A stretch of DNA of 64,000 nt from Planctomycetota bacterium (GTDB taxonomy: Bacteria; Planctomycetota; Phycisphaerae; Sedimentisphaerales; Anaerobacaceae): NCBI GenBank assembly GCA_014384025.1, contig JACNGQ010000170.1, forward strand, positions 1-64,000. The letters run 5' to 3'. Shown here in pieces: positions 1 to 64,000 of the stretch; the stretch's first letter is position 1; every line of letters begins with the position of its first letter. Both the position numbers and the translations under genes were made by a program. A model generated the notes under the pieces. The model searched no databases. It was not told the DNA's origin and saw nothing but the letters and a program-made list of their open reading frames with translations.

Positions 1-211
1 GCCAAGCCTTGTCCCGTTAGAGTGCCGTTTACTTTAATGGGATCAAAATTGTCCCAGATTGTCTACATCGGGGATTAGCAAACCATCAATCGTAAATAGT
101 AAATAATAAATCATAAGTGCTGCACACTCGTCTAATTATAGAGGGACGACTTTTTTCCCTCGTAAGGGGGTGTTTTGAATTTGAGTCATTTAGATTTAGA
201 TATTCCCAATA

Positions 212-575
212 TGGAGTTTACCCTCGATGTTAGCTCACATGCTTTTCTGTCGGGGGATATTCGGATTTCGAGTTTGAGCTATATAAATTCTACGAATTCT
301 TACGTACGAATTTATAAGCTTTTTATGCAAAACAAACCCAATTTACGAAATGATAAAATGAACATAACTTTAGACATGACAGGCAATTACATGATTTTGT
401 CCGCTGGCTCGGGCCAAAAAACAAAGCCAATTCAAACCCAATTCAAAGCCAATTTAAGCCAAAACAAACCCAATTCAAAGCCAATAAAGCCAAAAACAAA
501 CCCAATTTGTCGAAAGGGCAAAAATGCTGGAGTTTACCCTCGATGTTAGCTCACTTGCTTTGGAGTTTACCCTCG
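212..575. repeat. Dispersed direct repeat, three copies
   Basis: A 27-base sequence beginning TGGAGTTTACCCTCGATG occurs identically at 212-238 and 528-554. A third, partial copy of its first 15 bases lies at 561-575. Both flanks also share a GCTTTTCTGTCGGGGG / TGTTTTTCTGCCGGGGG segment (about 241-256 and 588-604), so the repeated unit is longer than the core but degenerate. The function is unknown. It could be the remains of an intergenic repeat family. Confidence 0.7.
415..515. repeat. AAACCCAATT/AAAGCCAATT low-complexity tandem repeat
   Basis: Tandem degenerate units of about 10-16 bases, alternating CAAACCCAATT and CAAAGCCAATT, fill this stretch, and an isolated related unit lies near 330-342. 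In one frame the repeat encodes an N/P/K/Q-rich peptide, which explains the spurious ORF in the track. This is intergenic simple sequence, not a CRISPR array: the units are too short and there are no constant-length spacers. Confidence 0.65.
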
Positions 576-730
576 GGTGTGCTTACCTGTTTTTCTGCCG
601 GGGGTCGGGGGCTTTTGCGTGGTTAAAGAGCTTTACTATGATATTAATAACGCTGCTCGCGGAATTTACCCCCCTTAAAGGGTGCAAATTCAAAGGCCCA
701 TAAGCTCGCTAAATTACTATGATTGTGTTT

Positions 731-754
731 ATCCGGCTGTTTTTTCAGCCGGAT
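731..754 (+). promoter_or_regulatory. Perfect 9-bp hairpin upstream of sigma-like gene
   Basis: ATCCGGCTG and CAGCCGGAT form a perfect 9-bp inverted repeat around a TTTTTT loop. It ends 23 bases before the start codon of the HTH-sigma gene. It lacks a 3' T-run, so it is a poor intrinsic terminator. It could be an operator or a 5'-UTR structure. The role is inferred only from its position. Confidence 0.5.
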
Positions 755-777
755 TCTGGTAAAATGGATATTTGATT

Positions 778-2472
778 ATGAGAAAAATAAAGAGTCAAAA
801 TTTAGAACAATTGCTGCTGCAGCTTAAATTTACCCCGCAGAAAAAACGCCTAAAACAGCTCGAAGCTGCCGAAAAGCTTTTTACCATTATAGACAGGGAT
901 AAAGAATATCCTTTCGAGTTTGTGTTTTTTCGTATCACGGGTTTTCACCCTGCAGGCCCGGGCGGCGATGAGCTTATCAAAGGCGATGTACTTTTGGGCG
1001 ACCTGCAAGTCTTCCTCTCCAGGCTGAGCGGCTGGCTCGCTCGTCCCGTCGCTGAACAGAAACAGAAAATTTATACTGTACAAGAGCTTGCGAAAAAAGT
1101 GGGCGTTTCAACAAAAACCATATACCGTTGGAGGGACAGGGGTCTGTTGGCGAAAAAATTCATTTTTAACAACGGCAAGATATGTAATGGCTATTTGAAG
1201 TCAACGGTCGATAAATTCCTAAAGGAAAATCCCGACCTTCTCACAAACGCTAAAAATTTTGGACGCCTCACAAATGAGCAAAAACAAAAAATTATTAAGC
1301 GGTCAGAAAAACTTACAGCCGAAACGAATCTCTCTCGTCATAAGATTATTACCAGGATAGGCTCTGAATTCGGCAAATGTAACGAAACCATCAGACAAGT
1401 ACTGCTGAATCACGAACAGGCCAACGCTGATAAATCCGGTGAGATGTATATATCCGGAGCAATTGAGCCGGCGCAGGCCGCAGAGATTTACAGACTGTAC
1501 AAACAGGGCTGCAAAGCCAAAGAGCTGATGAAGCGATTTAATCGAAATAAAAGTTCTATTTACCGTATTATAAATCAGCGAAGAGCCAGGGCGCTTCTGG
1601 CAAGAAAAATTGAATTCATCCACAGTGATGAATTTCTTGAAGAAGATGCCAAAGAGAAAATTCTCGCAAAACCGGTCCATATAGAAAACAGCCCTTCGAC
1701 GGAACCGCTTAAACAATTCGAATTAGTCGGGACGCATATTTTGCCTGAGTATCTGCAGATATTAAAGGACACCCCCGTGCTTACCAGGGAGCGTGAAGTC
1801 GAACTGTTCCGCAGATACAACTACTTAAAATATTTAGCATTTCGAACACGTACGGGAATAAAACCGAATCTTGTCTCTGGCACTATTATCAAACAAATAG
1901 AGCAGTATTTAGCTGAGGCTGAGGAAATAAAAAGGAGAATAATAGAAGCAAATCTGCGGCTTGTTATCAGTATTGCAGGTAAACATATGGCAACCGGTAC
2001 GGACTTTAGCGAGCTTGTAAGTAAAGGTAATTTCGCATTGATTAACGCAGTCGAGGAATTTGATTATACACTGGGTTTGCGATTCGGCAGGCGCGCTTCA
2101 TTGAACATAGCAAAAGAGTACGCAAAGTTATCCGGCAAAAGTACCGGCTCAATAAAGGCAAGATTAGGAACTCTAAAAAATCTTGAACGCGGTGCCCAAA
2201 CATTAATGACACGAGATTTCGCGGCCATTGAACGGGCACACCAAAGCCTCACACAGGTCATCGAAGACAATCTCACCGAATGCGAGCAGCATGTAATCCT
2301 AAATCGTTTTGGCCTCATCGGTTCACCCATAAAAAAGGAAATGAAAACACTAAAGCAAATCGGCGAAAAGCTCGGCTTGAGCAAGGAAAGAGTCCGACAA
2401 ATCGAATTGACCGCCCTGCAGAAACTAAGGCAGTCCCTCAGCAGCGCAGAATTTGAGCTGCTGATAGGCTAA
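778..2472 (+). CDS. Sigma-70-family factor with N-terminal HTH domains
   Basis: The protein is about 564 aa. A MerR/excisionase-like helix-turn-helix lies near residues 98-124 (TVQELAKKVGVSTKTIYRW). A second HTH, resembling resolvase or homeodomain-like types, lies near 230-268 (CKAKELMKRFNRNKSSIYRI). The C-terminal third is sigma-70-like: region 2 around 385-455 (ANLRLVISIAGKHM, then a DYTLGLRF segment) and a clear region 4.2 near 510-550 (LKQIGEKLGLSKERVRQIE). Region 2.3-2.4 is divergent: the usual FSTYATWWIRQ is replaced by FGRRASLNIAKEY, so promoter melting may differ. I start at ATG 778 and not the TTG at 772; neither has a strong ribosome site. A hairpin precedes the gene. It could be a specialised sigma factor or a DNA-binding protein derived from one. 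Confidence 0.75.
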   Translation: MRKIKSQNLEQLLLQLKFTPQKKRLKQLEAAEKLFTIIDRDKEYPFEFVFFRITGFHPAGPGGDELIKGDVLLGDLQVFLSRLSGWLARPVAEQKQKIYTVQELAKKVGVSTKTIYRWRDRGLLAKKFIFNNGKICNGYLKSTVDKFLKENPDLLTNAKNFGRLTNEQKQKIIKRSEKLTAETNLSRHKIITRIGSEFGKCNETIRQVLLNHEQANADKSGEMYISGAIEPAQAAEIYRLYKQGCKAKELMKRFNRNKSSIYRIINQRRARALLARKIEFIHSDEFLEEDAKEKILAKPVHIENSPSTEPLKQFELVGTHILPEYLQILKDTPVLTREREVELFRRYNYLKYLAFRTRTGIKPNLVSGTIIKQIEQYLAEAEEIKRRIIEANLRLVISIAGKHMATGTDFSELVSKGNFALINAVEEFDYTLGLRFGRRASLNIAKEYAKLSGKSTGSIKARLGTLKNLERGAQTLMTRDFAAIERAHQSLTQVIEDNLTECEQHVILNRFGLIGSPIKKEMKTLKQIGEKLGLSKERVRQIELTALQKLRQSLSSAEFELLIG

Positions 2473-2492
2473 TGAAGATTTCTCTCGGTTTT

Positions 2493-2996
2493 TTACGAGG
2501 TCGGGCCGAGTTTGTGGCCGGGGCCGATGGTGTATAGGCGTTTTTTCGGTTCGGTGTTAATATGGGAGGCGACAATTTTTCCGACAAAGATTATATGGTC
2601 GCCGGCGGGTATCTGCGATTCCAGGGTACATTCGAAATTGGCGACCGCATCGGCCAGCAGCACCGAATCGATTGCCTGGGCGGGCTCTGTTTTGCAATCG
2701 AACTCGGCGAATTTGTCGATGTTGCGTCCGGACTTCGAGCCGAAAAATAAAGCCGCATCAGCCATCTGAGCCGATGGAAAGGAAATCGTAAAGCATTTCG
2801 AATGCGTGATGGTTTCTATCGAGTAATGCTTTTTTGCAACGGCTATTGACATCATCGGGGGATTTCCCGATACGATCATCGTCCAGCCCAGCGTAACAGG
2901 ATTGGCCCGGCCTGCCTTGTCTTTGGCGATGGCTATTACGACCTGTTCGGGATATTTCGTTCTGATTGCTTCGGAATATTCGGCTTGTTTTTGCAT
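2493..2996 (-). CDS. Flavin-reductase-like FMN-binding protein
   Basis: This 167-aa protein resembles the flavin reductase-like/FMN-binding split-barrel family, with a PVTLGWTMIVSGNPPMMSIAV segment and a late GDHIIFVGKI strand typical of such barrels. Members reduce or bind FMN, often as the reductase partner of a monooxygenase or as stand-alone oxidoreductases; the substrate cannot be told here. The track ORF starts much further upstream (3278), but that extension crosses the proC promoter and coding region. ATG 2996 has a well-placed GGAG site (ACGGAGAAAAGCA before ATG). It is transcribed divergently from proC. Confidence 0.75.
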   Translation of the reverse strand: MQKQAEYSEAIRTKYPEQVVIAIAKDKAGRANPVTLGWTMIVSGNPPMMSIAVAKKHYSIETITHSKCFTISFPSAQMADAALFFGSKSGRNIDKFAEFDCKTEPAQAIDSVLLADAVANFECTLESQIPAGDHIIFVGKIVASHINTEPKKRLYTIGPGHKLGPTS

Positions 2997-3086
2997 TGCT
3001 TTTCTCCGTAACTGGTTTATATTTACTGCAGAAATATTTTCGGTGAAATTATAAGTTCCTGCATTGACTCTCACAAGGAGAAAGAA

Positions 3087-3896
3087 GTGGATACAATTGG
3101 TTTTATCGGCGCCGGCAATATGGCTGAGGCCCTGATAAAGGGTGTAATAAACGCGAAACTTTATACCCCTGAAAATGTTTTCGTAAGTGATATCAGAGCT
3201 GAGCGGCTGAAATTCCTTTCTGAAAAGTACGGTGTCGTTGCCTGCGAAGAAAACAGTGAGCTGGCGGCGAAGGCTCAAACGGTCATCTTAAGTATCAAGC
3301 CCCAGAATATGACCGATGCGCTGGAAAGTATCAAAGCCTCTATAGGCAGCGAAAAACTTGTTATATCCATAGCGGCAGGTATAAAGGTTGCCAAAATAAC
3401 CAGCGTTCTGGGGGATATTGCAATTGTGCGTGTGATGCCCAATACCCCGGCGCTGATTGGGCAGGGGGCCGGGGCATTGTTTGGAAATGAACGTGCAAAG
3501 CCGATGCTGAATAAGGCTATGGAGATTTTGTCGGCGGTCGGCAAGGCGGTTATTGTCGATGATGAGGATTTAATAGATGCCGTAACAGCACTGAGCGGGA
3601 GCGGGCCTGCCTATTATTTTCTTTTAATGGAAGAAATGATAAAGGCAGGTATCCGATTAGGTTTGTCTGAAGATGTAGCGAAAGATTTGGTCTTGCAGAC
3701 CGCGAAAGGGGCGGGTTTGCTTGCTGTCGAAGCTGATACAAACGGTGAAAGCCCTGCTGTTCTTCGTCAAAAGGTTACCTCCCCCGGCGGAACAACCGAA
3801 GCTGCTCTGGGAGTGTTCAAAGAAGGCAAGATAAGCGAGCTGATATCCGCCGCTATTAACAGGGCATATGAGCGCTCAAGGGAGCTTTCAGAATAG
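3087..3896 (+). CDS. proC: Pyrroline-5-carboxylate reductase
   Basis: The 269-aa enzyme catalyses the last step of proline synthesis, NAD(P)H-dependent reduction of 1-pyrroline-5-carboxylate to L-proline in the cytoplasm. The N-terminal Rossmann motif is clear (IGFIGAGNMAEALIKG), followed by VRVMPNTPALIGQGA. The C-terminal dimerisation/active-site segment ALSGSGPAYYF...TSPGGTTEA is the family signature. Length matches the family. The start is GTG at 3087, preceded by a strong AAGGAG. It lies divergent from the flavin-reductase-like gene and 39 bases before the ABC ATPase. Confidence 0.95.
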   Translation: MDTIGFIGAGNMAEALIKGVINAKLYTPENVFVSDIRAERLKFLSEKYGVVACEENSELAAKAQTVILSIKPQNMTDALESIKASIGSEKLVISIAAGIKVAKITSVLGDIAIVRVMPNTPALIGQGAGALFGNERAKPMLNKAMEILSAVGKAVIVDDEDLIDAVTALSGSGPAYYFLLMEEMIKAGIRLGLSEDVAKDLVLQTAKGAGLLAVEADTNGESPAVLRQKVTSPGGTTEAALGVFKEGKISELISAAINRAYERSRELSE

Positions 3897-3935
3897 AAAA
3901 TTTTCGTGTTCGATTTGTTGACAGGACAGGTTCGC

Positions 3936-4844
3936 ATGATTAAGGCTGACAATCTAAAGAAACGATATGGAAACATTGCTGCGGTGGACGATGTGAGCTT
4001 TGCGGTGGAAAAGGGAGAGACCTTTGGATTGCTTGGACCGAACGGGGCCGGTAAAACGACCACTATTCAGTTGCTTTGTGGGCTCCTAAAGCCAGACGGG
4101 GGAACCGTGTCGCTTGACGGAAAGACCGATCCGAGTCTGGTCGAGGTACGTTCATCTTTGGGTGTGGTTCCGCAGGCATTGGCGATATACGAAGAGCTTT
4201 CGGTCCGCCAAAACCTGCGTTTCTTTGGAAGGATGTATGGATTAAGCGGACGACAGTTGAATGAGCGTGTAGATGATTGCCTTGAGATAGCAGGGCTGAA
4301 CAAGCGAAGTAATGATCGGGCCTCGAAATATAGCGGGGGTATGAAACGCCGGCTTAATATGGTTTGCTCTTTTTTGCACGCGCCGCCTCTTTTGCTGCTT
4401 GATGAACCGACAGTGGGGGTGGATCCGCAGTCTCGCAATTTGATATTTGACACTATCGAGACCATGAAAAATCAGGGCCGGACTATAATCTATACAACTC
4501 ACTATATGGAGGAAGCCCAGCGTCTTTGCGACAGGGTGGCGATTCTTGACCATGGCAAAATTCTGGATATGGACAGCGTTGACAATCTTATTAAAAAGCA
4601 TGGCGGGCCCTCCCGTATTGAGGCCGAATTCGAAAAACTGCCCAGCCCCGACAGCATCAAACAATACATCGATAGTGAGAATATACAGTTTGAAGAGTCG
4701 AAAATCCGATTCGAGACGAGCCGGCCTATGGAATCTCTGGCAATGCTTAACCGCAGCGGGGTGCGTTTTAACACTTTGAAAGTTCAGACCGCCAACCTTG
4801 AGGACGTTTTTCTTAACCTTACCGGACGGAGGCTTCGAGACTAA
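3936..4844 (+). CDS. ABC transporter ATP-binding protein
   Basis: This 302-aa ATPase belongs to the DrrA/CcmA-like exporter group and powers the permease encoded next to it. Walker A is GPNGAGKTT, the signature is YSGGMKRR, Walker B is LLLLDEPTVGVD, and the switch histidine follows in IYTTHYMEE. A C-terminal extension of about 80 residues after the nucleotide-binding domain is typical of the ABC-2 exporter group. The track start at GTG 3906 would add ten residues of poor quality; ATG 3936 begins at the usual beta strand (MIKADNLKKRYG). Its TAA overlaps the ATG of the permease by one base, indicating translational coupling. The substrate is unknown. Confidence 0.9.
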   Translation: MIKADNLKKRYGNIAAVDDVSFAVEKGETFGLLGPNGAGKTTTIQLLCGLLKPDGGTVSLDGKTDPSLVEVRSSLGVVPQALAIYEELSVRQNLRFFGRMYGLSGRQLNERVDDCLEIAGLNKRSNDRASKYSGGMKRRLNMVCSFLHAPPLLLLDEPTVGVDPQSRNLIFDTIETMKNQGRTIIYTTHYMEEAQRLCDRVAILDHGKILDMDSVDNLIKKHGGPSRIEAEFEKLPSPDSIKQYIDSENIQFEESKIRFETSRPMESLAMLNRSGVRFNTLKVQTANLEDVFLNLTGRRLRD

Positions 4845-6112
4845 TGAAGAAGTTATTATTTCTTGCCGTCAAAGACATGCGGGTACTACTCAGTGATAAG
4901 GGTAATATTTTTTGGGTCTTCGGTTTTCCAGTTCTGTTCGCACTGTTTTTTGGCTTTATGTATTCCGAGGCCGGCAAGGGGCCTTCCGGAATGAAAATCG
5001 CTGTGGTGGACGAGGACAAGTCTGAGTTTTCAAGCTCTTACATATCGGGGCTGGAGTCTGATGAGGCATTAATAGTAGTCAATCTGAACCGAGAGGAGGC
5101 AATTGAACAGGTCAGAAAGGGAAAAGTATCTGCGGCTGTTATTCTAAATGAGGGTTTTGGAGATGGATTTGAAGCTTTGTTTAACAGCGACGAACCAAAA
5201 TTAGAAATAGCGTCGGACCCATCTCGCAGAATGGAAAGCGGCTATCTTCAGGGACTTCTGGCCAAGGCACAATTTGAGGCCCTGGGCGATAAATTCGCTG
5301 ACCAAGAGTGGCTAAGGGGTCAAATTAAGCTATGGAGAGATGAAGTGGGGGGCTCTAATGCGCTCGAAACAGAGCAGTCAAAGCTATTTCTAAATTTCTT
5401 TGACTCTTTTGATACTTTAATAAAGGATTCCAATGATGGGAGCTTTAGTGCAGGCTTCAAAGGAGACATGATAAACTTTGGCAAATTGGATGTTAGCAGA
5501 GAGTATGAAGGCCCTATTTCACCGTTTCAGATAACATTTCCGCAGGTTCTGCTCTGGGGCTTTCTTATGTGCACATCGACATTTGCAATTTCGATTGTGA
5601 AAGAGCGAACGGACGGCACTTTTGACCGTTTGCGCATCGGCCCGCTTGGATATGCTCATATTCTCGGAGGAAAAGGCCTGGCGTGTTTTATAACATGCAT
5701 CTTTATAGTATGTATTCTGTTTTTTGGTGCAAAGGTGATATTCAAGATGCCAATGGGCAATTTTCCGCTATTTTTTCTGGGATTGTTCTGCACGATATTG
5801 TGTTTCGTCGGCCTTATGATGTTCGTATGTACTTTGGGGCGCACCGAGCAGAGCGTCGGCGCAGCGGGCTGGGCAATGCTTATGATTATGGGCATGTTCG
5901 GGGGGGCAATGATGCCACTGGCTTTCATGCCGTCGTGGCTACGACGGTTCAGTCATTTCAGTCCGGTGAAATGGGGCATACTTGCTCTTGAGGGGGCTAT
6001 CTGGCGCGACTTCAAATTCACGGAGATGATTAGCCCGTGTCTGGTGCTGCTGGCAATTGGATTTACATTCTTTTTGCTGGGGGTGTTGATGCTGCGAAGG
6101 CAGGATAGCTAA
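4844..6112 (+). CDS. ABC-2 type permease
   Basis: This 422-aa membrane subunit pairs with the upstream ATPase (TAATG overlap). It has one membrane segment near residues 23-42 (WVFGFPVLFALFFGF), a large extracytoplasmic domain of about 200 residues, and five or so membrane segments in the C-terminal half, ending in LLAIGFTFFLLGVLMLRR. This topology is characteristic of ABC-2/YhgE-like exporters with a long first periplasmic loop. Drug, lipid or polysaccharide export are all possible; the sequence does not decide. Confidence 0.88.
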   Translation: MKKLLFLAVKDMRVLLSDKGNIFWVFGFPVLFALFFGFMYSEAGKGPSGMKIAVVDEDKSEFSSSYISGLESDEALIVVNLNREEAIEQVRKGKVSAAVILNEGFGDGFEALFNSDEPKLEIASDPSRRMESGYLQGLLAKAQFEALGDKFADQEWLRGQIKLWRDEVGGSNALETEQSKLFLNFFDSFDTLIKDSNDGSFSAGFKGDMINFGKLDVSREYEGPISPFQITFPQVLLWGFLMCTSTFAISIVKERTDGTFDRLRIGPLGYAHILGGKGLACFITCIFIVCILFFGAKVIFKMPMGNFPLFFLGLFCTILCFVGLMMFVCTLGRTEQSVGAAGWAMLMIMGMFGGAMMPLAFMPSWLRRFSHFSPVKWGILALEGAIWRDFKFTEMISPCLVLLAIGFTFFLLGVLMLRRQDS

Positions 6113-6229
6113 GTCACCCTCAATGAGGCTGTAGCAATATTGATGACTGCGAGTAAAAAAGCAGACCGAACACGCGAATTCTTATTTTTACGCTTATCGA
6201 TGATTGAAGCCGACGGTTTCAACTATTGC

Positions 6230-6412
6230 TTAATCGGCGATAATTGCCTCGACCGGGCATTCATCGGCGGCCTGCTGAACGGCATCTTCGAACTCTTCCG
6301 GCACTTCATCGATAATAACTATGGCCATTTCCTCACCCATGTCGAAAACATCGGGACAGGTATCGACACATAGCCCGCAGGCGGTGCAGGTATCCTCAAT
6401 TCTTACTATCAT
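6230..6412 (-). CDS. 4Fe-4S ferredoxin, 60 aa
   Basis: This small cytoplasmic electron carrier has the cluster-binding pattern CTACGLCVDTCP near residues 9-20 and a distal CPVEAI near 53-58. That gives three closely spaced cysteines plus a remote one, as in single-cluster ferredoxins of the Thermotoga/Desulfovibrio type. The region between is acidic (EEFEDAVQQAADE), normal for this class. A GGGGA ribosome site lies 7 bases before the ATG. It stands alone on the minus strand between the ABC operon and the SRP RNA; its redox partner is not identifiable here. Confidence 0.9.
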   Translation of the reverse strand: MIVRIEDTCTACGLCVDTCPDVFDMGEEMAIVIIDEVPEEFEDAVQQAADECPVEAIIAD

Positions 6413-6611
6413 AGTCGTTCCCCTTCGTAATCAGAGACGCTCCATGCGGCTCCTTGATATTTGTTCATATAATCGATTATTGAATTTACTGTCGCCGGTA
6501 AAAATGTCAATTTAAAATTTATGTGGAAATAGCCATTTTCTCTGTTATACTACCAATATATTCCGAGTAAATAAATAATCAGTAGTGTACAAATAATCAA
6601 TAATTGATTTT

Positions 6612-6714
6612 GGGGCCGGGTCCCATGCAAGCCGAGCCCGCGAATCTGGTCAGGCGGGGAACCGAGCAGCCATAAGCGTGTCGCTTGGTTGTGCTGTGGG
6701 TAAACCCGGCCACC
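6612..6714 (+). ncRNA. ffs: Bacterial signal recognition particle RNA (4.5S type)
   Basis: The conserved SRP domain IV is present: GGTCAGGCGGGGAACCGAG followed by CAGCC, with a GGAA tetraloop closing the Ffh-binding helix. The ends pair (GGCCGGGT at 6614-6621 with ACCCGGCC at 6704-6711), giving a compact RNA of about 100 nt. It recruits Ffh for co-translational membrane targeting. In Bacillus the SRP RNA gene sits directly before dnaX; here the same order is kept but with a four-helix-bundle gene in between. Exact ends are approximate. Confidence 0.93.
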
Positions 6715-6729
6715 TTTTATATTGATTAT

Positions 6730-7158
6730 TGTCTATTGACAATTGAATATTGGAAAATGAACGCAGATGATTTAAAGGACAGAATAAAGGATTTTGCGCA
6801 CCGTTGTGTCAAATTGGCCTTGGCTTTGCCTAAAACAGTTTTGGGTAATCACATTAAAAGCCAACTAATAAGGTGTTCAACTTCGGCGGCCGCAAATTAC
6901 AGAGCCGCTTGTATCGCGCAATCGAAACCAAATTTTATTTCAAAATTAAGCATTGTGATAGAAGAAACCGATGAGACATGTTTCTGGATGCAGTTCATCA
7001 TCGATGAGAAATTATTAAAAGAGCAGCGAGTATGCCCGTTATTACAGGAAGGCAGGGAATTGACTTCGATATTTGCATCTTCGAGAAAAACTGCACGTGG
7101 ACTGAAAAAGAGTAAAATTAGTAGCTTTAAATAGACAATATTAAATAGTCAATAGACA
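6730..7158. repeat. 23-bp inverted repeats bounding the four-helix-bundle gene
   Basis: The left arm (6730-6752) begins TGTCTATTGAC and ends AATATTG. The right arm (7136-7158) is its reverse complement with 21 of 23 positions matching. The arms lie 4 bases before the start codon and 1 base after the stop codon of the gene they bracket, so the CDS and its repeats behave as one unit. The RNA would form a long closing stem, as in rRNA intervening sequences. The right arm ends 7 bases before dnaX. A 12-base match to the arm core also occurs at about 55918-55929 upstream of carB. Confidence 0.75.
6757..7134 (+). CDS. Four-helix bundle protein (23S rRNA IVP/S23 family)
   Basis: This 125-aa protein matches the four-helix-bundle family first met as ORFs inside 23S rRNA intervening sequences: a DLKDRIKDFAHRCVKLALALPKT first helix, an IKSQLIRCSTSAAANYRAA second helix, and SKLSIVIEETDETCFWMQ in the third. 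The start is ATG 6757; the TTG start in the track lies inside the SRP RNA. The biochemical role of the family is not established. The gene is tightly enclosed by 23-bp inverted repeats and separates the SRP RNA from dnaX, which suggests insertion as a unit. Confidence 0.85.
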   Translation: MNADDLKDRIKDFAHRCVKLALALPKTVLGNHIKSQLIRCSTSAAANYRAACIAQSKPNFISKLSIVIEETDETCFWMQFIIDEKLLKEQRVCPLLQEGRELTSIFASSRKTARGLKKSKISSFK

Positions 7159-7165
7159 CTTGAAA

Positions 7166-8833
7166 ATGGCTTATACAGTTCTTGCAAGAAAATACAGGTC
7201 GCAAACGTTTGACGATGTTGTCGGTCAGGACCCTATAGCTCAAACGTTGAAGAATGCTATAAAGACCGACAGGGTCTCGCACGCTTACCTTTTTTCGGGT
7301 ACTCGCGGCGTCGGCAAGACGACTATGGCCCGCATCCTGGCGAAAGCACTCAATTGCCTTGCTGTCGATAAACCTACGACAAAGCCGTGCTGTAAGTGTG
7401 ATAGCTGTACTGCGATAAACATTGGCGAAGATATAGATGTCATCGAGATAGACGGTGCATCGAATAACAGGGTCGATGAAATTCGGGAGCTTCGTGAGAA
7501 TGCCATCTATCGGCCTGCGCGTTCGAGATTTAAGATTTACATTATCGACGAAGTCCACATGCTCACTACTTCGGCCTTCAACGCTCTCTTAAAGACACTG
7601 GAGGAACCGCCCAGTCATATAAAGTTTATTTTCGCCACGACCAAACCGAACAAGGTCATAGCCACAATTCAATCGAGATGCCAGAGATTCGACTTCAGCA
7701 ATATAGGGCCTGCCTCGATAGCCGGGCAGTTGAAGTCCATACTCAAAAAAGAAAAGATAAAGTACGAAGAGGATTTGCTGCTACCCCTGGCGAAAATGGC
7801 GAACGGTTCTATGAGAGACGGCCTGAGCCTGCTCGATAGAATGATAAGCACAGGTGTCGAACCTTTGAACAGCCGGATACTCGAAGAGTTTTTAGGCTGT
7901 CCGAACAGTGAGAAAATCTGGAATCTTATCGGGCAAATCGGCGACAGCGACCCGGCCGGGACACTTGCGGCGATAGAGGATTTAATTAGTACCGGCATAA
8001 GCGAGGCCCAGGTCGTTGATTCACTTATCGATTATATGCGCGATTTGATGGTGGTAAAATCCACGGGCACTGATAGCAAGCTGGTGATTTTAACCGACCA
8101 GCAGCGAAAGAGGGCGGGTGAATTAGCGGAAAAATTCGACGTCGCTGCGCTCGTTTACAACATTTCGACACTGGAAAAACTACGATGGACAATTAAAAGC
8201 AGTGATACAAGCCGGGCCCTGCTGGAAGCTTCGATGTTGAGATTTGCTTTGAGCGAGCATTTCCTGAATGTCGATGAGCTTCTTTCTCAATTGCGCCTGG
8301 GCGCATCGCCCGGCATAAAAAAAAACCTTCCACCCAGCGGTAACATACCCATCAAGGCCGTAGCCAGGCCAAATAAACCACAAACTATCAAATACCAGTC
8401 AACAAATGACGAGTCAGAAGCCTCATCCGAGCTGACTGGAATCAACTCGATAAAAGATAATTGGCAAAATCTTCTGGGAGTTATTACGACTAAACTCGGA
8501 CCGGGTACCAGTGGGCTGTTAAGCTCCGCAGTGCCGGCTCGATTCGAAAACGGCATCTTGACGCTTGAGTTCGGCGCATCGGCTAAGATGCAGAAACAAA
8601 TGTGCGAAAGTAATGGTCGGGCCGAGCAAATCCAGAGCTTGCTGAGCGAGCAGCTCTCAACACCTCTGAGATTGAAGTTTGAAATCGCCACCGAGCAGCA
8701 GACGCAAGCGGTGCCCAGTGCAAGTCGACCTAAAACCACCGGCCAAAGAAGAAATGAGATAATTAACAACCCCGCCGTGAAAACTATCCTTATGGGGCTG
8801 GATGCAACTATAACCGCAGTAGAAGAAGACTAA
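7166..8833 (+). CDS. dnaX: DNA polymerase III subunit gamma/tau
   Basis: This 555-aa clamp-loader ATPase assembles the replicative polymerase and loads the beta clamp. The AAA+ core is intact: Walker A GTRGVGKTT near residue 45, a four-cysteine zinc module (C...CCKCDSC) after it, Walker B IYIIDEVHML, and sensor 1 FIFATTKPNK. The C-terminal third is divergent, as usual for tau. ATG 7166 is used; TTG 7160 in the track adds two residues and lies just after the inverted repeat. No frameshift slippery site such as A AAA AAG is obvious in the expected middle region, although a run of nine A lies near 8319-8327. recR follows 35 bases downstream. Confidence 0.95.
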   Translation: MAYTVLARKYRSQTFDDVVGQDPIAQTLKNAIKTDRVSHAYLFSGTRGVGKTTMARILAKALNCLAVDKPTTKPCCKCDSCTAINIGEDIDVIEIDGASNNRVDEIRELRENAIYRPARSRFKIYIIDEVHMLTTSAFNALLKTLEEPPSHIKFIFATTKPNKVIATIQSRCQRFDFSNIGPASIAGQLKSILKKEKIKYEEDLLLPLAKMANGSMRDGLSLLDRMISTGVEPLNSRILEEFLGCPNSEKIWNLIGQIGDSDPAGTLAAIEDLISTGISEAQVVDSLIDYMRDLMVVKSTGTDSKLVILTDQQRKRAGELAEKFDVAALVYNISTLEKLRWTIKSSDTSRALLEASMLRFALSEHFLNVDELLSQLRLGASPGIKKNLPPSGNIPIKAVARPNKPQTIKYQSTNDESEASSELTGINSIKDNWQNLLGVITTKLGPGTSGLLSSAVPARFENGILTLEFGASAKMQKQMCESNGRAEQIQSLLSEQLSTPLRLKFEIATEQQTQAVPSASRPKTTGQRRNEIINNPAVKTILMGLDATITAVEED

Positions 8834-8868
8834 AATCAGCTATTGTTTAATGATGGATTATTTCATTT

Positions 8869-9474
8869 ATGAGCGGCGTTTATACTGAAACTTTGAACAA
8901 ACTTATCGATGAGTTTGGAAAGCTCCCCGGAATAGGACCTAAAACCGCCGAAAGGTTGGCCTTTTATATATTAAAAGCACAGCCGGCGGAAGCTCTGGCA
9001 CTTGCCGAGGCCATCAGGGATGTTAAGGACAAGATCAAGCATTGCCAAATTTGTTACAATCTCTCGGAGCAATCGACTTGCCAAATCTGCCGCGACGAAA
9101 GACGTGATAAGAGTATTATATGCGTTGTCGAGCAGTCAAAAGACATCATAAATCTTGAAAAAACGGGTGCGTGCAAGTGGGTCTATCATGTTCTTGGCGG
9201 TCATATCGCACCACTTGAAGGAATCGAGCCGGGTGATTTGACTATCGAGCAGCTTCTCGACAGGGTGCGCGGGAGTGATGTAAAAGAAGTGATAATGGCG
9301 ACCAATCCCAACATGGCCGGCGACGGCACTTCACTTTATATAAGCTCACTGCTTAGAACCGCAGGCGTAAAGATCACTCGCTTGGCAAGGGGGCTTCCCT
9401 CCGGCAGTACCATTGAATACGCAAGCGGTAAAATTCTTATCGATGCTATTATTGGCCGGCAGGAATTAGAGTAA
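8869..9474 (+). CDS. recR: Recombination mediator RecR
   Basis: This 201-aa protein of normal family length acts in RecFOR-dependent loading of RecA at gaps. It has the N-terminal helix-hairpin-helix (FGKLPGIGPKTAERLAFY), a C4 zinc finger (CQICYNLSEQSTCQIC) near residues 57-72, and a Toprim domain beginning IICVVEQSKDI. The dnaX-recR order is conserved in bacteria, but the small ybaB/ebfC gene commonly between them is absent here. Confidence 0.96.
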   Translation: MSGVYTETLNKLIDEFGKLPGIGPKTAERLAFYILKAQPAEALALAEAIRDVKDKIKHCQICYNLSEQSTCQICRDERRDKSIICVVEQSKDIINLEKTGACKWVYHVLGGHIAPLEGIEPGDLTIEQLLDRVRGSDVKEVIMATNPNMAGDGTSLYISSLLRTAGVKITRLARGLPSGSTIEYASGKILIDAIIGRQELE

Positions 9475-9517
9475 TTTTCATCTTTGTTCGTAAAGTTTCT
9501 CAATTACATCTCGAATA

Positions 9518-9546
9518 TTGACGAAATTCTCCAGTGTGTTTATGAT
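9518..9546 (+). promoter_or_regulatory. Sigma-70-like promoter of rpoN
   Basis: TTGACG and TATGAT are separated by 17 bases; an overlapping TATAAT begins at 9546. The predicted start would be near 9553, leaving a leader of about 48 bases with an AAGGTG ribosome site before rpoN. Confidence 0.5.
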
Positions 9547-9600
9547 ATAATATAAAGGTGGGAATAACTGTCGAAATAACGAATTTTTTAAGGTGTACCT

Positions 9601-11070
9601 ATGAAACTGGAGATGAGAGGTCAGATGCGGATGGAGCAGAGAATGAAGCTCGCTCCGCATATGATACAATCGATGGAGATTCTCCAGCTTTCAATCCTTG
9701 CCCTTCAGGAAAGAATAGAGCAGGAGCTTAACAGTAATCCTGTTCTGGAAATGACCGAGCCTTCAAATCCTGAAGAGGACGATTCTAATGAACAACCTCA
9801 GGATGATATAGATGACAAAGACCTCATCGTTAGCAAGGACAATAATAAAGCTGAAGATTTCGAACGCCTTGAGAATCTGAGTGATAGTTTCAAAGACTAT
9901 TTGAACGAGTCCGGGCCCTACCGTAAGCGGGTTTCCAGTGACGACCCGGACAAAAAACTTGAGGCGATAAAGAATACCGCCGCCCGGCCCCAGTCGCTGC
10001 ACGAATATCTGACCGAACAGTGGGGATTAGTGGAAGCCGAAGCAGCCGTGAAAAAAGCAGGCGATATGATTATAGATTATATCGACAGCAGGGGATATCT
10101 TTCCGTCAGGTTGGAGCAGTTGCACAATAAGGACAAAGGTGATTTCACTATCGACGATTTGAATGAAGCGCTGGAGCTTGTGCAGAAATTAGACCCCACA
10201 GGAGTCGGCGCACGAGACCTGAGGGAGTGCCTGCTTATCCAGATGTCACAAAGCGGCGAAGATATGAGCTTCGAATCCCGTCTGATTGCCGACCATATGA
10301 AAGAGCTGCTTGAAAATAAGCTGCCGGATATCGCAAAAAAGATGAATTGCGGCATCGATGCAATCAATCGGGCTATTGTGCGTTTGAGTAAGCTTGACAT
10401 GTCGCCCGGAATGCAGATTGGGCGTGACCAAAACCACCCCATTACTCCTGATGTGATAGTGGAATTATTGGATAATTCGGACCAGTATTCTGTACGCCTG
10501 GCTGATTTTAATTTGCCACGATTGAGAGTAAATGACTACTATGCAAAAATGGCAAAAGATATCAAAACCGCCGATAAAACGAAAAAGTTTTTGCAGAATA
10601 ATCTGCGCTCGGCCCAATGGATTATTGATGCGATAGAGCAGCGAAAGAGTACATTATTGAAAGTAACGAAAGCAATAGTCAGGTTCCAGATGGATTTCTT
10701 TGAGAAAGGTCAGCTATATCTTCGGCCGCTGCCGATGTCAAAAATTGCAGACGATGTCGGTGTTCATCTGGCCACAATCTCCAGGGCCGTTGCTGGCAAA
10801 TACGTCCAGTGTTCCTGGGGCATTTTGCCGCTGCGAAAATTCTTTAGCGGCGGTACCGAAGATGTTCACGGCACCAGTTTAAGCTGGGGGGCCATAAGAG
10901 CCAAGCTGCAGCAGATTATCGACTCCGAGGACAAAAGCAAACCCTTGAATGACGAGCAGATACGTGAGAAATTGTCAGAATTAGGCATTACAAATTTAGC
11001 CAGGCGCACCGTTGCCAAGTACCGCAAACTCTTGAACATACCGGCTGCGAGGTTTAGAAAAAAATACTGA
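9601..11070 (+). CDS. rpoN: RNA polymerase sigma-54 factor
   Basis: This 489-aa factor directs transcription from -24/-12 promoters and needs AAA+ activators. Region I is glutamine- and leucine-rich (MRMEQRMKLAPHMIQSMEILQLS), followed by an acidic spacer near residues 55-90. The core-binding and HTH regions come next (MSKIADDVGVHLATISRAVAGKY), and the C-terminal RpoN box reads ARRTVAKYR. It ends in the typical ARFRKKY tail. No enhancer-binding activator lies in this window. Confidence 0.97.
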   Translation: MKLEMRGQMRMEQRMKLAPHMIQSMEILQLSILALQERIEQELNSNPVLEMTEPSNPEEDDSNEQPQDDIDDKDLIVSKDNNKAEDFERLENLSDSFKDYLNESGPYRKRVSSDDPDKKLEAIKNTAARPQSLHEYLTEQWGLVEAEAAVKKAGDMIIDYIDSRGYLSVRLEQLHNKDKGDFTIDDLNEALELVQKLDPTGVGARDLRECLLIQMSQSGEDMSFESRLIADHMKELLENKLPDIAKKMNCGIDAINRAIVRLSKLDMSPGMQIGRDQNHPITPDVIVELLDNSDQYSVRLADFNLPRLRVNDYYAKMAKDIKTADKTKKFLQNNLRSAQWIIDAIEQRKSTLLKVTKAIVRFQMDFFEKGQLYLRPLPMSKIADDVGVHLATISRAVAGKYVQCSWGILPLRKFFSGGTEDVHGTSLSWGAIRAKLQQIIDSEDKSKPLNDEQIREKLSELGITNLARRTVAKYRKLLNIPAARFRKKY

Positions 11071-11128
11071 TTTCGTTTCGCTTGTAACATTTCATTTTCA
11101 AAATAATTCTTGATTTTGTTTGAACCGG

Positions 11129-11164
11129 ATATTACTGTGTGAGTATATAATCACATAGTAATAT
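11129..11164. promoter_or_regulatory. 36-bp palindromic ArsR-type operator over the promoter
   Basis: A near-perfect palindrome centred between 11146 and 11147 pairs 16 of 18 positions (half-site ATATTACT.TGTGA.TAT). A TATAAT (11146-11151) lies at its centre with TTGAAC upstream at 11120, so a bound dimer would cover the -10 box. It ends 17 bases before arsR. ArsR/SmtB repressors bind AT-rich dyads of this sort and release on metalloid or metal binding; the assignment to this ArsR is inferred from position. Confidence 0.75.
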
Positions 11165-11181
11165 ATGATTGAGAGCTTAAA

Positions 11182-11511
11182 ATGTTAAGCAACAGGCAAA
11201 AGTTAGTATTCGAAAAGCAGGCGGAAATAGCAAAGGCGATTGCACATCCGTTTAGAATAGCGATTGTCGATTTTCTAAAAGACGGTGAGCAATGTGTATG
11301 TGACATTGCCGAACATATCGGCGCCGAAAGGTCAAATGTTTCACGGCATCTTTCGGTGATGGTTAATGCCGGCCTGTTGGAGTATCGAAAAGAAGGACTC
11401 AAAGTCATATACAGGCTGAAATGTCATTGCATCGTGGATTTCTTTTCGTGTGTAAGCAGTGTCTTAAAACAGCAGGTAAGGGACAATGAAAAGCTGCTTA
11501 AGGTCTTGTAG
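11182..11511 (+). CDS. arsR: ArsR/SmtB family metalloid-responsive repressor
   Basis: This 109-aa winged-helix repressor has the recognition region AEHIGAERSNVSRHLSVMVNAGLL and the wing YRKEGLKVIYRL. It contains EQCVCDIAEH near residues 36-45, which matches the ELCVCDL arsenite-binding motif of classical ArsR proteins (C-V-C in the DNA-binding helix). Further cysteines in KCHCIVDFFSC may provide the third ligand. It is the first gene of the arsenic cluster and sits immediately behind the palindrome, so it probably represses the whole set. Confidence 0.92.
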   Translation: MLSNRQKLVFEKQAEIAKAIAHPFRIAIVDFLKDGEQCVCDIAEHIGAERSNVSRHLSVMVNAGLLEYRKEGLKVIYRLKCHCIVDFFSCVSSVLKQQVRDNEKLLKVL

Positions 11512-11565
11512 TATAAGCATTTTGCTGTGAACCGTAAAAGAAATAAGAATTAAGATGGGATTGGT

Positions 11566-11823
11566 ATGCTTGATAATAAGACAAAAGAATTAATAGCGAT
11601 TGGTGCGTCTGTTTCATGCAACTGTCATCCGTGTGTAAAGTTTCATCTCGATAAAGCCGGGAAACTCGGTATTGAACCCCAGGACATTAAAGAAGCGCTG
11701 AAGGTCGGGATGATGGTTCGCAGCGGCGCTGCGGGTGAGATGGACAAACTTCTTTCAGAAGTTTCCGGAGAGCCTGGTATTGATATTGCTGGTAATTGTA
11801 ATGGAAAACAAAGCTGTCAGTAA
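11566..11823 (+). CDS. AhpD/carboxymuconolactone decarboxylase-like protein
   Basis: This 85-aa protein has the core of the AhpD-like alkylhydroperoxidase fold: KTKELIAIGASVSCNCHPCVKFHLDKAGKLG, with a CxxC-like CNCHPC and a downstream histidine as in the redox-active CxxCxxxH motif, then IKEALKVGMMVRSGAA. Small members of this family commonly accompany arsenic-resistance genes. A role in thiol-disulfide or peroxide reduction is inferred. The short C-terminal tail is cysteine-containing (GNCNGKQSCQ) and could bind metal. It is the second gene of the cluster. Confidence 0.8.
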   Translation: MLDNKTKELIAIGASVSCNCHPCVKFHLDKAGKLGIEPQDIKEALKVGMMVRSGAAGEMDKLLSEVSGEPGIDIAGNCNGKQSCQ

Positions 11824-11903
11824 AAAAATACGTAGTTTTTTAATTTTGTCGAAGTTCTCTCAACTAATTAGTTTATGGAAGAATGAATTTGGAGGAAACA
11901 AAA

Positions 11904-12593
11904 ATGAATCGGAGAAAATTCATAAACAAAACACTTGCCACCGGAGCCGCTGTTTCCATTTCATCGGCAACAGCTTTCGCTGGGGACCGTACATCCGTTA
12001 AGATTTTAGGCATTTCCTGCAGTCCGCGAAAGGGCAAGACTACGGCGACCGCTGTACAGGCGGCGCTTGATGCAGCCAAGAAGGTTGACGGTCATATCGA
12101 GGTCGAACTGCTTGACTTGGGTGGCCTTGAAATCTTGGGCTGGTCCGGCGGTGCCAAACCAAATGAAGCCCAACAAATAACGGACGACTTCGACCTCATT
12201 CTACCGAAGCTCCGTGATCCCGATGTTGGGGGGTGGATTATTGGTTCGCCGAGCTATTTCCGTAGCATGAGTGCTCTATGTAAGGCTTTTCTCGAACGAC
12301 TCGCTGTACTGCGTTCGCCCAAGCTGCTTCTTGCAGACAAGCCAGTTGGGGTATTAGCAGTTGGGGCTTACCGCAACGGTGGACAGGAATTAGTCATTGA
12401 GCAAATTCAAGCAGCAATGCTATGTCACGAAGTGATGGTCGTCGGAGGCAAACCCGGGGCACATCAGGGCGCAACTCTATGGAACGCTTATAAGGATGAC
12501 ATCACAAAGGACGAATTTGGAATGGACACCGCCGGAAAACTCGGAATTCGTGTAGCGGAGGCTGCACTTCGCCTTGCGCTCAGGAAGCCTTAA
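11904..12593 (+). CDS. Tat-exported NADPH-dependent FMN reductase-like flavoprotein
   Basis: This 229-aa protein starts at ATG 11904 with GGAGG 8 bases upstream; the upstream track start has no such site. The N-terminus MNRRKFINKTLATGAAVSIS is a twin-arginine signal, so the folded flavoprotein probably acts outside the cytoplasm. The mature part is flavodoxin-like: ILGISCSPRKGKTT binds the FMN phosphate, GWIIGSPSYFRSMSALCKAF lies at the isoalloxazine site, and GAYRNGGQELV follows. In an arsenic operon an ArsH-like redox role is tempting, but this is an inference; an iron-sulfur flavoprotein relative is the alternative. Confidence 0.8.
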   Translation: MNRRKFINKTLATGAAVSISSATAFAGDRTSVKILGISCSPRKGKTTATAVQAALDAAKKVDGHIEVELLDLGGLEILGWSGGAKPNEAQQITDDFDLILPKLRDPDVGGWIIGSPSYFRSMSALCKAFLERLAVLRSPKLLLADKPVGVLAVGAYRNGGQELVIEQIQAAMLCHEVMVVGGKPGAHQGATLWNAYKDDITKDEFGMDTAGKLGIRVAEAALRLALRKP

Positions 12594-12652
12594 CTCAGCA
12601 GGCCAAAGACAAGGAAAAGTTGATAAAGGCCTTGTAGTTTGTGGATTATTTT

Positions 12653-14008
12653 ATGAATCTTAAAGATAATTGGAAAAAAGTAACAATTATTATCGCGATA
12701 TTTCTCGGATGCTATTATCTTCCTGTCGGGAAAGTTCGTTTTGATAATGCAGTTACCGAGTCCCTGCATTTAGTTAAGTGGTATGCCCGTGAGCATGTTT
12801 TACTGTGTCTGGTGCCGGCCTTTTTTATCGCCGGCGCTATTTCGATTTTTGTGAGCCAGGCTTCGGTAATGAAATACCTCGGTGCAAAGGCAAACAAAGT
12901 TCTGGCTTATGCCGTTGCATCGGTATCAGGATCTATTCTTGCGGTTTGTTCCTGTACGGTTTTGCCTCTGTTTGCCGGTATTTATAAAATGGGGGCCGGT
13001 CTGGGCCCTGCCGCTACGTTTCTTTACTCCGGGCCTGCCATAAATGTCCTTGCGATAATCCTGACCGCCCGTGTATTGGGGCTTGAAATCGGTATTGCGC
13101 GCGCGGTCGGTGCAATTGTTTTCAGTGTTGTCATCGGCCTGGCCATGCACTTGATTTATCGCAAAGAAGAGCTTGCAAAAGCCAATAGTCAAATGGCCAT
13201 GCCCGAGCCTCAGGTCAACCGGCCGTTGTGGAAAAACACGTTGTATTTTGCTTCGATGGTTGGAATCCTTGTCTTCGCCAACTGGGCGCGGACTGGAGAT
13301 GTCAGGGCCGTATTCCTGTGCTGTCCGGGAGGCTTGACCACCTACAGGGTCGAAGGTACTTTACTCAACCAAACAGAAGAAACTGTTACGTTTCGGGATA
13401 CCTCCGGAAAAACGCATGAAATACCAGCGGAGCTTCTTCAAGACCTGCAGGATGTAGAGAAAAATAAAATTTACGAGTTGATACTCAGGATTCGCTGGAT
13501 TCTGGTTCTCCTTCTTCTGGCGGGTTTCGGAGTAATGATATTATTGTGGTTCACTAATGACGAACTGCGCCGGTGGTTTGGAGCATCCTGGGATTTTGCT
13601 GTGCAGATACTTCCTTTGCTTCTGGCCGGTGTGCTGATAGCCGGATTTCTTTTAGGCAGACCCGGACCCGGAAACGAGGGTATCTTACCTGCTAAATGGG
13701 TGAACGCGGCGGTTGGCGGCAACTCAATCTGGGCCAACCTGTTTGCCGCCGTTGCCGGGGCTTTCATGTATTTCGCCACCCTCACAGAGATTCCTATCCT
13801 ACAGGGTCTTATGGGGGCAGGAATGGGAAAGGGGCCTGCTCTGGCATTGCTTCTGGCGGGTCCTGCTTTGTCTTTGCCGAATATGCTTGTAATTCGCTCG
13901 GTTATGGGAACCCGCAAGACTATTGTTTTCGTTGTGCTTGTCATTGTAATGGCGACAATCTCAGGAATAATTTTTGGAATAATATCTAAAGGATTGGTTT
14001 CAGCATGA
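12653..14008 (+). CDS. ArsP/DUF318-type permease with inserted soluble domain
   Basis: This 451-aa polytopic membrane protein of the DUF318 permease family includes ArsP (organoarsenical exporter) and related metal permeases. The family hallmark is the [20 protein letters not shown] segment with a CSC pair, and [17 protein letters not shown] marks the second half. Between the two membrane bundles is an extra segment of about 80 residues, containing [15 protein letters not shown] and a charged region ending DVEKNKIY, not usual for compact ArsP proteins. The TTG/GTG region upstream is ambiguous; ATG 12653 is chosen. Its end overlaps acr3 by 4 bases (ATGA). Confidence 0.85.
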
Positions 14009-15216
14009 CAAATGATATAGACACAAATTTAAATATAGAAAATTCCAGCAAGGAAAAGAAACTTCATTTTTTTGAAAAATATCTGACCCTGTGGGTACTG
14101 TTATGTATAGCCGTCGGCATGGTTTTGGGCAAGGCTGCACCCCAGTTCGCCGGATGGCTTGACGGCCTTGCGATTTATGTCAATCAGGCGCCTGTCATAT
14201 CTATCCCGATTGCGATATGTTTGTTCTTTATGATGTATCCGATTATGGTGAAAATTGATTTTGCCGAAGTGCTGAAGGCCGGCAAAAGTATCAAGCCGGT
14301 AGGTTTGACCCTCTTTGTAAATTGGGCGATAAAGCCGTTTACTATGTATGCAATATCGGTGTTTTTTCTTGGTACGGTGTTCTATGGTTTCATCGGCCCG
14401 GAAGCCGTTGACCAGGTAAAGATGCCTTTCGGTCTCGATCTTCCCATTGGCGCCGTCTATGGGGCTGGAACAGTTATCGAAGTTGGTGGTATCAAAATGC
14501 TCCAGGTTCCTCTTTGGAGAAGTTACCTGGCCGGCTGTATTCTCCTTGGGATTGCACCATGTACGGCTATGGTTCTTGTCTGGGGCTATCTTGCTAAAGG
14601 AAACGATGGACACACTCTGGTAATGGTGGCCATCAACTCTCTGACTATGCTTTTGTTGTACGGCCTGTTAGGGGGTTTTTTACTTGGTGTCGGCAGACTT
14701 CCGGTTCCCTGGCAGGCATTGCTGTTGTCGATTGCAATATATGTTGCTTTGCCGCTGGCTGCGGGATATTTATCGCGAAAATGGATTATCGCCGCTAAGG
14801 GTGAGGCCTGGTTCAAGCAGAAATTCCTGCACTTTCTCACGCCCGTTACGATAATAGCATTACTTGTCACCCTGGTCTTGTTGTTCTCGTTCAAAGGAGA
14901 AGTTATTCTTTCAAATCCTCTGACGATTCTATGGATTGCGATACCCTTGTTTATTCAGACCAACCTTATCTTCTGGCTTGGCTATGGGCTGGCAAGGATT
15001 TTGAAACTCGAATACAGTGATGCGGCGCCGTCTGCGATGATAGGTGCTTCTAATCACTTTGAGGTTGCAATAGCAACATCGACAATGCTGTTCGGTCTGT
15101 CTTCGGGGGCCGCTCTGGCAACCGTCGTCGGTGTGCTTATTGAGGTACCTGTTATGCTTATGCTTGTGCGAATATGCCTTAAGACACAAAAATGGTTTGG
15201 AACAGTTCAAGACTAA
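14005..15216 (+). CDS. acr3: ACR3-family arsenite efflux transporter
   Basis: This 403-aa member of the bile/arsenite/riboflavin transporter superfamily extrudes arsenite, energised by the membrane potential. Typical features are [20 protein letters not shown] at the start, [19 protein letters not shown] with the essential cysteine of membrane segment 4, and [20 protein letters not shown] in segment 9. About ten membrane segments can be traced. It overlaps the permease gene by 4 bases, indicating translational coupling. No arsenate reductase gene is seen, so the cluster handles arsenite directly or relies on arsC elsewhere. Confidence 0.95.
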
Positions 15217-15271
15217 AACGGTTGATATGGAAGAGTTTTGTTAGTAATCTTTTTCTCAAAGGGATATGACG

Positions 15272-15505
15272 ATGAAAAAAATACAGATTCTCGGCACAGG
15301 ATGTCCAAAGTGTAAGAAGCTGGCGGAAAATGCCGAGGCGGCCGCAAAAGACCTTGGTATTGAATACGATATTGAGAAGATTACAAATATCAACGAGATT
15401 ATGGGCTTTGGTGTAATGATGACACCGGCTCTGGCGGTGGACGGCGACGTCAAAGTGGTCGGGAAAGTATCATCACCCGATGAAATTAAGGCAATGCTTG
15501 CATAG
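15272..15505 (+). CDS. CPKC mini-thioredoxin (TM0996/redox-active disulfide type)
   Basis: This 77-aa protein has the thioredoxin fold with the active site GTGCPKCKKLAENAE near residues 9-23, a cis-proline segment MMTPALAVDG, and KVVGKVSSPDEIKAML at the end. Proteins of this group are cytoplasmic and often encoded next to ArsP-type permeases. A role in handing reduced metalloid or reducing the permease cysteines is inferred. ATG 15272 is chosen over ATG 15266 because AAGGGA lies 7 bases before it and only one base before the other. Confidence 0.9.
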   Translation: MKKIQILGTGCPKCKKLAENAEAAAKDLGIEYDIEKITNINEIMGFGVMMTPALAVDGDVKVVGKVSSPDEIKAMLA

Positions 15506-15546
15506 CCTCCGGCTATCTTAGCAAGGATTAAGAAAGGTGGTCAGAT

Positions 15547-16854
15547 ATGAATAAGGTGGGAAAAATAGCAACTGTTATCTTTCTAATTGTTGCCGTGGTT
15601 ATTGTGGTTGTTGTTAAACAGAACCATAAGGCAAATTCCGGAGCAGTTGTCGATGAGGGGTCTATTAACAGTGTTGTAGGTCCTGAAGTTGAGGGGCCTG
15701 AGACTGCCAGGTTCGATGCTTCAAAAGGATTGCCCCGGCTGGTTGACCTCGGTGCGGATAAGTGCATACCGTGTAAGATGATGGCCCCTCTCCTTGTTGA
15801 ATTAAAAAGCGAATATGAAGGTACTCTTAAAGTAGAGTTTATCGATGTCTGGAAAAACCCTGATGAGGCTCCAAAGTATGGCATTAAGCTTATACCGACA
15901 CAAATATTCTTCGATGCTTCAGGTAAAGAGCTTTTCCGCCACGAAGGTTTTTACTCCAAAGAGGATATTCTGTCTAAATGGAAAGAATTGGGTGTGGAGT
16001 TATCTGCGGTGAGCATACCGTCTTTTGAGAGATTCGAGCCAGCTCAAGCCGATAACAGGAGCAAAGACAATATCTGCTATATGTGCGATGGTGATATCGC
16101 TCCCAGTACGCTTGTAAATGTTAGCACGGAAAAAGGGCCGGTTCGGCTCTGCAGCCCGCATTGTTATTTCATCATGTATTCCTGCCTGACAGAGAACAAG
16201 ACCGGCTTTGAAGAAAAGGTCTCGGTGGCAGATTGGGCTACGGGTGAAACCATTGTCGCTTCGAAGGCGATGTATCTTTATGGTCTCGATGGTCAAACAG
16301 GGCGACCAATCATCAAAGCTTTCACCGATAAGATACGTCCTAACCAAGCTGCTTCCGGCGGGATCGTTATCAATTGGGAAGCCTTGCAGGACAAGGAATT
16401 GGCCATTCGTTGCGGATTTTGTGATCGGGCCTGTTATCCGCAGGATGCCGCTGAAGTTATCGCCGGAGGAATACATACTTATGGATGCTGTTCGCATTGT
16501 GCGCTGGGAGTAGCAGCCCGTACCGGTCTGGATATTGAAGTACATGAGCGGGACCGGTTAACCGATGGGCCGATTGTTGTTAAGACACTTGACGGCAAAG
16601 TGGCCTCACTGGAACCTGCGACGGCCGTTGCCTGGTTTGGCCAACGAAAAAAGCCGGACGGTACATGGGGCTCCGCCGGCTGCTTTCATCAGGGCTTTTT
16701 CGTCACTTTAGAAAATCTCAAGGAATGGGTTGACCGCAATCCACATGAAACCGGTAAGATGATTACTATTCACCAGGCGCTGGCGAACAAAATGAAACTC
16801 TCGCCAGAACAAATCCAAAAAGCCTGCAAGATTGGCGAATGTGCCCCGAAATAA
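15547..16854 (+). CDS. Membrane-anchored thioredoxin fused to NosL-like Cys modules
   Basis: This 435-aa protein has an N-terminal membrane anchor at residues 7-23, then a thioredoxin domain (about 55-150) with CIPC at 73-76 and cis-proline LIPTQIFF. Next comes a cysteine-rich region with CYMC (177-180), CSPHC (202-206) and VADWATGETIVASKAMYLYG, which resembles the NosL metal-chaperone fold. A second module carries CGFCDRAC (289-296) and CCSHC (314-318). It should sit on the outer face of the cytoplasmic membrane, be kept reduced by the CcdA-like protein two genes on, and bind or reduce thiophilic metal. The NosL link is by eye; TRASH or MerB-like folds are alternatives. Confidence 0.75.
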   Translation: MNKVGKIATVIFLIVAVVIVVVVKQNHKANSGAVVDEGSINSVVGPEVEGPETARFDASKGLPRLVDLGADKCIPCKMMAPLLVELKSEYEGTLKVEFIDVWKNPDEAPKYGIKLIPTQIFFDASGKELFRHEGFYSKEDILSKWKELGVELSAVSIPSFERFEPAQADNRSKDNICYMCDGDIAPSTLVNVSTEKGPVRLCSPHCYFIMYSCLTENKTGFEEKVSVADWATGETIVASKAMYLYGLDGQTGRPIIKAFTDKIRPNQAASGGIVINWEALQDKELAIRCGFCDRACYPQDAAEVIAGGIHTYGCCSHCALGVAARTGLDIEVHERDRLTDGPIVVKTLDGKVASLEPATAVAWFGQRKKPDGTWGSAGCFHQGFFVTLENLKEWVDRNPHETGKMITIHQALANKMKLSPEQIQKACKIGECAPK

Positions 16855-16913
16855 TATTTTCTGACTGAACGGCTGTTTTGTTGTGCGCCAGGTCGAATAT
16901 GAGGAGTATTAAA

Positions 16914-17858
16914 ATGAAGTGCTTCGGCATTATAACAGTTTTGTATCTTTCTTTGTTGCCCCTCCAAGGGTCCGAAAAGAGCAATACGGTCAAGCCATCT
17001 TCGTTACCAAAACCCCGGACAGTAAATCAACTGTATCCGGGTTTGACAACAGGAGCGATGAGCTGCGCCGTTGTCTCAAGACTTCCGGAAGGCGTAGTGC
17101 TCAGGGCCGGAGATCTGGTGATTGAAAACAATGAGTTAATCGAAGAAATCGGCAAGGCGCCGGAGCAAATTCGACCAAAGCTCAAAAAAAATACATTTTT
17201 CGTTTTGGAGCAGGTCGCAACTTTAAAGTTACTTCTGACAGAGGCAAGAACCGAGGCCGCCAAAAGCGGCAAGGACATTTCGGAAAAGAACGAACAGGCA
17301 ATTATCCAGGACTATTTGGGTGCTTTAGCTATGACGGTAAAAGTCGGCGATGAAGAAATTTTTGATTTCTACAACGGCAATAAAGAAATGCTTGGTAGTG
17401 CTTCTCTGGCTCAAGTAAAGCCTCAAATCGAGCAATTCCTGCTCCAGCAGAAACAGCAGGAACTCATCAATGAACACATCCGGACCATCGGCCGCAGAAT
17501 GCAGATTGAAATTTCCGCCTCGTGGCTCAAGGTCCAGGCAGCTTTGGCAAGAGACAACCCGGTTGACAAAGCCCGCGCAAGCGGCAGAGCCTCCCTTGTC
17601 GATTTCGGTTCGACCGGATGCGTGCCTTGCGATATGATGGCGCCGATACTTGAAACGCTGCGAGAAAAATACAATGGTAAAGTTAATGTTCTCTTTATTC
17701 ATGTAGGAGAAGAACCGATACTTGCATCACGTTACGGTGTGCAATCTATTCCTGTCCAGATATTCTTCGATACAACCGGCAAAGAGGTGTTTCGCCACGT
17801 CGGTTTTTTTCCACAGGAACAGATCGAGGGAAAACTGTCGGAAATGCGGGTCAAATAG
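16914..17858 (+). CDS. Secreted SurA/PpiC-like helical domain fused to thioredoxin
   Basis: This 314-aa protein starts at ATG 16914 with GAGGAG upstream; the track start 16878 lacks one. A signal peptide is visible (FGIITVLYLSLLPLQG). Residues about 65-215 are helical and resemble the N-terminal chaperone part of SurA/PpiC proteins (LVIENNELIEEIGK, LLLTEARTEAAKSGKDISE, VKPQIEQFLLQQKQQELINEH) without the isomerase domain. Residues about 225-314 form a thioredoxin domain with CVPC at 236-239 and SIPVQIFFDTTGKEVFRH. This domain closely resembles that of the preceding gene, implying tandem duplication with different partner domains. It probably takes electrons from the CcdA-like gene that starts 3 bases downstream. 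Confidence 0.8.
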   Translation: MKCFGIITVLYLSLLPLQGSEKSNTVKPSSLPKPRTVNQLYPGLTTGAMSCAVVSRLPEGVVLRAGDLVIENNELIEEIGKAPEQIRPKLKKNTFFVLEQVATLKLLLTEARTEAAKSGKDISEKNEQAIIQDYLGALAMTVKVGDEEIFDFYNGNKEMLGSASLAQVKPQIEQFLLQQKQQELINEHIRTIGRRMQIEISASWLKVQAALARDNPVDKARASGRASLVDFGSTGCVPCDMMAPILETLREKYNGKVNVLFIHVGEEPILASRYGVQSIPVQIFFDTTGKEVFRHVGFFPQEQIEGKLSEMRVK

Positions 17859-17861
17859 CGG

Positions 17862-18560
17862 ATGGAAAAACTTTTTACAACGCTGACACATGCTGTTGAG
17901 AGTACACCGGCAATAGCCCTGAGCGCAGCCTTCGTATGGGGAATCCTGAGCATACTGCTCAGTCCGTGCCACCTTGCGAGCATTCCTCTTATCGTAGGTT
18001 TCATAGACGGGCAGGGTCGCATCTCAACTAAACGGGCCTTTATCATATCGACCCTTTTTGCAGTGGGCATTTTAATGACGATAGGTGCTATAGGAGCTGT
18101 TACCGCTGCTCTCGGCAGAATGATGGGGGATATCGGCAGCTACGGCAACTACTTTGTTGCTCTGGTATTTTTTGCCGTTGGCCTGAATCTTCTGGGTGTA
18201 ATACCTATGCCGTGGAGCGCTCCCGGCAAGGTTGGTTTCAAACGCAAAGGGATGCTCGCAGCGTTTATTCTCGGGCTGGTATTCGGTATCGCGTTGGGGC
18301 CCTGCACCTTCGCATATATGGCGCCTATGCTGGGTGTTACGTTCAAATTAGCCGCGACGAATCTCTTATACGGTGTATTCCTGCTTGTAGTTTACGGGCT
18401 TGGACATTGTTCTGTTATCATCCTGGCGGGGACGTGCACCGAACTCGTTCAGCGTTATATGAACTGGAATGAGAAATCCAGAGGCGCGGTAGTCCTTAAG
18501 AAAATCTGCGGTGTACTTGTTCTGATAGGCGGCCTTTACCTGATTTATATGACCAATTAA
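17862..18560 (+). CDS. ccdA: CcdA/DsbD-type transmembrane electron carrier
   Basis: This 232-aa, six-helix membrane protein moves reducing equivalents from cytoplasmic thioredoxin to extracytoplasmic thiol proteins. The redox cysteines are in the expected places: SILLSPCHLASIPLIVGF in helix 1 and FGIALGPCTFAYMAPMLG in helix 4. It follows the second thioredoxin fusion by 3 bases and is the last gene of the arsenic cluster. Its context suggests service to the two extracytoplasmic thioredoxins upstream and not cytochrome c maturation; no ccm/ccs genes are present here. Confidence 0.92.
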   Translation: MEKLFTTLTHAVESTPAIALSAAFVWGILSILLSPCHLASIPLIVGFIDGQGRISTKRAFIISTLFAVGILMTIGAIGAVTAALGRMMGDIGSYGNYFVALVFFAVGLNLLGVIPMPWSAPGKVGFKRKGMLAAFILGLVFGIALGPCTFAYMAPMLGVTFKLAATNLLYGVFLLVVYGLGHCSVIILAGTCTELVQRYMNWNEKSRGAVVLKKICGVLVLIGGLYLIYMTN

Positions 18561-18590
18561 TGGTGTCCATTTCTTACTGCATATTCATTG

Positions 18591-18620
18591 TTGACATTTC
18601 GGGCACTGCCGGTGTATAGT
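18591..18620 (+). promoter_or_regulatory. Sigma-70 promoter of phosphohexomutase gene
   Basis: TTGACA and TATAGT are separated by 18 bases. The downstream leader (about 18627-18690) consists of short repeated GGATAG/GATAGC and GCTATA words before a GGAG ribosome site. This marks the end of the arsenic operon and the start of a new unit. Confidence 0.65.
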
Positions 18621-18699
18621 ATCGAACAACGGATAGCAGATAGCGGATAGGGATAAATGATATCTACGCTATATGCTAAACGCTATAGGAGTCGATAAG

Positions 18700-20070
18700 A
18701 TGGATCCGGCAATTTTCAAAGCATACGACATAAGGGGTATTTATCCCGACCAGATAGACGAGGAAGGTGCCTGGAAGGTGGGATGTGGCGCAGCGAGGTT
18801 TTTGCGGTCACTGCTTAGCGGTTATGAGCGGGGCCAGGCAAAGGCCCAGTCTTTGTGTGTCGGTCGCGATATGAGGACACACAGTGAGGCGCTTACACAG
18901 GCCCTTATTGAAGGAATGAAGTCCACCGGTACTAATGTGATTGATATAGGAATGGTTGATACGCCGCAGATGTATTTTGCAATCAATCATCTTGGCACCT
19001 GCGGCGGAGTGCAGGTTACCGCTTCTCATAATCCGGCAAAGTATAACGGATTTAAGATATCGGGTCTGCACGCCAAGCCGGTCGGCGCCGATACCGGCCT
19101 GAAAGATATAAAACATATCGCAATGGCTTTACTCCATACCAAGGGAACAGCTACCGGTTCGGTCCAGAAACGTGACCTGACCGGGCAATACAAAAATCAC
19201 GTCCTGAAGTTTCTCAGACCGAATATAAAAAAGATAAAGGTTGCTGTTGACGCCTTTAATGGAATGGCGGGCAAGATGATCCCCGCCCTGTTCAGCAACC
19301 TACCGGTAGAAATTGTTCCTCTAAACTTCGAGCATACGGGCAAATTTAAACATGACCCCAATCCGCTGATTAAAAAATATCTCGCCGAGGTGAAAAAAGC
19401 GGTAAAGCAAAAGAAATGTGATTTCGGCGTCTGTTTCGATGGCGATGCTGACAGATTGATGATAGTTGATGAAAAAGGCAGGCCTATCAGTTGCGATTTA
19501 CTTACTGCTATGATGGTGCCGTATTTTTTAGAGAAAAAGCCCAACTCGGTTGTTGTTTATGATTTACGCAGCAGCAGGATCGTTAGGGAAGAGATTCTCA
19601 AATACGGCGGAACCCCGCGAAGAGAAAGAGTTGGCCATGCTTTTATGAAAAAGGCTATGAGAGATTCGCACGCCGTATTCGGAGGCGAGCTTTCAGGACA
19701 CTTCTACTATTCAGACAACTATTATACCGATTCGGCCATGATTACTTTGGTGCACGTGATTAATATCGTCAGCAAAGCCGGCGTCCCGATTAGCGAGCTT
19801 ATAAAGCCGTTGCAAAGATACTCCTGCAGCGGTGAGTTAAACTTCGAAATAGAGGATAAGAAGGCGAAAATGAATGAGATAGCAAAAAGATACAGCGACG
19901 CCCGGGTTGACCACCTGGATGGAGTGACTGTCGGATATAAGGACTGGTGGCTTAATTGTCGTCCGAGCAACACCGAACCGCTCCTGCGATTGATTGTTGA
20001 GGCTGCAAGTAAAGAGCTGCTTGAAGAAAAACTGTCCGAAATTACTGCACATCTCGGTGAGCCGGTATGA
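18700..20070 (+). CDS. Phosphomannomutase/phosphoglucomutase
   Basis: This 456-aa alpha-D-phosphohexomutase interconverts hexose 6- and 1-phosphates for nucleotide-sugar synthesis. Conserved motifs appear in order: FKAYDIRGIYPDQ at the N-terminus, the phosphoserine loop VTASHNPAKYNGFK, the metal loop FDGDADRLMIVDE, sugar-binding GGELSGHFYY, and the phosphate-binding RPSNTEPLLRL. ATG 18700 has GGAG 9 bases upstream; the track start adds nine residues encoded by leader repeats. Whether mannose or glucose is preferred cannot be read from the sequence (manB/pgm/algC group). Confidence 0.93.
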   Translation: MDPAIFKAYDIRGIYPDQIDEEGAWKVGCGAARFLRSLLSGYERGQAKAQSLCVGRDMRTHSEALTQALIEGMKSTGTNVIDIGMVDTPQMYFAINHLGTCGGVQVTASHNPAKYNGFKISGLHAKPVGADTGLKDIKHIAMALLHTKGTATGSVQKRDLTGQYKNHVLKFLRPNIKKIKVAVDAFNGMAGKMIPALFSNLPVEIVPLNFEHTGKFKHDPNPLIKKYLAEVKKAVKQKKCDFGVCFDGDADRLMIVDEKGRPISCDLLTAMMVPYFLEKKPNSVVVYDLRSSRIVREEILKYGGTPRRERVGHAFMKKAMRDSHAVFGGELSGHFYYSDNYYTDSAMITLVHVINIVSKAGVPISELIKPLQRYSCSGELNFEIEDKKAKMNEIAKRYSDARVDHLDGVTVGYKDWWLNCRPSNTEPLLRLIVEAASKELLEEKLSEITAHLGEPV

Positions 20071-20159
20071 TTTGTCCACTTTGCTTTTAACGTCTTGAAT
20101 TCCTGCGCCTTATTCCGGAGAGGTGATAACTTTTTGCGGCAATAGAGAGGAAGACAATT

Positions 20160-20468
20160 ATGCAAGTACACACAAAAACATATAAAACGCCAAACGGTAT
20201 AGTTGAAGGCGTACAGGCCAAATGGGCGGGATTCAATATTCTGTTGGCAGCCGGGACTAAAGGTTTTCTGGCTTGTCCAGCGATCGATGTCGATGCCTGT
20301 CAGGGATACGGTGTCGCTGCGGCAATAGTGGAAAGCACACCGGACAATCCGATAGGCACACTGGAGCGTTTCCTTGACCGTAAGGTGACAAAGGCAAATG
20401 AGAAAGCCAGGGAACTCGGTATCGAAGCGGGTATGGCCGTCGGCGATGCTTTTGCCCTTATTGCATAA
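20160..20468 (+). CDS. YunC-like DUF1805 protein
   Basis: This 102-aa protein matches the DUF1805/YunC family in length and pattern: a short beta-rich N-terminus, FNILLAAGTKGFLACPAIDVDAC, and a helical C-terminal part KANEKARELGIEAGMAVGDAFALI. YunC proteins are small cytoplasmic proteins without an established function. It has a GAGAGGAAG ribosome site and is followed closely by a Tat-exported TIM-barrel gene, perhaps in the same transcript. Confidence 0.75.
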   Translation: MQVHTKTYKTPNGIVEGVQAKWAGFNILLAAGTKGFLACPAIDVDACQGYGVAAAIVESTPDNPIGTLERFLDRKVTKANEKARELGIEAGMAVGDAFALIA

Positions 20469-20506
20469 GCTCATTGGCAATATCTTTACAAAAACAGGAG
20501 ATGATT

Positions 20507-21475
20507 ATGAAAAGAAACAGCCTTTCTCGTCGCCGGTTTATAGCCGGCACCGGCGCAGCTCTAAGCGCAGCTATTGCCACGGGTCCCATTACAGCCGCTC
20601 ATGGCGCAAGTAAAACATCCTCGAATCGCACAATGCCGTTTAGCTACTGTTTAAATACCAGCACTATTCGCGGACAAAAACTGAGCCTGGATAAAGAAAT
20701 CGAGATTACCGCCAAAGCAGGCTACCATGCTATCGAGCCCTGGGTCAACAAAATACACGATTATGCAAAAAGCGGCGGCAGTCTCACAGAACTTCGCAGA
20801 CGCATCAGTGATCTCGGACTGACTGTCGAAAGTGCTATTTCCTTTTCCCAGTGGATTGTGGATGATGATGCAAGGCGCGGCGAAGCTCTGGAGCAAAATA
20901 AACGGGATATGGATGTTTTGGCACGGATTGACGGCAAGCGCATCGCGGCGCCTCCGGCAGGTGCCACCAGAGAAGCAGGGCTTGACCTAATGAAGGCGGC
21001 CGGGCGGTACAGGGCGCTGTTGGAGCTTGGCGACGAAATGGGTGTTGTGCCGCAGGTTGAGGTATGGGGTTCTTCGAAGAACCTGCACCGATTGGGCCAG
21101 GCGATGTTCGTGGTGATTGAAAGCGGCCACCCAAAGGCCTGCTTGTTGCCGGATGTATATCATACCTACAAGGGAGGCTCTGATTTTAACGGATTTAAGC
21201 TGCTTAGCCCAAAAGCCATCCAGGTCTTTCATTTAAATGACTATCCCGCAGACCCGCCGCGAGAAACCATAACCGATCGCGACCGTGTCTTTCCCGGTGA
21301 TGGTATCGCACCACTGACTCAGATTCTGCAGGACCTGCACGCCAACAACAGCAGGGCAGTGCTTTCCCTTGAGCTGTTTAGTCCGACTTACTGGAAGCAG
21401 GACCCGCTCGAAGTGGCAAAGATGGGCCTTGCTAAAATGAAAGACGCGGTAAACAAAGCATTAGGTACGAGCTGA
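20507..21475 (+). CDS. Tat-exported sugar phosphate isomerase/epimerase-like TIM barrel
   Basis: This 322-aa protein starts at ATG 20507, with AGGAG 6 bases before it. The N-terminus SLSRRRFIAGTGAALSAAIA is a clear twin-arginine signal. The rest is an AP-endonuclease-2/xylose-isomerase-like TIM barrel (EITAKAGYHAIEPWV at strand 2, VPQVEVWGSS, CLLPDVYHTYKGGSD, IQVFHLNDYPA, LSLELFSPTYWK), with acidic and histidine metal ligands in the usual strands. Such exported barrels are common in planctomycetes and probably act on sugars or polyols in the periplasm; the substrate is unknown. Confidence 0.85.
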   Translation: MKRNSLSRRRFIAGTGAALSAAIATGPITAAHGASKTSSNRTMPFSYCLNTSTIRGQKLSLDKEIEITAKAGYHAIEPWVNKIHDYAKSGGSLTELRRRISDLGLTVESAISFSQWIVDDDARRGEALEQNKRDMDVLARIDGKRIAAPPAGATREAGLDLMKAAGRYRALLELGDEMGVVPQVEVWGSSKNLHRLGQAMFVVIESGHPKACLLPDVYHTYKGGSDFNGFKLLSPKAIQVFHLNDYPADPPRETITDRDRVFPGDGIAPLTQILQDLHANNSRAVLSLELFSPTYWKQDPLEVAKMGLAKMKDAVNKALGTS

Positions 21476-21556
21476 GGTATAAAAATTTAATTTTTTTGGC
21501 GCTTATAGGGTAAATTTCTATTACTCAGAGTGCACATGCGGAAAGAGAGGAAGAAT

Positions 21557-22312
21557 ATGAGAATCAACAGGAACATGAAATTAACATTTGTGATTGTGAT
21601 GTGTCTTTTGGCTGGATTAACGGCAAATTCTTCAGCCAAACTAAATCCCCGGCAGGCCTCTCTCAGAGATGCTAACGTAATGACTGTTGATGTGGTTTGT
21701 TCTCAGGATATACAAGAAACAGACTTGAAGCAGCAGGAGATTCGAGAAAATATTGTCAAACAGCTTGAACAAGCCGGCATTAAGATTCTGCCCGAACAAC
21801 TTTGGGGTACGGCGCCCGGCCGTTGCCGGCTAAAGGTATTAATCAAAGTTTACAAGCCGTCTGATCTGGACACATTCATTTACAATCTAAAGGTTTATTT
21901 CGTTCAAACAGTAGCTCTGGAAAGAATTCCTGAAGCGAAAATTGATGCAGTAACATGGGAGCTTACATGGCTCGCTCACGGCTCTAAGGACAGGCTAACC
22001 GAAGAAGTTCCGAAAAATTTGAAAATCATGACCGATAATTTTATTAGAGACTACCACCTGGCAAATCCGCTTAGTGGTGAGCCATCCGATACCAATGCCA
22101 GGAATACTGTTTCGATGACAGCTCCACAAGGACAAATCCGTTCCGGCGTTGCAGCCCAGTACAAATATGTATCGTCAAAGAACAGCAAGATCTTCCACAG
22201 TCCTCAGTGTCGTTCGGCAAAAAGAATCAAGCCCGAAAACCTCGTAGGTTACAACAGTAAAGAAGAAGTGATACAGGCCGGCAAAAGGCCGTGCAAAGTG
22301 TGCAAGCCTTAG
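21557..22312 (+). CDS. Secreted protein with Ada-like C-terminal zinc-binding motif
   Basis: This 251-aa protein starts at ATG 21557 (AGAGGAAG upstream; ATG 21575 is possible). A signal peptide (KLTFVIVMCLLAGLTANSSA) precedes a region of about 130 residues of unknown fold. The C-terminus, KNSKIFHSPQCRSAKRI followed by a KRPCKVCKP end, matches the small Ada_Zn_binding-like module in which four cysteine or histidine residues bind zinc; this module is found on secreted nucleases and surface proteins. The stop codon abuts the next ATG, so it is probably co-translated with the DUF1638 gene. The function is unknown. Confidence 0.7.
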   Translation: MRINRNMKLTFVIVMCLLAGLTANSSAKLNPRQASLRDANVMTVDVVCSQDIQETDLKQQEIRENIVKQLEQAGIKILPEQLWGTAPGRCRLKVLIKVYKPSDLDTFIYNLKVYFVQTVALERIPEAKIDAVTWELTWLAHGSKDRLTEEVPKNLKIMTDNFIRDYHLANPLSGEPSDTNARNTVSMTAPQGQIRSGVAAQYKYVSSKNSKIFHSPQCRSAKRIKPENLVGYNSKEEVIQAGKRPCKVCKP

Positions 22313-23029
22313 ATGAGATTTCAGTTTATAACCTGTAAAGTGATGCAGAGGGAAGCGTATTACTGCGCTGCCCGCTCGAAAAATGTTGTTGATGTAGTTT
22401 TAATGGAGCAGGGCCTGCATGATGAGCCCGACAGGCTTCGCACTGAAGTCCGGAAAGCTCTCGAAAATACCCATGACATTCAGAAACGCCCCTACGATGC
22501 TTCGCTGCTCGGTTATGGTCTGTGCAGTAACGGCATTGTAGGATTGTCGGCAGAAATCCCCATTGTTGTCCCGAGGGGCCATGACTGCATTACGCTTCTG
22601 CTTGGCTCGAAAGACAAATACCAGGAGTACTTCGATTCCCATCGCGGTGTCTATTGGTATAGTCCCGGCTGGATAGAGTCCGGTAAGCAGCCGAGTAAAG
22701 AACGCTATGAGAAATTGCTCGAAGAATATAAGGAAAAATACGGTGATGATAACGCTCAATATCTCATGGAAGTAGAGCAAAACTGGATAAAGGAGTACAG
22801 TTGGGCTACCTTTATCGATTGGGGACTTACCGATTCCAGTGAATATAAAAATTATACCAAACGCTGCGCCGAATTTCTTCACTGGAACTACGAAGAGCTA
22901 ACGGGCAGCCCCGCCCTTATGCAAAAGCTCATTGACGGCGACTGGCACGAAAGCGAGTTCCTTGTTGTAGAACCCGGCCAGAAAATTGGCGAAGACCTGA
23001 CCAACGACGGAATAATGAAAGCCGAATAG
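22313..23029 (+). CDS. DUF1638 family protein
   Basis: This 238-aa cytoplasmic protein resembles DUF1638: ITCKVMQREAYYCAA at the start, DASLLGYGLCSNGIVGL and VPRGHDCITLLLGSKDKY in the middle, with conserved cysteine and histidine residues that look like metal or cofactor ligands. In methylotrophic archaea and some bacteria relatives lie near corrinoid or methyltransferase genes, but none is present here, so I make no functional claim. The start codon directly follows the stop of the previous gene. Confidence 0.78.
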   Translation: MRFQFITCKVMQREAYYCAARSKNVVDVVLMEQGLHDEPDRLRTEVRKALENTHDIQKRPYDASLLGYGLCSNGIVGLSAEIPIVVPRGHDCITLLLGSKDKYQEYFDSHRGVYWYSPGWIESGKQPSKERYEKLLEEYKEKYGDDNAQYLMEVEQNWIKEYSWATFIDWGLTDSSEYKNYTKRCAEFLHWNYEELTGSPALMQKLIDGDWHESEFLVVEPGQKIGEDLTNDGIMKAE

Positions 23030-23045
23030 AAACAGAACCTTCTGA

Positions 23046-23615
23046 ATGCGTTTTATGGATTTTATTACAATCATAATAATCGCCATTGGACTGGCGATTG
23101 ACGCCTTTGCGGTCTCTATTGTCAGCGGCAGTGCATACAAGCAGTTGCATGTAAAGCACGCCGTACGAATGGCATTGTTCTTCGGTGGTTTTCAGGCGGT
23201 TATGCCGCTGATCGGTTTTATGGCCGGCTTAAGTGTAAAACAATACATAGAAAGTTATGACCATTGGATTGCTTTTGGCCTTTTGAGTGCCGTCGGCGGC
23301 AAAATGATTTATGAGTCGTTCAAGATGAAATCTATCGAAGAAAGATTCGACCCGTCGAACATCTTTGTTTTGCTCGTTCTGTCCGTTGCAACCAGTATCG
23401 ATGCCCTGGCGATTGGTATTACGCTTTCATTTATCACCAATTCTATTATAGCTGCGGTGATAATAATAGGCCTGGTAACCTTTGTGTTGTCGTATTTTGG
23501 TGTTTGTATCGGCAAAAAATTCGGACACTTTTTCGAAAACAAAATCGAAGCTGTCGGCGGACTGGTACTTATCGGCCTTGGTATAAAAATATTGATTGAG
23601 CATCTGCTTTCATAG
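23046..23615 (+). CDS. mntP: MntP-type manganese efflux pump
   Basis: This 189-aa, six-helix membrane protein of normal MntP length has the two conserved acidic half-repeats: IIIIAIGLAIDAFAVSIVSG in helix 1 and VLSVATSIDALAIGITLSF in helix 4. Aspartates in these repeats are needed for manganese export in the characterised MntP. Start options are ATG 23046 and ATG 23055. No yybP-ykoY (Mn riboswitch) element is evident in the 16-base gap upstream, so it is probably part of the preceding transcript. Confidence 0.93.
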   Translation: MRFMDFITIIIIAIGLAIDAFAVSIVSGSAYKQLHVKHAVRMALFFGGFQAVMPLIGFMAGLSVKQYIESYDHWIAFGLLSAVGGKMIYESFKMKSIEERFDPSNIFVLLVLSVATSIDALAIGITLSFITNSIIAAVIIIGLVTFVLSYFGVCIGKKFGHFFENKIEAVGGLVLIGLGIKILIEHLLS

Positions 23616-23651
23616 CGGAAATTGAGTATTAAAACAGCTTCTAAACATTTC

Positions 23652-23679
23652 TTGCAGTTAGGTGAAAAAGTAATATAAT
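23652..23679 (+). promoter_or_regulatory. Sigma-70 promoter of DUF362 gene
   Basis: TTGCAG and TATAAT are separated by 16 bases. The predicted start is near 23686, leaving a leader of about 67 bases with no recognisable riboswitch. Confidence 0.5.
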
Positions 23680-23752
23680 CAGCGTATTGTTTTATAATGA
23701 TGAACCATTGTAGAATAATAGGTTGTTCTGTTAAATCTTAAATGGTGGTTTT

Positions 23753-24829
23753 ATGGCTTCTAAAGTATATTTTATTAAAGCATCTATTAATGACGGCGAG
23801 CAGGTGATTTCCGAAAAGGCACGAAAGCTGTTTAAGGCGGGCTCTTTTGCAGGATGCTTTAAGGAAAATGATTGTACGGCGGTTAAGGTTCACATTGGTG
23901 AAGCAGGCAACACTACATACACAAAGGCCCCGTGCATTAAGGGGCTAGTGGATGAGCTGCTTGCTTTGAAAACAAAACCATTCGTAACCGATACGACCAC
24001 GTTATATGTCGGGCGAAGACACAATGCCATCGACCATACCGCCCTGGCTGTCGAACACGGCTTTTCCCTGGATGGATTGGGCGTACCCTTTATAGTGGCC
24101 GATGGTTTGTTCGGAAAAAGTGAAACGCCGGTTGAAATAGACGGCGAAATAGATCAACAGGTTTTCATTGCTTCCGATATAGTTCAATGCCAGTCACTCC
24201 TTTCGGTGGCTCATTTGACCGGCCACGTAGCATCCTGCCTCGGAGCTACACTAAAAACATTAGGGATGGGTTGTGCAAGCAAAAGGGGCAAGATGAAACA
24301 GCACGCCGCCCTTAACCTCGGTATCGGTGATGACTGTACACGATGCGGCGTATGTTATGATCATTGTCCCGCCGATGCGATTACACTTGACGATGTCAAA
24401 GCTCACATAGACGAAGATAAATGTATAGGGTGTGCCGAGTGTATGGCCGCGTGCAGATTCGGTGCCGTTATATGCAATTGGGGCGAAGAAGACGAAGTAT
24501 TGCAAAAGAGCATCGCTGAGCACGCATTGGGCGTAATGAAGGGCAAAGAGAACAGGATTGCTTGTTTTAACTTTTTAATGTCCGTGACGAAAGATTGCGA
24601 TTGTTTTAACAAGCCGGATATGGATAACATAGTTGATGACATCGGCATAGCCGCATCAACCGATCCTGTCGCTCTCGATAAGGCAACGCTGGACTTGACT
24701 GAAAATAAAGCGGGCAAAAAGCTTGCAGATCTCGTGGGTAATGATAAGCTTGACCCTCGCTACCAAATCGAACACGCCGAGCGAATTGGCCTGGGAAGCA
24801 GTAGTTACGAGCTTATAGAAGTTAGTTAA
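23753..24829 (+). CDS. DUF362 protein with two 4Fe-4S clusters
   Basis: This 358-aa protein has a DUF362 domain (VKVHIGEAGNTTYTKAP, FVTDTTTLYVGRR, GHVASCLGATLKTLGMGC) interrupted near residues 190-240 by a two-cluster ferredoxin module. The first cluster motif is CTRCGVCYDHCP and the second CIGCAECMAACRFGAV. The C-terminal part DDIGIAASTDPVALDKA is typical of the family. These cytoplasmic iron-sulfur proteins are widespread in anaerobes; the role is not established and electron transfer is the safe statement. Confidence 0.9.
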   Translation: MASKVYFIKASINDGEQVISEKARKLFKAGSFAGCFKENDCTAVKVHIGEAGNTTYTKAPCIKGLVDELLALKTKPFVTDTTTLYVGRRHNAIDHTALAVEHGFSLDGLGVPFIVADGLFGKSETPVEIDGEIDQQVFIASDIVQCQSLLSVAHLTGHVASCLGATLKTLGMGCASKRGKMKQHAALNLGIGDDCTRCGVCYDHCPADAITLDDVKAHIDEDKCIGCAECMAACRFGAVICNWGEEDEVLQKSIAEHALGVMKGKENRIACFNFLMSVTKDCDCFNKPDMDNIVDDIGIAASTDPVALDKATLDLTENKAGKKLADLVGNDKLDPRYQIEHAERIGLGSSSYELIEVS

Positions 24830-24854
24830 TGTTTAAAAATATTAAGGGTATGGT

Positions 24855-25631
24855 ATGTCTCTGGGGCAAATAATAAGAAAAAAACGCGAGCAGTTACATC
24901 TGACCCTCGATGAAGTCAGTAATCGCATCGGTTTTTCAAAACCGTACCTGTCCACTATCGAAACCGACAAGGTAAAGAATCCACCCAGCGACGAGCTGCT
25001 TACCAAACTTGAAAAGATACTTGAGTTCGACTCGGGTCTGCTGCTGCACATTGCTCATATAGAAGGTCTGCCCGCCGATGTTCGCCAGGAATATGAGTCC
25101 GCCGAGGCCGAAAATCAGAAATGGCGACAAGTTGCCAGAAACTTTATTGATAAAAAAGCTGATGCAAGCCGGCTGACCGAGCTTCTTGCTGAAAGTGACT
25201 TGAACTTCGAGCAGGAAAAATTACCTCTGGCGCCTGGCCGGTTGGTGCCCGTAATAAACAAAGTTTCAGCCGGATATCCTACTGATTTCAATGACCTCGA
25301 CTATCCTGTGGGCATAGCCGATGATTATATTCGCTGTCCGGACCTGCACGATCCCAATACCTTTGCTGTCCGGGTTGTCGGCGATTCTATGGAGCCGAAA
25401 TTTCACGAGGGTGATATAGTGATATTCTCACCCGCCACCGAAGTGCATAATGGCGATGACTGTTTTGTCCGTTTCGCAATGCCGCATGAAACGACCTTCA
25501 AGAGGGTGTTCTTCGAGTCGGATAATAAAATTCGTCTTCAGCCGAGAAACGAAAAATATTCCCCCACAATCGTTGACGGCAAACGCATCAATGGCCTCTA
25601 CCGCGCCGTAGTAAAGCACGAAATACTGTAG
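24855..25631 (+). CDS. XRE helix-turn-helix/S24 LexA-like repressor
   Basis: This 258-aa protein has an N-terminal Cro/C1-type HTH (LTLDEVSNRIGFSKPYLSTIE) near residues 16-36 and a C-terminal S24 peptidase-like domain. The catalytic serine lies in VVGDSMEPKFHEGDIVI and the lysine in TFKRVFFE. An Ala-Gly pair in VSAGYP could be the autocleavage site. The architecture is that of stress- or prophage-type repressors. No phage genes are visible nearby, so a chromosomal stress regulator is more likely. It converges with the minus-strand hydrolase gene. Confidence 0.88.
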   Translation: MSLGQIIRKKREQLHLTLDEVSNRIGFSKPYLSTIETDKVKNPPSDELLTKLEKILEFDSGLLLHIAHIEGLPADVRQEYESAEAENQKWRQVARNFIDKKADASRLTELLAESDLNFEQEKLPLAPGRLVPVINKVSAGYPTDFNDLDYPVGIADDYIRCPDLHDPNTFAVRVVGDSMEPKFHEGDIVIFSPATEVHNGDDCFVRFAMPHETTFKRVFFESDNKIRLQPRNEKYSPTIVDGKRINGLYRAVVKHEIL

Positions 25632-25659
25632 TTATACAAAAGCACGGTCAGCCCTGTCA

Positions 25660-27819
25660 CTATTCCACAACAAACCAGCTAATCCCTTTGGGGCCTATGT
25701 TAATTGGTATTTTGGCGTTATATTCGCGGTCAAGCTTATACCTCCTGCTTTTATCCTGCTGCCGGCGAATACGTGCTGTTTTGGTAAGCCCCGTGTAATA
25801 CAGCGGAAGCTTCAATTCTTTTTTGACCGCCCTGTCCAGAGGATTATAGACCATTGCCAGACCTTTTATTTTCAGTTGTGGATTGACATGCAGTATGCAG
25901 TCAATATCGCGCCCGTCAGGTCTGCGCACGTGAATGATGTCGGAGTCGAGTATATCGCGGTACTCTTTGTAAAAGTCCACCCATTTTTTCACGATTGCTT
26001 TTGTTTCATCGGTATCATACAGACGGGGCCCGCGATAGCAGGCTTGCGCACCTGAGCCAAAGTTCTGTGCAAGATGCGCACCATAAGCGTCGAGGTGTTC
26101 CGAGAGCGGTTCGAGCGTGGCCGCAGCTCCACCGCCATGGTACTGAACCAGCGGGACAAACATCCAGCCCATGCTTGGTGTTTTCTTCCAGGTGCCGTCG
26201 AATATGTTCTGTCGGCCGAGAATAACCTGTCTTTCACGCGGCAGCGACCAGTTGGTCTCACGATAGCCCATAGCGCTTTTATTCGAGCCGTTCAAAAAAT
26301 ACCAGTCGGGAACATTCAGATAGACGCCCCTGCTGCGGCACCACTTGTAGAAATTGGTAATCTTTTTCCACTGTTTCCATTGCGAATCATTGAGACCGCT
26401 ATGCCCCGGATGGCTCGTCGATGCGCAAACGTCACCTGGATAAGAACCATCGTGTTCGAGCAGGTCCAAGCCCGTTTGTTCGATAAAGATTTTGATTTTC
26501 CTGAAATACTCGCTGCCCCACTCGCTGCCCAAACACGGCGAGTTGTTGAAAATCGCGCCGCCTGTTTTGCCTGTCTCCGGGTTGATAACATCGTGTTTAT
26601 CGCTTATCCGGCGGCTGGCTAAAAGTGAATACCCGCCAAGCTCGACATTTTTGCTGTGAGCATAATCGACTAATTCCTTTATCTGCGCCATATACTTCGG
26701 ATCTATATTTTCCATATTAAAACCGCTGCCGAATGTCATTATCACCATCTCAAACCCGACCTCAGCGCACTGGTCGATTGCCAGCCGCACCGCTTTGGGA
26801 TTTGCGTGACGAACATGCATTATGATTGGATTTTCCGTCGCCCAGGGTGCGATTGTTCGGTACATCCTGCGTATTGCCAGACCTTTGCGTTCACGTTCGG
26901 TGCTGTCATAAATTAACTCAAACGTTCGAAATGATTCGAATGTTTTACCCGGTGCGATAATCACATCCGGACCAATTGGCGGGCGGCTTTCCAACATCAG
27001 TGGTGTCTTTCGCAGATAGTTGATTTGCGTACTGTACTGTGGGTCAACAACCCATTTCGTTGTTTTATTGGCACTTTTCGGGTCCCCCCCGTGAAAGGCG
27101 TAATCGCTGTCGATGTGAATATTAGGATACTCCCACTGAGCCGGTTGTTCCACCATTGATTCATACTCTACCGCTGCGAGAATCTCACTGATAAACGTAT
27201 TGAGTCTGACCGGCTTATCGCTGCCGTTGTGAATTGTCAGCCACTTTGCTAACAGAGGAATGCCCCGGTACATTTCATAATGGACAGAGAGACTCAAACC
27301 TTTGAGCTTGCTGTTTGGCGGATCGAAATGCAGACTAAGCGTCTTACCTGAGGGAGGCCAGTTTGTGCTTGACGAATAACGCTTGCGATTCCATTCGAAG
27401 CGTTTTTCTATCTTGCCGGCTTCAAAGCTCCTGAACACGAAGGCGTCCGGATTGCTGCTTAGAGAATCAATCCATTCGGGCAATAGATATGCGTATTCGA
27501 CTTGCCCCTGCAGGCCGCCGACTTCATACTTTTGTCCGTCGAGTTCGACTATTGCCTCCGGCTTAACCCCACGGATGATGGATTCGCCCCTCATCAGATT
27601 ATCATAGGCTACGGTAGCCGCATTGGGCGCCAGACGAAATGTCCGGCTGATTAATCCGTTGCTCAGAACAATCTCCCTGCCATCGAGCCGTTTTTCAATC
27701 TTAACTGGCTCTTTAATTTGTGTTACGAGCCAGTCTGCCTCGATTGCCTTGCCACAGACTGCACCTGCGATGAATAAAACCATTACTGTTATGATTATAG
27801 ATTGCTTTTTTTTAACCAT
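25660..27819 (-). CDS. Secreted alpha-galactosidase-like glycoside hydrolase
   Basis: This 719-aa protein starts at ATG 27819 behind a strong GGAGAAGGA site; the track adds 22 Arg-rich residues upstream. A signal peptide (IIITVMVLFIAGAVCG) is present. The N-terminal half is a beta-sandwich (REIVLSNGLISRTFRLAPN) as in GH36 enzymes, followed by a TIM barrel with HVRHANPKAVRLAIDQCAEVGF and a catalytic-Asp candidate in DLLEHDGSYPGD. The C-terminal segment is a small beta domain (MVYNPLDRAVKKELKLPLYY). An alpha-galactosidase/melibiase-type activity is an inference from fold and motif. Confidence 0.7.
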   Translation of the reverse strand: MVKKKQSIIITVMVLFIAGAVCGKAIEADWLVTQIKEPVKIEKRLDGREIVLSNGLISRTFRLAPNAATVAYDNLMRGESIIRGVKPEAIVELDGQKYEVGGLQGQVEYAYLLPEWIDSLSSNPDAFVFRSFEAGKIEKRFEWNRKRYSSSTNWPPSGKTLSLHFDPPNSKLKGLSLSVHYEMYRGIPLLAKWLTIHNGSDKPVRLNTFISEILAAVEYESMVEQPAQWEYPNIHIDSDYAFHGGDPKSANKTTKWVVDPQYSTQINYLRKTPLMLESRPPIGPDVIIAPGKTFESFRTFELIYDSTERERKGLAIRRMYRTIAPWATENPIIMHVRHANPKAVRLAIDQCAEVGFEMVIMTFGSGFNMENIDPKYMAQIKELVDYAHSKNVELGGYSLLASRRISDKHDVINPETGKTGGAIFNNSPCLGSEWGSEYFRKIKIFIEQTGLDLLEHDGSYPGDVCASTSHPGHSGLNDSQWKQWKKITNFYKWCRSRGVYLNVPDWYFLNGSNKSAMGYRETNWSLPRERQVILGRQNIFDGTWKKTPSMGWMFVPLVQYHGGGAAATLEPLSEHLDAYGAHLAQNFGSGAQACYRGPRLYDTDETKAIVKKWVDFYKEYRDILDSDIIHVRRPDGRDIDCILHVNPQLKIKGLAMVYNPLDRAVKKELKLPLYYTGLTKTARIRRQQDKSRRYKLDREYNAKIPINIGPKGISWFVVE

Positions 27820-27862
27820 TACTTGTTTCCTTCTCCTAAATGTAGTTCTTCTGCTATTGTAG

Positions 27863-28612
27863 TTAGATGACATTCTGCCCCGCAACGGCTAAAACTAATG
27901 CAAATACTTTTGAAGCTCCAGCGTCTTTCAGTGTTTTTGCACACTCGTTCAGCGTTGCTCCGGTTGTTTTGATATCATCAACAAGGCAAATCTTGCGATC
28001 AGCAAAATTATTTCTACGACGCACAGCAAAGGCGCCGGCGACATTTTTGGCTCGTGCCGTGGGGCTTGCCATTGTAGGCTGTAATTTGGTTCTGCGGATA
28101 CGAACAAGGTTGGTGCTGATTTTGGCCGTAGGGTGCTTTAATTTCTTAGCTAAAAGATGTGATTGATTGTAGCCGCGGGCTAACCGTCTCGACCAGTGCA
28201 GTGGCACGGGAACGAAAAGGTCTATATCGTTATAAAAGCTACTTCCTTCCAAAGTGGAATTGCCCAAAAATCCAATTATCGAAAGCAGTTCCGTTCGGCC
28301 CTTTTTCAGGGCCAATATCATTTCTTGCAAAGCTTCTCTATAAACTCCGCTGCGAGATATACCGTCAAAATGAAATTTTTTACCCTGGCAATTGGGGCAG
28401 GCGCCTTCCACGAGAGCATATTTGCTGGCATCTCGTCCGCAGCGACCGCAGTAATCGCTGCCCGTACAGGCCAAAACCTGGGACCAGCACTTTTGGCACA
28501 AATCTTTATCGGTTTCGCAGATACTTTCGCCGCAATTAATACATACTGCAGGCCAAAGAAGCTGGTTTAAGCTCTGCAGTGTAAAACTAAAAGCTTGTTT
28601 TGGCTTTGTCAT
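27863..28612 (-). CDS. comF: ComF-family phosphoribosyltransferase-like protein
   Basis: This 249-aa protein has an N-terminal C4 zinc region (CINCGESICETDKDLCQKCW, then YCGRCGRDA and CPNCQGKKF) and a C-terminal PRTase-like domain with the PRPP-loop signature ICLVDDIKTTGATLNECAK. ComF proteins take part in DNA uptake across the cytoplasmic membrane in competent bacteria, but are also found widely outside competence systems. ATG 28612 is chosen over GTG 28618. It lies 43 bases upstream of the alpha-galactosidase-like gene on the minus strand and divergent from folC. Confidence 0.88.
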   Translation of the reverse strand: MTKPKQAFSFTLQSLNQLLWPAVCINCGESICETDKDLCQKCWSQVLACTGSDYCGRCGRDASKYALVEGACPNCQGKKFHFDGISRSGVYREALQEMILALKKGRTELLSIIGFLGNSTLEGSSFYNDIDLFVPVPLHWSRRLARGYNQSHLLAKKLKHPTAKISTNLVRIRRTKLQPTMASPTARAKNVAGAFAVRRRNNFADRKICLVDDIKTTGATLNECAKTLKDAGASKVFALVLAVAGQNVI

Positions 28613-28865
28613 GTCCACGCTGCCAATTATATAGACAGAAACCTGGATTCACCACTGAGAAACCATGAAAGTAGGCCTTTTAATCACTAATATTAGGCTG
28701 ATTACAACGAGGTATAAGTAATAGTGAACGTGCGTTAAGTATTGCTTATGTAAAAACTGTTTAAAAAAGATAATAATATAAAGTTAAGTATTTTGTAAAC
28801 CCTTTATTAACAATGTCCTATATCACTTTTCTTTGTGTTGGCTGAAGCGTTTTTCGGCTTTGAGC
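28613..28865. other. AT-rich divergent intergenic region comF/folC
   Basis: This non-coding stretch separates the two divergent genes. It is AT-rich (runs such as AAAAAAGATAATAATATAAAG near 28765-28782). On the minus strand a TATAAT lies about 17 bases before comF without a convincing -35. No RNA gene is seen. The folC promoter follows immediately. Confidence 0.5.
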
Positions 28866-28894
28866 TTGACTAATATACTTTTAACCGCTATAAT
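28866..28894 (+). promoter_or_regulatory. Near-consensus sigma-70 promoter of folC
   Basis: TTGACT and TATAAT are separated by exactly 17 bases. The predicted transcription start (about 28901) is only some 14 bases from the folC ATG, and this short leader has no Shine-Dalgarno sequence. Translation would therefore begin on an almost leaderless message. Confidence 0.75.
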
Positions 28895-28914
28895 TGTCAT
28901 AGTTGCGTTAGTGT

Positions 28915-30345
28915 ATGGCAAAAACAAAAAAAACAACCGGAAAGAAACGAAAGAACAAAACCTCTAAGGTTGCCAGTGTCAAGAGCAAAAAGGCTTTTAA
29001 GACCTATAAGCAGGCCCTTGACTACCTTTTTGAAAGGACTGACTACGAAAAGCAGGAGCGCCTGCGCTATAATGTCACAACGTTCAACCTCAACCGGATG
29101 CAAAAACTGCTCTCGCTATTGGGCAGTCCACACAAAAAAATACATACAGTCCATATAGGCGGTACAAAAGGAAAAGGCTCAACCGCTACTATGTTAGCCA
29201 GGATGCTCGAAGCAAATGGCTATAAAGTTGGATTATACACATCCCCCCACGTAGTACACCTTCATGAGCGGATTGCGATTAATTCAAGAATGATCAGCGA
29301 ATCGGAAATGTGCGGCCTGCTAAACCGAGCTTATGCCCCCGTTGAGAAGATGTCAAAGACCGACCAGCCGACTTTCTTCGAGATTATGACGGCTTTGGCG
29401 TTTATGTATTTTCGCGATGAAGAGGTTGATATTGCCATAATTGAAACCGGTCTGGGAGGAAGGCTGGACAGCACGAATGTTATTATACCCAAAGTCATCG
29501 GCATAACCAGCTTGAGTATTGACCATCAGAACCTGCTTGGTAATACTATTGACAGCATCGCAAAAGAGAAAGCTGGAATTTTCAAGCGTGGTGTACCGGC
29601 TGTTACCGTGCAGCAGGAACCCTCGGCGATGCGTGTACTAAGATCTCAGGCCATCGCCGTCCAGTCGCCTTTGAGCGTAACCGGCAGCGATATCGATTTT
29701 TCGCAGCGTTTTGAAACCTCGCGTGAGCACGGCCCGCACACAAGAATATGTCTGTCAACGCCGACAAGTAAATTTGAGCACCTCAGAGTGCCCCTGCACG
29801 GCAGACATCAAGCAATCAACTGCGGCCTGGCATTAGCTATGCTGGATAAACTCAAATCCGTCGGATACAAAATAGACAACGGCAAAGCCGCCGAGGGTCT
29901 TTACAAGGTCTCACTGACCGGGCGAATGGAGATGATTTGGGATGACCCGAGAATTATGATTGATGCCGCTCACAATGCCGCGAGTATTAAGGCCTTGATT
30001 CACGCAGTAGGCCAGAATATTCCTTATGATTCTATGGTCGTAATTTTCGGCTGCAACTCTGACAAGGACATAAGAGGAATGCTGCATCAATTACAATTCG
30101 GCGCTGACAAGGTCATTTTCACTCGCAGTAATTCTCCTAAAGCGGTCTCGCCGGAAGATTTAGCTGAAATGTATACCGAGATATGCGGAAAGATGTGCCA
30201 GACCGCCCCCAGCCTGGGTCAGGCGCTGCTGCTCGCAAAAAGTGCCGTTAGTAAAGAAGATCTGATTTGTATTACCGGTAGTTTTTATCTTATCGGTCAG
30301 GCCAAAATACGCTTCCAGCCCGATGAATCACTCCAAACTGTTTAA
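28915..30345 (+). CDS. folC: Folylpolyglutamate synthase/dihydrofolate synthase
   Basis: This 476-aa Mur-ligase-fold enzyme adds glutamate to dihydropteroate and folates. Motifs are the ATP-binding VHIGGTKGKGSTATMLARML, the folate loop YTSPHVVHLHERI, AIIETGLGGRLDSTN, and the C-terminal MIDAAHNAASIKAL. A lysine-rich extension of about 28 residues (KKTTGKKRKNKTSK) precedes the family domain and is unusual. It could be disordered or reflect a later start, but no better ATG is available. Its last 18 bases overlap a possible minus-strand small gene. Confidence 0.93.
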   Translation: MAKTKKTTGKKRKNKTSKVASVKSKKAFKTYKQALDYLFERTDYEKQERLRYNVTTFNLNRMQKLLSLLGSPHKKIHTVHIGGTKGKGSTATMLARMLEANGYKVGLYTSPHVVHLHERIAINSRMISESEMCGLLNRAYAPVEKMSKTDQPTFFEIMTALAFMYFRDEEVDIAIIETGLGGRLDSTNVIIPKVIGITSLSIDHQNLLGNTIDSIAKEKAGIFKRGVPAVTVQQEPSAMRVLRSQAIAVQSPLSVTGSDIDFSQRFETSREHGPHTRICLSTPTSKFEHLRVPLHGRHQAINCGLALAMLDKLKSVGYKIDNGKAAEGLYKVSLTGRMEMIWDDPRIMIDAAHNAASIKALIHAVGQNIPYDSMVVIFGCNSDKDIRGMLHQLQFGADKVIFTRSNSPKAVSPEDLAEMYTEICGKMCQTAPSLGQALLLAKSAVSKEDLICITGSFYLIGQAKIRFQPDESLQTV

Positions 30346-30489
30346 TTTACTGTAGGGACTGACGGGAAACGACTTTAGTAGCGTACTCATTGCTTCTTCG
30401 CTTTTCTCAAAACCGGGATTTCGATTGTCCAAAAGACCATCCAGGAAGGCTAAAAACCCCAAAAGGAACCCTCTGGAATTTATCAACAT
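30328..30489 (-). CDS. Possible small protein, 53 aa
   Basis: This reading frame starts MLINSRGFLLGFLAFLDGLL and ends overlapping the 3' end of folC. Its ATG is preceded by a strong AAAAAGGAG with 9-base spacing, better than many genes in the window. Codon choice looks like that of its neighbours. The hydrophobic N-terminus is short for a membrane helix. I recognise no family. The rhaB promoter begins 38 bases beyond its start codon. It could be a real small gene or chance. Confidence 0.4.
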   Translation of the reverse strand: MLINSRGFLLGFLAFLDGLLDNRNPGFEKSEEAMSTLLKSFPVSPYSKLNSLE

Positions 30490-30526
30490 ATTCTCAATCT
30501 CCTTTTTCCACATCTCGATTTTCAAT

Positions 30527-30555
30527 TTGCAAAATGAGAGAATCTGGGTTATAAA
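30527..30555 (+). promoter_or_regulatory. Sigma-70 promoter of the rhamnose operon
   Basis: TTGCAA and TATAAA are separated by 17 bases. The predicted start near 30562 gives a leader of about 36 bases carrying AAGGAG before rhaB. No clear operator dyad is visible within it. This is the only convincing promoter found for the following eleven genes. Confidence 0.65.
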
Positions 30556-30597
30556 ATATTTTCTTCAGAATTAAACACTTGTTATAAGGAGTTGACG

Positions 30598-32073
30598 ATG
30601 GCGGAAATAAAAAAATATATCGCCGTTGACCTCGGCGCTGAGAGCGGCAGAGTAATGCTTGGTTCGGTTTCTACACGGAAACTTATTCTCGAGGAAATAC
30701 ATCGTTTCAGTAACGGGCCCGTTGAAGAGAATGGTTCGCTGCGCTGGGATTTTAACAAACTGTTGTCGGAGATTAAAACCGGCATAGCCAAAGCGGCAAA
30801 AGCTGCGGGCACTCAGGTCTGGGGTATAGGGGTCGATAGCTGGGGAGTAGATTTTGGCCTGCTCGACGTAGATGGCAAACTAATTGAAAATCCTTATCAC
30901 TATCGAGACAGCCAGACCAATGGGATGAGGGAAAAGGCGTTTGAGATGATAAGCAAACGCGACATTTATGAAAATACCGGCATTCAGTTTATGCAGCTAA
31001 ACAGCGTTTATCAACTTCTCGCAATGCGCCTCAATAATTCGATTGCACTGGCCACGGCTACGAAACTGCTTTTCATCGCTGATTTGGTCTCCTACTATTT
31101 ATGCGGCAAGATATTTGCCGAATACACCCTTGCAAGCACCTCACAATTTATGGATATGAGGACCGGCAAATGGTCAAAAGAGGTCCTTGAAAAACTATCT
31201 TTGCCGATTGGCATCATGCCCAGAATCGTCCCCCCCGGAACTGTTGTTGGCCAGTTGTCTTCCAGGATGGGAATCGAGCTTGGCTGCGGCTCTGTTCCGG
31301 TTCTTGCCATCGGCTCTCACGATACTGCTTCAGCCGTTGTTGCCGTGCCCGCTACGGGAGAGGCCAACTGGGCATATCTCTCGTCAGGAACCTGGTCTCT
31401 TATGGGCGTTGAAGTGCCCGGTGCAATTGTCAATGATAAGACCTTTCAATATGAGTTCACGAATGAGGGCGGAGTTGACAACACAATTCGGCTTCTCAAA
31501 AACATAATGGGGCTGTGGCTGATGCAGGAATGTAGAAGACAGTGGCAGCGTGAGGGAACGGACCTGTCCTATACGGAACTTGCGGCTTTGGCGGATAAAA
31601 CCGAACCGTTTACCAGGCACATTGACGTTGATGATGGCCGATTCCTTGCACCCGGAGATATGACGAAAAGAATAAATGATTACCTCACTGAGACGGGCCA
31701 GGACCCAATCGACGACAAGGGGCAAATGATAAGAACAATCCTGGAAAGCCTCGTAATTAAGTATCGCTCCGTGATGGAAGCTATAGAAGATGCTTCAGGC
31801 AATACGATTGAGACACTGCATATTGTCGGTGGAGGCATACAGAACGAATTGCTTTGTCAATTCACAGCCAACGCCCTTGGCAAGAAGGTAATCACCGGCC
31901 CGATAGAAGCAACCGCCAGCGGAAATGTCCTTATGCAGGCAAGGGCAACCGGACAAATAAAATCCCTCGAACAGGTCAGAGAAATCGCCCGCAACTCGTT
32001 TAACCTTAAAGAATATCAGCCGCAGGATGTCTCTCTCTGGGATAAACAATACGAAAAAGTGAACAAGGCATAA
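30598..32073 (+). CDS. rhaB: Rhamnulokinase
   Basis: This 491-aa FGGY-family sugar kinase phosphorylates L-rhamnulose to L-rhamnulose 1-phosphate. The N-terminal phosphate-binding motif is YIAVDLGAESGRVMLGSV, substrate-side residues lie in GIGVDSWGVDFGLLD and NPYHYRD, and the second ATPase domain shows LSSGTWSLMGVE and LHIVGGGIQNELLCQ. The AESGR sequence separates rhamnulokinases from xylulo- and glycerol kinases. ATG 30598 has AAGGAG; the TTG at 30592 in the track does not. It is the first gene of an eleven-gene operon. Confidence 0.94.
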   Translation: MAEIKKYIAVDLGAESGRVMLGSVSTRKLILEEIHRFSNGPVEENGSLRWDFNKLLSEIKTGIAKAAKAAGTQVWGIGVDSWGVDFGLLDVDGKLIENPYHYRDSQTNGMREKAFEMISKRDIYENTGIQFMQLNSVYQLLAMRLNNSIALATATKLLFIADLVSYYLCGKIFAEYTLASTSQFMDMRTGKWSKEVLEKLSLPIGIMPRIVPPGTVVGQLSSRMGIELGCGSVPVLAIGSHDTASAVVAVPATGEANWAYLSSGTWSLMGVEVPGAIVNDKTFQYEFTNEGGVDNTIRLLKNIMGLWLMQECRRQWQREGTDLSYTELAALADKTEPFTRHIDVDDGRFLAPGDMTKRINDYLTETGQDPIDDKGQMIRTILESLVIKYRSVMEAIEDASGNTIETLHIVGGGIQNELLCQFTANALGKKVITGPIEATASGNVLMQARATGQIKSLEQVREIARNSFNLKEYQPQDVSLWDKQYEKVNKA

Positions 32074-32075
32074 AA

Positions 32076-33425
32076 TTGCCAACAACAGAAAGGTCCATTT
32101 TGGTTGAAGAACTCGAACGTAAACTGGATAGTTTCAACCCTGACGAAAGAAAGCAGGCTTTGACGGCGCTTTGGGAAAAAGCAGAGGCCGGTGAAATCGA
32201 TTTGCCCGAGGCAGGCACGGATATTAATCTGCACTGCCATACTTTTTTTTCTTACAACACTTATAGCTATTCTCCCAGCAAATTTGCCTGGTTGGCTCGC
32301 AAGGCCGGATTAGCCGTTGCGGGAGTGGTGGATTTTGATGTGCTCGATGCTCTGGAGGAATTTCTTGCCGCCGCCCGGATGCTCGGCCTCAAGGCCTGTG
32401 CCGGTCTGGAAACAAGGGTCTATGTGCCGGAATTTGCTACAAGAGTAATAAACTCACCCGGTGAACCAGGCATCTCGTACCACATGGGTGTTGGATTTCC
32501 GAAAGCACAATTGCTGGGCGAAGAAAAACAGTTCCTGCTAAACCTTCGCCGGACTGCGCAAAAGAGAAACCGGGATTTGATGGGGAGAGTAAATCAGCAC
32601 CTAAAGCCTGTGGAGCTGGATTACGAAAAAGACGTTCTTGTCTTGACACCTGGGGGCAACGCTACGGAAAGGCATATGTGTTTTGCATACGCGCAGAAGG
32701 CACAGGAAATCTTCAGCGATGAAGATAAGCTTGCTAAATTCTGGTCTGAGAAACTGGGTGTTGAGATAGAGGTCTCGGCATTGCCCCATGGCAGAAAATT
32801 GCTGGATGCAATTCGAGCAAAAACTATGAAACGTGGCGGTGTCGGATATATACCGCCCGACAAAGGCTCCTTTCCGATGATGGCTGATACGAACCGATTT
32901 ATTCTGGCTTCCGGCGCAATAGCGGTACATACCTGGCTGGACGGAACGAGCCAGGGTGAAAGAGATATCGAAGAGCTTTTGGATGTGGCTATGAGCACCG
33001 GAGCGGCTGCCATAAACGTCATCCCCGACCGAGATTATACTCCCGGAGCCAAAAATGAAAAAACGGACAATCTCTACCATGTGATTGAAATTGCCGAAAA
33101 GCGGCATCTGCCCGTCGTTGTCGGGACCGAGATGAACAGCCCCGGGCAAAAATTTGTGGATGATTATAAAACCGAGGAGCTTTCGCCTTTAGTGCCGATA
33201 TTTCTTAAAAGCGCCCACATATTTTACGCCCACTCAGTGCTTCAGCAAAAATCCCGCCTTGGATACACAAGCGAATGGGCAAAGAAAAACTTTAACAACG
33301 TTGCGGAAAAAAATACATTCTTTGAAAAGGTTGGAAGCTCTCTGCAGCCTAAAAACGAAGATAAACTTTGCGGTTTAAGTGAAGATGTAACTACTAAGGA
33401 AATATTAGACATAAGTAACCTGTAA
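32076..33425 (+). CDS. PHP-domain metal-dependent phosphoesterase-like protein
   Basis: This 449-aa cytoplasmic protein has a PHP domain near residues 48-125: NLHCHTFFSYNTYSYSP supplies the HxH metal ligands, VVDFDVLDALEEF follows, and a glutamate lies in CAGLETRVYV. Further ligands may be in VGTEMNSPGQ and AHSVLQ later on. PHP proteins hydrolyse phosphate esters. Its place between rhaB and a dehydrogenase suggests a sugar-phosphate substrate, but none is known. It has no ATG: TTG 32076 (3 bases after rhaB) and TTG 32100 (behind GAAAGG) are both possible. Confidence 0.75.
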   Translation: MPTTERSILVEELERKLDSFNPDERKQALTALWEKAEAGEIDLPEAGTDINLHCHTFFSYNTYSYSPSKFAWLARKAGLAVAGVVDFDVLDALEEFLAAARMLGLKACAGLETRVYVPEFATRVINSPGEPGISYHMGVGFPKAQLLGEEKQFLLNLRRTAQKRNRDLMGRVNQHLKPVELDYEKDVLVLTPGGNATERHMCFAYAQKAQEIFSDEDKLAKFWSEKLGVEIEVSALPHGRKLLDAIRAKTMKRGGVGYIPPDKGSFPMMADTNRFILASGAIAVHTWLDGTSQGERDIEELLDVAMSTGAAAINVIPDRDYTPGAKNEKTDNLYHVIEIAEKRHLPVVVGTEMNSPGQKFVDDYKTEELSPLVPIFLKSAHIFYAHSVLQQKSRLGYTSEWAKKNFNNVAEKNTFFEKVGSSLQPKNEDKLCGLSEDVTTKEILDISNL

Positions 33426-33428
33426 ATC

Positions 33429-35129
33429 ATGACAAAAAAAAGAAAAACGAAAAAGAAAAAACGCACTATAACCCGCTTACCCAAAACACAATACGCCGTG
33501 CAGTTGGTGGGCCCGGACGAACTCGTCCTGAATAAATCAAAAGAGGTTTACGCGCCAGGCCCTCATCAGATTCTGTGTCGTGTCGAAGCGGTTGGACTTT
33601 GTTTTTCCGACCTTAAGTTGCTGAAACAGTTTTCCTCACATGTCCGCAAGAGCAGAGTCATTTCCGGCGTTGATCTTGATATCCTAATAGAGATACCAAG
33701 TTATGTCCCAGGCAAGGCGCCGACAGTTCCCGGCCATGAAACGGTAGTCAGAATTGAGGCAATTGGCCGCGGAGTGAAAAATTTTAAGCCCGGCCAGCGT
33801 TTCCTTGTACAGACCGATTACCGCTGGGTTCGCACAGCCACTTCCAATGGGGCGTTCGGGTATAATTTTGAAGGCGCTCTTGCAGAGTATGTGCTGATGG
33901 ACGAAAGAATCATAACCTCGCCGCAGGGCGAATCGATGCTTTTACCCGTCGGCGAGGAGCTTTCCGGCTCGGCTATTGCTCTGGTGGAGCCGTGGGCCTG
34001 TGTAGAAGATGCTTATGTTTCTTCTGAACGCACGAGTTTGAGAAAAAAAGGGCACATGCTCATCGTTGCTGATACCAAAGTCGCCGCCAATACTTTAAAA
34101 AAACTGTTCAGTAAGTATGGAAAACCTGCTCAGATAACCTGGCTCTCGGAGGCGCCAATACCGGCCGGGTTGAAAATTAAAATCAATAGAGCGAAAAGCA
34201 TATCGGTACTTACCGATGCAGGCTATGATGATATAATCTATTTCGGGTCTTACGCCAAGGTCGTCGAATTATTGATTGCAAAAGTAGCTTTGAATGGCAT
34301 TCTCAATATCGTTCTCTGTGGTAGTAAATTCGGCAGAAATGTTGTGGCTTTGATTGGGCGGGTTCACTATGGCGGCATTCGAATCATAGGCACAACAGGT
34401 TCGAACCCGGCGGAGTCGATGAAAGTGATTCCCAATACCGACGAAATTCGCCCAGGAAACAAAATTAATGTTGTCGGTGCAGGCGGCCCGATGGGTATGA
34501 TGCATGTGATAAGAAACATCTGCCAGGGTGTTGAGGGCGTTAGCCTTTTTGCATCTGATGTGGATGACAATCGACTTGCAACACTAACAAAAATTGTCGC
34601 ACCTTTGGCTGAGAAAAACGCTGTTACGTTCAAAACGTTCAATCCCACAAAGGACAAAATTGCCAAGAAATTTGACTACACTGCTTTGATGGCGCCAGTT
34701 CCGGCTTTAGTTGCCGACTCGGTGACTAATGCCGCCAGAGGCGGACTAATAAACATCTTCGCAGGTATTCCGGCCACCGTTAAATGTAAAATAGATCTCG
34801 ATGCTTACATCCAGAAAAAATTATATTTCATCGGTACCAGCGGCTCAACTTTGGAGGATATGAAGCGAATGTTGGAAAAAGCCGAATCAGGCCGGCTCGA
34901 TACCAATCTCAGTGTCGCCGCCATTTCCGGGCTTGCCGGTGCGACCGACGGTATTCGGGCCGTCGAGAACCGTTCGATAGCAGGCAAAATTGTCGTTTAT
35001 CCTGCCTGCAAAGATCTACCCCTTGTGCCGCTTGATAAGATGAATGAAAAAATGCCCCAGGTCGCCGAGTGTCTAAATAACGGCCTGTGGACGAAAGAGG
35101 CCGAGCAGAAACTGTTGGAACTTTATTAA
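33429..35129 (+). CDS. Enlarged zinc-type (MDR) alcohol dehydrogenase-like protein
   Basis: This 566-aa protein is much longer than the usual 340-360 aa of the medium-chain dehydrogenase family. It begins with a Lys-rich tail (KKRKTKKKKR), then a GroES-like catalytic domain with GLCFSDLK, PGHETVVRIE and ALVEPWACVEDA. A Rossmann-type motif INVVGAGGPMGMMH lies near residue 345. Between them, about residues 200-335, is an extra alpha/beta segment. The four-cysteine structural zinc site is absent. L-sorbose 1-phosphate reductase-type proteins are comparable. In this operon a deoxysugar-derived polyol, aldehyde or phosphate is a likely substrate. Confidence 0.75.
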   Translation: MTKKRKTKKKKRTITRLPKTQYAVQLVGPDELVLNKSKEVYAPGPHQILCRVEAVGLCFSDLKLLKQFSSHVRKSRVISGVDLDILIEIPSYVPGKAPTVPGHETVVRIEAIGRGVKNFKPGQRFLVQTDYRWVRTATSNGAFGYNFEGALAEYVLMDERIITSPQGESMLLPVGEELSGSAIALVEPWACVEDAYVSSERTSLRKKGHMLIVADTKVAANTLKKLFSKYGKPAQITWLSEAPIPAGLKIKINRAKSISVLTDAGYDDIIYFGSYAKVVELLIAKVALNGILNIVLCGSKFGRNVVALIGRVHYGGIRIIGTTGSNPAESMKVIPNTDEIRPGNKINVVGAGGPMGMMHVIRNICQGVEGVSLFASDVDDNRLATLTKIVAPLAEKNAVTFKTFNPTKDKIAKKFDYTALMAPVPALVADSVTNAARGGLINIFAGIPATVKCKIDLDAYIQKKLYFIGTSGSTLEDMKRMLEKAESGRLDTNLSVAAISGLAGATDGIRAVENRSIAGKIVVYPACKDLPLVPLDKMNEKMPQVAECLNNGLWTKEAEQKLLELY

Positions 35130-35172
35130 AATACTTATATAGGGGGATAACCTTTTCAGGAAAGGACAAATT

Positions 35173-36363
35173 ATGAAACAGCTAACGAAACGAATCAGAA
35201 GATTTGAACGGACGGTTGTAACTAAAAAGCGAAGTGTTTGTTTGATGTGTGGGTTTTTGCTGGTTGCTTTGTTGATGATTGGCTGTGAGCAGCAGAACTC
35301 AGGATTCAGCGGCCTCGAAATGGGTCTTGGTAATCTGGCGCGTTTGTCGTCTGCAAAAACTCGCTCGGTTAGCCCTGAGAACTTTACCGGCGAAAAAGGC
35401 AAAGGAGGAATGGCAATAGAGGGAACCGGTGCAAATGCCGCCCGTGAATTAGGCCAGACCTGGAAAGTCTCTCCTTCGGTAAGAATCAACCCTGGCCAGA
35501 CATTCCTGATGGCTGACATCGAAGGCTGCGGCGCCGTCCAGCATATATGGATGACTCCGACCGGAAACAACCGCTTTAACATTCTGCGGATTTACTGGGA
35601 CGGGGAAGAAAAACCTTCCGTCGAATGCCCGGCGGGAGATTTCTTTGCCTGCGGTATGGGTCAGTATACCGGGGTCAACTCTCTGGCTGTATGCGTCAAT
35701 CCCAAGAGCGGATTCAACTGTTACTGGTTGATGCCGTTTCGCAAACGCTGTAAAATCACCATGACTAATATCGACGCCAAACCGATGGTGCTGTATTATC
35801 AGATAGATTACACCCTCACCGATGTCCCAAAGGACGCGGCTTATTTTCACGCTCAGTTTCGCCGCGTAAATCCGCTTCCTGATAAACAGGACTATACTAT
35901 CCTTGACGGAGTACGTGGAAAGGGCCAATACGTCGGAACATATATGATCTGGGGTTCGAACAGTCCCGGCTGGTGGGGTGAAGGCGAAATTAAGTTCTTT
36001 ATGGATGGCGACACAAAATTTCCCACGATTTGCGGGACCGGCACGGAAGATTATTTCTGCGGCTCTTATGGTTTTGACAAATTCCAGGGTAGAGGCTATC
36101 AGGAATTCAGCAGCCCTTACACAGGGATGCCGCAGGTAATAGAGTCCGAAACACAGCCGCGTTTTGGTCTTTACCGCTGGCACATTCAGGATCCTGTCAG
36201 ATTCGAAGAGGACCTGAAAGTAACCATGCAGGCGCTGGGCTGGCAAAGCGAGGGAAGATACCTGCCTCTTAAAGACGACCTTTCTTCCGTTGCTTACTGG
36301 TATCAGGCCGAACCTCATGCACAGTTTCCGAAACTGCCTGCGAAAGAATCTCTGAAAAATTGA
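35173..36363 (+). CDS. DUF2961/GH172-family lipoprotein
   Basis: This 396-aa protein has a signal peptide ending in a lipobox-like MIGC near residue 38 (GFLLVALLMIGCEQQ). The body matches DUF2961, now glycoside hydrolase family 172, whose characterised members act on arabinofuranosides and difructose dianhydrides: VQHIWMTPTGNNRFNILRIYWDGEEKPSVECPAGDFF is broken into several strands, then FCGTGTEDYF-like GTGTEDYFCGSYGF. It probably releases a sugar outside the membrane for uptake by this operon's permease. Its linkage to rhaA suggests a rhamnose-containing glycan, which is inference. Confidence 0.85.
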   Translation: MKQLTKRIRRFERTVVTKKRSVCLMCGFLLVALLMIGCEQQNSGFSGLEMGLGNLARLSSAKTRSVSPENFTGEKGKGGMAIEGTGANAARELGQTWKVSPSVRINPGQTFLMADIEGCGAVQHIWMTPTGNNRFNILRIYWDGEEKPSVECPAGDFFACGMGQYTGVNSLAVCVNPKSGFNCYWLMPFRKRCKITMTNIDAKPMVLYYQIDYTLTDVPKDAAYFHAQFRRVNPLPDKQDYTILDGVRGKGQYVGTYMIWGSNSPGWWGEGEIKFFMDGDTKFPTICGTGTEDYFCGSYGFDKFQGRGYQEFSSPYTGMPQVIESETQPRFGLYRWHIQDPVRFEEDLKVTMQALGWQSEGRYLPLKDDLSSVAYWYQAEPHAQFPKLPAKESLKN

Positions 36364-36402
36364 ATAATCACAGGTCTTAACTTTTGAAGAGGTCTGGACG
36401 AA

Positions 36403-37668
36403 ATGACTGGTATGAAAGATATTGAAAAAACATACGAACTGGCGAAGCAGCGGTATGCCGAGCTTGGTGTTGACACAGAAAAGGCAATGGAAAAGCTCAG
36501 CAGCATAGCGATATCACTGCATTGCTGGCAGGGCGATGATGTTGGAGGATTTGATAAAGCCCAGGAAACTCTCGGCGGCGGCATAATGGCAACCGGCGCC
36601 TACCCCGGCAAAGCGCGGACCGCTGATGAGCTGCGTACGGATTTGGAAAAGACTTTAAGCCTGATACCGGGCAAACATCGGCTGAACCTGCATGCGATGT
36701 ACGCCGAGACAAAAGGTAAAGTCGAGCGCAACGAGTTGTCCCCGGAGCATTTTACCACCTGGATTGACTGGGCCAAAGCAAACGGCCTGGGAATGGATTT
36801 TAACGGTTCCTTTTTTTCGCATCCCAAAGCCGAAAGCGGTTTCACTTTGTCCAGCGCCGACGAGCAGGTTCGCAGATTCTGGGTCGAGCATGGTATCGTG
36901 TGCCGAAAAATCGGCGCTGCAATGGGAAAGCAGTTGGGAACACCCTGTGTTACGAACTTATGGATTCCCGACGGATATAAAGATGTTCCCGTTGACCGCA
37001 AGGCACCTCGCCAGCGCCTCAAACAATCGCTCGATGAGATATTCGCCCAACCGATGGACCGAAGCTGCCTCTTGGATGCGGTCGAGTGCAAACTTTTCGG
37101 TATCGGCTCGGAAAGTTATGTCGTCGGCTCGCATGAATTCTATTTGGGTTATGCCATCGAAAATAAAACACTGCTCTGCCTCGACACCGGTCATTTTCAT
37201 CCGACCGAAGTTGTCTCCGACAAGATATCGTCCGTCCTGACATTTCTCGACGAAATTCTGCTCCACGTTAGCAGGGGCATACGCTGGGACAGTGACCATG
37301 TCGTTATTCTCTCGGATGAGCTTTGTGCAATTGCCCAGCAGATTGTCCGCGGCGATTATCTTCAAAGGGTGCACATAGGCCTTGACTTTTTCGACGCCAG
37401 CATTAACCGCATAGCCGCCTGGGTCATTGGCACGCGTTCTATGATAAAAGCGCTGCTGATTGCCCTTCTCGAGCCGGTGCAGATGCTCCGTGAGATAGAG
37501 CTTGCAGATAATTACACCGAGCGTCTGGCGATGCTCGAAGAGCTAAAGACAATGCCATTCGGCGCGGTATGGGATTACTACTGCACGAAAATGGAAGTTC
37601 CACCGGCTCAGACATGGCTGGATGAAGTCAAAGTTTATGAAAAAGATGTTCTCGCTAAGCGCCGTTAG
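36403..37668 (+). CDS. rhaA: L-rhamnose isomerase
   Basis: This 421-aa TIM-barrel isomerase converts L-rhamnose to L-rhamnulose. Family signatures are strong: [69 protein letters not shown], and [20 protein letters not shown]. Metal-ligand positions follow in [19 protein letters not shown] and [11 protein letters not shown]. Length agrees with RhaA (about 420 aa). The start ATG 36403 has GAAGAGG upstream. Confidence 0.97.
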
Positions 37669-37703
37669 AGCGCGTACGGTTAGTATATATTAAGGAAGAT
37701 GAT

Positions 37704-39122
37704 ATGGATACCGAACAGCAGTCGCAGACTAAAAGTGAGTTTGAACGCGAACCGGTGCCGAAAAGTGCTCTGCTCGGCTTCAAGAGCTTTATCGGAATGT
37801 ACGCCGGTGAGCATTGCGCCGGAACCGAGTTAATGCTTGGGCCGCTATTTGTCGCCGCTGGTGTCAGTGCATTCGACCTGATCATTGGCCTTCTTCTCGG
37901 CAATGCCCTGGCAGTCCTTAGCTGGATGTTTATGTGTGCGCCTATCGCCACGCGCAGCCGTCTGACACTATACTATCAACTGGAGAAAATCTGCGGCCGA
38001 AAGCTTGTCATCCTATACAACCTTGCCAATGGTGTGATGTTCTGCTTTCTCGCCGGGGCGATGGTAACAGTCTCGGCCACGGCTCTCGGGGTTTGGTTCA
38101 GGTTCAAAATGCCGGGCCTCAACGACCTCTATCCAAACAGTGTCGGCTGGGTAGTGGCTGTCGCTGTTGCCGGTGGACTAATTGCCATCGTTGCCGCCTA
38201 CGGCTATCAAACCGTAGCTAAATTTGCCAATATAGCCGCTCCGTGGATGGTCCTCGTATTTCTGGTGTTCGGCTTTGTAGGCCTTCGGCAGTTCATCGAG
38301 GCAACCGGAACGGAGATCGGTTCACTGAGTGATGTCTGGCACCTGGCTAAGACACAAATATGGAAGGGAGGCCCGCCACAGGAAGGGCAGGTAAAGTTCA
38401 CTTTCTGGCATGTCACCTTCTTCGCGTGGTTCTGCAATATGGCCATGCACATCGGCATGAGCGATTTGTCCGTCTTCCGATTTGCCCGCAAGAGCTGGTA
38501 TGGCGTTGCAAGCGGCGCCGGTATGTATGTAGGACACTTTATGGCCTGGATCAGCGCCTCAATCCTTTATGCTTATCAGTTGCACTTGAATCCCGCCGAC
38601 ACTGATGTATTGCCGGGTCCGCTGGCTTATCGGGCCGCCGGGCTGGTAGGTCTGCTGTGTGTGATTATTGCTGGCTGGACAACAGCCAATCCAACTATCT
38701 ACCGCGCGGGCCTGGCGTTCCAGGCTCTGTCGCCGAAATCTTCGCGTTTTAAGGTAACGCTTATCACAGGCGCCATTGCGACAATCGCCGGAATGTTCCC
38801 GGCTATCGCAATGAAGCTATTGGGCTTTGTTGCCCTTTACGGTCTTGTACTTATGCCGATGGGCGCTGTTATTTTTGTCGATTTCTGGCTAATTCGAAAG
38901 TTCGGCATGCAGAGTTACTATGCCGAGTTGAGCGGGAAGACCTTCAACTGGGCCGCCGGCCTGGCCTGGTTTGTGACCCTGGCGATTGCGTGGGTGCTAG
39001 TGAAGTTCGCGGGCGTGCAGATTTTCTTCGTTTCACTGCCCGGCTGGTTCGTTGCCGCCATTTTATACATCGTCCTGAGTAAGTTTTACCAGAAGAAACT
39101 GCGTCCCGACGCGGTTCAATAA
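37704..39122 (+). CDS. NCS1-type (purine-cytosine permease-like) transporter
   Basis: This 472-aa membrane protein has about twelve hydrophobic segments and the NCS1/cytosine-permease pattern: FIGMYAGEHCAGTELMLGPL early, GWTTANPTIYRAGLAFQALSP in the middle, and GLVLMPMGAVIFVDFWLIRKFGM late. NCS1 members usually carry nucleobases, hydantoins or allantoin. Its place between rhaA and lsrF-like genes makes uptake of L-rhamnose or a related deoxysugar the best guess, replacing RhaT or FucP, neither of which is seen here. This is inference from context. Confidence 0.8.
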   Translation: MDTEQQSQTKSEFEREPVPKSALLGFKSFIGMYAGEHCAGTELMLGPLFVAAGVSAFDLIIGLLLGNALAVLSWMFMCAPIATRSRLTLYYQLEKICGRKLVILYNLANGVMFCFLAGAMVTVSATALGVWFRFKMPGLNDLYPNSVGWVVAVAVAGGLIAIVAAYGYQTVAKFANIAAPWMVLVFLVFGFVGLRQFIEATGTEIGSLSDVWHLAKTQIWKGGPPQEGQVKFTFWHVTFFAWFCNMAMHIGMSDLSVFRFARKSWYGVASGAGMYVGHFMAWISASILYAYQLHLNPADTDVLPGPLAYRAAGLVGLLCVIIAGWTTANPTIYRAGLAFQALSPKSSRFKVTLITGAIATIAGMFPAIAMKLLGFVALYGLVLMPMGAVIFVDFWLIRKFGMQSYYAELSGKTFNWAAGLAWFVTLAIAWVLVKFAGVQIFFVSLPGWFVAAILYIVLSKFYQKKLRPDAVQ

Positions 39123-39135
39123 CAGGAGAATTAAA

Positions 39136-39330
39136 ATGCGTTCTATATTACAAATCATCTCACTGCTGTCATTGATTGCCTTGACATTGCCTTCTGTCCT
39201 GTTTCTTGCAGGCCGGTTGGAGTTGGATATGGTAAAATGGATAATGATTCTCGCTACGATAGTGTGGTTTGTTACCGCTTCTCTATGGATGTGGAAAGAC
39301 AACGGCGAAGGGCAGCAGGAAACCGGTTAA
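39136..39330 (+). CDS. Small two-helix membrane protein, possible permease partner
   Basis: This 64-aa protein has two predicted membrane helices (IISLLSLIALTLPSVLFLAG and WIMILATIVWFVTASLWMW) and a short charged tail. It has AGGAG upstream and starts 14 bases after the NCS1 permease. I do not recognise a family. Position and size suggest an accessory subunit of the permease. Confidence 0.65.
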   Translation: MRSILQIISLLSLIALTLPSVLFLAGRLELDMVKWIMILATIVWFVTASLWMWKDNGEGQQETG

Positions 39331-39382
39331 ATTGATAATTTCACGATTACCACAAGACAAAGCAGGTTGAAAGGAAAGAATT

Positions 39383-40279
39383 ATGCCTGAAATAGACTCC
39401 ACGAAAGGAGAAAAAAAATTCTATGAAGATGTTCCCATGAAAACCGAGGGCTTTTTCCTAAAAGGGTCCGGCTCTCTTGACTGGGGAATGAAAAACCGGC
39501 TCTCAAGGATATTTAATCCCGATACCGGCCGGACGGTAATGTTTGCGATTGACCACGGTTACTTTCAGGGACCTACGACCGGACTCGAACGAATCGACCT
39601 GACCATCGTGCCGCTGATGTACTACGCTGATGCTATAATGCTCACTCGTGGAATTCTGCGAACCAGCGTACCGCCTTCGCTTACCAAACCTGTCGTGATG
39701 CGCTGCAGCGGCGGCCCGAGCATACTCAAGGAACTCTCGGATGAGCAGTTGGCCGTTGACATCGAGGATGCGATTCGGATGAACGTCTCAGCTATTACCC
39801 TGCAGGTATTTATAGGCGGCCAGTTCGAGACACGCTCGGTACATAATATGACCCGGCTGGTGGATATGGGACTGCGGTACGGCATCCCGACAATGGCCGT
39901 AACGGCGGTGGGTAAAGATATGGTCCGGGATGCAAGATATTTCCGCCTGGCATGTAGAATCTGCGCAGAGCTTGGGGCACAAATTATCAAGACCTATTAT
40001 GTTCCGGAAGGTTTTCAAACTATTACGGCCTCCTGTCCCGTTCCCATTGTAATGGCCGGTGGGAAGAAAATCCCCGTACTCGATGCACTGACAATGGCAT
40101 ACAATGCCGTCCAGGAGGGTGCATCTGGTGTGGATATGGGACGAAATATTTTCCAGGCTGACGCGCCCAAAGCGATGATGCAGACGGTTCACAAGGTTGT
40201 CCATGAAAATTTGAAGCCGGCCGATGCGCTCGAGATGTACGAAACTCTAAAAAACGAAGAGCAAACAAACCAGGATTAG
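39383..40279 (+). CDS. LsrF-like class I aldolase/thiolase
   Basis: This 298-aa TIM-barrel enzyme of the DeoC/FbaB/LsrF class resembles LsrF, the thiolase of autoinducer-2 degradation, over its whole length: [52 protein letters not shown], and [13 protein letters not shown] with the Schiff-base lysine. LsrF transfers an acetyl group from a phosphorylated dione to CoA, giving DHAP and acetyl-CoA. No other lsr genes (lsrK, lsrB, lsrG) are seen, so here it more probably cleaves a phosphorylated sugar derivative of rhamnose. It is 3 bases from the Rpe-like gene. Confidence 0.88.
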
Positions 40280-40281
40280 AA

Positions 40282-41010
40282 ATGCCGGATAAACCTCTCT
40301 TAGAGCAGATTCGCAAAGTATCCCCCCTTATAAGTGTAGGTGTGCTCACGGCGGATTTAATGTCACTCGGCTCAGAGTTAAAACTCATGGACACGGCAGG
40401 TGTCAAACTGTTGCACGTTGATGTTATGGACGGCTGCTTTTGCCCGATGATGACGGTCGGACCCGCCTTTATCAAGGCCCTAAAAACCCCCCTCTTAAAA
40501 GACATACACCTGATGATAGAAGACCCTCTCGATAAGCTTGAAAGCTACGTTGCCGCCGGTGCCGATATGATTACAGTCCATGTTGAATCCTGCCGCCACA
40601 TACATCGCGTTCTGCAGAAGCTAAGAGAATTCACCAATACCAATGACCCTGATAGGGGCATTCTCCGCGGTATAGCCTTGAATCCCGGCACACCCCTTGA
40701 AGTTATTACACCGCTTATTGATGAACTGGAAATGTTTTTTTTACTTGCGGTCAATCCGGGCTGGGGCGGACAGAAGTTCATCCCTTCGACTCAACAACGG
40801 CTCAGCCGATTAAGACAGATGATAAGCGACGCAAAGAAAGATATTCTTGTAGGTGTTGACGGCGGAATCACTCGCGATAACATAGCAGACGTTGCTCGAA
40901 TGGATGTTGATATAATAGTTACGGGAAGTGCGGTCTTCGATGGCAAAGCACCTCTCGATAACGCCCGCTTTATGATGGATGCTGTAAGTGATGCAGCCAA
41001 AAAAGCATGA
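40282..41010 (+). CDS. Ribulose-phosphate 3-epimerase-like protein
   Basis: This 242-aa TIM barrel has the Rpe/AlsE metal ligands in place: LLHVDVMDGCF (His, Asp), DIHLMIEDPLDKL (His) and ILVGVDGGITRDN (Asp). VNPGWGGQKFIP is the phosphate/loop signature. The N-terminal region is divergent (VSPLISVGVLTADL and CFCPMMTVGP where Rpe usually has FVPNLTIG), so this is probably a pathway-specific paralogue acting on a ketose phosphate. E. coli lsrE in the lsr locus is likewise Rpe-like and pairs with LsrF, an interesting parallel. Confidence 0.88.
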   Translation: MPDKPLLEQIRKVSPLISVGVLTADLMSLGSELKLMDTAGVKLLHVDVMDGCFCPMMTVGPAFIKALKTPLLKDIHLMIEDPLDKLESYVAAGADMITVHVESCRHIHRVLQKLREFTNTNDPDRGILRGIALNPGTPLEVITPLIDELEMFFLLAVNPGWGGQKFIPSTQQRLSRLRQMISDAKKDILVGVDGGITRDNIADVARMDVDIIVTGSAVFDGKAPLDNARFMMDAVSDAAKKA

Positions 41011-41058
41011 TGCAAATTATTTATTGTATGAACTCAGAATTGAACACCGGAAATAACG

Positions 41059-42255
41059 ATGACTGATAACGAGTCAAAGCAAAATTCTGTGAAGCAATTA
41101 GCTAAAATAGCTCCGATTGTCCGCGGGCTTCTTGCAGAGCCAACTGGTAACCAGGATATACCCTATAATCCCGTAATCCTGAAGTCGCTGACGAGCAAAG
41201 AAGCTGTTGAATTCGCCGATTCTGTTAAAAATGCTGAAGCCCAGGAGTATCCTGCGCCTTTGACCAAAGATCAGGGCCTACCTCTTTTTCCGGAGGCTCT
41301 TGATATAAATGGCCCGGCCGAAGAACTCCGCAAAAAATTAAGCGACTCTATTGCAGATTACTCGGCGCAGTACAATTCGAAGCCCACAATTATATGTCTT
41401 CGCAGTCTGGGAATACTGTTTGTTGATCCGGGTGTCGATAAGTCTGTTTTGCCTCTTAAGAATAAGGTCGCGCTAGTAACCGGCGCCGCCGGGGCAATCG
41501 GATATGGAATATGCTGTGGGCTTCTGGAAAAAGGCTGTCATCTGATAGCCACCGACCTTCCGGGTGAAAAACTTGATAGCTTCACAGCCGACCTCAAGCA
41601 AATTGCCGGCGACCGCGTGACAGGGATTCCAATCGATGTCACTAATGAAGGTTCTTTCGTTCGCGGCCTTGAAAGTATTTCTCTTGCCTGGGGTGGAATT
41701 GATATTGTGGTTGTAAATGCAGGTATTCCTCTGGCTAAATTTCTGAAGGACATTGATCTCGATGACTTTCGCAGGCTCGAAAAAGTAAACATAGAAGGCA
41801 CTTTTCTGACTCTCCGTGAAATCGCACGACATTTTATCCTGCAGGGCACCGGAGGTGACATTATTATAGTATCGACGAAGAACGTTCCCAGCCCCGGTGC
41901 CGGCTTCGGAGCTTACAGCGCCACAAAAGCAGCCTCCCATCAGTTGGGGCGTATTGCCAGTCTTGAGCTTGCGCAATACGGTGTGCGCGTAAATATGGTC
42001 GCGCCGGATGCGGTATTTTCCGAAGGTAAGTATAAATCCGGTTTGTGGGAAGAAATCGGCCCCGATCGAATGAAAGCTCGAGGGCTTGATGAGGATGGTT
42101 TGCAGGAGTATTATCAGAGCAGGAATCTGTTGAAAGCAAAAGTTACGGGTCGGCACGTCTCCAACGCCGTACTGTTTTTTGCCACGCGTCAAACACCGAC
42201 AACCGGCGCAACGATTCCTGTCGATGGGGGTCTGCCGGACGCCACGCCAAGATAA
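41059..42255 (+). CDS. SDR dehydrogenase, RhaW-like half of split RhaEW
   Basis: This 398-aa protein has a C-terminal short-chain dehydrogenase (about residues 135-398): VALVTGAAGAIGYGICCGL, VVNAGIPLAKFLKD, YSATKAASHQL with the YxxxK pair, and the end TTGATIPVDGGLPDATPR. This matches the dehydrogenase half of bifunctional rhamnulose-1-phosphate aldolase/lactaldehyde dehydrogenase. The N-terminal 130 residues include SKPTIICLRSLGILFVDPG, resembling the junction at the end of an aldolase domain in the fused enzyme. The predicted reaction is NAD-dependent oxidation of L-lactaldehyde to L-lactate. The partner aldolase is the next gene. Confidence 0.8.
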   Translation: MTDNESKQNSVKQLAKIAPIVRGLLAEPTGNQDIPYNPVILKSLTSKEAVEFADSVKNAEAQEYPAPLTKDQGLPLFPEALDINGPAEELRKKLSDSIADYSAQYNSKPTIICLRSLGILFVDPGVDKSVLPLKNKVALVTGAAGAIGYGICCGLLEKGCHLIATDLPGEKLDSFTADLKQIAGDRVTGIPIDVTNEGSFVRGLESISLAWGGIDIVVVNAGIPLAKFLKDIDLDDFRRLEKVNIEGTFLTLREIARHFILQGTGGDIIIVSTKNVPSPGAGFGAYSATKAASHQLGRIASLELAQYGVRVNMVAPDAVFSEGKYKSGLWEEIGPDRMKARGLDEDGLQEYYQSRNLLKAKVTGRHVSNAVLFFATRQTPTTGATIPVDGGLPDATPR

Positions 42256-42332
42256 GACTCATGCCGGGGCCGGAAAATTCAATCGGCAAGAGACTATAAT
42301 ATATTGTCAGAGGTACGAAAGGAACGATTTAA

Positions 42333-43532
42333 ATGAACAAAGCGCTTGCAGAGCTGATTCGAATATCGAATGAAACCGGAGGAGATCCCACACTCGTTCA
42401 GGGCGGAGGCGGTAATACATCTGTAAAAACGGCCGATGGAAAATATATGTATATCAAGGCCAGCGGTACGGCACTTAAAGATATGAATCAAAAACAAGGC
42501 TGGCGGAGGATACGCCTCGAGCCGGTCCTTGCGATATTAAAGGATAAATCACTGCCTAAACTCGATGCGTCCACTCGCGAGCCTAAGGTCGTGAACATGC
42601 TGCTTGATGCCTGCGATGATAACGTTAAAACAATCGCCCGCCCCTCTGTGGAAGCCCACCTGCACGCTTGTCTGAATACATGCGTGATTCATCTGCATCC
42701 GAGTGCCGCCGGAGCTTATGTGAATGCGAAAAACGGAAAGGCAAAACTCGCCAGGCTTTTTAAGGATGAAACCCTCCCGCCCCTTTGGGTTCCTTACACA
42801 GACCCTGGCTTTCTGCTCGCAAAAAAAATAGCCCGGCTGGTGAATAGCTATCAAGGCAAATTCGGCAAAAAGCCGTCTATTCTTTTCCTGGAAAAACACG
42901 GGCTATTCATTACATCAAAAACCGCTTCCGGTGCTTTGCGGCTTGTGCGCAGCGTAATGAAGCGATGTAACAGCAAACTGAAACAGCCCAGGGACGGAAG
43001 TGTAAAAGCCGTTCAACAGGAAAAAATCAGCGACCTTAAGCTCTGCATTGAACGGGCATGTTTCCAGGCTGCCCGTAAGCGCACAACGATATGGTATTAT
43101 TACAACGATGCTATCGCCGATTTCTTAAATCAAAAAGATGCAAAGAAAATGCTCTTCGGTTCTTTAACACCGGACGAGCTGGTTTACGCCAATGGCCCCG
43201 CGATGTGGATAGAGATGCCAAAAAGCAAAAAGTCGTTTTCAAAAGCAGCCCTCCAAAACAAATCAAAAAGTATTGCAGGCCGCCTTAAACAGCAAAAACA
43301 AAAGGGCAAAAAACCTTATGTGGCGTTTCTTGTTAAGGACATTGGTCTTTTTGTTTCCGGAACCGAAAAGATTACTCCGACCGTAAGGGATATTGTCCTC
43401 TACTCAATTTTCATTCGCACCAATGCCTATCGAATGGGCGGAATTCTCACTTTGAACAAGCGCCAGGAGGATTTTATCAACAACTGGGAATCCGAAGCCT
43501 TCCGCAAGAAATTAGCAAGTGGAAGTAAATAA
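42333..43532 (+). CDS. Class II aldolase, RhaE-like half of split RhaEW
   Basis: This 399-aa aldolase/adducin-fold protein has the metal-dependent aldolase motifs: TLVQGGGGNTSVKTADGKYMYIKASG at the N-terminus, ARPSVEAHLHACLNTCVIHLHPS with the zinc histidines, and SILFLEKHGLFITS. The C-terminal part (PYVAFLVKDIGLFVSGTEK and FIRTNAYRMGGILTLNKRQ) is the linker-side region seen before the dehydrogenase in fused RhaEW. The predicted reaction is cleavage of L-rhamnulose 1-phosphate into DHAP and L-lactaldehyde. It is the last gene of the operon. Confidence 0.82.
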   Translation: MNKALAELIRISNETGGDPTLVQGGGGNTSVKTADGKYMYIKASGTALKDMNQKQGWRRIRLEPVLAILKDKSLPKLDASTREPKVVNMLLDACDDNVKTIARPSVEAHLHACLNTCVIHLHPSAAGAYVNAKNGKAKLARLFKDETLPPLWVPYTDPGFLLAKKIARLVNSYQGKFGKKPSILFLEKHGLFITSKTASGALRLVRSVMKRCNSKLKQPRDGSVKAVQQEKISDLKLCIERACFQAARKRTTIWYYYNDAIADFLNQKDAKKMLFGSLTPDELVYANGPAMWIEMPKSKKSFSKAALQNKSKSIAGRLKQQKQKGKKPYVAFLVKDIGLFVSGTEKITPTVRDIVLYSIFIRTNAYRMGGILTLNKRQEDFINNWESEAFRKKLASGSK

Positions 43533-43751
43533 AATCTGCTCACTTAGGATTTGGTAGTTCTCAGTCGATTGAATCACCCGGATTCAGGGTGTTTTGACAG
43601 ATAAAAAAGCACACTTTTACGGTCATAGGTAATCACGAGCCCCAAAGTCTCCTTTTCTGTGCCGAAAAGTGGATTTTTCGATGGTGAGTGGCTGTTTCTT
43701 ATCGTATTCAAAGTCTGATAAAAAATTTCTTTAAATTTTCAAATTTTATAG
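43533..43751. other. Intergenic region after the rhamnose operon
   Basis: This non-coding stretch between the rhamnose operon and the GntR gene becomes AT-rich toward its right end. I see no intrinsic terminator of convincing strength and no RNA gene. The GntR promoter follows. Confidence 0.4.
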
Positions 43752-43809
43752 TTGAAAGTTGGCCTATTGTGCTATTATACTAATACACTATAGGAATAGA
43801 TTAATAGTA
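43752..43809 (+). promoter_or_regulatory. Promoter and dyad operator of the GntR/SPFH pair
   Basis: TTGAAA (43752-43757) and TATACT (43776-43781) are separated by 18 bases. An imperfect inverted repeat, TACTAATA (43778-43785) and TAATAGTA (43802-43809), brackets the expected transcription start. YtrA-type GntR repressors bind dyads with GTACTA-like half-sites, so autorepression is plausible. Confidence 0.55.
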
Positions 43810-43836
43810 CATTATGTTGTTGCGTGGGTAATATAG

Positions 43837-44214
43837 ATGATTGAGTTCAAGTTGGATTTGAAAAGTGGCGTGCCTTTCCATCGCCAGATTGTGGACCAGA
43901 TTCGTTATGGTATTGCCTCGGACAGGCTCATGCCCGGCGAGCAGTTGCCGACGGTGCGAGAATTGGCAGTACACCTTCAGATAAATCCCAACACCGTTCG
44001 CAAAGCCTATTCGGAGCTGGAAATCCTTGGAATATTGGATACGCAACAAGGCACCGGTACCTTTGTCAGTCACCGGCAGGTTGAGATTGGCCAGGATGAG
44101 AAGCAGCGTATGCTCGGGCAAATTTGTGACGAACTCGTCGCCCGTGGCAACCAATATGGCTTCACGGTAAAAGAAATTGTTACCCATATGCAAAGGAGAC
44201 TCGAAAATGGCTGA
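43837..44214 (+). CDS. GntR-family regulator, YtrA type
   Basis: This 125-aa protein has the short YtrA architecture: a winged HTH (GVPFHRQIVDQIRYGIASDRL, PTVRELAVHLQINPNTVRKAYSELE, GTGTFVS) followed by only two C-terminal helices for dimerisation. YtrA regulators usually control an adjacent membrane-protein operon. Here the downstream SPFH gene begins 8 bases before this gene's stop codon, implying coupled translation. Confidence 0.92.
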   Translation: MIEFKLDLKSGVPFHRQIVDQIRYGIASDRLMPGEQLPTVRELAVHLQINPNTVRKAYSELEILGILDTQQGTGTFVSHRQVEIGQDEKQRMLGQICDELVARGNQYGFTVKEIVTHMQRRLENG

Positions 44215-45178
44215 AAAAAGAGAAAAAAAAGTCGCCCAATCAGGCCTCACTCGTGAGTACAAGGCAACAACCCAGTTGGAAGCCGAAGCAGCATCTCTAA
44301 ACTGGGTCGCCGCTCTTGTCACTGCAGTCGTCGTACTGGCCGGAGCCGGCCTTAACAGGCTTGTCGAAGGTACCTGGCAGCAGTGGAATATTTACATCAT
44401 TATTGGCACCGCTCTTGTTGGGAATATCTGCTTCTTTGGCATAAAGATTGCCAATCAGTGGGAACGGGCGGTGGTCCTGAGACTCGGCAAATTCCGGGCC
44501 CTTAAAGGCCCGGGTCCGTTCTTTATCATCCCGATTATCGAAACCGTTGTTCGATCAGTCGATATGCGGATACGCTCGACCGACTTTAGCTCCGAGTCCA
44601 CCCTCACCAAGGACACGGTCCCCGTCAATGTCGATGCCATCTGCTTCTGGATGGTCTGGGATGCCAAGAAAGCTATCCTTGAGGTCGAGAACTTCTTTCT
44701 CGCCATCATACTTTCCGCCCAGACAGCCCTGCGTGATATCATCGGAACCCACCAGCTATCAGAACTGCTCACCCACCGTGAAAAGCTCGGCAGGAGACTT
44801 CAGGAAATCCTCGATGAAAAAACGAATCCATGGGGCATAACAGTCCAGTCGGTCGAAATCCGCGATATCATTCTTCCCAAAGACCTCGAAGATGCCATGT
44901 CCAAAGAAGCCCAGGCCGAACGGGAGCGTCACGCACGCGTCATCCTTGGAACTGCGGAAACGGAAATAGCCGAAAAATTCGTACAAGCCGCCAAGCAGTA
45001 CGAATCGAATCCGGGGGCCATGCACCTTCGTGGTATGAACATGTTGTTCGAGGGCTTGAAAGAAAAAGGATCAATGATCATCGTCCCCAGTTCTGCGTTG
45101 GAAATGATGAACCTGGGAGCCATTGGCGGAATGGCCGCATTGAGCCAGGTGAAAAGTGAAAAGAACCGGCACGAATGA
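44207..45178 (+). CDS. SPFH/band 7 membrane protein
   Basis: This 323-aa protein starts at ATG 44207, preceded by AAAGGAG inside the gntR reading frame. Two hydrophobic segments near residues 32-75 (AALVTAVVVLAGAGL and IYIIIGTALVGNICFFG) anchor it. The SPFH domain follows (WERAVVLRLGKFRALKGPGPFFIIPIIE, DMRIRSTDF, ALRDIIGTHQLSELL, VEIRDIILPKDLEDAMSKEAQAERERHA), as in stomatin/HflK-type scaffolds. A role in membrane organisation or stress is family knowledge only. Its pairing with a YtrA regulator suggests inducible control. Confidence 0.9.
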   Translation: MAEKREKKVAQSGLTREYKATTQLEAEAASLNWVAALVTAVVVLAGAGLNRLVEGTWQQWNIYIIIGTALVGNICFFGIKIANQWERAVVLRLGKFRALKGPGPFFIIPIIETVVRSVDMRIRSTDFSSESTLTKDTVPVNVDAICFWMVWDAKKAILEVENFFLAIILSAQTALRDIIGTHQLSELLTHREKLGRRLQEILDEKTNPWGITVQSVEIRDIILPKDLEDAMSKEAQAERERHARVILGTAETEIAEKFVQAAKQYESNPGAMHLRGMNMLFEGLKEKGSMIIVPSSALEMMNLGAIGGMAALSQVKSEKNRHE

Positions 45179-45244
45179 CGATTAGCATAGGAACATTGTG
45201 TGCGAGTTTGCAGACGCCAGAGAGATACTTGCTATACGCAAGAG

Positions 45245-46495
45245 CTATTTGTTTTTTATATCGTATGCCATCAGGGCATTACCGTGACGGATATAAAGTC
45301 GGCCGTCGGATATGGCCGGATGCGCCCAATGTTGGCCGTCGCCTTCGGTAACGGCGAATGAGCTGACTATATCGAAACCTTTTGGCGAAGGCTTCACCAG
45401 AGCCACATCACCGGTATTTTCATCATAACAGTACAGCATACCATCGGCATATATAATCGAGCCCTTATTACCGTTCCATGTGGCTTTGTACATAACTTTC
45501 CCGCTGTCCCAGTCAAGACAGACCCAGTCGCCCTTTGGAATACCGTCGAAGGTCGAGCCGTACAGAAACCCATCCACCAGTACGACACTCCCGTGGCCGC
45601 AGTCGAGAGTCTGGTCATTCCATTTCTCCGCGACCGATGTCCCGTCGGCTGAAAGCTCGAACATTACACCGCCTCTCGTAAACTCTCGCTCGACCGCGCT
45701 GGTGACATACACACATCCGTCTTTATAGACCGGCGTAACACCGCCCGTATCGGAAGGTGTCACGTAAGGTTCCCTCCAGATTAGCTTGCCGTTGTCTGCG
45801 TTTACACAGATGACAGATTTTTGAATCATATTTATAAGCAGGCGATTGCCGCCTCTTTCGATGAGAATAGGCGAGCTGTAAACCGATAGCTCATCCAGGC
45901 CTATTGTAGCCCATATTGTCCTTCCCGTCATTTTATCCAAAGCGACCATTGTGCCTTTTTTGCCGCCAGGGGTACAATAGACCTTCCGCCCATCGATTAA
46001 CGGTGAGCCGGACATGCCCCATTGAATGTTCTTTCCATCGAACTTCGTTAGAGTATCTACCTGCCATATCTTTTCACCCGTCCGGGTCTTAAAGCAGACC
46101 ATATTCCCAGTGCCGCTGAATACATATACTCGCTCGCCGTCAACAGTTGGTGTTGTTCGTGTCCCTTTGTACGACCGAGTCCATTCTGGCCCGTAAGATT
46201 CTTTCCATTTCAGATTCCCCTCAATATCATATGCGAATAGAAAGCCTTCCCCGTCAATCATACAGGTCGTATATACGAATCCACTCGCTATAGAAACAGA
46301 AGAAAAACCTATGCCCAGACCCTCCACCGCCCATAATTGTTTCGGTCCACCTTCAGGCCATTTTTTCATAAGCCCGGTTTCAGTGGATTTTCCATCCCGA
46401 TTAGGTCCGCGAAACTGTGGCCAGTCGTCACCAAAGCAAATCCCGCCAATCAATAGAATACTCAAACACAATATAATTTTTCTACTGTTATTCAT
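45245..46495 (-). CDS. Secreted PQQ-like beta-propeller repeat protein
   Basis: This 416-aa protein has a signal peptide (KIILCLSILLIGGICFG) directly followed by DDWPQFRGPNRDGKS, the typical entry of planctomycete PQQ-like propellers. Several blades carry the AxDxxTGxxxW pattern: VALDKMTGRTIWATIG, VNADNGKLIWREPY, CLDWDSGKVMYKATW. No PQQ ligand set typical of alcohol dehydrogenases is evident, so it may be structural, binding or non-catalytic. It is on the minus strand, 30 bases beyond the next secreted gene. Confidence 0.88.
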   Translation of the reverse strand: MNNSRKIILCLSILLIGGICFGDDWPQFRGPNRDGKSTETGLMKKWPEGGPKQLWAVEGLGIGFSSVSIASGFVYTTCMIDGEGFLFAYDIEGNLKWKESYGPEWTRSYKGTRTTPTVDGERVYVFSGTGNMVCFKTRTGEKIWQVDTLTKFDGKNIQWGMSGSPLIDGRKVYCTPGGKKGTMVALDKMTGRTIWATIGLDELSVYSSPILIERGGNRLLINMIQKSVICVNADNGKLIWREPYVTPSDTGGVTPVYKDGCVYVTSAVEREFTRGGVMFELSADGTSVAEKWNDQTLDCGHGSVVLVDGFLYGSTFDGIPKGDWVCLDWDSGKVMYKATWNGNKGSIIYADGMLYCYDENTGDVALVKPSPKGFDIVSSFAVTEGDGQHWAHPAISDGRLYIRHGNALMAYDIKNK

Positions 46496-46525
46496 AAGCT
46501 AAATCCTTCATCTTTTTTTAATTTG

Positions 46526-47686
46526 TTATTTATCTGCACTCTCAGAGTCAGTTAACAAAGCATCATCGAGTAAATAAAGAAACATCTCTGCTGCATGCCA
46601 TGAATGGGGAGCGCAGATTTTTCGGTCATTGTATTCTTTGGAAACAAGTTTCATGCCATCATAGTTCGCCTGGCTGGCGTGAGCTTCCCACGTTAGCGGA
46701 TACTGCTCCTCAAGGGACATAGGTGGTGGCCAACTATGAAAATGTGCCTCGGCCCAGCCAAGATATGGATAATTGGCAACGTCTTTTTTTGAGAAAGCCC
46801 GCCCATCCACGTGTTCCTTCTTGAAATCCATCCAGAACAGCACCGAGTATGAATCGAATACCTCCGGAATTTCATAAGGGTCTTCCAGTCCCAGCGCTCG
46901 AAGGCCGAACTTCAGCCATTTTGTCTGGTAAACCGGATGTTTGGAAAAATCAGTCGACCCGTCAATATGCTTGCCTTTCTGGAACTCCGGAATCGTATCA
47001 AGCACCTTCTCGACCAATGGGTGTGAGGAGTCGGTCACAAGAGAAATCAGGTAGAGTACCTGCCCCAGATTGTCGGGCTCCCTGTTGCCTGCATTGTTAC
47101 GGTCAAAAGGTTCCTCCAGTTTGAGAATCCAGGGCCTGATAAGATGAATGTTGTCGGTCTTTTGCAAACACATTGCCACCATAGCCGCATCTCGATACCA
47201 CGGCTTAGAGTAAACCAGAAAGTTGGGAACTGGTTTGGTATCGACTATACTAATAAGAATCTCATGCAGCAGAAGGCGCAGAATCTTTGCCTGCGGATGG
47301 CCTTCGAATTTTGGTAAGTTGATATTTCCTTCGGTTAAAGAAAACCGTTTTGCCCCCTCCTGAATCCGGACGGCGATTTGGTCCTCTGTTATGATAATCT
47401 CTTTGCCGTCTGAGGTATTTAATTTCACTGTATATTCACCGGGAAGTATTGTCTCCTTGATCACCTCCCATTGACGGACAGCGTCACCTGTAAGCGCATT
47501 AAAAAGTGTCCCGTCACGGTAGAGGAATTTATCACGATTGCCCATCCCAAACAGGAAAAAATTAACTTTGGGCAGTTGCATAACCTTTTGGGCTTCAGTA
47601 ACTTGACTTCGAGCCTCGCAGTTTGTCATCCCGCTAATCAACAGAATACTCAACAACAATCCGATAACGCTTTTAATATCTTTCAT
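46526..47686 (-). CDS. Secreted protein of unknown function
   Basis: This 386-aa protein has a hydrophobic N-terminus (IGLLLSILLISGMTNCEA), either a Sec signal or a non-canonical lipobox. The body is largely helical from residue 120 on (KILRLLLHEILISIVDTKP, YRDAAMVAMCLQKTDNIHLIRPW, LGQVLYLISLVTDSSHPLVEK), which recalls alpha/alpha-toroid glycosidases or lyases; this is a fold impression, not an assignment. KPWYRDAAM and HSWHAAEM are possible active-site segments. It is transcribed with the beta-propeller gene. ATG 47686 is preferred to the upstream track start. Confidence 0.65.
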   Translation of the reverse strand: MKDIKSVIGLLLSILLISGMTNCEARSQVTEAQKVMQLPKVNFFLFGMGNRDKFLYRDGTLFNALTGDAVRQWEVIKETILPGEYTVKLNTSDGKEIIITEDQIAVRIQEGAKRFSLTEGNINLPKFEGHPQAKILRLLLHEILISIVDTKPVPNFLVYSKPWYRDAAMVAMCLQKTDNIHLIRPWILKLEEPFDRNNAGNREPDNLGQVLYLISLVTDSSHPLVEKVLDTIPEFQKGKHIDGSTDFSKHPVYQTKWLKFGLRALGLEDPYEIPEVFDSYSVLFWMDFKKEHVDGRAFSKKDVANYPYLGWAEAHFHSWPPPMSLEEQYPLTWEAHASQANYDGMKLVSKEYNDRKICAPHSWHAAEMFLYLLDDALLTDSESADK

Positions 47687-47919
47687 GGGAAAAACCTTCA
47701 GATCCATTCACTCGATATTCTCATATGATCCGCTCCTGCCTTTTGCAAAAAAGCCTAATCAGCGGGGATATTCTGTAAGCTTCATGTTACCAGAATCCAC
47801 CTGCCTGTTCCAGTCCCTTTTGCCAATCCTGAATTTCACACTGCCGAGGGCGAAAAAAGTTATTAGTATAGTTTCAAAGACCCATTTGCTAAAAAAACGG
47901 CAAAATGGCAATCACCCGG
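47687..47919. other. Divergent intergenic region before the E1 gene
   Basis: This is non-coding, AT-rich sequence between a minus-strand secreted protein and the plus-strand E1 gene. I find no RNA gene or repeat in it. The track ORFs on both strands are unsupported. Confidence 0.45.
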
Positions 47920-47947
47920 TTGATTTACTGTCAAGTTATGCTATACT
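47920..47947 (+). promoter_or_regulatory. Sigma-70 promoter of the E1-E2-fucI operon
   Basis: TTGATT and TATACT are separated by 16 bases. The predicted start is near 47954, giving a leader of about 70 bases with GAGGAG before the E1 ATG. Confidence 0.55.
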
Positions 47948-48025
47948 ATCGAGTTTCCAATATTTTTGGCAGGTTAAATTCGGCGTTTTTACCATGTAAA
48001 AGAAGATTTTGAGGAGATTTGCAGT

Positions 48026-50266
48026 ATGGATTTTCGCATTGAGGATACACGAAAAAATCCGAAACCAAAGGTCAACGACCTTATCACAGACGGAATTATC
48101 AGTCTTGAGAATGCAACCGACTGGCTCAGGACCATTTATGAGATTCGCTTTTTCGAAGAGAAGGTTTTTGATCTCTTGGGCCAGAATATCATCAAAGGCG
48201 CCTCGCACCTTTACGCCGGCGAGGAGGCCGTCGCCGTAGGTGCAACCGCTGCCATCGAGCGCGGGGATGTAATCGGCTCAACACACCGTGGTCACGGCCA
48301 CTGCGGTGCAATCGGCAACAAATATGCCGATAGCGAGGAAGATCGTCAGACCCACTGGAACCGGATGATGGCCGAATTAATGGGCAAAGAAACCGGATAC
48401 TGCAAAGGCAGAGGCGGCTCGATGCACATTGCAGATGTCGATAAATGCAACAACCTCGGTTCGACCGGCATCGTTGGCGGCAACCAGGCCCCGGCCGTAG
48501 GTGCCGCTATGGCGGAAAAGTACAAAAAGACCGGCAAAGTCGTGCTGTCGTTCTTCGGAGACGGCTCAACCAACACCGGTAGTTTTCACGAGGCAATGAA
48601 TATGGCCTCAACGCTGGCAGTACCGCTCGTGGCAATAATTGAAAACAACCTTTACGGAATGAGCGTACCATTCTCAGGCAGTGAAATCGACGGCGCCACT
48701 AAGGCCAGCAATATCGAAGACATTGCTCAAAGGGCCGCTGCTTATGATGTCCCCGCCATGATTGTGGATGGCCAGGATGCGCTTGCCGTCTTTCTCGCTG
48801 TCCGAAAGGCAGTGGAAATAGCAAGAAAAGATAACCAGATGACAATTATCGAGGCAAAGACTTATCGCTGGTACGGACACAGCCGAAGCGACCCGCGTGC
48901 ATATCGAACCAAAGCCGAAGAAAAAGCCTGGCACGAGCGTGACCCTATTACTGTTCTAAGAGATAAACTGCTCACTGAGAAACTATGCACTCAAGAGCAG
49001 TTGGACCAGATAAAGGATACGGCCTTTGCCACTATCGAAACAGCAACAAAGTTCGGAATAGACAGCCCCTGGCCCGACACTGCGGACCTTACAAAAGATG
49101 TATATGTCGATGAAACTTACCCCGCTGATCTTATCGAAGCCGACAAGGCACTCGCTAAAAAGGTCGCTGAAGCAACCACCGCCTTCCAGACCGCCCTTGC
49201 CTCGTCCACAGCGAAAACAAAAAAGGAAGCTACCGAGCAGGCGAAAGGACAGATTAACACTCAGTTCGGTATGGATGTTATGACAATTGGCCAGGCTGTT
49301 GTCGCCGCCCAGGCCGAAGAGCTCAAACGCGACCAAAATGTTTTCATAATGGGTGAAGACGTCGGCCTTTACGGCGGCGCGTATCAGGCGACACGGGGAC
49401 TCTCAGCCGAATTCGGAACCGAAAGAATTATCGATACCGCAATATCGGAAGCCGCCATCGCCGGTGCCGCCGTCGGTGCGGCACTTCGTGGAATGAGACC
49501 TGTGGCTGAGATTATGTATGTAGATTTTGTTACCATTGCGATGGATCAGCTCGTCCACGTTGGCGCCTATAACCGCTATATGTTCGGCGGCAAGGCCAAA
49601 GTCCCGATGGTTCTGCGAACTGAAGGCGGTGTCGGTAGATGTATCGCCGCCCACCATTCGGAATCGCTCGAAGCATGGCTCATGCATACACCTGGGCTTT
49701 ATGTCGTAATGCCATCGACTCCTTACGATGCAAAGGGTCTGCTCAAGGCCGCCATTCAAAGCGATAATCCCGTTGTCTTTATCGAGCATAAAGCAACTTA
49801 TGGCCAGCTCGGCGCCGTTCCTAATGAAGATTACATAATCCCGCTCGGCGTCGCGGATATCAAAAAGCCCGGCACCGATGCAACCATAGTCAGCTACAGC
49901 AGAATGGCGATGTGGTCTTTGGAAGCAGCTAAAGTCCTGGCCGCCGAACATGGAATCGACGCCGAAGTAATAGATGTACGAACACTAAAGCCGCTGGATA
50001 TTGATACTATAGCCGAATCGGTTCGCAAAACAGGACGGCTCATCACCGTTAGCGAGGGTTTCTGTACATGCGGCGCAGGCAGAGAAATAGCCGGCCGGTT
50101 TATGGAATACGAGTTCAGCGATGGCTCGCACGGGTTTGATTATCTTGATGCGGCGCCAGTTAATCTGGCGGCTGCAGATGTGCCCCCGCCGATGAGCGAG
50201 CCGCTTGAGTTGGCAAGCATTCCCAGTGTTGATAGAATCGTCGAAGCCGTAAAGGCGATGGTATAA
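48026..50266 (+). CDS. Fused alpha-beta E1 of 2-oxo acid (pyruvate/acetoin) dehydrogenase
   Basis: This 746-aa protein joins the two normally separate E1 subunits. Residues about 25-370 are E1 alpha with the thiamine-diphosphate motif FFGDGSTNTGSFHEAMN (GDG at 178-180, NN at 207-208) and the phosphorylation-loop-like YGHSRSDPRAYR. A linker rich in A/K/T (about 395-420) leads to E1 beta (about 422-746) with GEDVGLYGGAYQATRGL, EIMYVDFVTIAMDQ and GVGRCIAAHHSESLEA. It decarboxylates a 2-oxo acid or acetoin and passes the acyl group to the E2 encoded next. The substrate is not fixed by sequence; no E3 follows. Confidence 0.9.
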   Translation: MDFRIEDTRKNPKPKVNDLITDGIISLENATDWLRTIYEIRFFEEKVFDLLGQNIIKGASHLYAGEEAVAVGATAAIERGDVIGSTHRGHGHCGAIGNKYADSEEDRQTHWNRMMAELMGKETGYCKGRGGSMHIADVDKCNNLGSTGIVGGNQAPAVGAAMAEKYKKTGKVVLSFFGDGSTNTGSFHEAMNMASTLAVPLVAIIENNLYGMSVPFSGSEIDGATKASNIEDIAQRAAAYDVPAMIVDGQDALAVFLAVRKAVEIARKDNQMTIIEAKTYRWYGHSRSDPRAYRTKAEEKAWHERDPITVLRDKLLTEKLCTQEQLDQIKDTAFATIETATKFGIDSPWPDTADLTKDVYVDETYPADLIEADKALAKKVAEATTAFQTALASSTAKTKKEATEQAKGQINTQFGMDVMTIGQAVVAAQAEELKRDQNVFIMGEDVGLYGGAYQATRGLSAEFGTERIIDTAISEAAIAGAAVGAALRGMRPVAEIMYVDFVTIAMDQLVHVGAYNRYMFGGKAKVPMVLRTEGGVGRCIAAHHSESLEAWLMHTPGLYVVMPSTPYDAKGLLKAAIQSDNPVVFIEHKATYGQLGAVPNEDYIIPLGVADIKKPGTDATIVSYSRMAMWSLEAAKVLAAEHGIDAEVIDVRTLKPLDIDTIAESVRKTGRLITVSEGFCTCGAGREIAGRFMEYEFSDGSHGFDYLDAAPVNLAAADVPPPMSEPLELASIPSVDRIVEAVKAMV

Positions 50267-50293
50267 CAAATACTAACGGAAGGATTATAAATA

Positions 50294-51520
50294 ATGGCAA
50301 AAGAAGTAAGATTACCTCAGCTTGGCCAGACAATGGAAGAAGGAACCATTGTTAATTGTTTGATTAAGGCCGGTGACGAGGTAAAAAAAGGTGATGTGAT
50401 TTTTGAGATTGAAACCGACAAGGCGACCCTCGAGATGGAATCGCCCGCCGATGGTTTTGTAAAGAACATTCTCGTTGAGGTTGACCAGACACTTGCCGTC
50501 GGTGAGCCGCTCCTGGTCCTTGGTGACAAGGATGAAGAGGTGCCGCAGAGTTTTATTGATTCGCTAAAGGATGGCGCACCCGCCGCCCCGTCGGAACCTG
50601 CACCTGTTGAGCAGGCTGCTCCGGCCGCACCGCAGCCTGCCGCGCCTGCAGGCAGAGTAATAGCTTCACCACGGGCAAAAAAACTCGCCGGCGAGCTTGG
50701 CGTGGATCTGGCGGCAGTTGCCGGAACAGGCCCTGCCGGAAAAATTACAGAACAGGATGTACAACAAGCCGCAGCCTCGAAATCAGCTAAACCAGCAGAC
50801 CCTGCCCCTGTAGCTCAGGCTCAGGCGGATGTAAAACTCGGCGCGACGGTTCCCCTTAATAGATTGCAGAAAATAACCGCAGAGAGAATGCTCAAATCAA
50901 AACGTGAAATACCCTGCTTCTATCTGACTGTCAGGGCCGATGTCACCTGCCTGGTTGACTTGCGGACAGAACTGAACCAGACCTCAGATGTAAAAGTTTC
51001 CTACAATGATTTTATTATCAAGGCGGTTGCGACCGGCCTGGAAAAATATCCGATTATGACAGGCCAGTTGGCCGGCGAGTCTATCAAGCTGGCAGAAGCT
51101 ATAAACATTGGCCTGGCGATTTCTGTTCCGGACGGCCTTGTTGCGCCGATTCTAAAGGACGTAAACAAAAAGGACGTAAAACAAATCGCACGTGACACTA
51201 AGGCCATTGTTGAAAGAGCGCGCAGCAATAAATTGGCCCCAACCGATGTCGAAGGCGGCTGTATCACAGTTAGCAACCTCGGTGCATTCGGAATAGACAA
51301 TTTCATCCCGATTGTAGTCCCGGGCCAGTGCAGCATCCTTGGCGTCGGACAGATTACCGACACCTGTGTACCGGACAATGGCAACATCATGGTGCGAAAG
51401 CTGATGAATATGACTCTCTCGGTTGACCACAAAGTTGCCAACGGCGCAGTAGCCGCCCAGTTCCTCGACTTTGTGAGAAAACTGCTGGAAGATACTTCCA
51501 CGTTCGATGTGGGAAATTGA
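50294..51520 (+). CDS. Dihydrolipoamide acyltransferase (E2)
   Basis: This 408-aa protein has one N-terminal lipoyl domain with the lipoylated lysine in EIETDKATLEMESP, an Ala/Pro-rich linker near residues 95-118, an E3-binding domain (IASPRAKKLAGELGVDLAAVAGTGPAGKI is the expected pattern, here in two parts) and a C-terminal catalytic domain. The catalytic motif, usually HxxxDG, reads DHKVANG, so Asp is replaced by Asn. It is 27 bases after E1 and passes the acyl group to CoA. The E3 subunit must be encoded elsewhere. Confidence 0.9.
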   Translation: MAKEVRLPQLGQTMEEGTIVNCLIKAGDEVKKGDVIFEIETDKATLEMESPADGFVKNILVEVDQTLAVGEPLLVLGDKDEEVPQSFIDSLKDGAPAAPSEPAPVEQAAPAAPQPAAPAGRVIASPRAKKLAGELGVDLAAVAGTGPAGKITEQDVQQAAASKSAKPADPAPVAQAQADVKLGATVPLNRLQKITAERMLKSKREIPCFYLTVRADVTCLVDLRTELNQTSDVKVSYNDFIIKAVATGLEKYPIMTGQLAGESIKLAEAINIGLAISVPDGLVAPILKDVNKKDVKQIARDTKAIVERARSNKLAPTDVEGGCITVSNLGAFGIDNFIPIVVPGQCSILGVGQITDTCVPDNGNIMVRKLMNMTLSVDHKVANGAVAAQFLDFVRKLLEDTSTFDVGN

Positions 51521-51579
51521 TACATCTTTCTTTGTATAACAAAAAACAAAACTTGTCATTCTGAAAGGAGCGTTTAGAA

Positions 51580-53307
51580 ATGGCAAAGAAAGTCCGGGCT
51601 CAGCACTTGCCGAATATAAGCAAAGCCACCCCCAAGGTTCCTGTGATTGGCGTTTTTGCCTCGTCAGACCCGCGTATTGACAAGACCAGCCGCACTCGCT
51701 GTCAGAACATTGCGAAGATGGCCGCCGATTGTATAAGCGGCTCTGTCGTTATGCCGGATAAAACTCCGGTGCCTGTTGTCTATTCCACAGTTTTGATAGA
51801 TGGCGAAGCACAGGCCGACATCGTGGCCCAGCAGTTCCGCAAGGCCGGCGTGGACATCCTTGTATGCGTGCCGGATACCTGGGCCTTCCCTCAGCTTACC
51901 GCTATTTCGCTCCTGCAGCAGTTCCCGTCGAATACACCGATAAACATTACCTGCGGCAACTCCGGCCCCAGGCCCGGCGTTGTTTATGCCCACGCGCTAA
52001 ACGGCGCATTAAGCCAGTACGGACGAATGGCCACCTTAAATGTCGGCACCTGGCCCGATACCGGCATGGACCCGAAGATGACCGAACAGACGGCCAACAA
52101 TCTTATCGACTGGTGCTATGCTGCCGTTACTACTGTTGCCCTGCGCGGGCGAAGAGTTGTAATCCTTGGACACGACTCCATGGGAATGGAAACCGCTCTT
52201 GCACACATCATCCCGACCCGGAACACATTCGGCCTGGAAATAACGCGCCTCGATATGAAGCTTCTTGCTGATATGCTCAACAAAAAAGCCTATAGCGAAA
52301 AAGAGCTTAAAGCCGTTCGCGCCTGGATTAACAGAAACGTCGGTAAACGTCTGGAATTGCGCGACGAAGCCGACAGCGAACGGTTTAATATGTCACTTGC
52401 AATGTACCTTATCGTTCGTGACCTGATGAAGGATTTAAACGCCATCGGCGGCGGTTTTATGAGCCAGTTGGAATGGGGCAGCGACCTTAGAGGCATTCCT
52501 CTTCCCGTAGCCGACGTAATGGAAAGTTTCTTCAATTCCACTTTCGACCATACCGGCCGAAAGGCCCCGCTCCCTTACGCTACCGAAGCCGATGCTCAGG
52601 GTCTTCTGACAATGCTCTTTATGACCTATCTAAGCGGTGGAAATCCGCCTTTGTTTATGGACTTTAGAAAAGTCTGGGAAGCCTGGGAAATAAAAGAGCT
52701 GGCCCAAAAAATCGGCGTTAAATCACTGGACACAAAAACCGACTGGTTCACAAAAGGTCTCGTTGACGGTGACAATTCCGGCAGCGCATCTTTCGATTGG
52801 GCCGCAGCCCCCGGAACATCGATAAAGAAGATTATGTCTGGTATCTCAATGCCTTTGGCCGACGGACATTATTTCCCTGGCGGCGGAAACTCCGTTACCT
52901 TTATGACCCCCGCCGGAATCGAAGGTATCGCCGCTCGATGTGCATATAGCAGCCCCACGGGGCTATTCAGTATGATTTGGGACCAGGCCTATACCACCGA
53001 AGTGCCAGTCGAACTTGCAAAGGTAATGTGCGATCTAACTACTCCTATCTGGCCCCACACATTTGTCGTACCGAAATATGCAAGTATGGTCGAGTATAAA
53101 CAATATCCGCCAGCCAACCACTTCCACATGACCTGGGATTTGCCCGTCGCGAGGCTGCAGCACTGGATGGATTTAACCGGGGTATTGAGCGTAACCCCCT
53201 GGGCCGCCAGGCCTAAGTTCATCGAAGGCGTTGACAGACCAGAGCCCTTAATCCATTTAATTAACGCCGGCCAGGACGCATTCAAAATAATGAACCATCG
53301 AGGATAG
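51580..53307 (+). CDS. fucI: L-fucose isomerase
   Basis: This 575-aa enzyme, close to the usual 590 aa, converts L-fucose to L-fuculose; related enzymes also take D-arabinose. Recognisable parts are the N-terminal Rossmann-like PVIGVFASSDPRIDK, NITCGNSGPRPGVVYAHALN and GTWPDTGMDPKM, the metal-site region PYATEADAQGLLTMLFMTYLS with FMDFRKVWEAWE, and the C-terminal NHFHMTWDLPVARLQ. It lies 59 bases after E2 in the same direction. Metabolic linkage of fucose breakdown to an acyl-CoA-forming dehydrogenase is plausible. fuculokinase and aldolase genes are not in the window apart from the rhamnose set. Confidence 0.92.
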   Translation: MAKKVRAQHLPNISKATPKVPVIGVFASSDPRIDKTSRTRCQNIAKMAADCISGSVVMPDKTPVPVVYSTVLIDGEAQADIVAQQFRKAGVDILVCVPDTWAFPQLTAISLLQQFPSNTPINITCGNSGPRPGVVYAHALNGALSQYGRMATLNVGTWPDTGMDPKMTEQTANNLIDWCYAAVTTVALRGRRVVILGHDSMGMETALAHIIPTRNTFGLEITRLDMKLLADMLNKKAYSEKELKAVRAWINRNVGKRLELRDEADSERFNMSLAMYLIVRDLMKDLNAIGGGFMSQLEWGSDLRGIPLPVADVMESFFNSTFDHTGRKAPLPYATEADAQGLLTMLFMTYLSGGNPPLFMDFRKVWEAWEIKELAQKIGVKSLDTKTDWFTKGLVDGDNSGSASFDWAAAPGTSIKKIMSGISMPLADGHYFPGGGNSVTFMTPAGIEGIAARCAYSSPTGLFSMIWDQAYTTEVPVELAKVMCDLTTPIWPHTFVVPKYASMVEYKQYPPANHFHMTWDLPVARLQHWMDLTGVLSVTPWAARPKFIEGVDRPEPLIHLINAGQDAFKIMNHRG

Positions 53308-53344
53308 AAACTCCAATATGTAGCACCTTTTTGTCCTACGGACG

Positions 53345-53902
53345 TCAATTCGACCCAATGGCCGCTTCCTTAAGCCAGTTATAGACCTTGATAGTAATTG
53401 CGTGCTTGCCAGGCGCATCTTCATCAGTGGGCTCTATCGAAATCTGCGTATCCTTATGTCTCTCTCGCAAAATACTCAACTCGAACTCTTTGCCGTCGCT
53501 GTCCTTACATCGCCATTTCTCCGAAAGCAGTATGCGCTCTGTGTGTCTTTTCTTTTGAACCATAGTGTAGGACCAGCCGTTCTGCTCGAATTTCTTCTCG
53601 AGTTTGCGCATCAGCTTTTCCATTTTTTCCGCAGAAAAGTCGGACTTGGCGAGCTCTATTTTGCCATCTTCGGTGTCAAGCGTAACTTTCTGCTCATATC
53701 GCACCTCTTTATCCGTTAGGAGCTGTCCGACTCCGTTTACGATATCGCCTCCGAAATCCAGAGCCGCCCCAATAGCTAAACCTGCTGCCAACTCACCGGA
53801 TTGATATCCGATGATACCGCCGAGAATCGTTGCACAACCGCTGCAACACAAATACCCCAATAACATCACGCACAACGCACAAGTTTTTATGAATCTACTC
53901 AT
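53345..53902 (-). CDS. Putative lipoprotein of unknown function
   Basis: This 185-aa protein has a signal peptide and a lipobox (LLGYLCCSGC) at about residue 23, followed by a glycine-rich hydrophobic stretch (ILGGIIGYQSGELAAGLAIGAAL) typical of small envelope lipoproteins. The C-terminal 100 residues are charged and beta-like (GKEFELSILRERHKDTQISIE). I cannot assign a family with confidence; a DUF3568-like protein is one possibility. It is on the minus strand, just after the next hydrolase-like gene. Confidence 0.7.
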   Translation of the reverse strand: MSRFIKTCALCVMLLGYLCCSGCATILGGIIGYQSGELAAGLAIGAALDFGGDIVNGVGQLLTDKEVRYEQKVTLDTEDGKIELAKSDFSAEKMEKLMRKLEKKFEQNGWSYTMVQKKRHTERILLSEKWRCKDSDGKEFELSILRERHKDTQISIEPTDEDAPGKHAITIKVYNWLKEAAIGSN

Positions 53903-53947
53903 AATAATCTCTTTTCCCGGCTAATGCCGCCGGACCGCCGAATTTAC

Positions 53948-55705
53948 TTATCTTTTCTTATCAATATAAATAGTATTTCCTTTAATCCTGTACTCAAGAG
54001 AGCTGCGGTTACAGGCAATCCAAAGAATCTCTACTACAGTCAATTCCGTGGCGGAAAACTTTATATTGGGGCTCCGTACCAATTCCCCGGGCTTGACCAG
54101 AAGAACGAATTCTATTTTTTTAATCTCATCCGGTAGCTCAAACTGACTCATCATAGATTCAAGCAGACCGATTACAGACCTGATATTGCCGTTAAGGCAT
54201 ATTGTGTGCGGTAATATAGTTTTATTGAGTAAATCGTACGTAGCGCCCTGGCCTGCTCTTGTCAGTGTAACGCCATCGTTTACTGTCCAATAGTATTCAT
54301 TGCTTTCGTTCACCGGTTCCAAGCCGTAGGATACACCGGGAACTATCTGCCCAATCTGTGTGTCTTTCATATTGACATAAAATGCCTGAAAATCACCATC
54401 TCCCGAACTGCAGGTTCCGCTAAAGTTCTTTTCGTTTATCTCAATATCTTTGTGACCTTCTGCTTTGAGGACAAATTTGAAACCTGCGTTTGCCCTTAAT
54501 TCGTTTAATTGTCGATGACTCTGTCCTTTGTTCCACTCCTCAATACCTATTAAGAACGCCCATTTATGGTCACCCTTCTGCATCCATTCCGGAAGCCTTT
54601 CGTCGTCAGGCCAGTATAAACCGTTCACATGCGCCTGATGAATTTCTTTGTATTCTACAAACGGATATTCATAAGGTTCTATCCGGACAAATTCCTCCCC
54701 GGCGTTTGCCTTAAAGAAATCCGTGACATCATCCTGCATCTCATCTGTAATCGCATGGGCAATTCCATTATAGGTAACCAACTGAGCCGCAAGTTTCTGT
54801 TGGCGGTAAATCTTCCGGCTTAATTCCCAGCGGTCCGGCATCATCTTTTCGGCTAAGGCCTTTTTAATTATATCAGCTTCTTCTTCCCTCCAGGCATCAC
54901 GCGATGGCAGAGTATCATTTCTGTCAAAGGACCCCATATAGATATAATGAGCAACCTGCCTGAAAGCTTTTTCGTTAAACGGCTTATCAATAAATCTTTC
55001 AATACCGGTTGTCCCAATTGGAAATGGAAGCTCGCATTCGTTCCATTCTTTCACAGGCAGGGTTGGCAGTCCATTCACTCCACCGGCGGCAACAGCTTTA
55101 ACCATTTCAGGATGCAGAAATGAATATCGATTACAGAATTTAGCCGAGGCGGAAAACCCATGCATGAAAACTCTCTCGTTGACCTTAAATCCGTTTATAC
55201 GTAACAGCTCCTGAGTATATTTGATCATTGCCGTCAGTTGCAGATCGACACGCTTGAGTTTTCCTTCTTCTATTTCAAGAGTATCTATATCCAGAGCATG
55301 GGTGTAAGCCTGCCAGTTAGTCCTGGGCCGGGGAAAAACCGGAACCAACAACGGAACACCAAGCCGCCTCGCCATCCGGGTGGCGTGAGAGCTTTCCGCT
55401 AATCTGAGCGCCTTTGCCCGATGAACTTCTAACTCGTCTGAAGTTGTACCGGTATTGTTTGTTTCAACTAACATATAAACCTGCCTGTCTTTTTCAATCC
55501 CGCTGGGGATAAACAGGTAATATGGAAAGTTGAAGCCCTTTGCAGTCTGGGCTTCGACCTGCAAAATATCATCACCGGCCAGATCCACATTTTGTATCGC
55601 CGAGACCGTTAACTCCTTACTCGCAATCACAGACACAGACATAACCAGCACGAAAAATAAGGAAAGCAGCAAACGTTTTCTTAGGCTTGTTATTTGTTTG
55701 TTCAT
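53948..55705 (-). CDS. Secreted alpha/beta-hydrolase-like protein with STN-like tail
   Basis: This 585-aa protein starts at ATG 55705 with AAGGAG upstream. A signal peptide (KRLLLSLFFVLVMSVSVIA) is present. Residues about 60-330 look like an alpha/beta hydrolase: FNFPYYLFIPSG, the nucleophile elbow MHGFSASAKFCNRY, and YNGIAHAI as a possible catalytic histidine. The middle is unassigned. The last 40 residues (TVVEILWIACNRSSLEYRIKGNTIYID) resemble the secretin/TonB short N-terminal (STN) domain, unusual at a C-terminus. An esterase role is only a suggestion. Confidence 0.65.
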   Translation of the reverse strand: MNKQITSLRKRLLLSLFFVLVMSVSVIASKELTVSAIQNVDLAGDDILQVEAQTAKGFNFPYYLFIPSGIEKDRQVYMLVETNNTGTTSDELEVHRAKALRLAESSHATRMARRLGVPLLVPVFPRPRTNWQAYTHALDIDTLEIEEGKLKRVDLQLTAMIKYTQELLRINGFKVNERVFMHGFSASAKFCNRYSFLHPEMVKAVAAGGVNGLPTLPVKEWNECELPFPIGTTGIERFIDKPFNEKAFRQVAHYIYMGSFDRNDTLPSRDAWREEEADIIKKALAEKMMPDRWELSRKIYRQQKLAAQLVTYNGIAHAITDEMQDDVTDFFKANAGEEFVRIEPYEYPFVEYKEIHQAHVNGLYWPDDERLPEWMQKGDHKWAFLIGIEEWNKGQSHRQLNELRANAGFKFVLKAEGHKDIEINEKNFSGTCSSGDGDFQAFYVNMKDTQIGQIVPGVSYGLEPVNESNEYYWTVNDGVTLTRAGQGATYDLLNKTILPHTICLNGNIRSVIGLLESMMSQFELPDEIKKIEFVLLVKPGELVRSPNIKFSATELTVVEILWIACNRSSLEYRIKGNTIYIDKKR

Positions 55706-56029
55706 ATGCAATTTCTCCTTTTCACGCCTTAAACATTGCTTGAAACAGCTTCTAATCCTCCGATTATCATATTAATTACTATGCACAAATACTTCCTCAT
55801 CCGTATAGACTCACAAATCCCGGGAATGTTGCAAAAATTCCATAAATATTTTTTACAAAATTTGCTTCCGCTGACTCGAATACCTCATACGGCAACGCAA
55901 TATTATACATATTAATGTTGTCTATTGACCAACACTCTGAGCCGGTCGAGCATAAAACAGCGTTGGGATTGTAGATTCCGCATCAAAGTCAGGGTACCCG
56001 GCTTTTCTTCCGCCGAAAAAGTAAATTTA
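55706..56029. other. Intergenic region upstream of carB
   Basis: This AT-rich non-coding stretch between divergent genes contains, at about 55918-55929, a TTGTCTATTGAC word identical to the core of the inverted-repeat arm next to dnaX. No RNA gene or pyrimidine-responsive attenuator is evident. The 61-aa track ORF (55925-56110) crosses the promoter and is rejected. Confidence 0.5.
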
Positions 56030-56058
56030 TTGACAGTTGAAAAGCTCTCTGATAAAAT
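56030..56058 (+). promoter_or_regulatory. Near-consensus sigma-70 promoter of carB
   Basis: TTGACA and TAAAAT are separated by 17 bases. The predicted start near 56065 leaves a leader of about 79 bases ending in AGGTGG before the ATG. Confidence 0.7.
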
Positions 56059-56143
56059 CCTTCAGCCTCGGGGTAAGGGGGCGAAAATTCCGTCTGTTTT
56101 TAGATTCTGAGTTCATAAATAACAATTTTTAGGTGGACAAAAA

Positions 56144-59100
56144 ATGCCAAAACGCGAGGATATTCACAAAGTACTGATTATTGGCTCAGGCCCGATTATT
56201 ATTGGCCAGGCCTGCGAATTTGATTATTCAGGCACACAGGCGTGCAAGGCCCTGCGTAAGCTGGGTTACGAAATCGTGCTTGTCAATTCCAACCCTGCAA
56301 CGATCATGACCGACCCCGGTACGGCGGATGTCACCTATATTGAGCCGCTTAACGTCAAAACCATTGAGCAGATTATAGCAAAAGAAAAACCCGATGCCCT
56401 ACTGCCCAATCTCGGTGGGCAAACGGGTCTTAATCTTTCCGCCGAATTATCGCGCAGGGGCATCCTGGATAAATACGGTGTACAGATTATCGGCGTTAAG
56501 GTTGATGCTATCGAGCGGGGGGAGGACCGCCAGGCATTCAAAGATACGATGAATCAACTGGGCATCGAAATGGCAGCAAGCGAGATTGCAAACAGCCTTG
56601 AAGAAGCAGAAAAATCTCTCGAAAATATCGGCCTGCCCTGTGTCATTCGCCCGGCTTATACCATGGGTGGAACAGGCGGCGGCCTGGTTTACAACATTGA
56701 GGAGTTCCGAACAGTTGTCAGTCGAGGCCTTTCTTCCAGCCCGGTCGGTCAGATACTTGTCGAGGAATCTGTTCTCGGGTGGGAAGAATTAGAGCTTGAG
56801 GTTGTTCGTGACGCCAAAAATCAGAAAATCACAGTCTGCTTTATCGAAAATGTAGATGCAATGGGCGTCCATACAGGCGATTCGTATTGTACCGCTCCGA
56901 TGCTGACCATAACCCCTGAGCTTCAGCAGCAACTCCAGAAATATTCCTATGATATTGTCGAGGCCATCGGCGTCATCGGCGGAACCAATGTTCAATTTGC
57001 TCACGACCCAAAAACCGACCGCGTCATCGTCATTGAAATCAATCCCAGAACCTCGCGTTCATCGGCACTTGCTTCCAAAGCGACAGGTTTCCCCATCGCA
57101 CTTGTCTCCTCAATGCTCGCCGGCGGTTTGACTATGGATGAGATTCCATACTGGCGCGACGGCACTCTTGAAAAATATACGCCCTCCGGTGACTATGTGG
57201 TTGTAAAGTTTGCACGCTGGGCCTTCGAAAAATTCAGCGGTATCGAAGACAAGCTTGGCACACAGATGCGCGCCGTCGGAGAGGCAATGAGCATCGGCAA
57301 AAATTACAAAGAGGCGTTTCAAAAGGCAATTCGCTCCCTTGAAATTGGCCGTTACGGTCTCGGATTTGCAAAGGACTTTAATAAGAAATCCTCTGATGAG
57401 CTTTTGGAACTCTTAAGAGAGCCCAGCAGTGAGCGTCAGTTTGTTATGTACGAAGCCCTGCGAAAAGGCGTCAGCGTTGATACCCTTTTTGAAAAGACAT
57501 ATATTAAACGTTGGTTTATTGAACAAATGAAAGAGCTGGTGGAGCTTGAAGAGAAAATATTAAAATATAAGAATAAAAAGTTGCCGGACGACCTTCTCAT
57601 CCAGGCCAAAAAAGACGGATTCGCAGACAAGTATTTGGCAAAACTTCTTAATACATCCGAAGAAAAAATCAGGAAAAGACGTATCGCCCTTAACGTGGTT
57701 GAGGCCTGGGAACCCGTCCCTGTAAGTGGCGTCGAAAATGCCGCCTACTACTTCTCCACTTATAACGCTCCGGACAAGGTTCAGGTCAGCGATAAACGCA
57801 AGATAATGGTACTTGGCGGCGGGCCGAATCGTATTGGCCAGGGCATCGAATTTGACTATTGCTGTGTTCACGCCGCCTTTGCACTCCGGGAAATGGGCTA
57901 TGAAACCATCATGGTCAACTGCAATCCGGAAACTGTTTCAACCGACTACGACACTTCGGACAAATTATATTTCGAGCCGCTAACCGTCGAAGATGTCTTA
58001 AGTATTTATAACAAGGAAAAGCCCGAAGGCGTCATCGTTCAGTTCGGCGGCCAGACACCGCTCAACATCGCCGCAGAGTTAGAGCAGAACGGCGTGAAAA
58101 TCCTCGGAACCTCTCCTGAAAAAATCGACCTCGCAGAAGACCGGGACAGGTTCCGCAAGTTAATGAAAAAACTCGGCATCCCCCAGCCCGAATCCGGCAT
58201 GGCAAGCACCCTCGAACAGGCCCTCAAAATCGCGGACAAAATCGGCTATCCATTAATGGTAAGGCCCTCATACGTACTTGGCGGCCGCGCTATGGAGGTC
58301 GTTCACGATGAAGAGATGCTGAAGTTTTATGTTGAAAGAGCAACCGACGTATCTCCCGAAAGGCCTATACTGATTGATAAATTCCTGGAAAACGCCATAG
58401 AGGTCGAAGCCGACGCCATCGCCGACGGCACGGATGCTTTTGTGCCTGCGATTATGGAGCATATCGAGCTTGCAGGCGTCCATTCGGGCGACTCGGCATG
58501 CGTACTTCCGCCTGTCAGCATCCCTGAAAAACATCTAAAAACAATCTATGAATATAACCGAAAAATCGCTATCGAGTTTAACGTCGTCGGCCTGATGAAC
58601 ATCCAGTACGCCATCGCAAATGACGTTGTTTACATCCTCGAGGCAAATCCTCGCGCCTCAAGGACCGTGCCGCTGGTCTCCAAGGTCTGCGGCATCCAAA
58701 TGGTTCCTATCGCCACGCAGCTCATTATGGGACAACGTCTTTCGGATATGAAATTGCAGAGAATGGCCATTCCTCATTTCGGCGTCAAGGAAGCGGTTTT
58801 TCCCTTTAATATGTTCCATGAAGTTGACCCTCTTCTCGGCCCCGAAATGCGTTCCACCGGCGAAGTCCTTGGCATGGCCGATTCGTTCGGGCTTGCCTTC
58901 TATAAGGCTCAGGAGGCAACGCAACTGCCTTTGCCCTCGGAAGGGACCGTCCTGATTACCATCTCGGACGACGACAAATCCGCCGCTCTCGAAATGGCAA
59001 AACAGTTTAAGGATATCGGCTTTACGATTATGGCAACCAAAGGGACCTGCGATTTTCTTTCCGAGCACAAAATCGACTCACAGTCCGTCCTTAAAATGCA

Positions 59101-59344
59101 CGAAGGAAGGCCGAATGTACTTGATAATATCAAGAATGGAGACATTCATCTTGTGATCAATACACCGTCCGGCAAGCAAAGTAAATTCGATGATTCATAT
59201 ATTCGCAAGGCTGCCATCAAATACAAAATACCTTACATCACAACGATAGCTGCCGCCGTTGCGACTGCAAAAGGCATAGCCGCCTTTAAGAAAAAGCCCG
59301 GCCAGATAAAGTCCCTGCAGAGCTACCACGCAGACATAAAATAA
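56144..59344 (+). CDS. carB: Carbamoyl-phosphate synthase large subunit
   Basis: This 1066-aa enzyme, near the family's usual 1070, makes carbamoyl phosphate for arginine and pyrimidine synthesis from glutamine, bicarbonate and two ATP. The two homologous synthetase halves both show the entry motif (VLIIGSGPIIIGQACEFDYSG and VLGGGPNRIGQGIEFDYC) and ATP-grasp segments (RPAYTMGGTGGG, RPSYVLGGRAMEV). A C-terminal MGS-like allosteric domain follows (FTIMATKGTCDFLSEH). It stands alone, without carA beside it, behind its own strong promoter. Confidence 0.98.
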   Translation: MPKREDIHKVLIIGSGPIIIGQACEFDYSGTQACKALRKLGYEIVLVNSNPATIMTDPGTADVTYIEPLNVKTIEQIIAKEKPDALLPNLGGQTGLNLSAELSRRGILDKYGVQIIGVKVDAIERGEDRQAFKDTMNQLGIEMAASEIANSLEEAEKSLENIGLPCVIRPAYTMGGTGGGLVYNIEEFRTVVSRGLSSSPVGQILVEESVLGWEELELEVVRDAKNQKITVCFIENVDAMGVHTGDSYCTAPMLTITPELQQQLQKYSYDIVEAIGVIGGTNVQFAHDPKTDRVIVIEINPRTSRSSALASKATGFPIALVSSMLAGGLTMDEIPYWRDGTLEKYTPSGDYVVVKFARWAFEKFSGIEDKLGTQMRAVGEAMSIGKNYKEAFQKAIRSLEIGRYGLGFAKDFNKKSSDELLELLREPSSERQFVMYEALRKGVSVDTLFEKTYIKRWFIEQMKELVELEEKILKYKNKKLPDDLLIQAKKDGFADKYLAKLLNTSEEKIRKRRIALNVVEAWEPVPVSGVENAAYYFSTYNAPDKVQVSDKRKIMVLGGGPNRIGQGIEFDYCCVHAAFALREMGYETIMVNCNPETVSTDYDTSDKLYFEPLTVEDVLSIYNKEKPEGVIVQFGGQTPLNIAAELEQNGVKILGTSPEKIDLAEDRDRFRKLMKKLGIPQPESGMASTLEQALKIADKIGYPLMVRPSYVLGGRAMEVVHDEEMLKFYVERATDVSPERPILIDKFLENAIEVEADAIADGTDAFVPAIMEHIELAGVHSGDSACVLPPVSIPEKHLKTIYEYNRKIAIEFNVVGLMNIQYAIANDVVYILEANPRASRTVPLVSKVCGIQMVPIATQLIMGQRLSDMKLQRMAIPHFGVKEAVFPFNMFHEVDPLLGPEMRSTGEVLGMADSFGLAFYKAQEATQLPLPSEGTVLITISDDDKSAALEMAKQFKDIGFTIMATKGTCDFLSEHKIDSQSVLKMHEGRPNVLDNIKNGDIHLVINTPSGKQSKFDDSYIRKAAIKYKIPYITTIAAAVATAKGIAAFKKKPGQIKSLQSYHADIK

Positions 59345-59409
59345 AATAGGTTCGACACTCGAAGAGTATCCATGATCGATCCGGTAGAGTAGGGCCTTCC
59401 TCACCCTAT

Positions 59410-60399
59410 TTATGCCAGCGATTCCCTGCAAAATTGGATGCACTTGGTAACTTCAGTCACTGCGTCTGAACCTTCGGGAACTCTGTATTCAAGCTCGATA
59501 TCGGCCGGAAACTTCCAACCCTCTCTCTTCATTAGCTGCAGGATTAACGCCACCGGCGTGTCACCCTCACCGAAAGGCATATTCGGGCCGTTATTGACCT
59601 TCCGGTCCTTCAAATGAAGGCTAAGGATACGGTCATGGTACTTCTGGATCAGTGGTATCGGCGACTCGCTCGTCCCGGCTACGAAATGGCCCACGTCGAA
59701 GTTTAATCCTAAATATTTTCCGTAAGACAAAATAGGCCCCTCGTATGTCTTAGATGTCATCTGGGTATGGTTATGGAAACCGATCATAATCTTGTGCTCA
59801 TCGGCAATCGGCCCGAGTCTCCGTGCCGCATCCTCCGAAAGTTCCCTCGTAATGCCTTTGGCCCCGAGTGCTTTGGCCACCTTGAAATAATAGTCAATCT
59901 CCCCGTCCGACATATTCCCATCGCCGATATTGCCGAACTTGACGATATGGATGTTTACGCCTGCATCGTTATACATGTTGCGAAGGGCTTTGTACTTGCC
60001 CATCGAAACCGATAAACGCCATTTAAGCTGGTCTTCCTGTGCTTTTCGCTGGGCTTGACGCTGCTCATCGGTCATCTGGCCCCGGCCGCGTGGTCTTGGT
60101 CCCCGTCCGGCTGTCGGCACTCCGGCGAATTGCTCCGCTGCATCACCCATCAGTTCCACCGAGCTGAGTCCGCATTGTAATAGGTATTTAAGTAGGTCCT
60201 CGGCTGTGCCGGGCATCCCGCGGTAACTGTAAGTAATGGCCCCGATTTGTACACCGTTGAAATTAGAATTGGGCTTGCTCGTACCCATGCCGCCTGCGCC
60301 GCCTAAAGCATATCGCGACATAATCGTTGAGGCCGCTATAGCCGCCGCTCCGCCCATTAACTCTCGTCTTGATATCATTACATTGCTCTGTTTTTTCAT
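59410..60399 (-). CDS. Tat-exported sugar phosphate isomerase/epimerase-like TIM barrel
   Basis: This 329-aa protein has a twin-arginine signal (MISRRELMGGAAAIAASTIM) and a GA/GGM-rich linker. The mature part is an AP-endonuclease-2-like TIM barrel: GAITYSYRGMPGTAEDLLKYL, SVELMGDAAEQFAG, MIGFHNHTQMTS with metal-ligand histidines, GLNFDVGHFVAG, ILSLHLKDRKVNNG and IELEYRVPEGSDAV. An insertion rich in R/Q/G (about residues 95-120, RGPRPRGRGQMTDEQRQAQ) interrupts the barrel. AGGAG precedes the ATG. It is the last of three minus-strand secreted-protein genes; the substrate is unknown. Confidence 0.86.
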   Translation of the reverse strand: MKKQSNVMISRRELMGGAAAIAASTIMSRYALGGAGGMGTSKPNSNFNGVQIGAITYSYRGMPGTAEDLLKYLLQCGLSSVELMGDAAEQFAGVPTAGRGPRPRGRGQMTDEQRQAQRKAQEDQLKWRLSVSMGKYKALRNMYNDAGVNIHIVKFGNIGDGNMSDGEIDYYFKVAKALGAKGITRELSEDAARRLGPIADEHKIMIGFHNHTQMTSKTYEGPILSYGKYLGLNFDVGHFVAGTSESPIPLIQKYHDRILSLHLKDRKVNNGPNMPFGEGDTPVALILQLMKREGWKFPADIELEYRVPEGSDAVTEVTKCIQFCRESLA

Positions 60400-60494
60400 C
60401 GTTTGTTCTCTCCTAAGTCGGTTTTATTTTTCTTACCTGTTTACCCCCACCAGATATTTAACCCTTCACCTTTCCCCTTGTCAATTCTAATCTG

Positions 60495-61568
60495 TCATTC
60501 CACAATTTCCAACTCCGCCATATAAATAGCGGTTATGGTCTTGCCGTTTGCATCTTTTTCATGCGAGGAATACCACGACATAATGGCCCGCTTCGGGCTG
60601 ATTTCAACAAAGCCCGGATATGAATTATCGCCCCCGCTGGGCAGTTCCGCAAATTCGTGCAGTTCATCGCCTGCGAGCCAGCACATCGAGGTCTTCGGCC
60701 CTCTGTCGTCGATGGTCTTTCGCCCGCCGACAACATACCGCCCGCCCCAGCGCATAAGCAGTGGCCCGCCGATGTACCTGTCGAGGTCTTTGCGCTGCCA
60801 ATGCGTATAAGGCCGCTGCGACCTCAACAGTTGAGCATTGTCCCTGCCTCTCCGCCCGACTGCGATAATACTTCCGTCGGCTTCGAATTGAAATGCCGTC
60901 TCGTCGCCGTTAACCTCCTGAAAAAGGCTGCGCGTCCGCCAGATAAGACCATCGTCGCTTTCAAGCATCGCCGATTCCACCATCGCTCCTTCACCCCTCG
61001 GAGCATCAGCAAAATTCTCCTTCCGCCTCCCGCAAAGGTACGCCTTACCCCCGAACGTATTGGCCCTCCAGATATAGTGGCCGAATGTCCCTTCTAACAT
61101 AATCGGGCTGTGCCATTTGGCTCCGTCCTCGCTCCATGCGGCGTAACCCAAATGCTTGTTAAGATCGTAGTCTTCGGATTTCAGCGTTGTCTCCCCGCTG
61201 TACCACGTCCCGGTGTAAACAAAAAGCTTGCCTTTGAAGGCGAGAAAATGCGGGTCGCGCGTGTCCCGCCTGGCAACGCTGAACCGATGCACCTGTTCCC
61301 ACTCCTTGGCGTCGATGCTGGACAAAATTATAATCGACGACGTCGGATGCACCATATGCCCGTCCGGACAGCTCCGAAAAGTAAGATAGAACTTTCCCTT
61401 AAATCGAATCAGGTCAGTAAAGGCATTATGCTCCCCGTTATAAAACACCCGCCGAACATTCGAAACCCTCACCTCCGGCAGCTTCTCTGCTACAGCCTCC
61501 GCAGAAACAAAAACCACGCACAGCGTAATTAAAATAATCTTCAAATATATCTTATTTAAAAATTTCAT
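60495..61568 (-). CDS. Secreted sialidase/BNR-fold protein
   Basis: This 357-aa protein starts at ATG 61568; the track start lies within the overlapping upstream gene's region. A signal peptide (ILITLCVVFVSAEAVA) leads into a beta-propeller-like body with repeated FKGKFYLTFRS, SIDAKEWEQVHRF, DTRDPHFLAFKGKLFVYTG and SEDGAKWHSP elements, as in BNR/sialidase or GH43-like five-bladed enzymes. Arg residues in RRVFYNGEHNAFTDLIRF and an acidic NGDETAFQFEADG are candidates for an active site. The glycosidase activity is inferred. It is probably co-transcribed with the ceramidase-like gene. Confidence 0.72.
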   Translation of the reverse strand: MKFLNKIYLKIILITLCVVFVSAEAVAEKLPEVRVSNVRRVFYNGEHNAFTDLIRFKGKFYLTFRSCPDGHMVHPTSSIIILSSIDAKEWEQVHRFSVARRDTRDPHFLAFKGKLFVYTGTWYSGETTLKSEDYDLNKHLGYAAWSEDGAKWHSPIMLEGTFGHYIWRANTFGGKAYLCGRRKENFADAPRGEGAMVESAMLESDDGLIWRTRSLFQEVNGDETAFQFEADGSIIAVGRRGRDNAQLLRSQRPYTHWQRKDLDRYIGGPLLMRWGGRYVVGGRKTIDDRGPKTSMCWLAGDELHEFAELPSGGDNSYPGFVEISPKRAIMSWYSSHEKDANGKTITAIYMAELEIVE

Positions 61569-61629
61569 ATGTTGTATATTGCCCCTGAACATCTTCTCAT
61601 TATTCTGCGTGCTTAATTCAATTAATAGG

Positions 61630-63687
61630 TCATTCTGCAAACCAATTATAGGCGAAGGCCCGGCTTGTTAGTAAAGAGTTATTCCCACGTGGTTCAATCA
61701 CAAAGCGGTATTCGCCGCCGACAACTGGATTGTACCAGCGTACTTCGTATTCGCCCATACCTTCATCCAGCTTCCTCATATAGCGCACTTCCATGTCATA
61801 TCCATCGTCATCAATTGGTTTGTCCTCTGCCATCATTGGCGTCCACTGTTCATTAATTTTAACTTCCACACGGCTCAGCGGTTTGTGAAAATCAATCTCA
61901 CTCGGGCCCACATCCTCCCATCGGAAAGCTATGTAATCTTCTTCATAATCTTTTTTCGCCTTTACTACTTTGGGTTGAGCGATTACTTTTCGCTGGCCGT
62001 TGCTGACCTCGGCTTCAGGATAAAAAGTGTTCACTTTCACTGTGTATTTCCAATCCGGCTTAAGCTCATGCACAGCCCCCTTGGCCTTGAAATCTCGCGC
62101 CAATAGACCGAGCTGCGCCGTTAGATAAGGCGTGGTGTATCGTCCATAAAGCGTATGGCCTCCTTCGTAGTTCTGGCGCGAATATTCTTCGGGCGTAGTG
62201 GCATAGCCGAAATAGCCGTTGGAAATACTGGCCACCCATACGTCTCTGATGTTCTGATCACCAGCATCAAAAAATTCACGCTTCACGCGAGAGGCCATTC
62301 GATTGCCCGACTCTGCCGTAACTTCGAACGGTACCGGAAGAATAACTGTATCGTTCACTCTGATAAGCTGGAACATCACCGTATTGGGAAAGCTGTCCTT
62401 CGGTTCTATCAGTGGTTGAAGGAACGAAAACAACAAATGCCTTTTGTTACCCTGACAGCCGCCTGTGAAAAACCAGCGACGTGACATCACATTGCCCCCT
62501 TTAAAAAAGGGAATAGCTGAAATCCAGGTCACACCGAGCTCATTGGCGCCCCCCACAAGGGGATTGCCCACTACCGCGTCCTTGCACAGCTTAATGTTCT
62601 CCACTACGTTGTGTTCACGAATATTTAGTTCGCGTACCGCAGACTGCAGAGAAATATCGGCCGTCAGCTTATCACCCAATGCCTCGAAAAGGCCTATAGC
62701 TTCCCGGCCGATTCCCTCTCCTAATTTTCTCGCCTCCTTCCAGTGCACCGGGAAATAACCGAAAATTTTGTTCCCAGTATACGGCAGCGCCGGCGCCATG
62801 TCTCCCTGTGTCCCATTGGTCATTGCATGGACAACCGCCCACGGAGTGTCGTACCTGCGTTGGATTGACCATTCCAGGTCCTTTTGAGCGTAGGCAAACA
62901 CATCGGCGTTATACACTTTCACAGGCTGTGTCAAAGCCGTGGCATGCACCGAAAAACTGGAGAAAGCACCCAGTGGTTTGTACTTCCCGCTATCATCTTT
63001 TACATCAATCCGAACCATATACAATGCCGGATTGACCGCCTTGAAAACTGCGTTCGGATCATCCGGCCTGATTTCTCCTGCATTTTCGTTAAGAACATAA
63101 GAGCTCAGCGACCGGTTCCGATTATAGCCGTAAATGTCTTTGCGGCCTGTAGCTATCCTTGCCTCTCGACGGTTCTCATACGCTTTCAGAATCCCCTGTG
63201 AGATGCGCTGTGTAGTGAACTCAAGAAAGCTTACTTCCAGCCATTGACCGTTTGTCATGTGCTTATTGTAGAAATCGTTTTCGAAAAAGTTCGCTGGTGC
63301 CGAATGGCTGTGTGATGCAGTAATGGCAATATCACCGGCTCTTAAGCCCGTTTTTTCCGATACCGCTTCTGCAACCTTGTGATGCAGCAGCAGCGACCCT
63401 GCGGGCAAATCCGTTTGAACCAGGGCAACTGAATGCCCCTTACCGTCGTTCAGGTAAATTACACGTGCCTTAAGACGTGTTCTAAAGCCTTGGCCCTTGT
63501 TGGCCAGTATCGAATATCCACCCATCGGCATCCCGGGAGGTGGGGTAATATCGATAGAAACCGCGCCTGCCGTTGGTACACCCGTAACACCAGGGCTTAT
63601 CAACGGTGGTTGCGCGACATTAATTTCCTGGGTAGATACGCACCCCACGAAGAATAGCAGGCCCAAAACCAACAAGAAAACTCGCAC
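61630..63687 (-). CDS. Neutral ceramidase-like lipoprotein
   Basis: This 685-aa protein matches the neutral/alkaline non-lysosomal ceramidase family: SIDITPPPGMPMGGYS at the start, VALVQTDLPAGSLLLHHKV, the zinc-site segment ITASHSHSAPANFF, and TNGTQGDMAPALPYTG, with C-terminal strands MEVRYMRKLDEGMG. Such enzymes hydrolyse the amide bond of ceramides, but many planctomycete members have unknown targets. I start at GTG 63687: AAAGGAG lies 7 bases before it. The upstream ATG 63717 has none, and the shorter start leaves a compact lipoprotein signal ending FFVGC. Confidence 0.85.
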   Translation of the reverse strand: MRVFLLVLGLLFFVGCVSTQEINVAQPPLISPGVTGVPTAGAVSIDITPPPGMPMGGYSILANKGQGFRTRLKARVIYLNDGKGHSVALVQTDLPAGSLLLHHKVAEAVSEKTGLRAGDIAITASHSHSAPANFFENDFYNKHMTNGQWLEVSFLEFTTQRISQGILKAYENRREARIATGRKDIYGYNRNRSLSSYVLNENAGEIRPDDPNAVFKAVNPALYMVRIDVKDDSGKYKPLGAFSSFSVHATALTQPVKVYNADVFAYAQKDLEWSIQRRYDTPWAVVHAMTNGTQGDMAPALPYTGNKIFGYFPVHWKEARKLGEGIGREAIGLFEALGDKLTADISLQSAVRELNIREHNVVENIKLCKDAVVGNPLVGGANELGVTWISAIPFFKGGNVMSRRWFFTGGCQGNKRHLLFSFLQPLIEPKDSFPNTVMFQLIRVNDTVILPVPFEVTAESGNRMASRVKREFFDAGDQNIRDVWVASISNGYFGYATTPEEYSRQNYEGGHTLYGRYTTPYLTAQLGLLARDFKAKGAVHELKPDWKYTVKVNTFYPEAEVSNGQRKVIAQPKVVKAKKDYEEDYIAFRWEDVGPSEIDFHKPLSRVEVKINEQWTPMMAEDKPIDDDGYDMEVRYMRKLDEGMGEYEVRWYNPVVGGEYRFVIEPRGNNSLLTSRAFAYNWFAE

Positions 63688-63923
63688 GATCTTACTCCTT
63701 TCCGTTTCTCCAGACATGCTACAATATTTTACACTACTACATTATCAACAATAATTCAGAAGGTTCTCGCTCAACGTTGTCCTTTCAAATTATACAATCT
63801 TCTTTTCTTCTCGTCAATACTCCATCGTCCCTCATCCATCTGTAAATCTCCAATCCCTACCTTCATCTTGAGCGGAGTCGAAGGGCTAATCTTTAATTCA
63901 ATAATCACTTTTTTCTTTTGTAC
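63688..63923. other. Right-edge intergenic region
   Basis: Non-coding. Near 63862-63890 it carries CTTGAGCGGAGTCGAAGGG, a word seen as a dispersed repeat in many bacterial genomes; here it is a single copy. The rest is AT-rich. No RNA gene is recognised. Confidence 0.45.
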
Positions 63924-63952
63924 TTGCAAACTTGTTTTTCGGTCTGTATAGT
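63924..63952 (+). promoter_or_regulatory. Sigma-70 promoter reading out of the window
   Basis: TTGCAA and TATAGT are separated by exactly 17 bases. The predicted start is near 63959. No start codon with a good ribosome site follows before the window ends, so the gene it drives lies beyond 64000. Confidence 0.6.
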
Positions 63953-64000
63953 GTTCAGGATTCCACGATATAACACGTCGTTAGATGGGGAATCAGTGCA

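Follow-up and report, generated by a model that had tools for sequence, protein, structure and literature searches.

The DNA analysed here, referred to as the window, is a stretch of 64,000 nucleotides from a Planctomycetota bacterium (GenBank assembly GCA_014384025.1, contig JACNGQ010000170.1, positions 1 to 64,000 of the forward strand). It contains an operon that runs from an ArsR-type regulator to a CcdA-type electron carrier; all its genes share a strand, and neighbours are spaced -4 to 59 bases apart (Table 1). One of these genes, beginning 41 bases after its upstream neighbour and present in a single copy in the 6.7 Mb draft genome, encodes a protein with 16 cysteines in which a thioredoxin domain is joined to a NosL-like and a MerB-like module.

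Table 1. Genes of the operon and features of the fusion gene, in window coordinates
Feature	Position	Strand	Evidence or detail
ArsR-type regulator, EQCVCD motif	11182..11511	+	HTH_5 3e-15; NF033788 above cutoff
AhpD/CMD-like small protein	11566..11823	+	PF02627 4.6e-12
FMN reductase-like protein, Tat-type-looking leader (by eye)	11883..12593	+	PF03358 8.3e-26
ArsP_1 family permease	12641..14008	+	PF03773 2.6e-75; below cutoff for SO_0444 and SaoE
ACR3 arsenite efflux transporter	14005..15216	+	TIGR00832 371.7 bits, above cutoff
ArsE/MTH895-family small thioredoxin	15266..15505	+	TIGR00412 107.4 bits, above cutoff
Thioredoxin-NosL-MerB fusion gene	15547..16854	+	435 aa; ORF list, Pfam, hhalign, 81 distinct relatives
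N-terminal hydrophobic anchor/signal-anchor	15562..15621	+	aa 6-25; prediction only
Thioredoxin domain	15724..15996	+	aa 60-150; CIPC (C73-I-P-C76) at 15763-15774
NosL-like module	16063..16404	+	aa 173-286; C177xxC180 at 16075-16086, C202SPHC206 at 16150-16164
MerB-like module	16405..16806	+	aa 287-420; C289xxC292 at 16411-16422, C314CSHC318 at 16486-16500, C379 at 16681-16683
C-terminal C427xxxxC432 tail	16825..16842	+	Invariant, 81 relatives
Second thioredoxin, SurA/PPIase-like N-terminal part	16878..17858	+	PF00085 8.5e-12; peptidylprolyl isomerase match weak
CcdA/DsbD-type transmembrane electron carrier	17862..18560	+	PF02683 2.1e-11

An earlier note, made from the DNA letters alone, had read this open reading frame as a CIPC thioredoxin domain that follows an N-terminal anchor and precedes two NosL-like cysteine modules in tandem. 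The reading frame, the predicted anchor, and the thioredoxin domain are present as it claimed; the last matches PF00085 over residues 64-144 (9.5e-13) and PDB thioredoxins at 1.6e-14, and both cysteines of its CxxC occur in all 80 aligned sequences that reach them. The tandem reading holds for the first module only. Profile–profile comparison in hhalign, with NosL and MerB profiles built from sequences collected in the present analysis, parts the two modules cleanly and rules out a NosL pair: module 1 (residues 173-286) scores 95.8% against NosL (E 7e-9) and 0.2% against MerB, whereas module 2 (residues 286–432) scores 98.9% against MerB (E 2e-17) and 1.6% against NosL.

Structure prediction followed by a fold search, a check that the note had proposed, gave matches to MerB and NosL. 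An AlphaFold2 model of residues 166-435 built with 79 sequences reached a pLDDT of 93.8 and a pTM of 0.89, and a model of the anchor-less protein (residues 48-435) was also confident (pLDDT 91, pTM 0.84). When the model of residues 166-435 was compared with the PDB by Foldseek, 11 MerB chains ranked on top (best MerB2, 8.3e-10), and NosL came next with three chains (E 0.02–0.07, probability 0.8–0.9) that were not assigned to one module; nothing credible appeared beyond these MerB and NosL chains. The Pfam and hhalign domain assignments bear out the claim that a thioredoxin shares its chain with metal-site modules. The protein has three domains and is predicted to be exported and N-anchored.

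Relatives were recruited through two peptide patterns, and nearly all come from uncultured bins. Only four copies turned up among 294 sampled genomes of the phylum; a scan of about 85,000 species, with one genome for each, returned 90 relatives, of which 80 were kept, giving 81 distinct proteins after merging. Their hosts belong to the Planctomycetota, Verrucomicrobiota, Kiritimatiellota, Lentisphaerota, Armatimonadota, and Omnitrophota, together with a Riflebacteria bin and a Desulfovibrio bin, so that the fusion is spread over at least seven phyla. The tree of relatives is not cleanly sorted by phylum, which suggests horizontal transfer of the gene, though the sequences derive from metagenome bins. 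No viral relatives were found, and plasmid matches were thioredoxins or distant MerBs only.

All relatives carry the three domains in one chain except a contig-end fragment (L065), a protein split by a TAA codon (L043), and one with an insertion (L060). We dismissed a selenoprotein version within the family, the split codon of L043 being TAA and not TGA. A hydrophobic, export-type N-terminus is predicted in 80 of 81 relatives, some with a cleavable-looking signal and one with a lipobox. When 392 genomes of the phylum were searched with a profile, no relative without the thioredoxin domain came up, and the two weak extra matches were NosL-like domains elsewhere.

The cysteine motifs listed in the earlier note (C177-Y-M-C180 and C202-S-P-H-C206 in module 1, C289-G-F-C292-D-R-A-C296 and C314-C315-S-H-C318 in module 2) are real, and its expectation that they are conserved in orthologues was largely borne out. 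C73, C76, C177, C289, C292, C314, C315, C318, C379, C427, and C432 are kept in every covering row of the 81 relatives, and H205 is likewise invariant. C180 is found in 80 of 81 and C202 in 79 of 81; position 206 is Cys in 72 relatives and His in 8, and position 213 is Cys in 57. The exception among the listed cysteines is C296, conserved in only 30 of 81, and neither C379 nor the C427/C432 tail, all of them invariant, figured in the note's inventory. The conservation of C379 is not an artefact of the CFHQGFF search pattern, as all 22 relatives without that pattern keep it. Because these cysteines are conserved across 81 distinct relatives, the architecture is not a product of chance.

By profile comparison, module 1 is related to the NosL copper lipoprotein (PF05573; PDB 7OSF, 7ZNQ). 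Pfam NosL matches 49 of 79 relatives (best 1.8e-6); the middle of the window protein alone gives no Pfam match, PF05573 included. C177xxC180 aligns with the NosL CxxC, and the likeness extends to the D-x-x-T-G-x-x-x-x-A-x-x-A-x-Y and GG regions. NosL is extracytoplasmic, as the fusion is predicted to be. The C-x-x-C-x-M copper motif found in our collected NosLs is absent, however: module 1 reads CYMCDGD, without the methionine, and has an additional CxxHC where NosL has FDD. No nos genes occur among the listed neighbours of the fusion gene. Elsewhere, a single open frame in locus L124 (genome G239) encodes an S41 peptidase domain preceded by a NosL-like domain that bears CxxCxM and CCVHC motifs.

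The kinship of module 2 to MerB, the organomercurial lyase (PF03243; PDB 3F0O, MerB2 5C17), is firm. Pfam MerB covers residues 308–412 of the window protein (E 4.9e-16, 59.3 bits against a cutoff of 27) and matches all 79 relatives searched. When the module is aligned by HMM with MerB of E. coli (5c0t) and with MerB2 (5c17), C96 falls at C315, D99 at C318, C117 at D336, and C159 at C379. Both mercury-binding cysteines of MerB, C96 and C159, are therefore kept and are invariant in the relatives, whereas the proton donor D99 is replaced by Cys in 81 of 81 and the C117 position is Asp in every row. Two annotated MerBs with Asp99 likewise carry Asp at 117; therefore, the Asp at 117 is not unusual and the idea of a special swap with Asp99 is weakened, while Cys at 99 is unusual. 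In a large survey, MerB is defined by C96, D99, C117, and C159, and the sole variants given are 99Ser and 117alt (PMC8261052); by alignment, the fusion family has 99Cys plus 117Asp.

Module 2 also has additions to the MerB plan, namely an invariant CxxC (C289/C292), a second active-site cysteine (C314, just before the C96 position), and the CxxxxC tail. The CxxC lies 23 residues ahead of C315 and matches MerB there by spacing alone. The fusion also differs from MerB in its predicted export, its attachment to other domains, and its ars-type rather than mer context, and it falls well short of the NCBIfam MerB cutoffs (NF033555, 24.6 against 200 bits; NF009710, 21.5 against 193 bits). Since both the D99 signature and these cutoffs fail, we do not call it an organomercurial lyase, and canonical MerB identity for module 2 is ruled out. 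Proton donation might still come from a Cys at position 99, so that cleavage of a carbon–metal(loid) bond by the fusion is possible but unsupported.

Two observations concern selenocysteine. In another genome of the same phylum (G016), a MerB-like gene (L094:1303-1983) carries an in-frame TGA at the Cys159 position. That genome has a tRNA-Sec gene (80 bits), so a selenoprotein is possible; the 50 bases that follow fold no better than shuffles, so the TGA may instead be a nonsense mutation. The source genome of the window has its own tRNA-Sec match (G000:C436:2628-2718, 76 bits, above the Rfam cutoff) and may therefore make selenoproteins.

The fusion gene is nearly always found in arsenic-type resistance operons. 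Among 42 well-flanked loci, ArsE occurs in 40, ArsR in 38, ArsP in 36, CcdA in 35, a DGC-domain protein in 23, and FMN reductase in 22. ACR3, ArsM, or ArsA is present in 24 of these loci, and all three are absent nearby in the other 18; in 48 of 61 loci a CxCD motif occurs in the closest ArsR. The typical order across relatives is ArsR–ArsP–ArsE–(DGC)–[fusion]–thioredoxin/ArsF–CcdA/ArsG, the identities of ArsM, ArsA, ArsF, and ArsG having been checked on one representative each. The SurA-like/thioredoxin fusion encoded at 16878-17858 of the window recurs in 26 of 82 loci. The window's ArsP_1 permease has 455 residues against 294 Pfam model positions, and its middle FLCCPGG stretch looks like an insertion.

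These loci resemble the ArsEFG set in that ArsE exceeds its NCBIfam cutoff beside the fusion gene, as do ArsF and ArsG in some loci (the latter two on representatives from a related locus). ArsEFG is linked to roxarsone and nitarsone in the title of Chen, Zhang, and Rosen 2019, as cited in PMC9144182. CcdA, thioredoxin, and redox-disulfide genes in ars operons were recorded in 2010 in a description that names neither NosL nor MerB and does not mention their fusion (PMC2963123). Another comparison is the SAO system, described for organometals (PMC13188914), in which a MerB-like protein (SaoL) accompanies a permease of ArsP type (SaoE) and a small protein resembling thioredoxin (SaoT); all three kinds of protein are shared with the fusion loci. 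SaoL was compared by profile score and description: its model NF040728 (cutoff 140 bits) gives weak matches below cutoff in 61 of 79 relatives (best 1.3e-5) and, with E values up to 10 allowed, none in the window protein. The fusion lacks Sec; it has the pair C314-C315, and the active site of SaoL has a Cys-Sec pair. The SaoB/X/P ABC transporter was not recognised at fusion loci.

A precedent for a thioredoxin fold before MerB exists in actinobacterial MerBs such as WP_065848419.1 (Thioredoxin_3 0.0037, below cutoff). They differ in having another thioredoxin subfamily, a retained Asp99, and no NosL module, and a MerR gene adjoins in two records. Two actinobacterial plasmid MerBs (L107:4-1005, L108:34-1008) have such an N-terminal thioredoxin-like stretch, likewise below the Thioredoxin_3 cutoff. 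For the fusion itself, we found no published account in the open-access literature under combinations of NosL, MerB, thioredoxin, and arsenic. It appears to be a previously unnamed component and a candidate for arsenic or organo-arsenic handling outside the cell membrane.

With middling confidence, we propose that the fusion is a thiol protein of ars operons that is anchored in the membrane, faces outward from the cytoplasm, draws its electrons from CcdA, and handles a soft metal(loid). Electrons would cross the membrane through CcdA (ArsG in some loci) to the thioredoxin domain, which would hold the cysteines of the two metal-site modules in the reduced state, or reduce them and so free bound metal. 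C315, C318, and C379 of the MerB-like module would form a three-thiol variant of the MerB site and take the metal(loid), for which a trivalent organoarsenical or As(III) is likeliest, and the NosL-like module and the C427/C432 tail would hand it on. The thioredoxin-controlled reduction or release of bound metal envisaged in the earlier note fits the adjacent CcdA/ArsG genes. On the best reading of these sequences, the fusion may capture, pass on, or cleave soft metal(loid), likeliest trivalent or organic arsenic.

Several points weigh against this proposal: 18 of the 42 well-flanked loci lack ACR3, ArsM, and ArsA nearby; ArsR and ArsP_1 are not arsenic-specific families; among NCBIfam models the window permease matches SO_0444 (Cu/Zn efflux) and SaoE best, in each case below cutoff; and the CxxC pairs may be no more than structural zinc sites. 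A different explanation would make the fusion a thioredoxin-linked copper or zinc chaperone and the ArsP_1 permease an exporter of Cu/Zn rather than arsenicals. NosL is a copper-binding lipoprotein, the window permease matches SO_0444 with 113 bits, and copper binding has been described for a D99S mutant of E. coli MerB (Wahba 2016, as cited in PMC8261052). We consider this explanation unlikely, given the missing NosL methionine, the presence of ACR3, ArsM, or ArsA in more than half of the well-flanked loci, and a permease score far under the SO_0444 cutoff of 300.

It is improbable, too, that the fusion is a disulfide reductase or isomerase for the exported proteins of the operon, its NosL- and MerB-like modules being structural zinc domains that hold clients. 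Its CIPC thioredoxin does adjoin CcdA and a second exported thioredoxin, and its CxxC plus CxxC/CxxHC sets resemble treble-clef zinc sites (PMC4999995). This account leaves C379 and C427/C432 invariant though outside those ligand sets, and C315/C379 coincident with the MerB mercury ligands; the gene surroundings are those of metal(loid) resistance, not general folding. A true organomercurial lyase is very improbable, even with the Pfam match and Cys96 and Cys159 retained throughout, given the universal loss of Asp99, the low NCBIfam score, the lack of any recurrent mer gene among the clustered neighbours of relatives, and a best MerA-model match in the source genome that lies below cutoff.

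The NosL/MerB fold has been proposed to derive from duplicated zinc treble clefs that later lost zinc (PMC4999995). The fusion bears on this proposal through cysteine sets in both modules, C177xxC180 with C202xx(H205)C206 and C289xxC292 with C315xxC318, and both modules may retain ancestral metal sites of the fold. Its 99Cys would be a third active-site variant of MerB beside the Asp99 and Ser99 of the survey (PMC8261052). Overall, the fusion adds an unnamed, widespread component to operons of arsenic type in uncultured bacteria. ArsI, the known lyase for C–As bonds, requires oxygen. As a long shot, the fusion might be an oxygen-independent, thioredoxin-driven enzyme of the MerB fold that uses a three-thiol site to cleave C–As (or other C–metalloid) bonds outside the membrane of anaerobes, its modules retaining ancestral four-cysteine metal sites. 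Such an anaerobic counterpart of ArsI, if true, would fill a gap in arsenic cycling.
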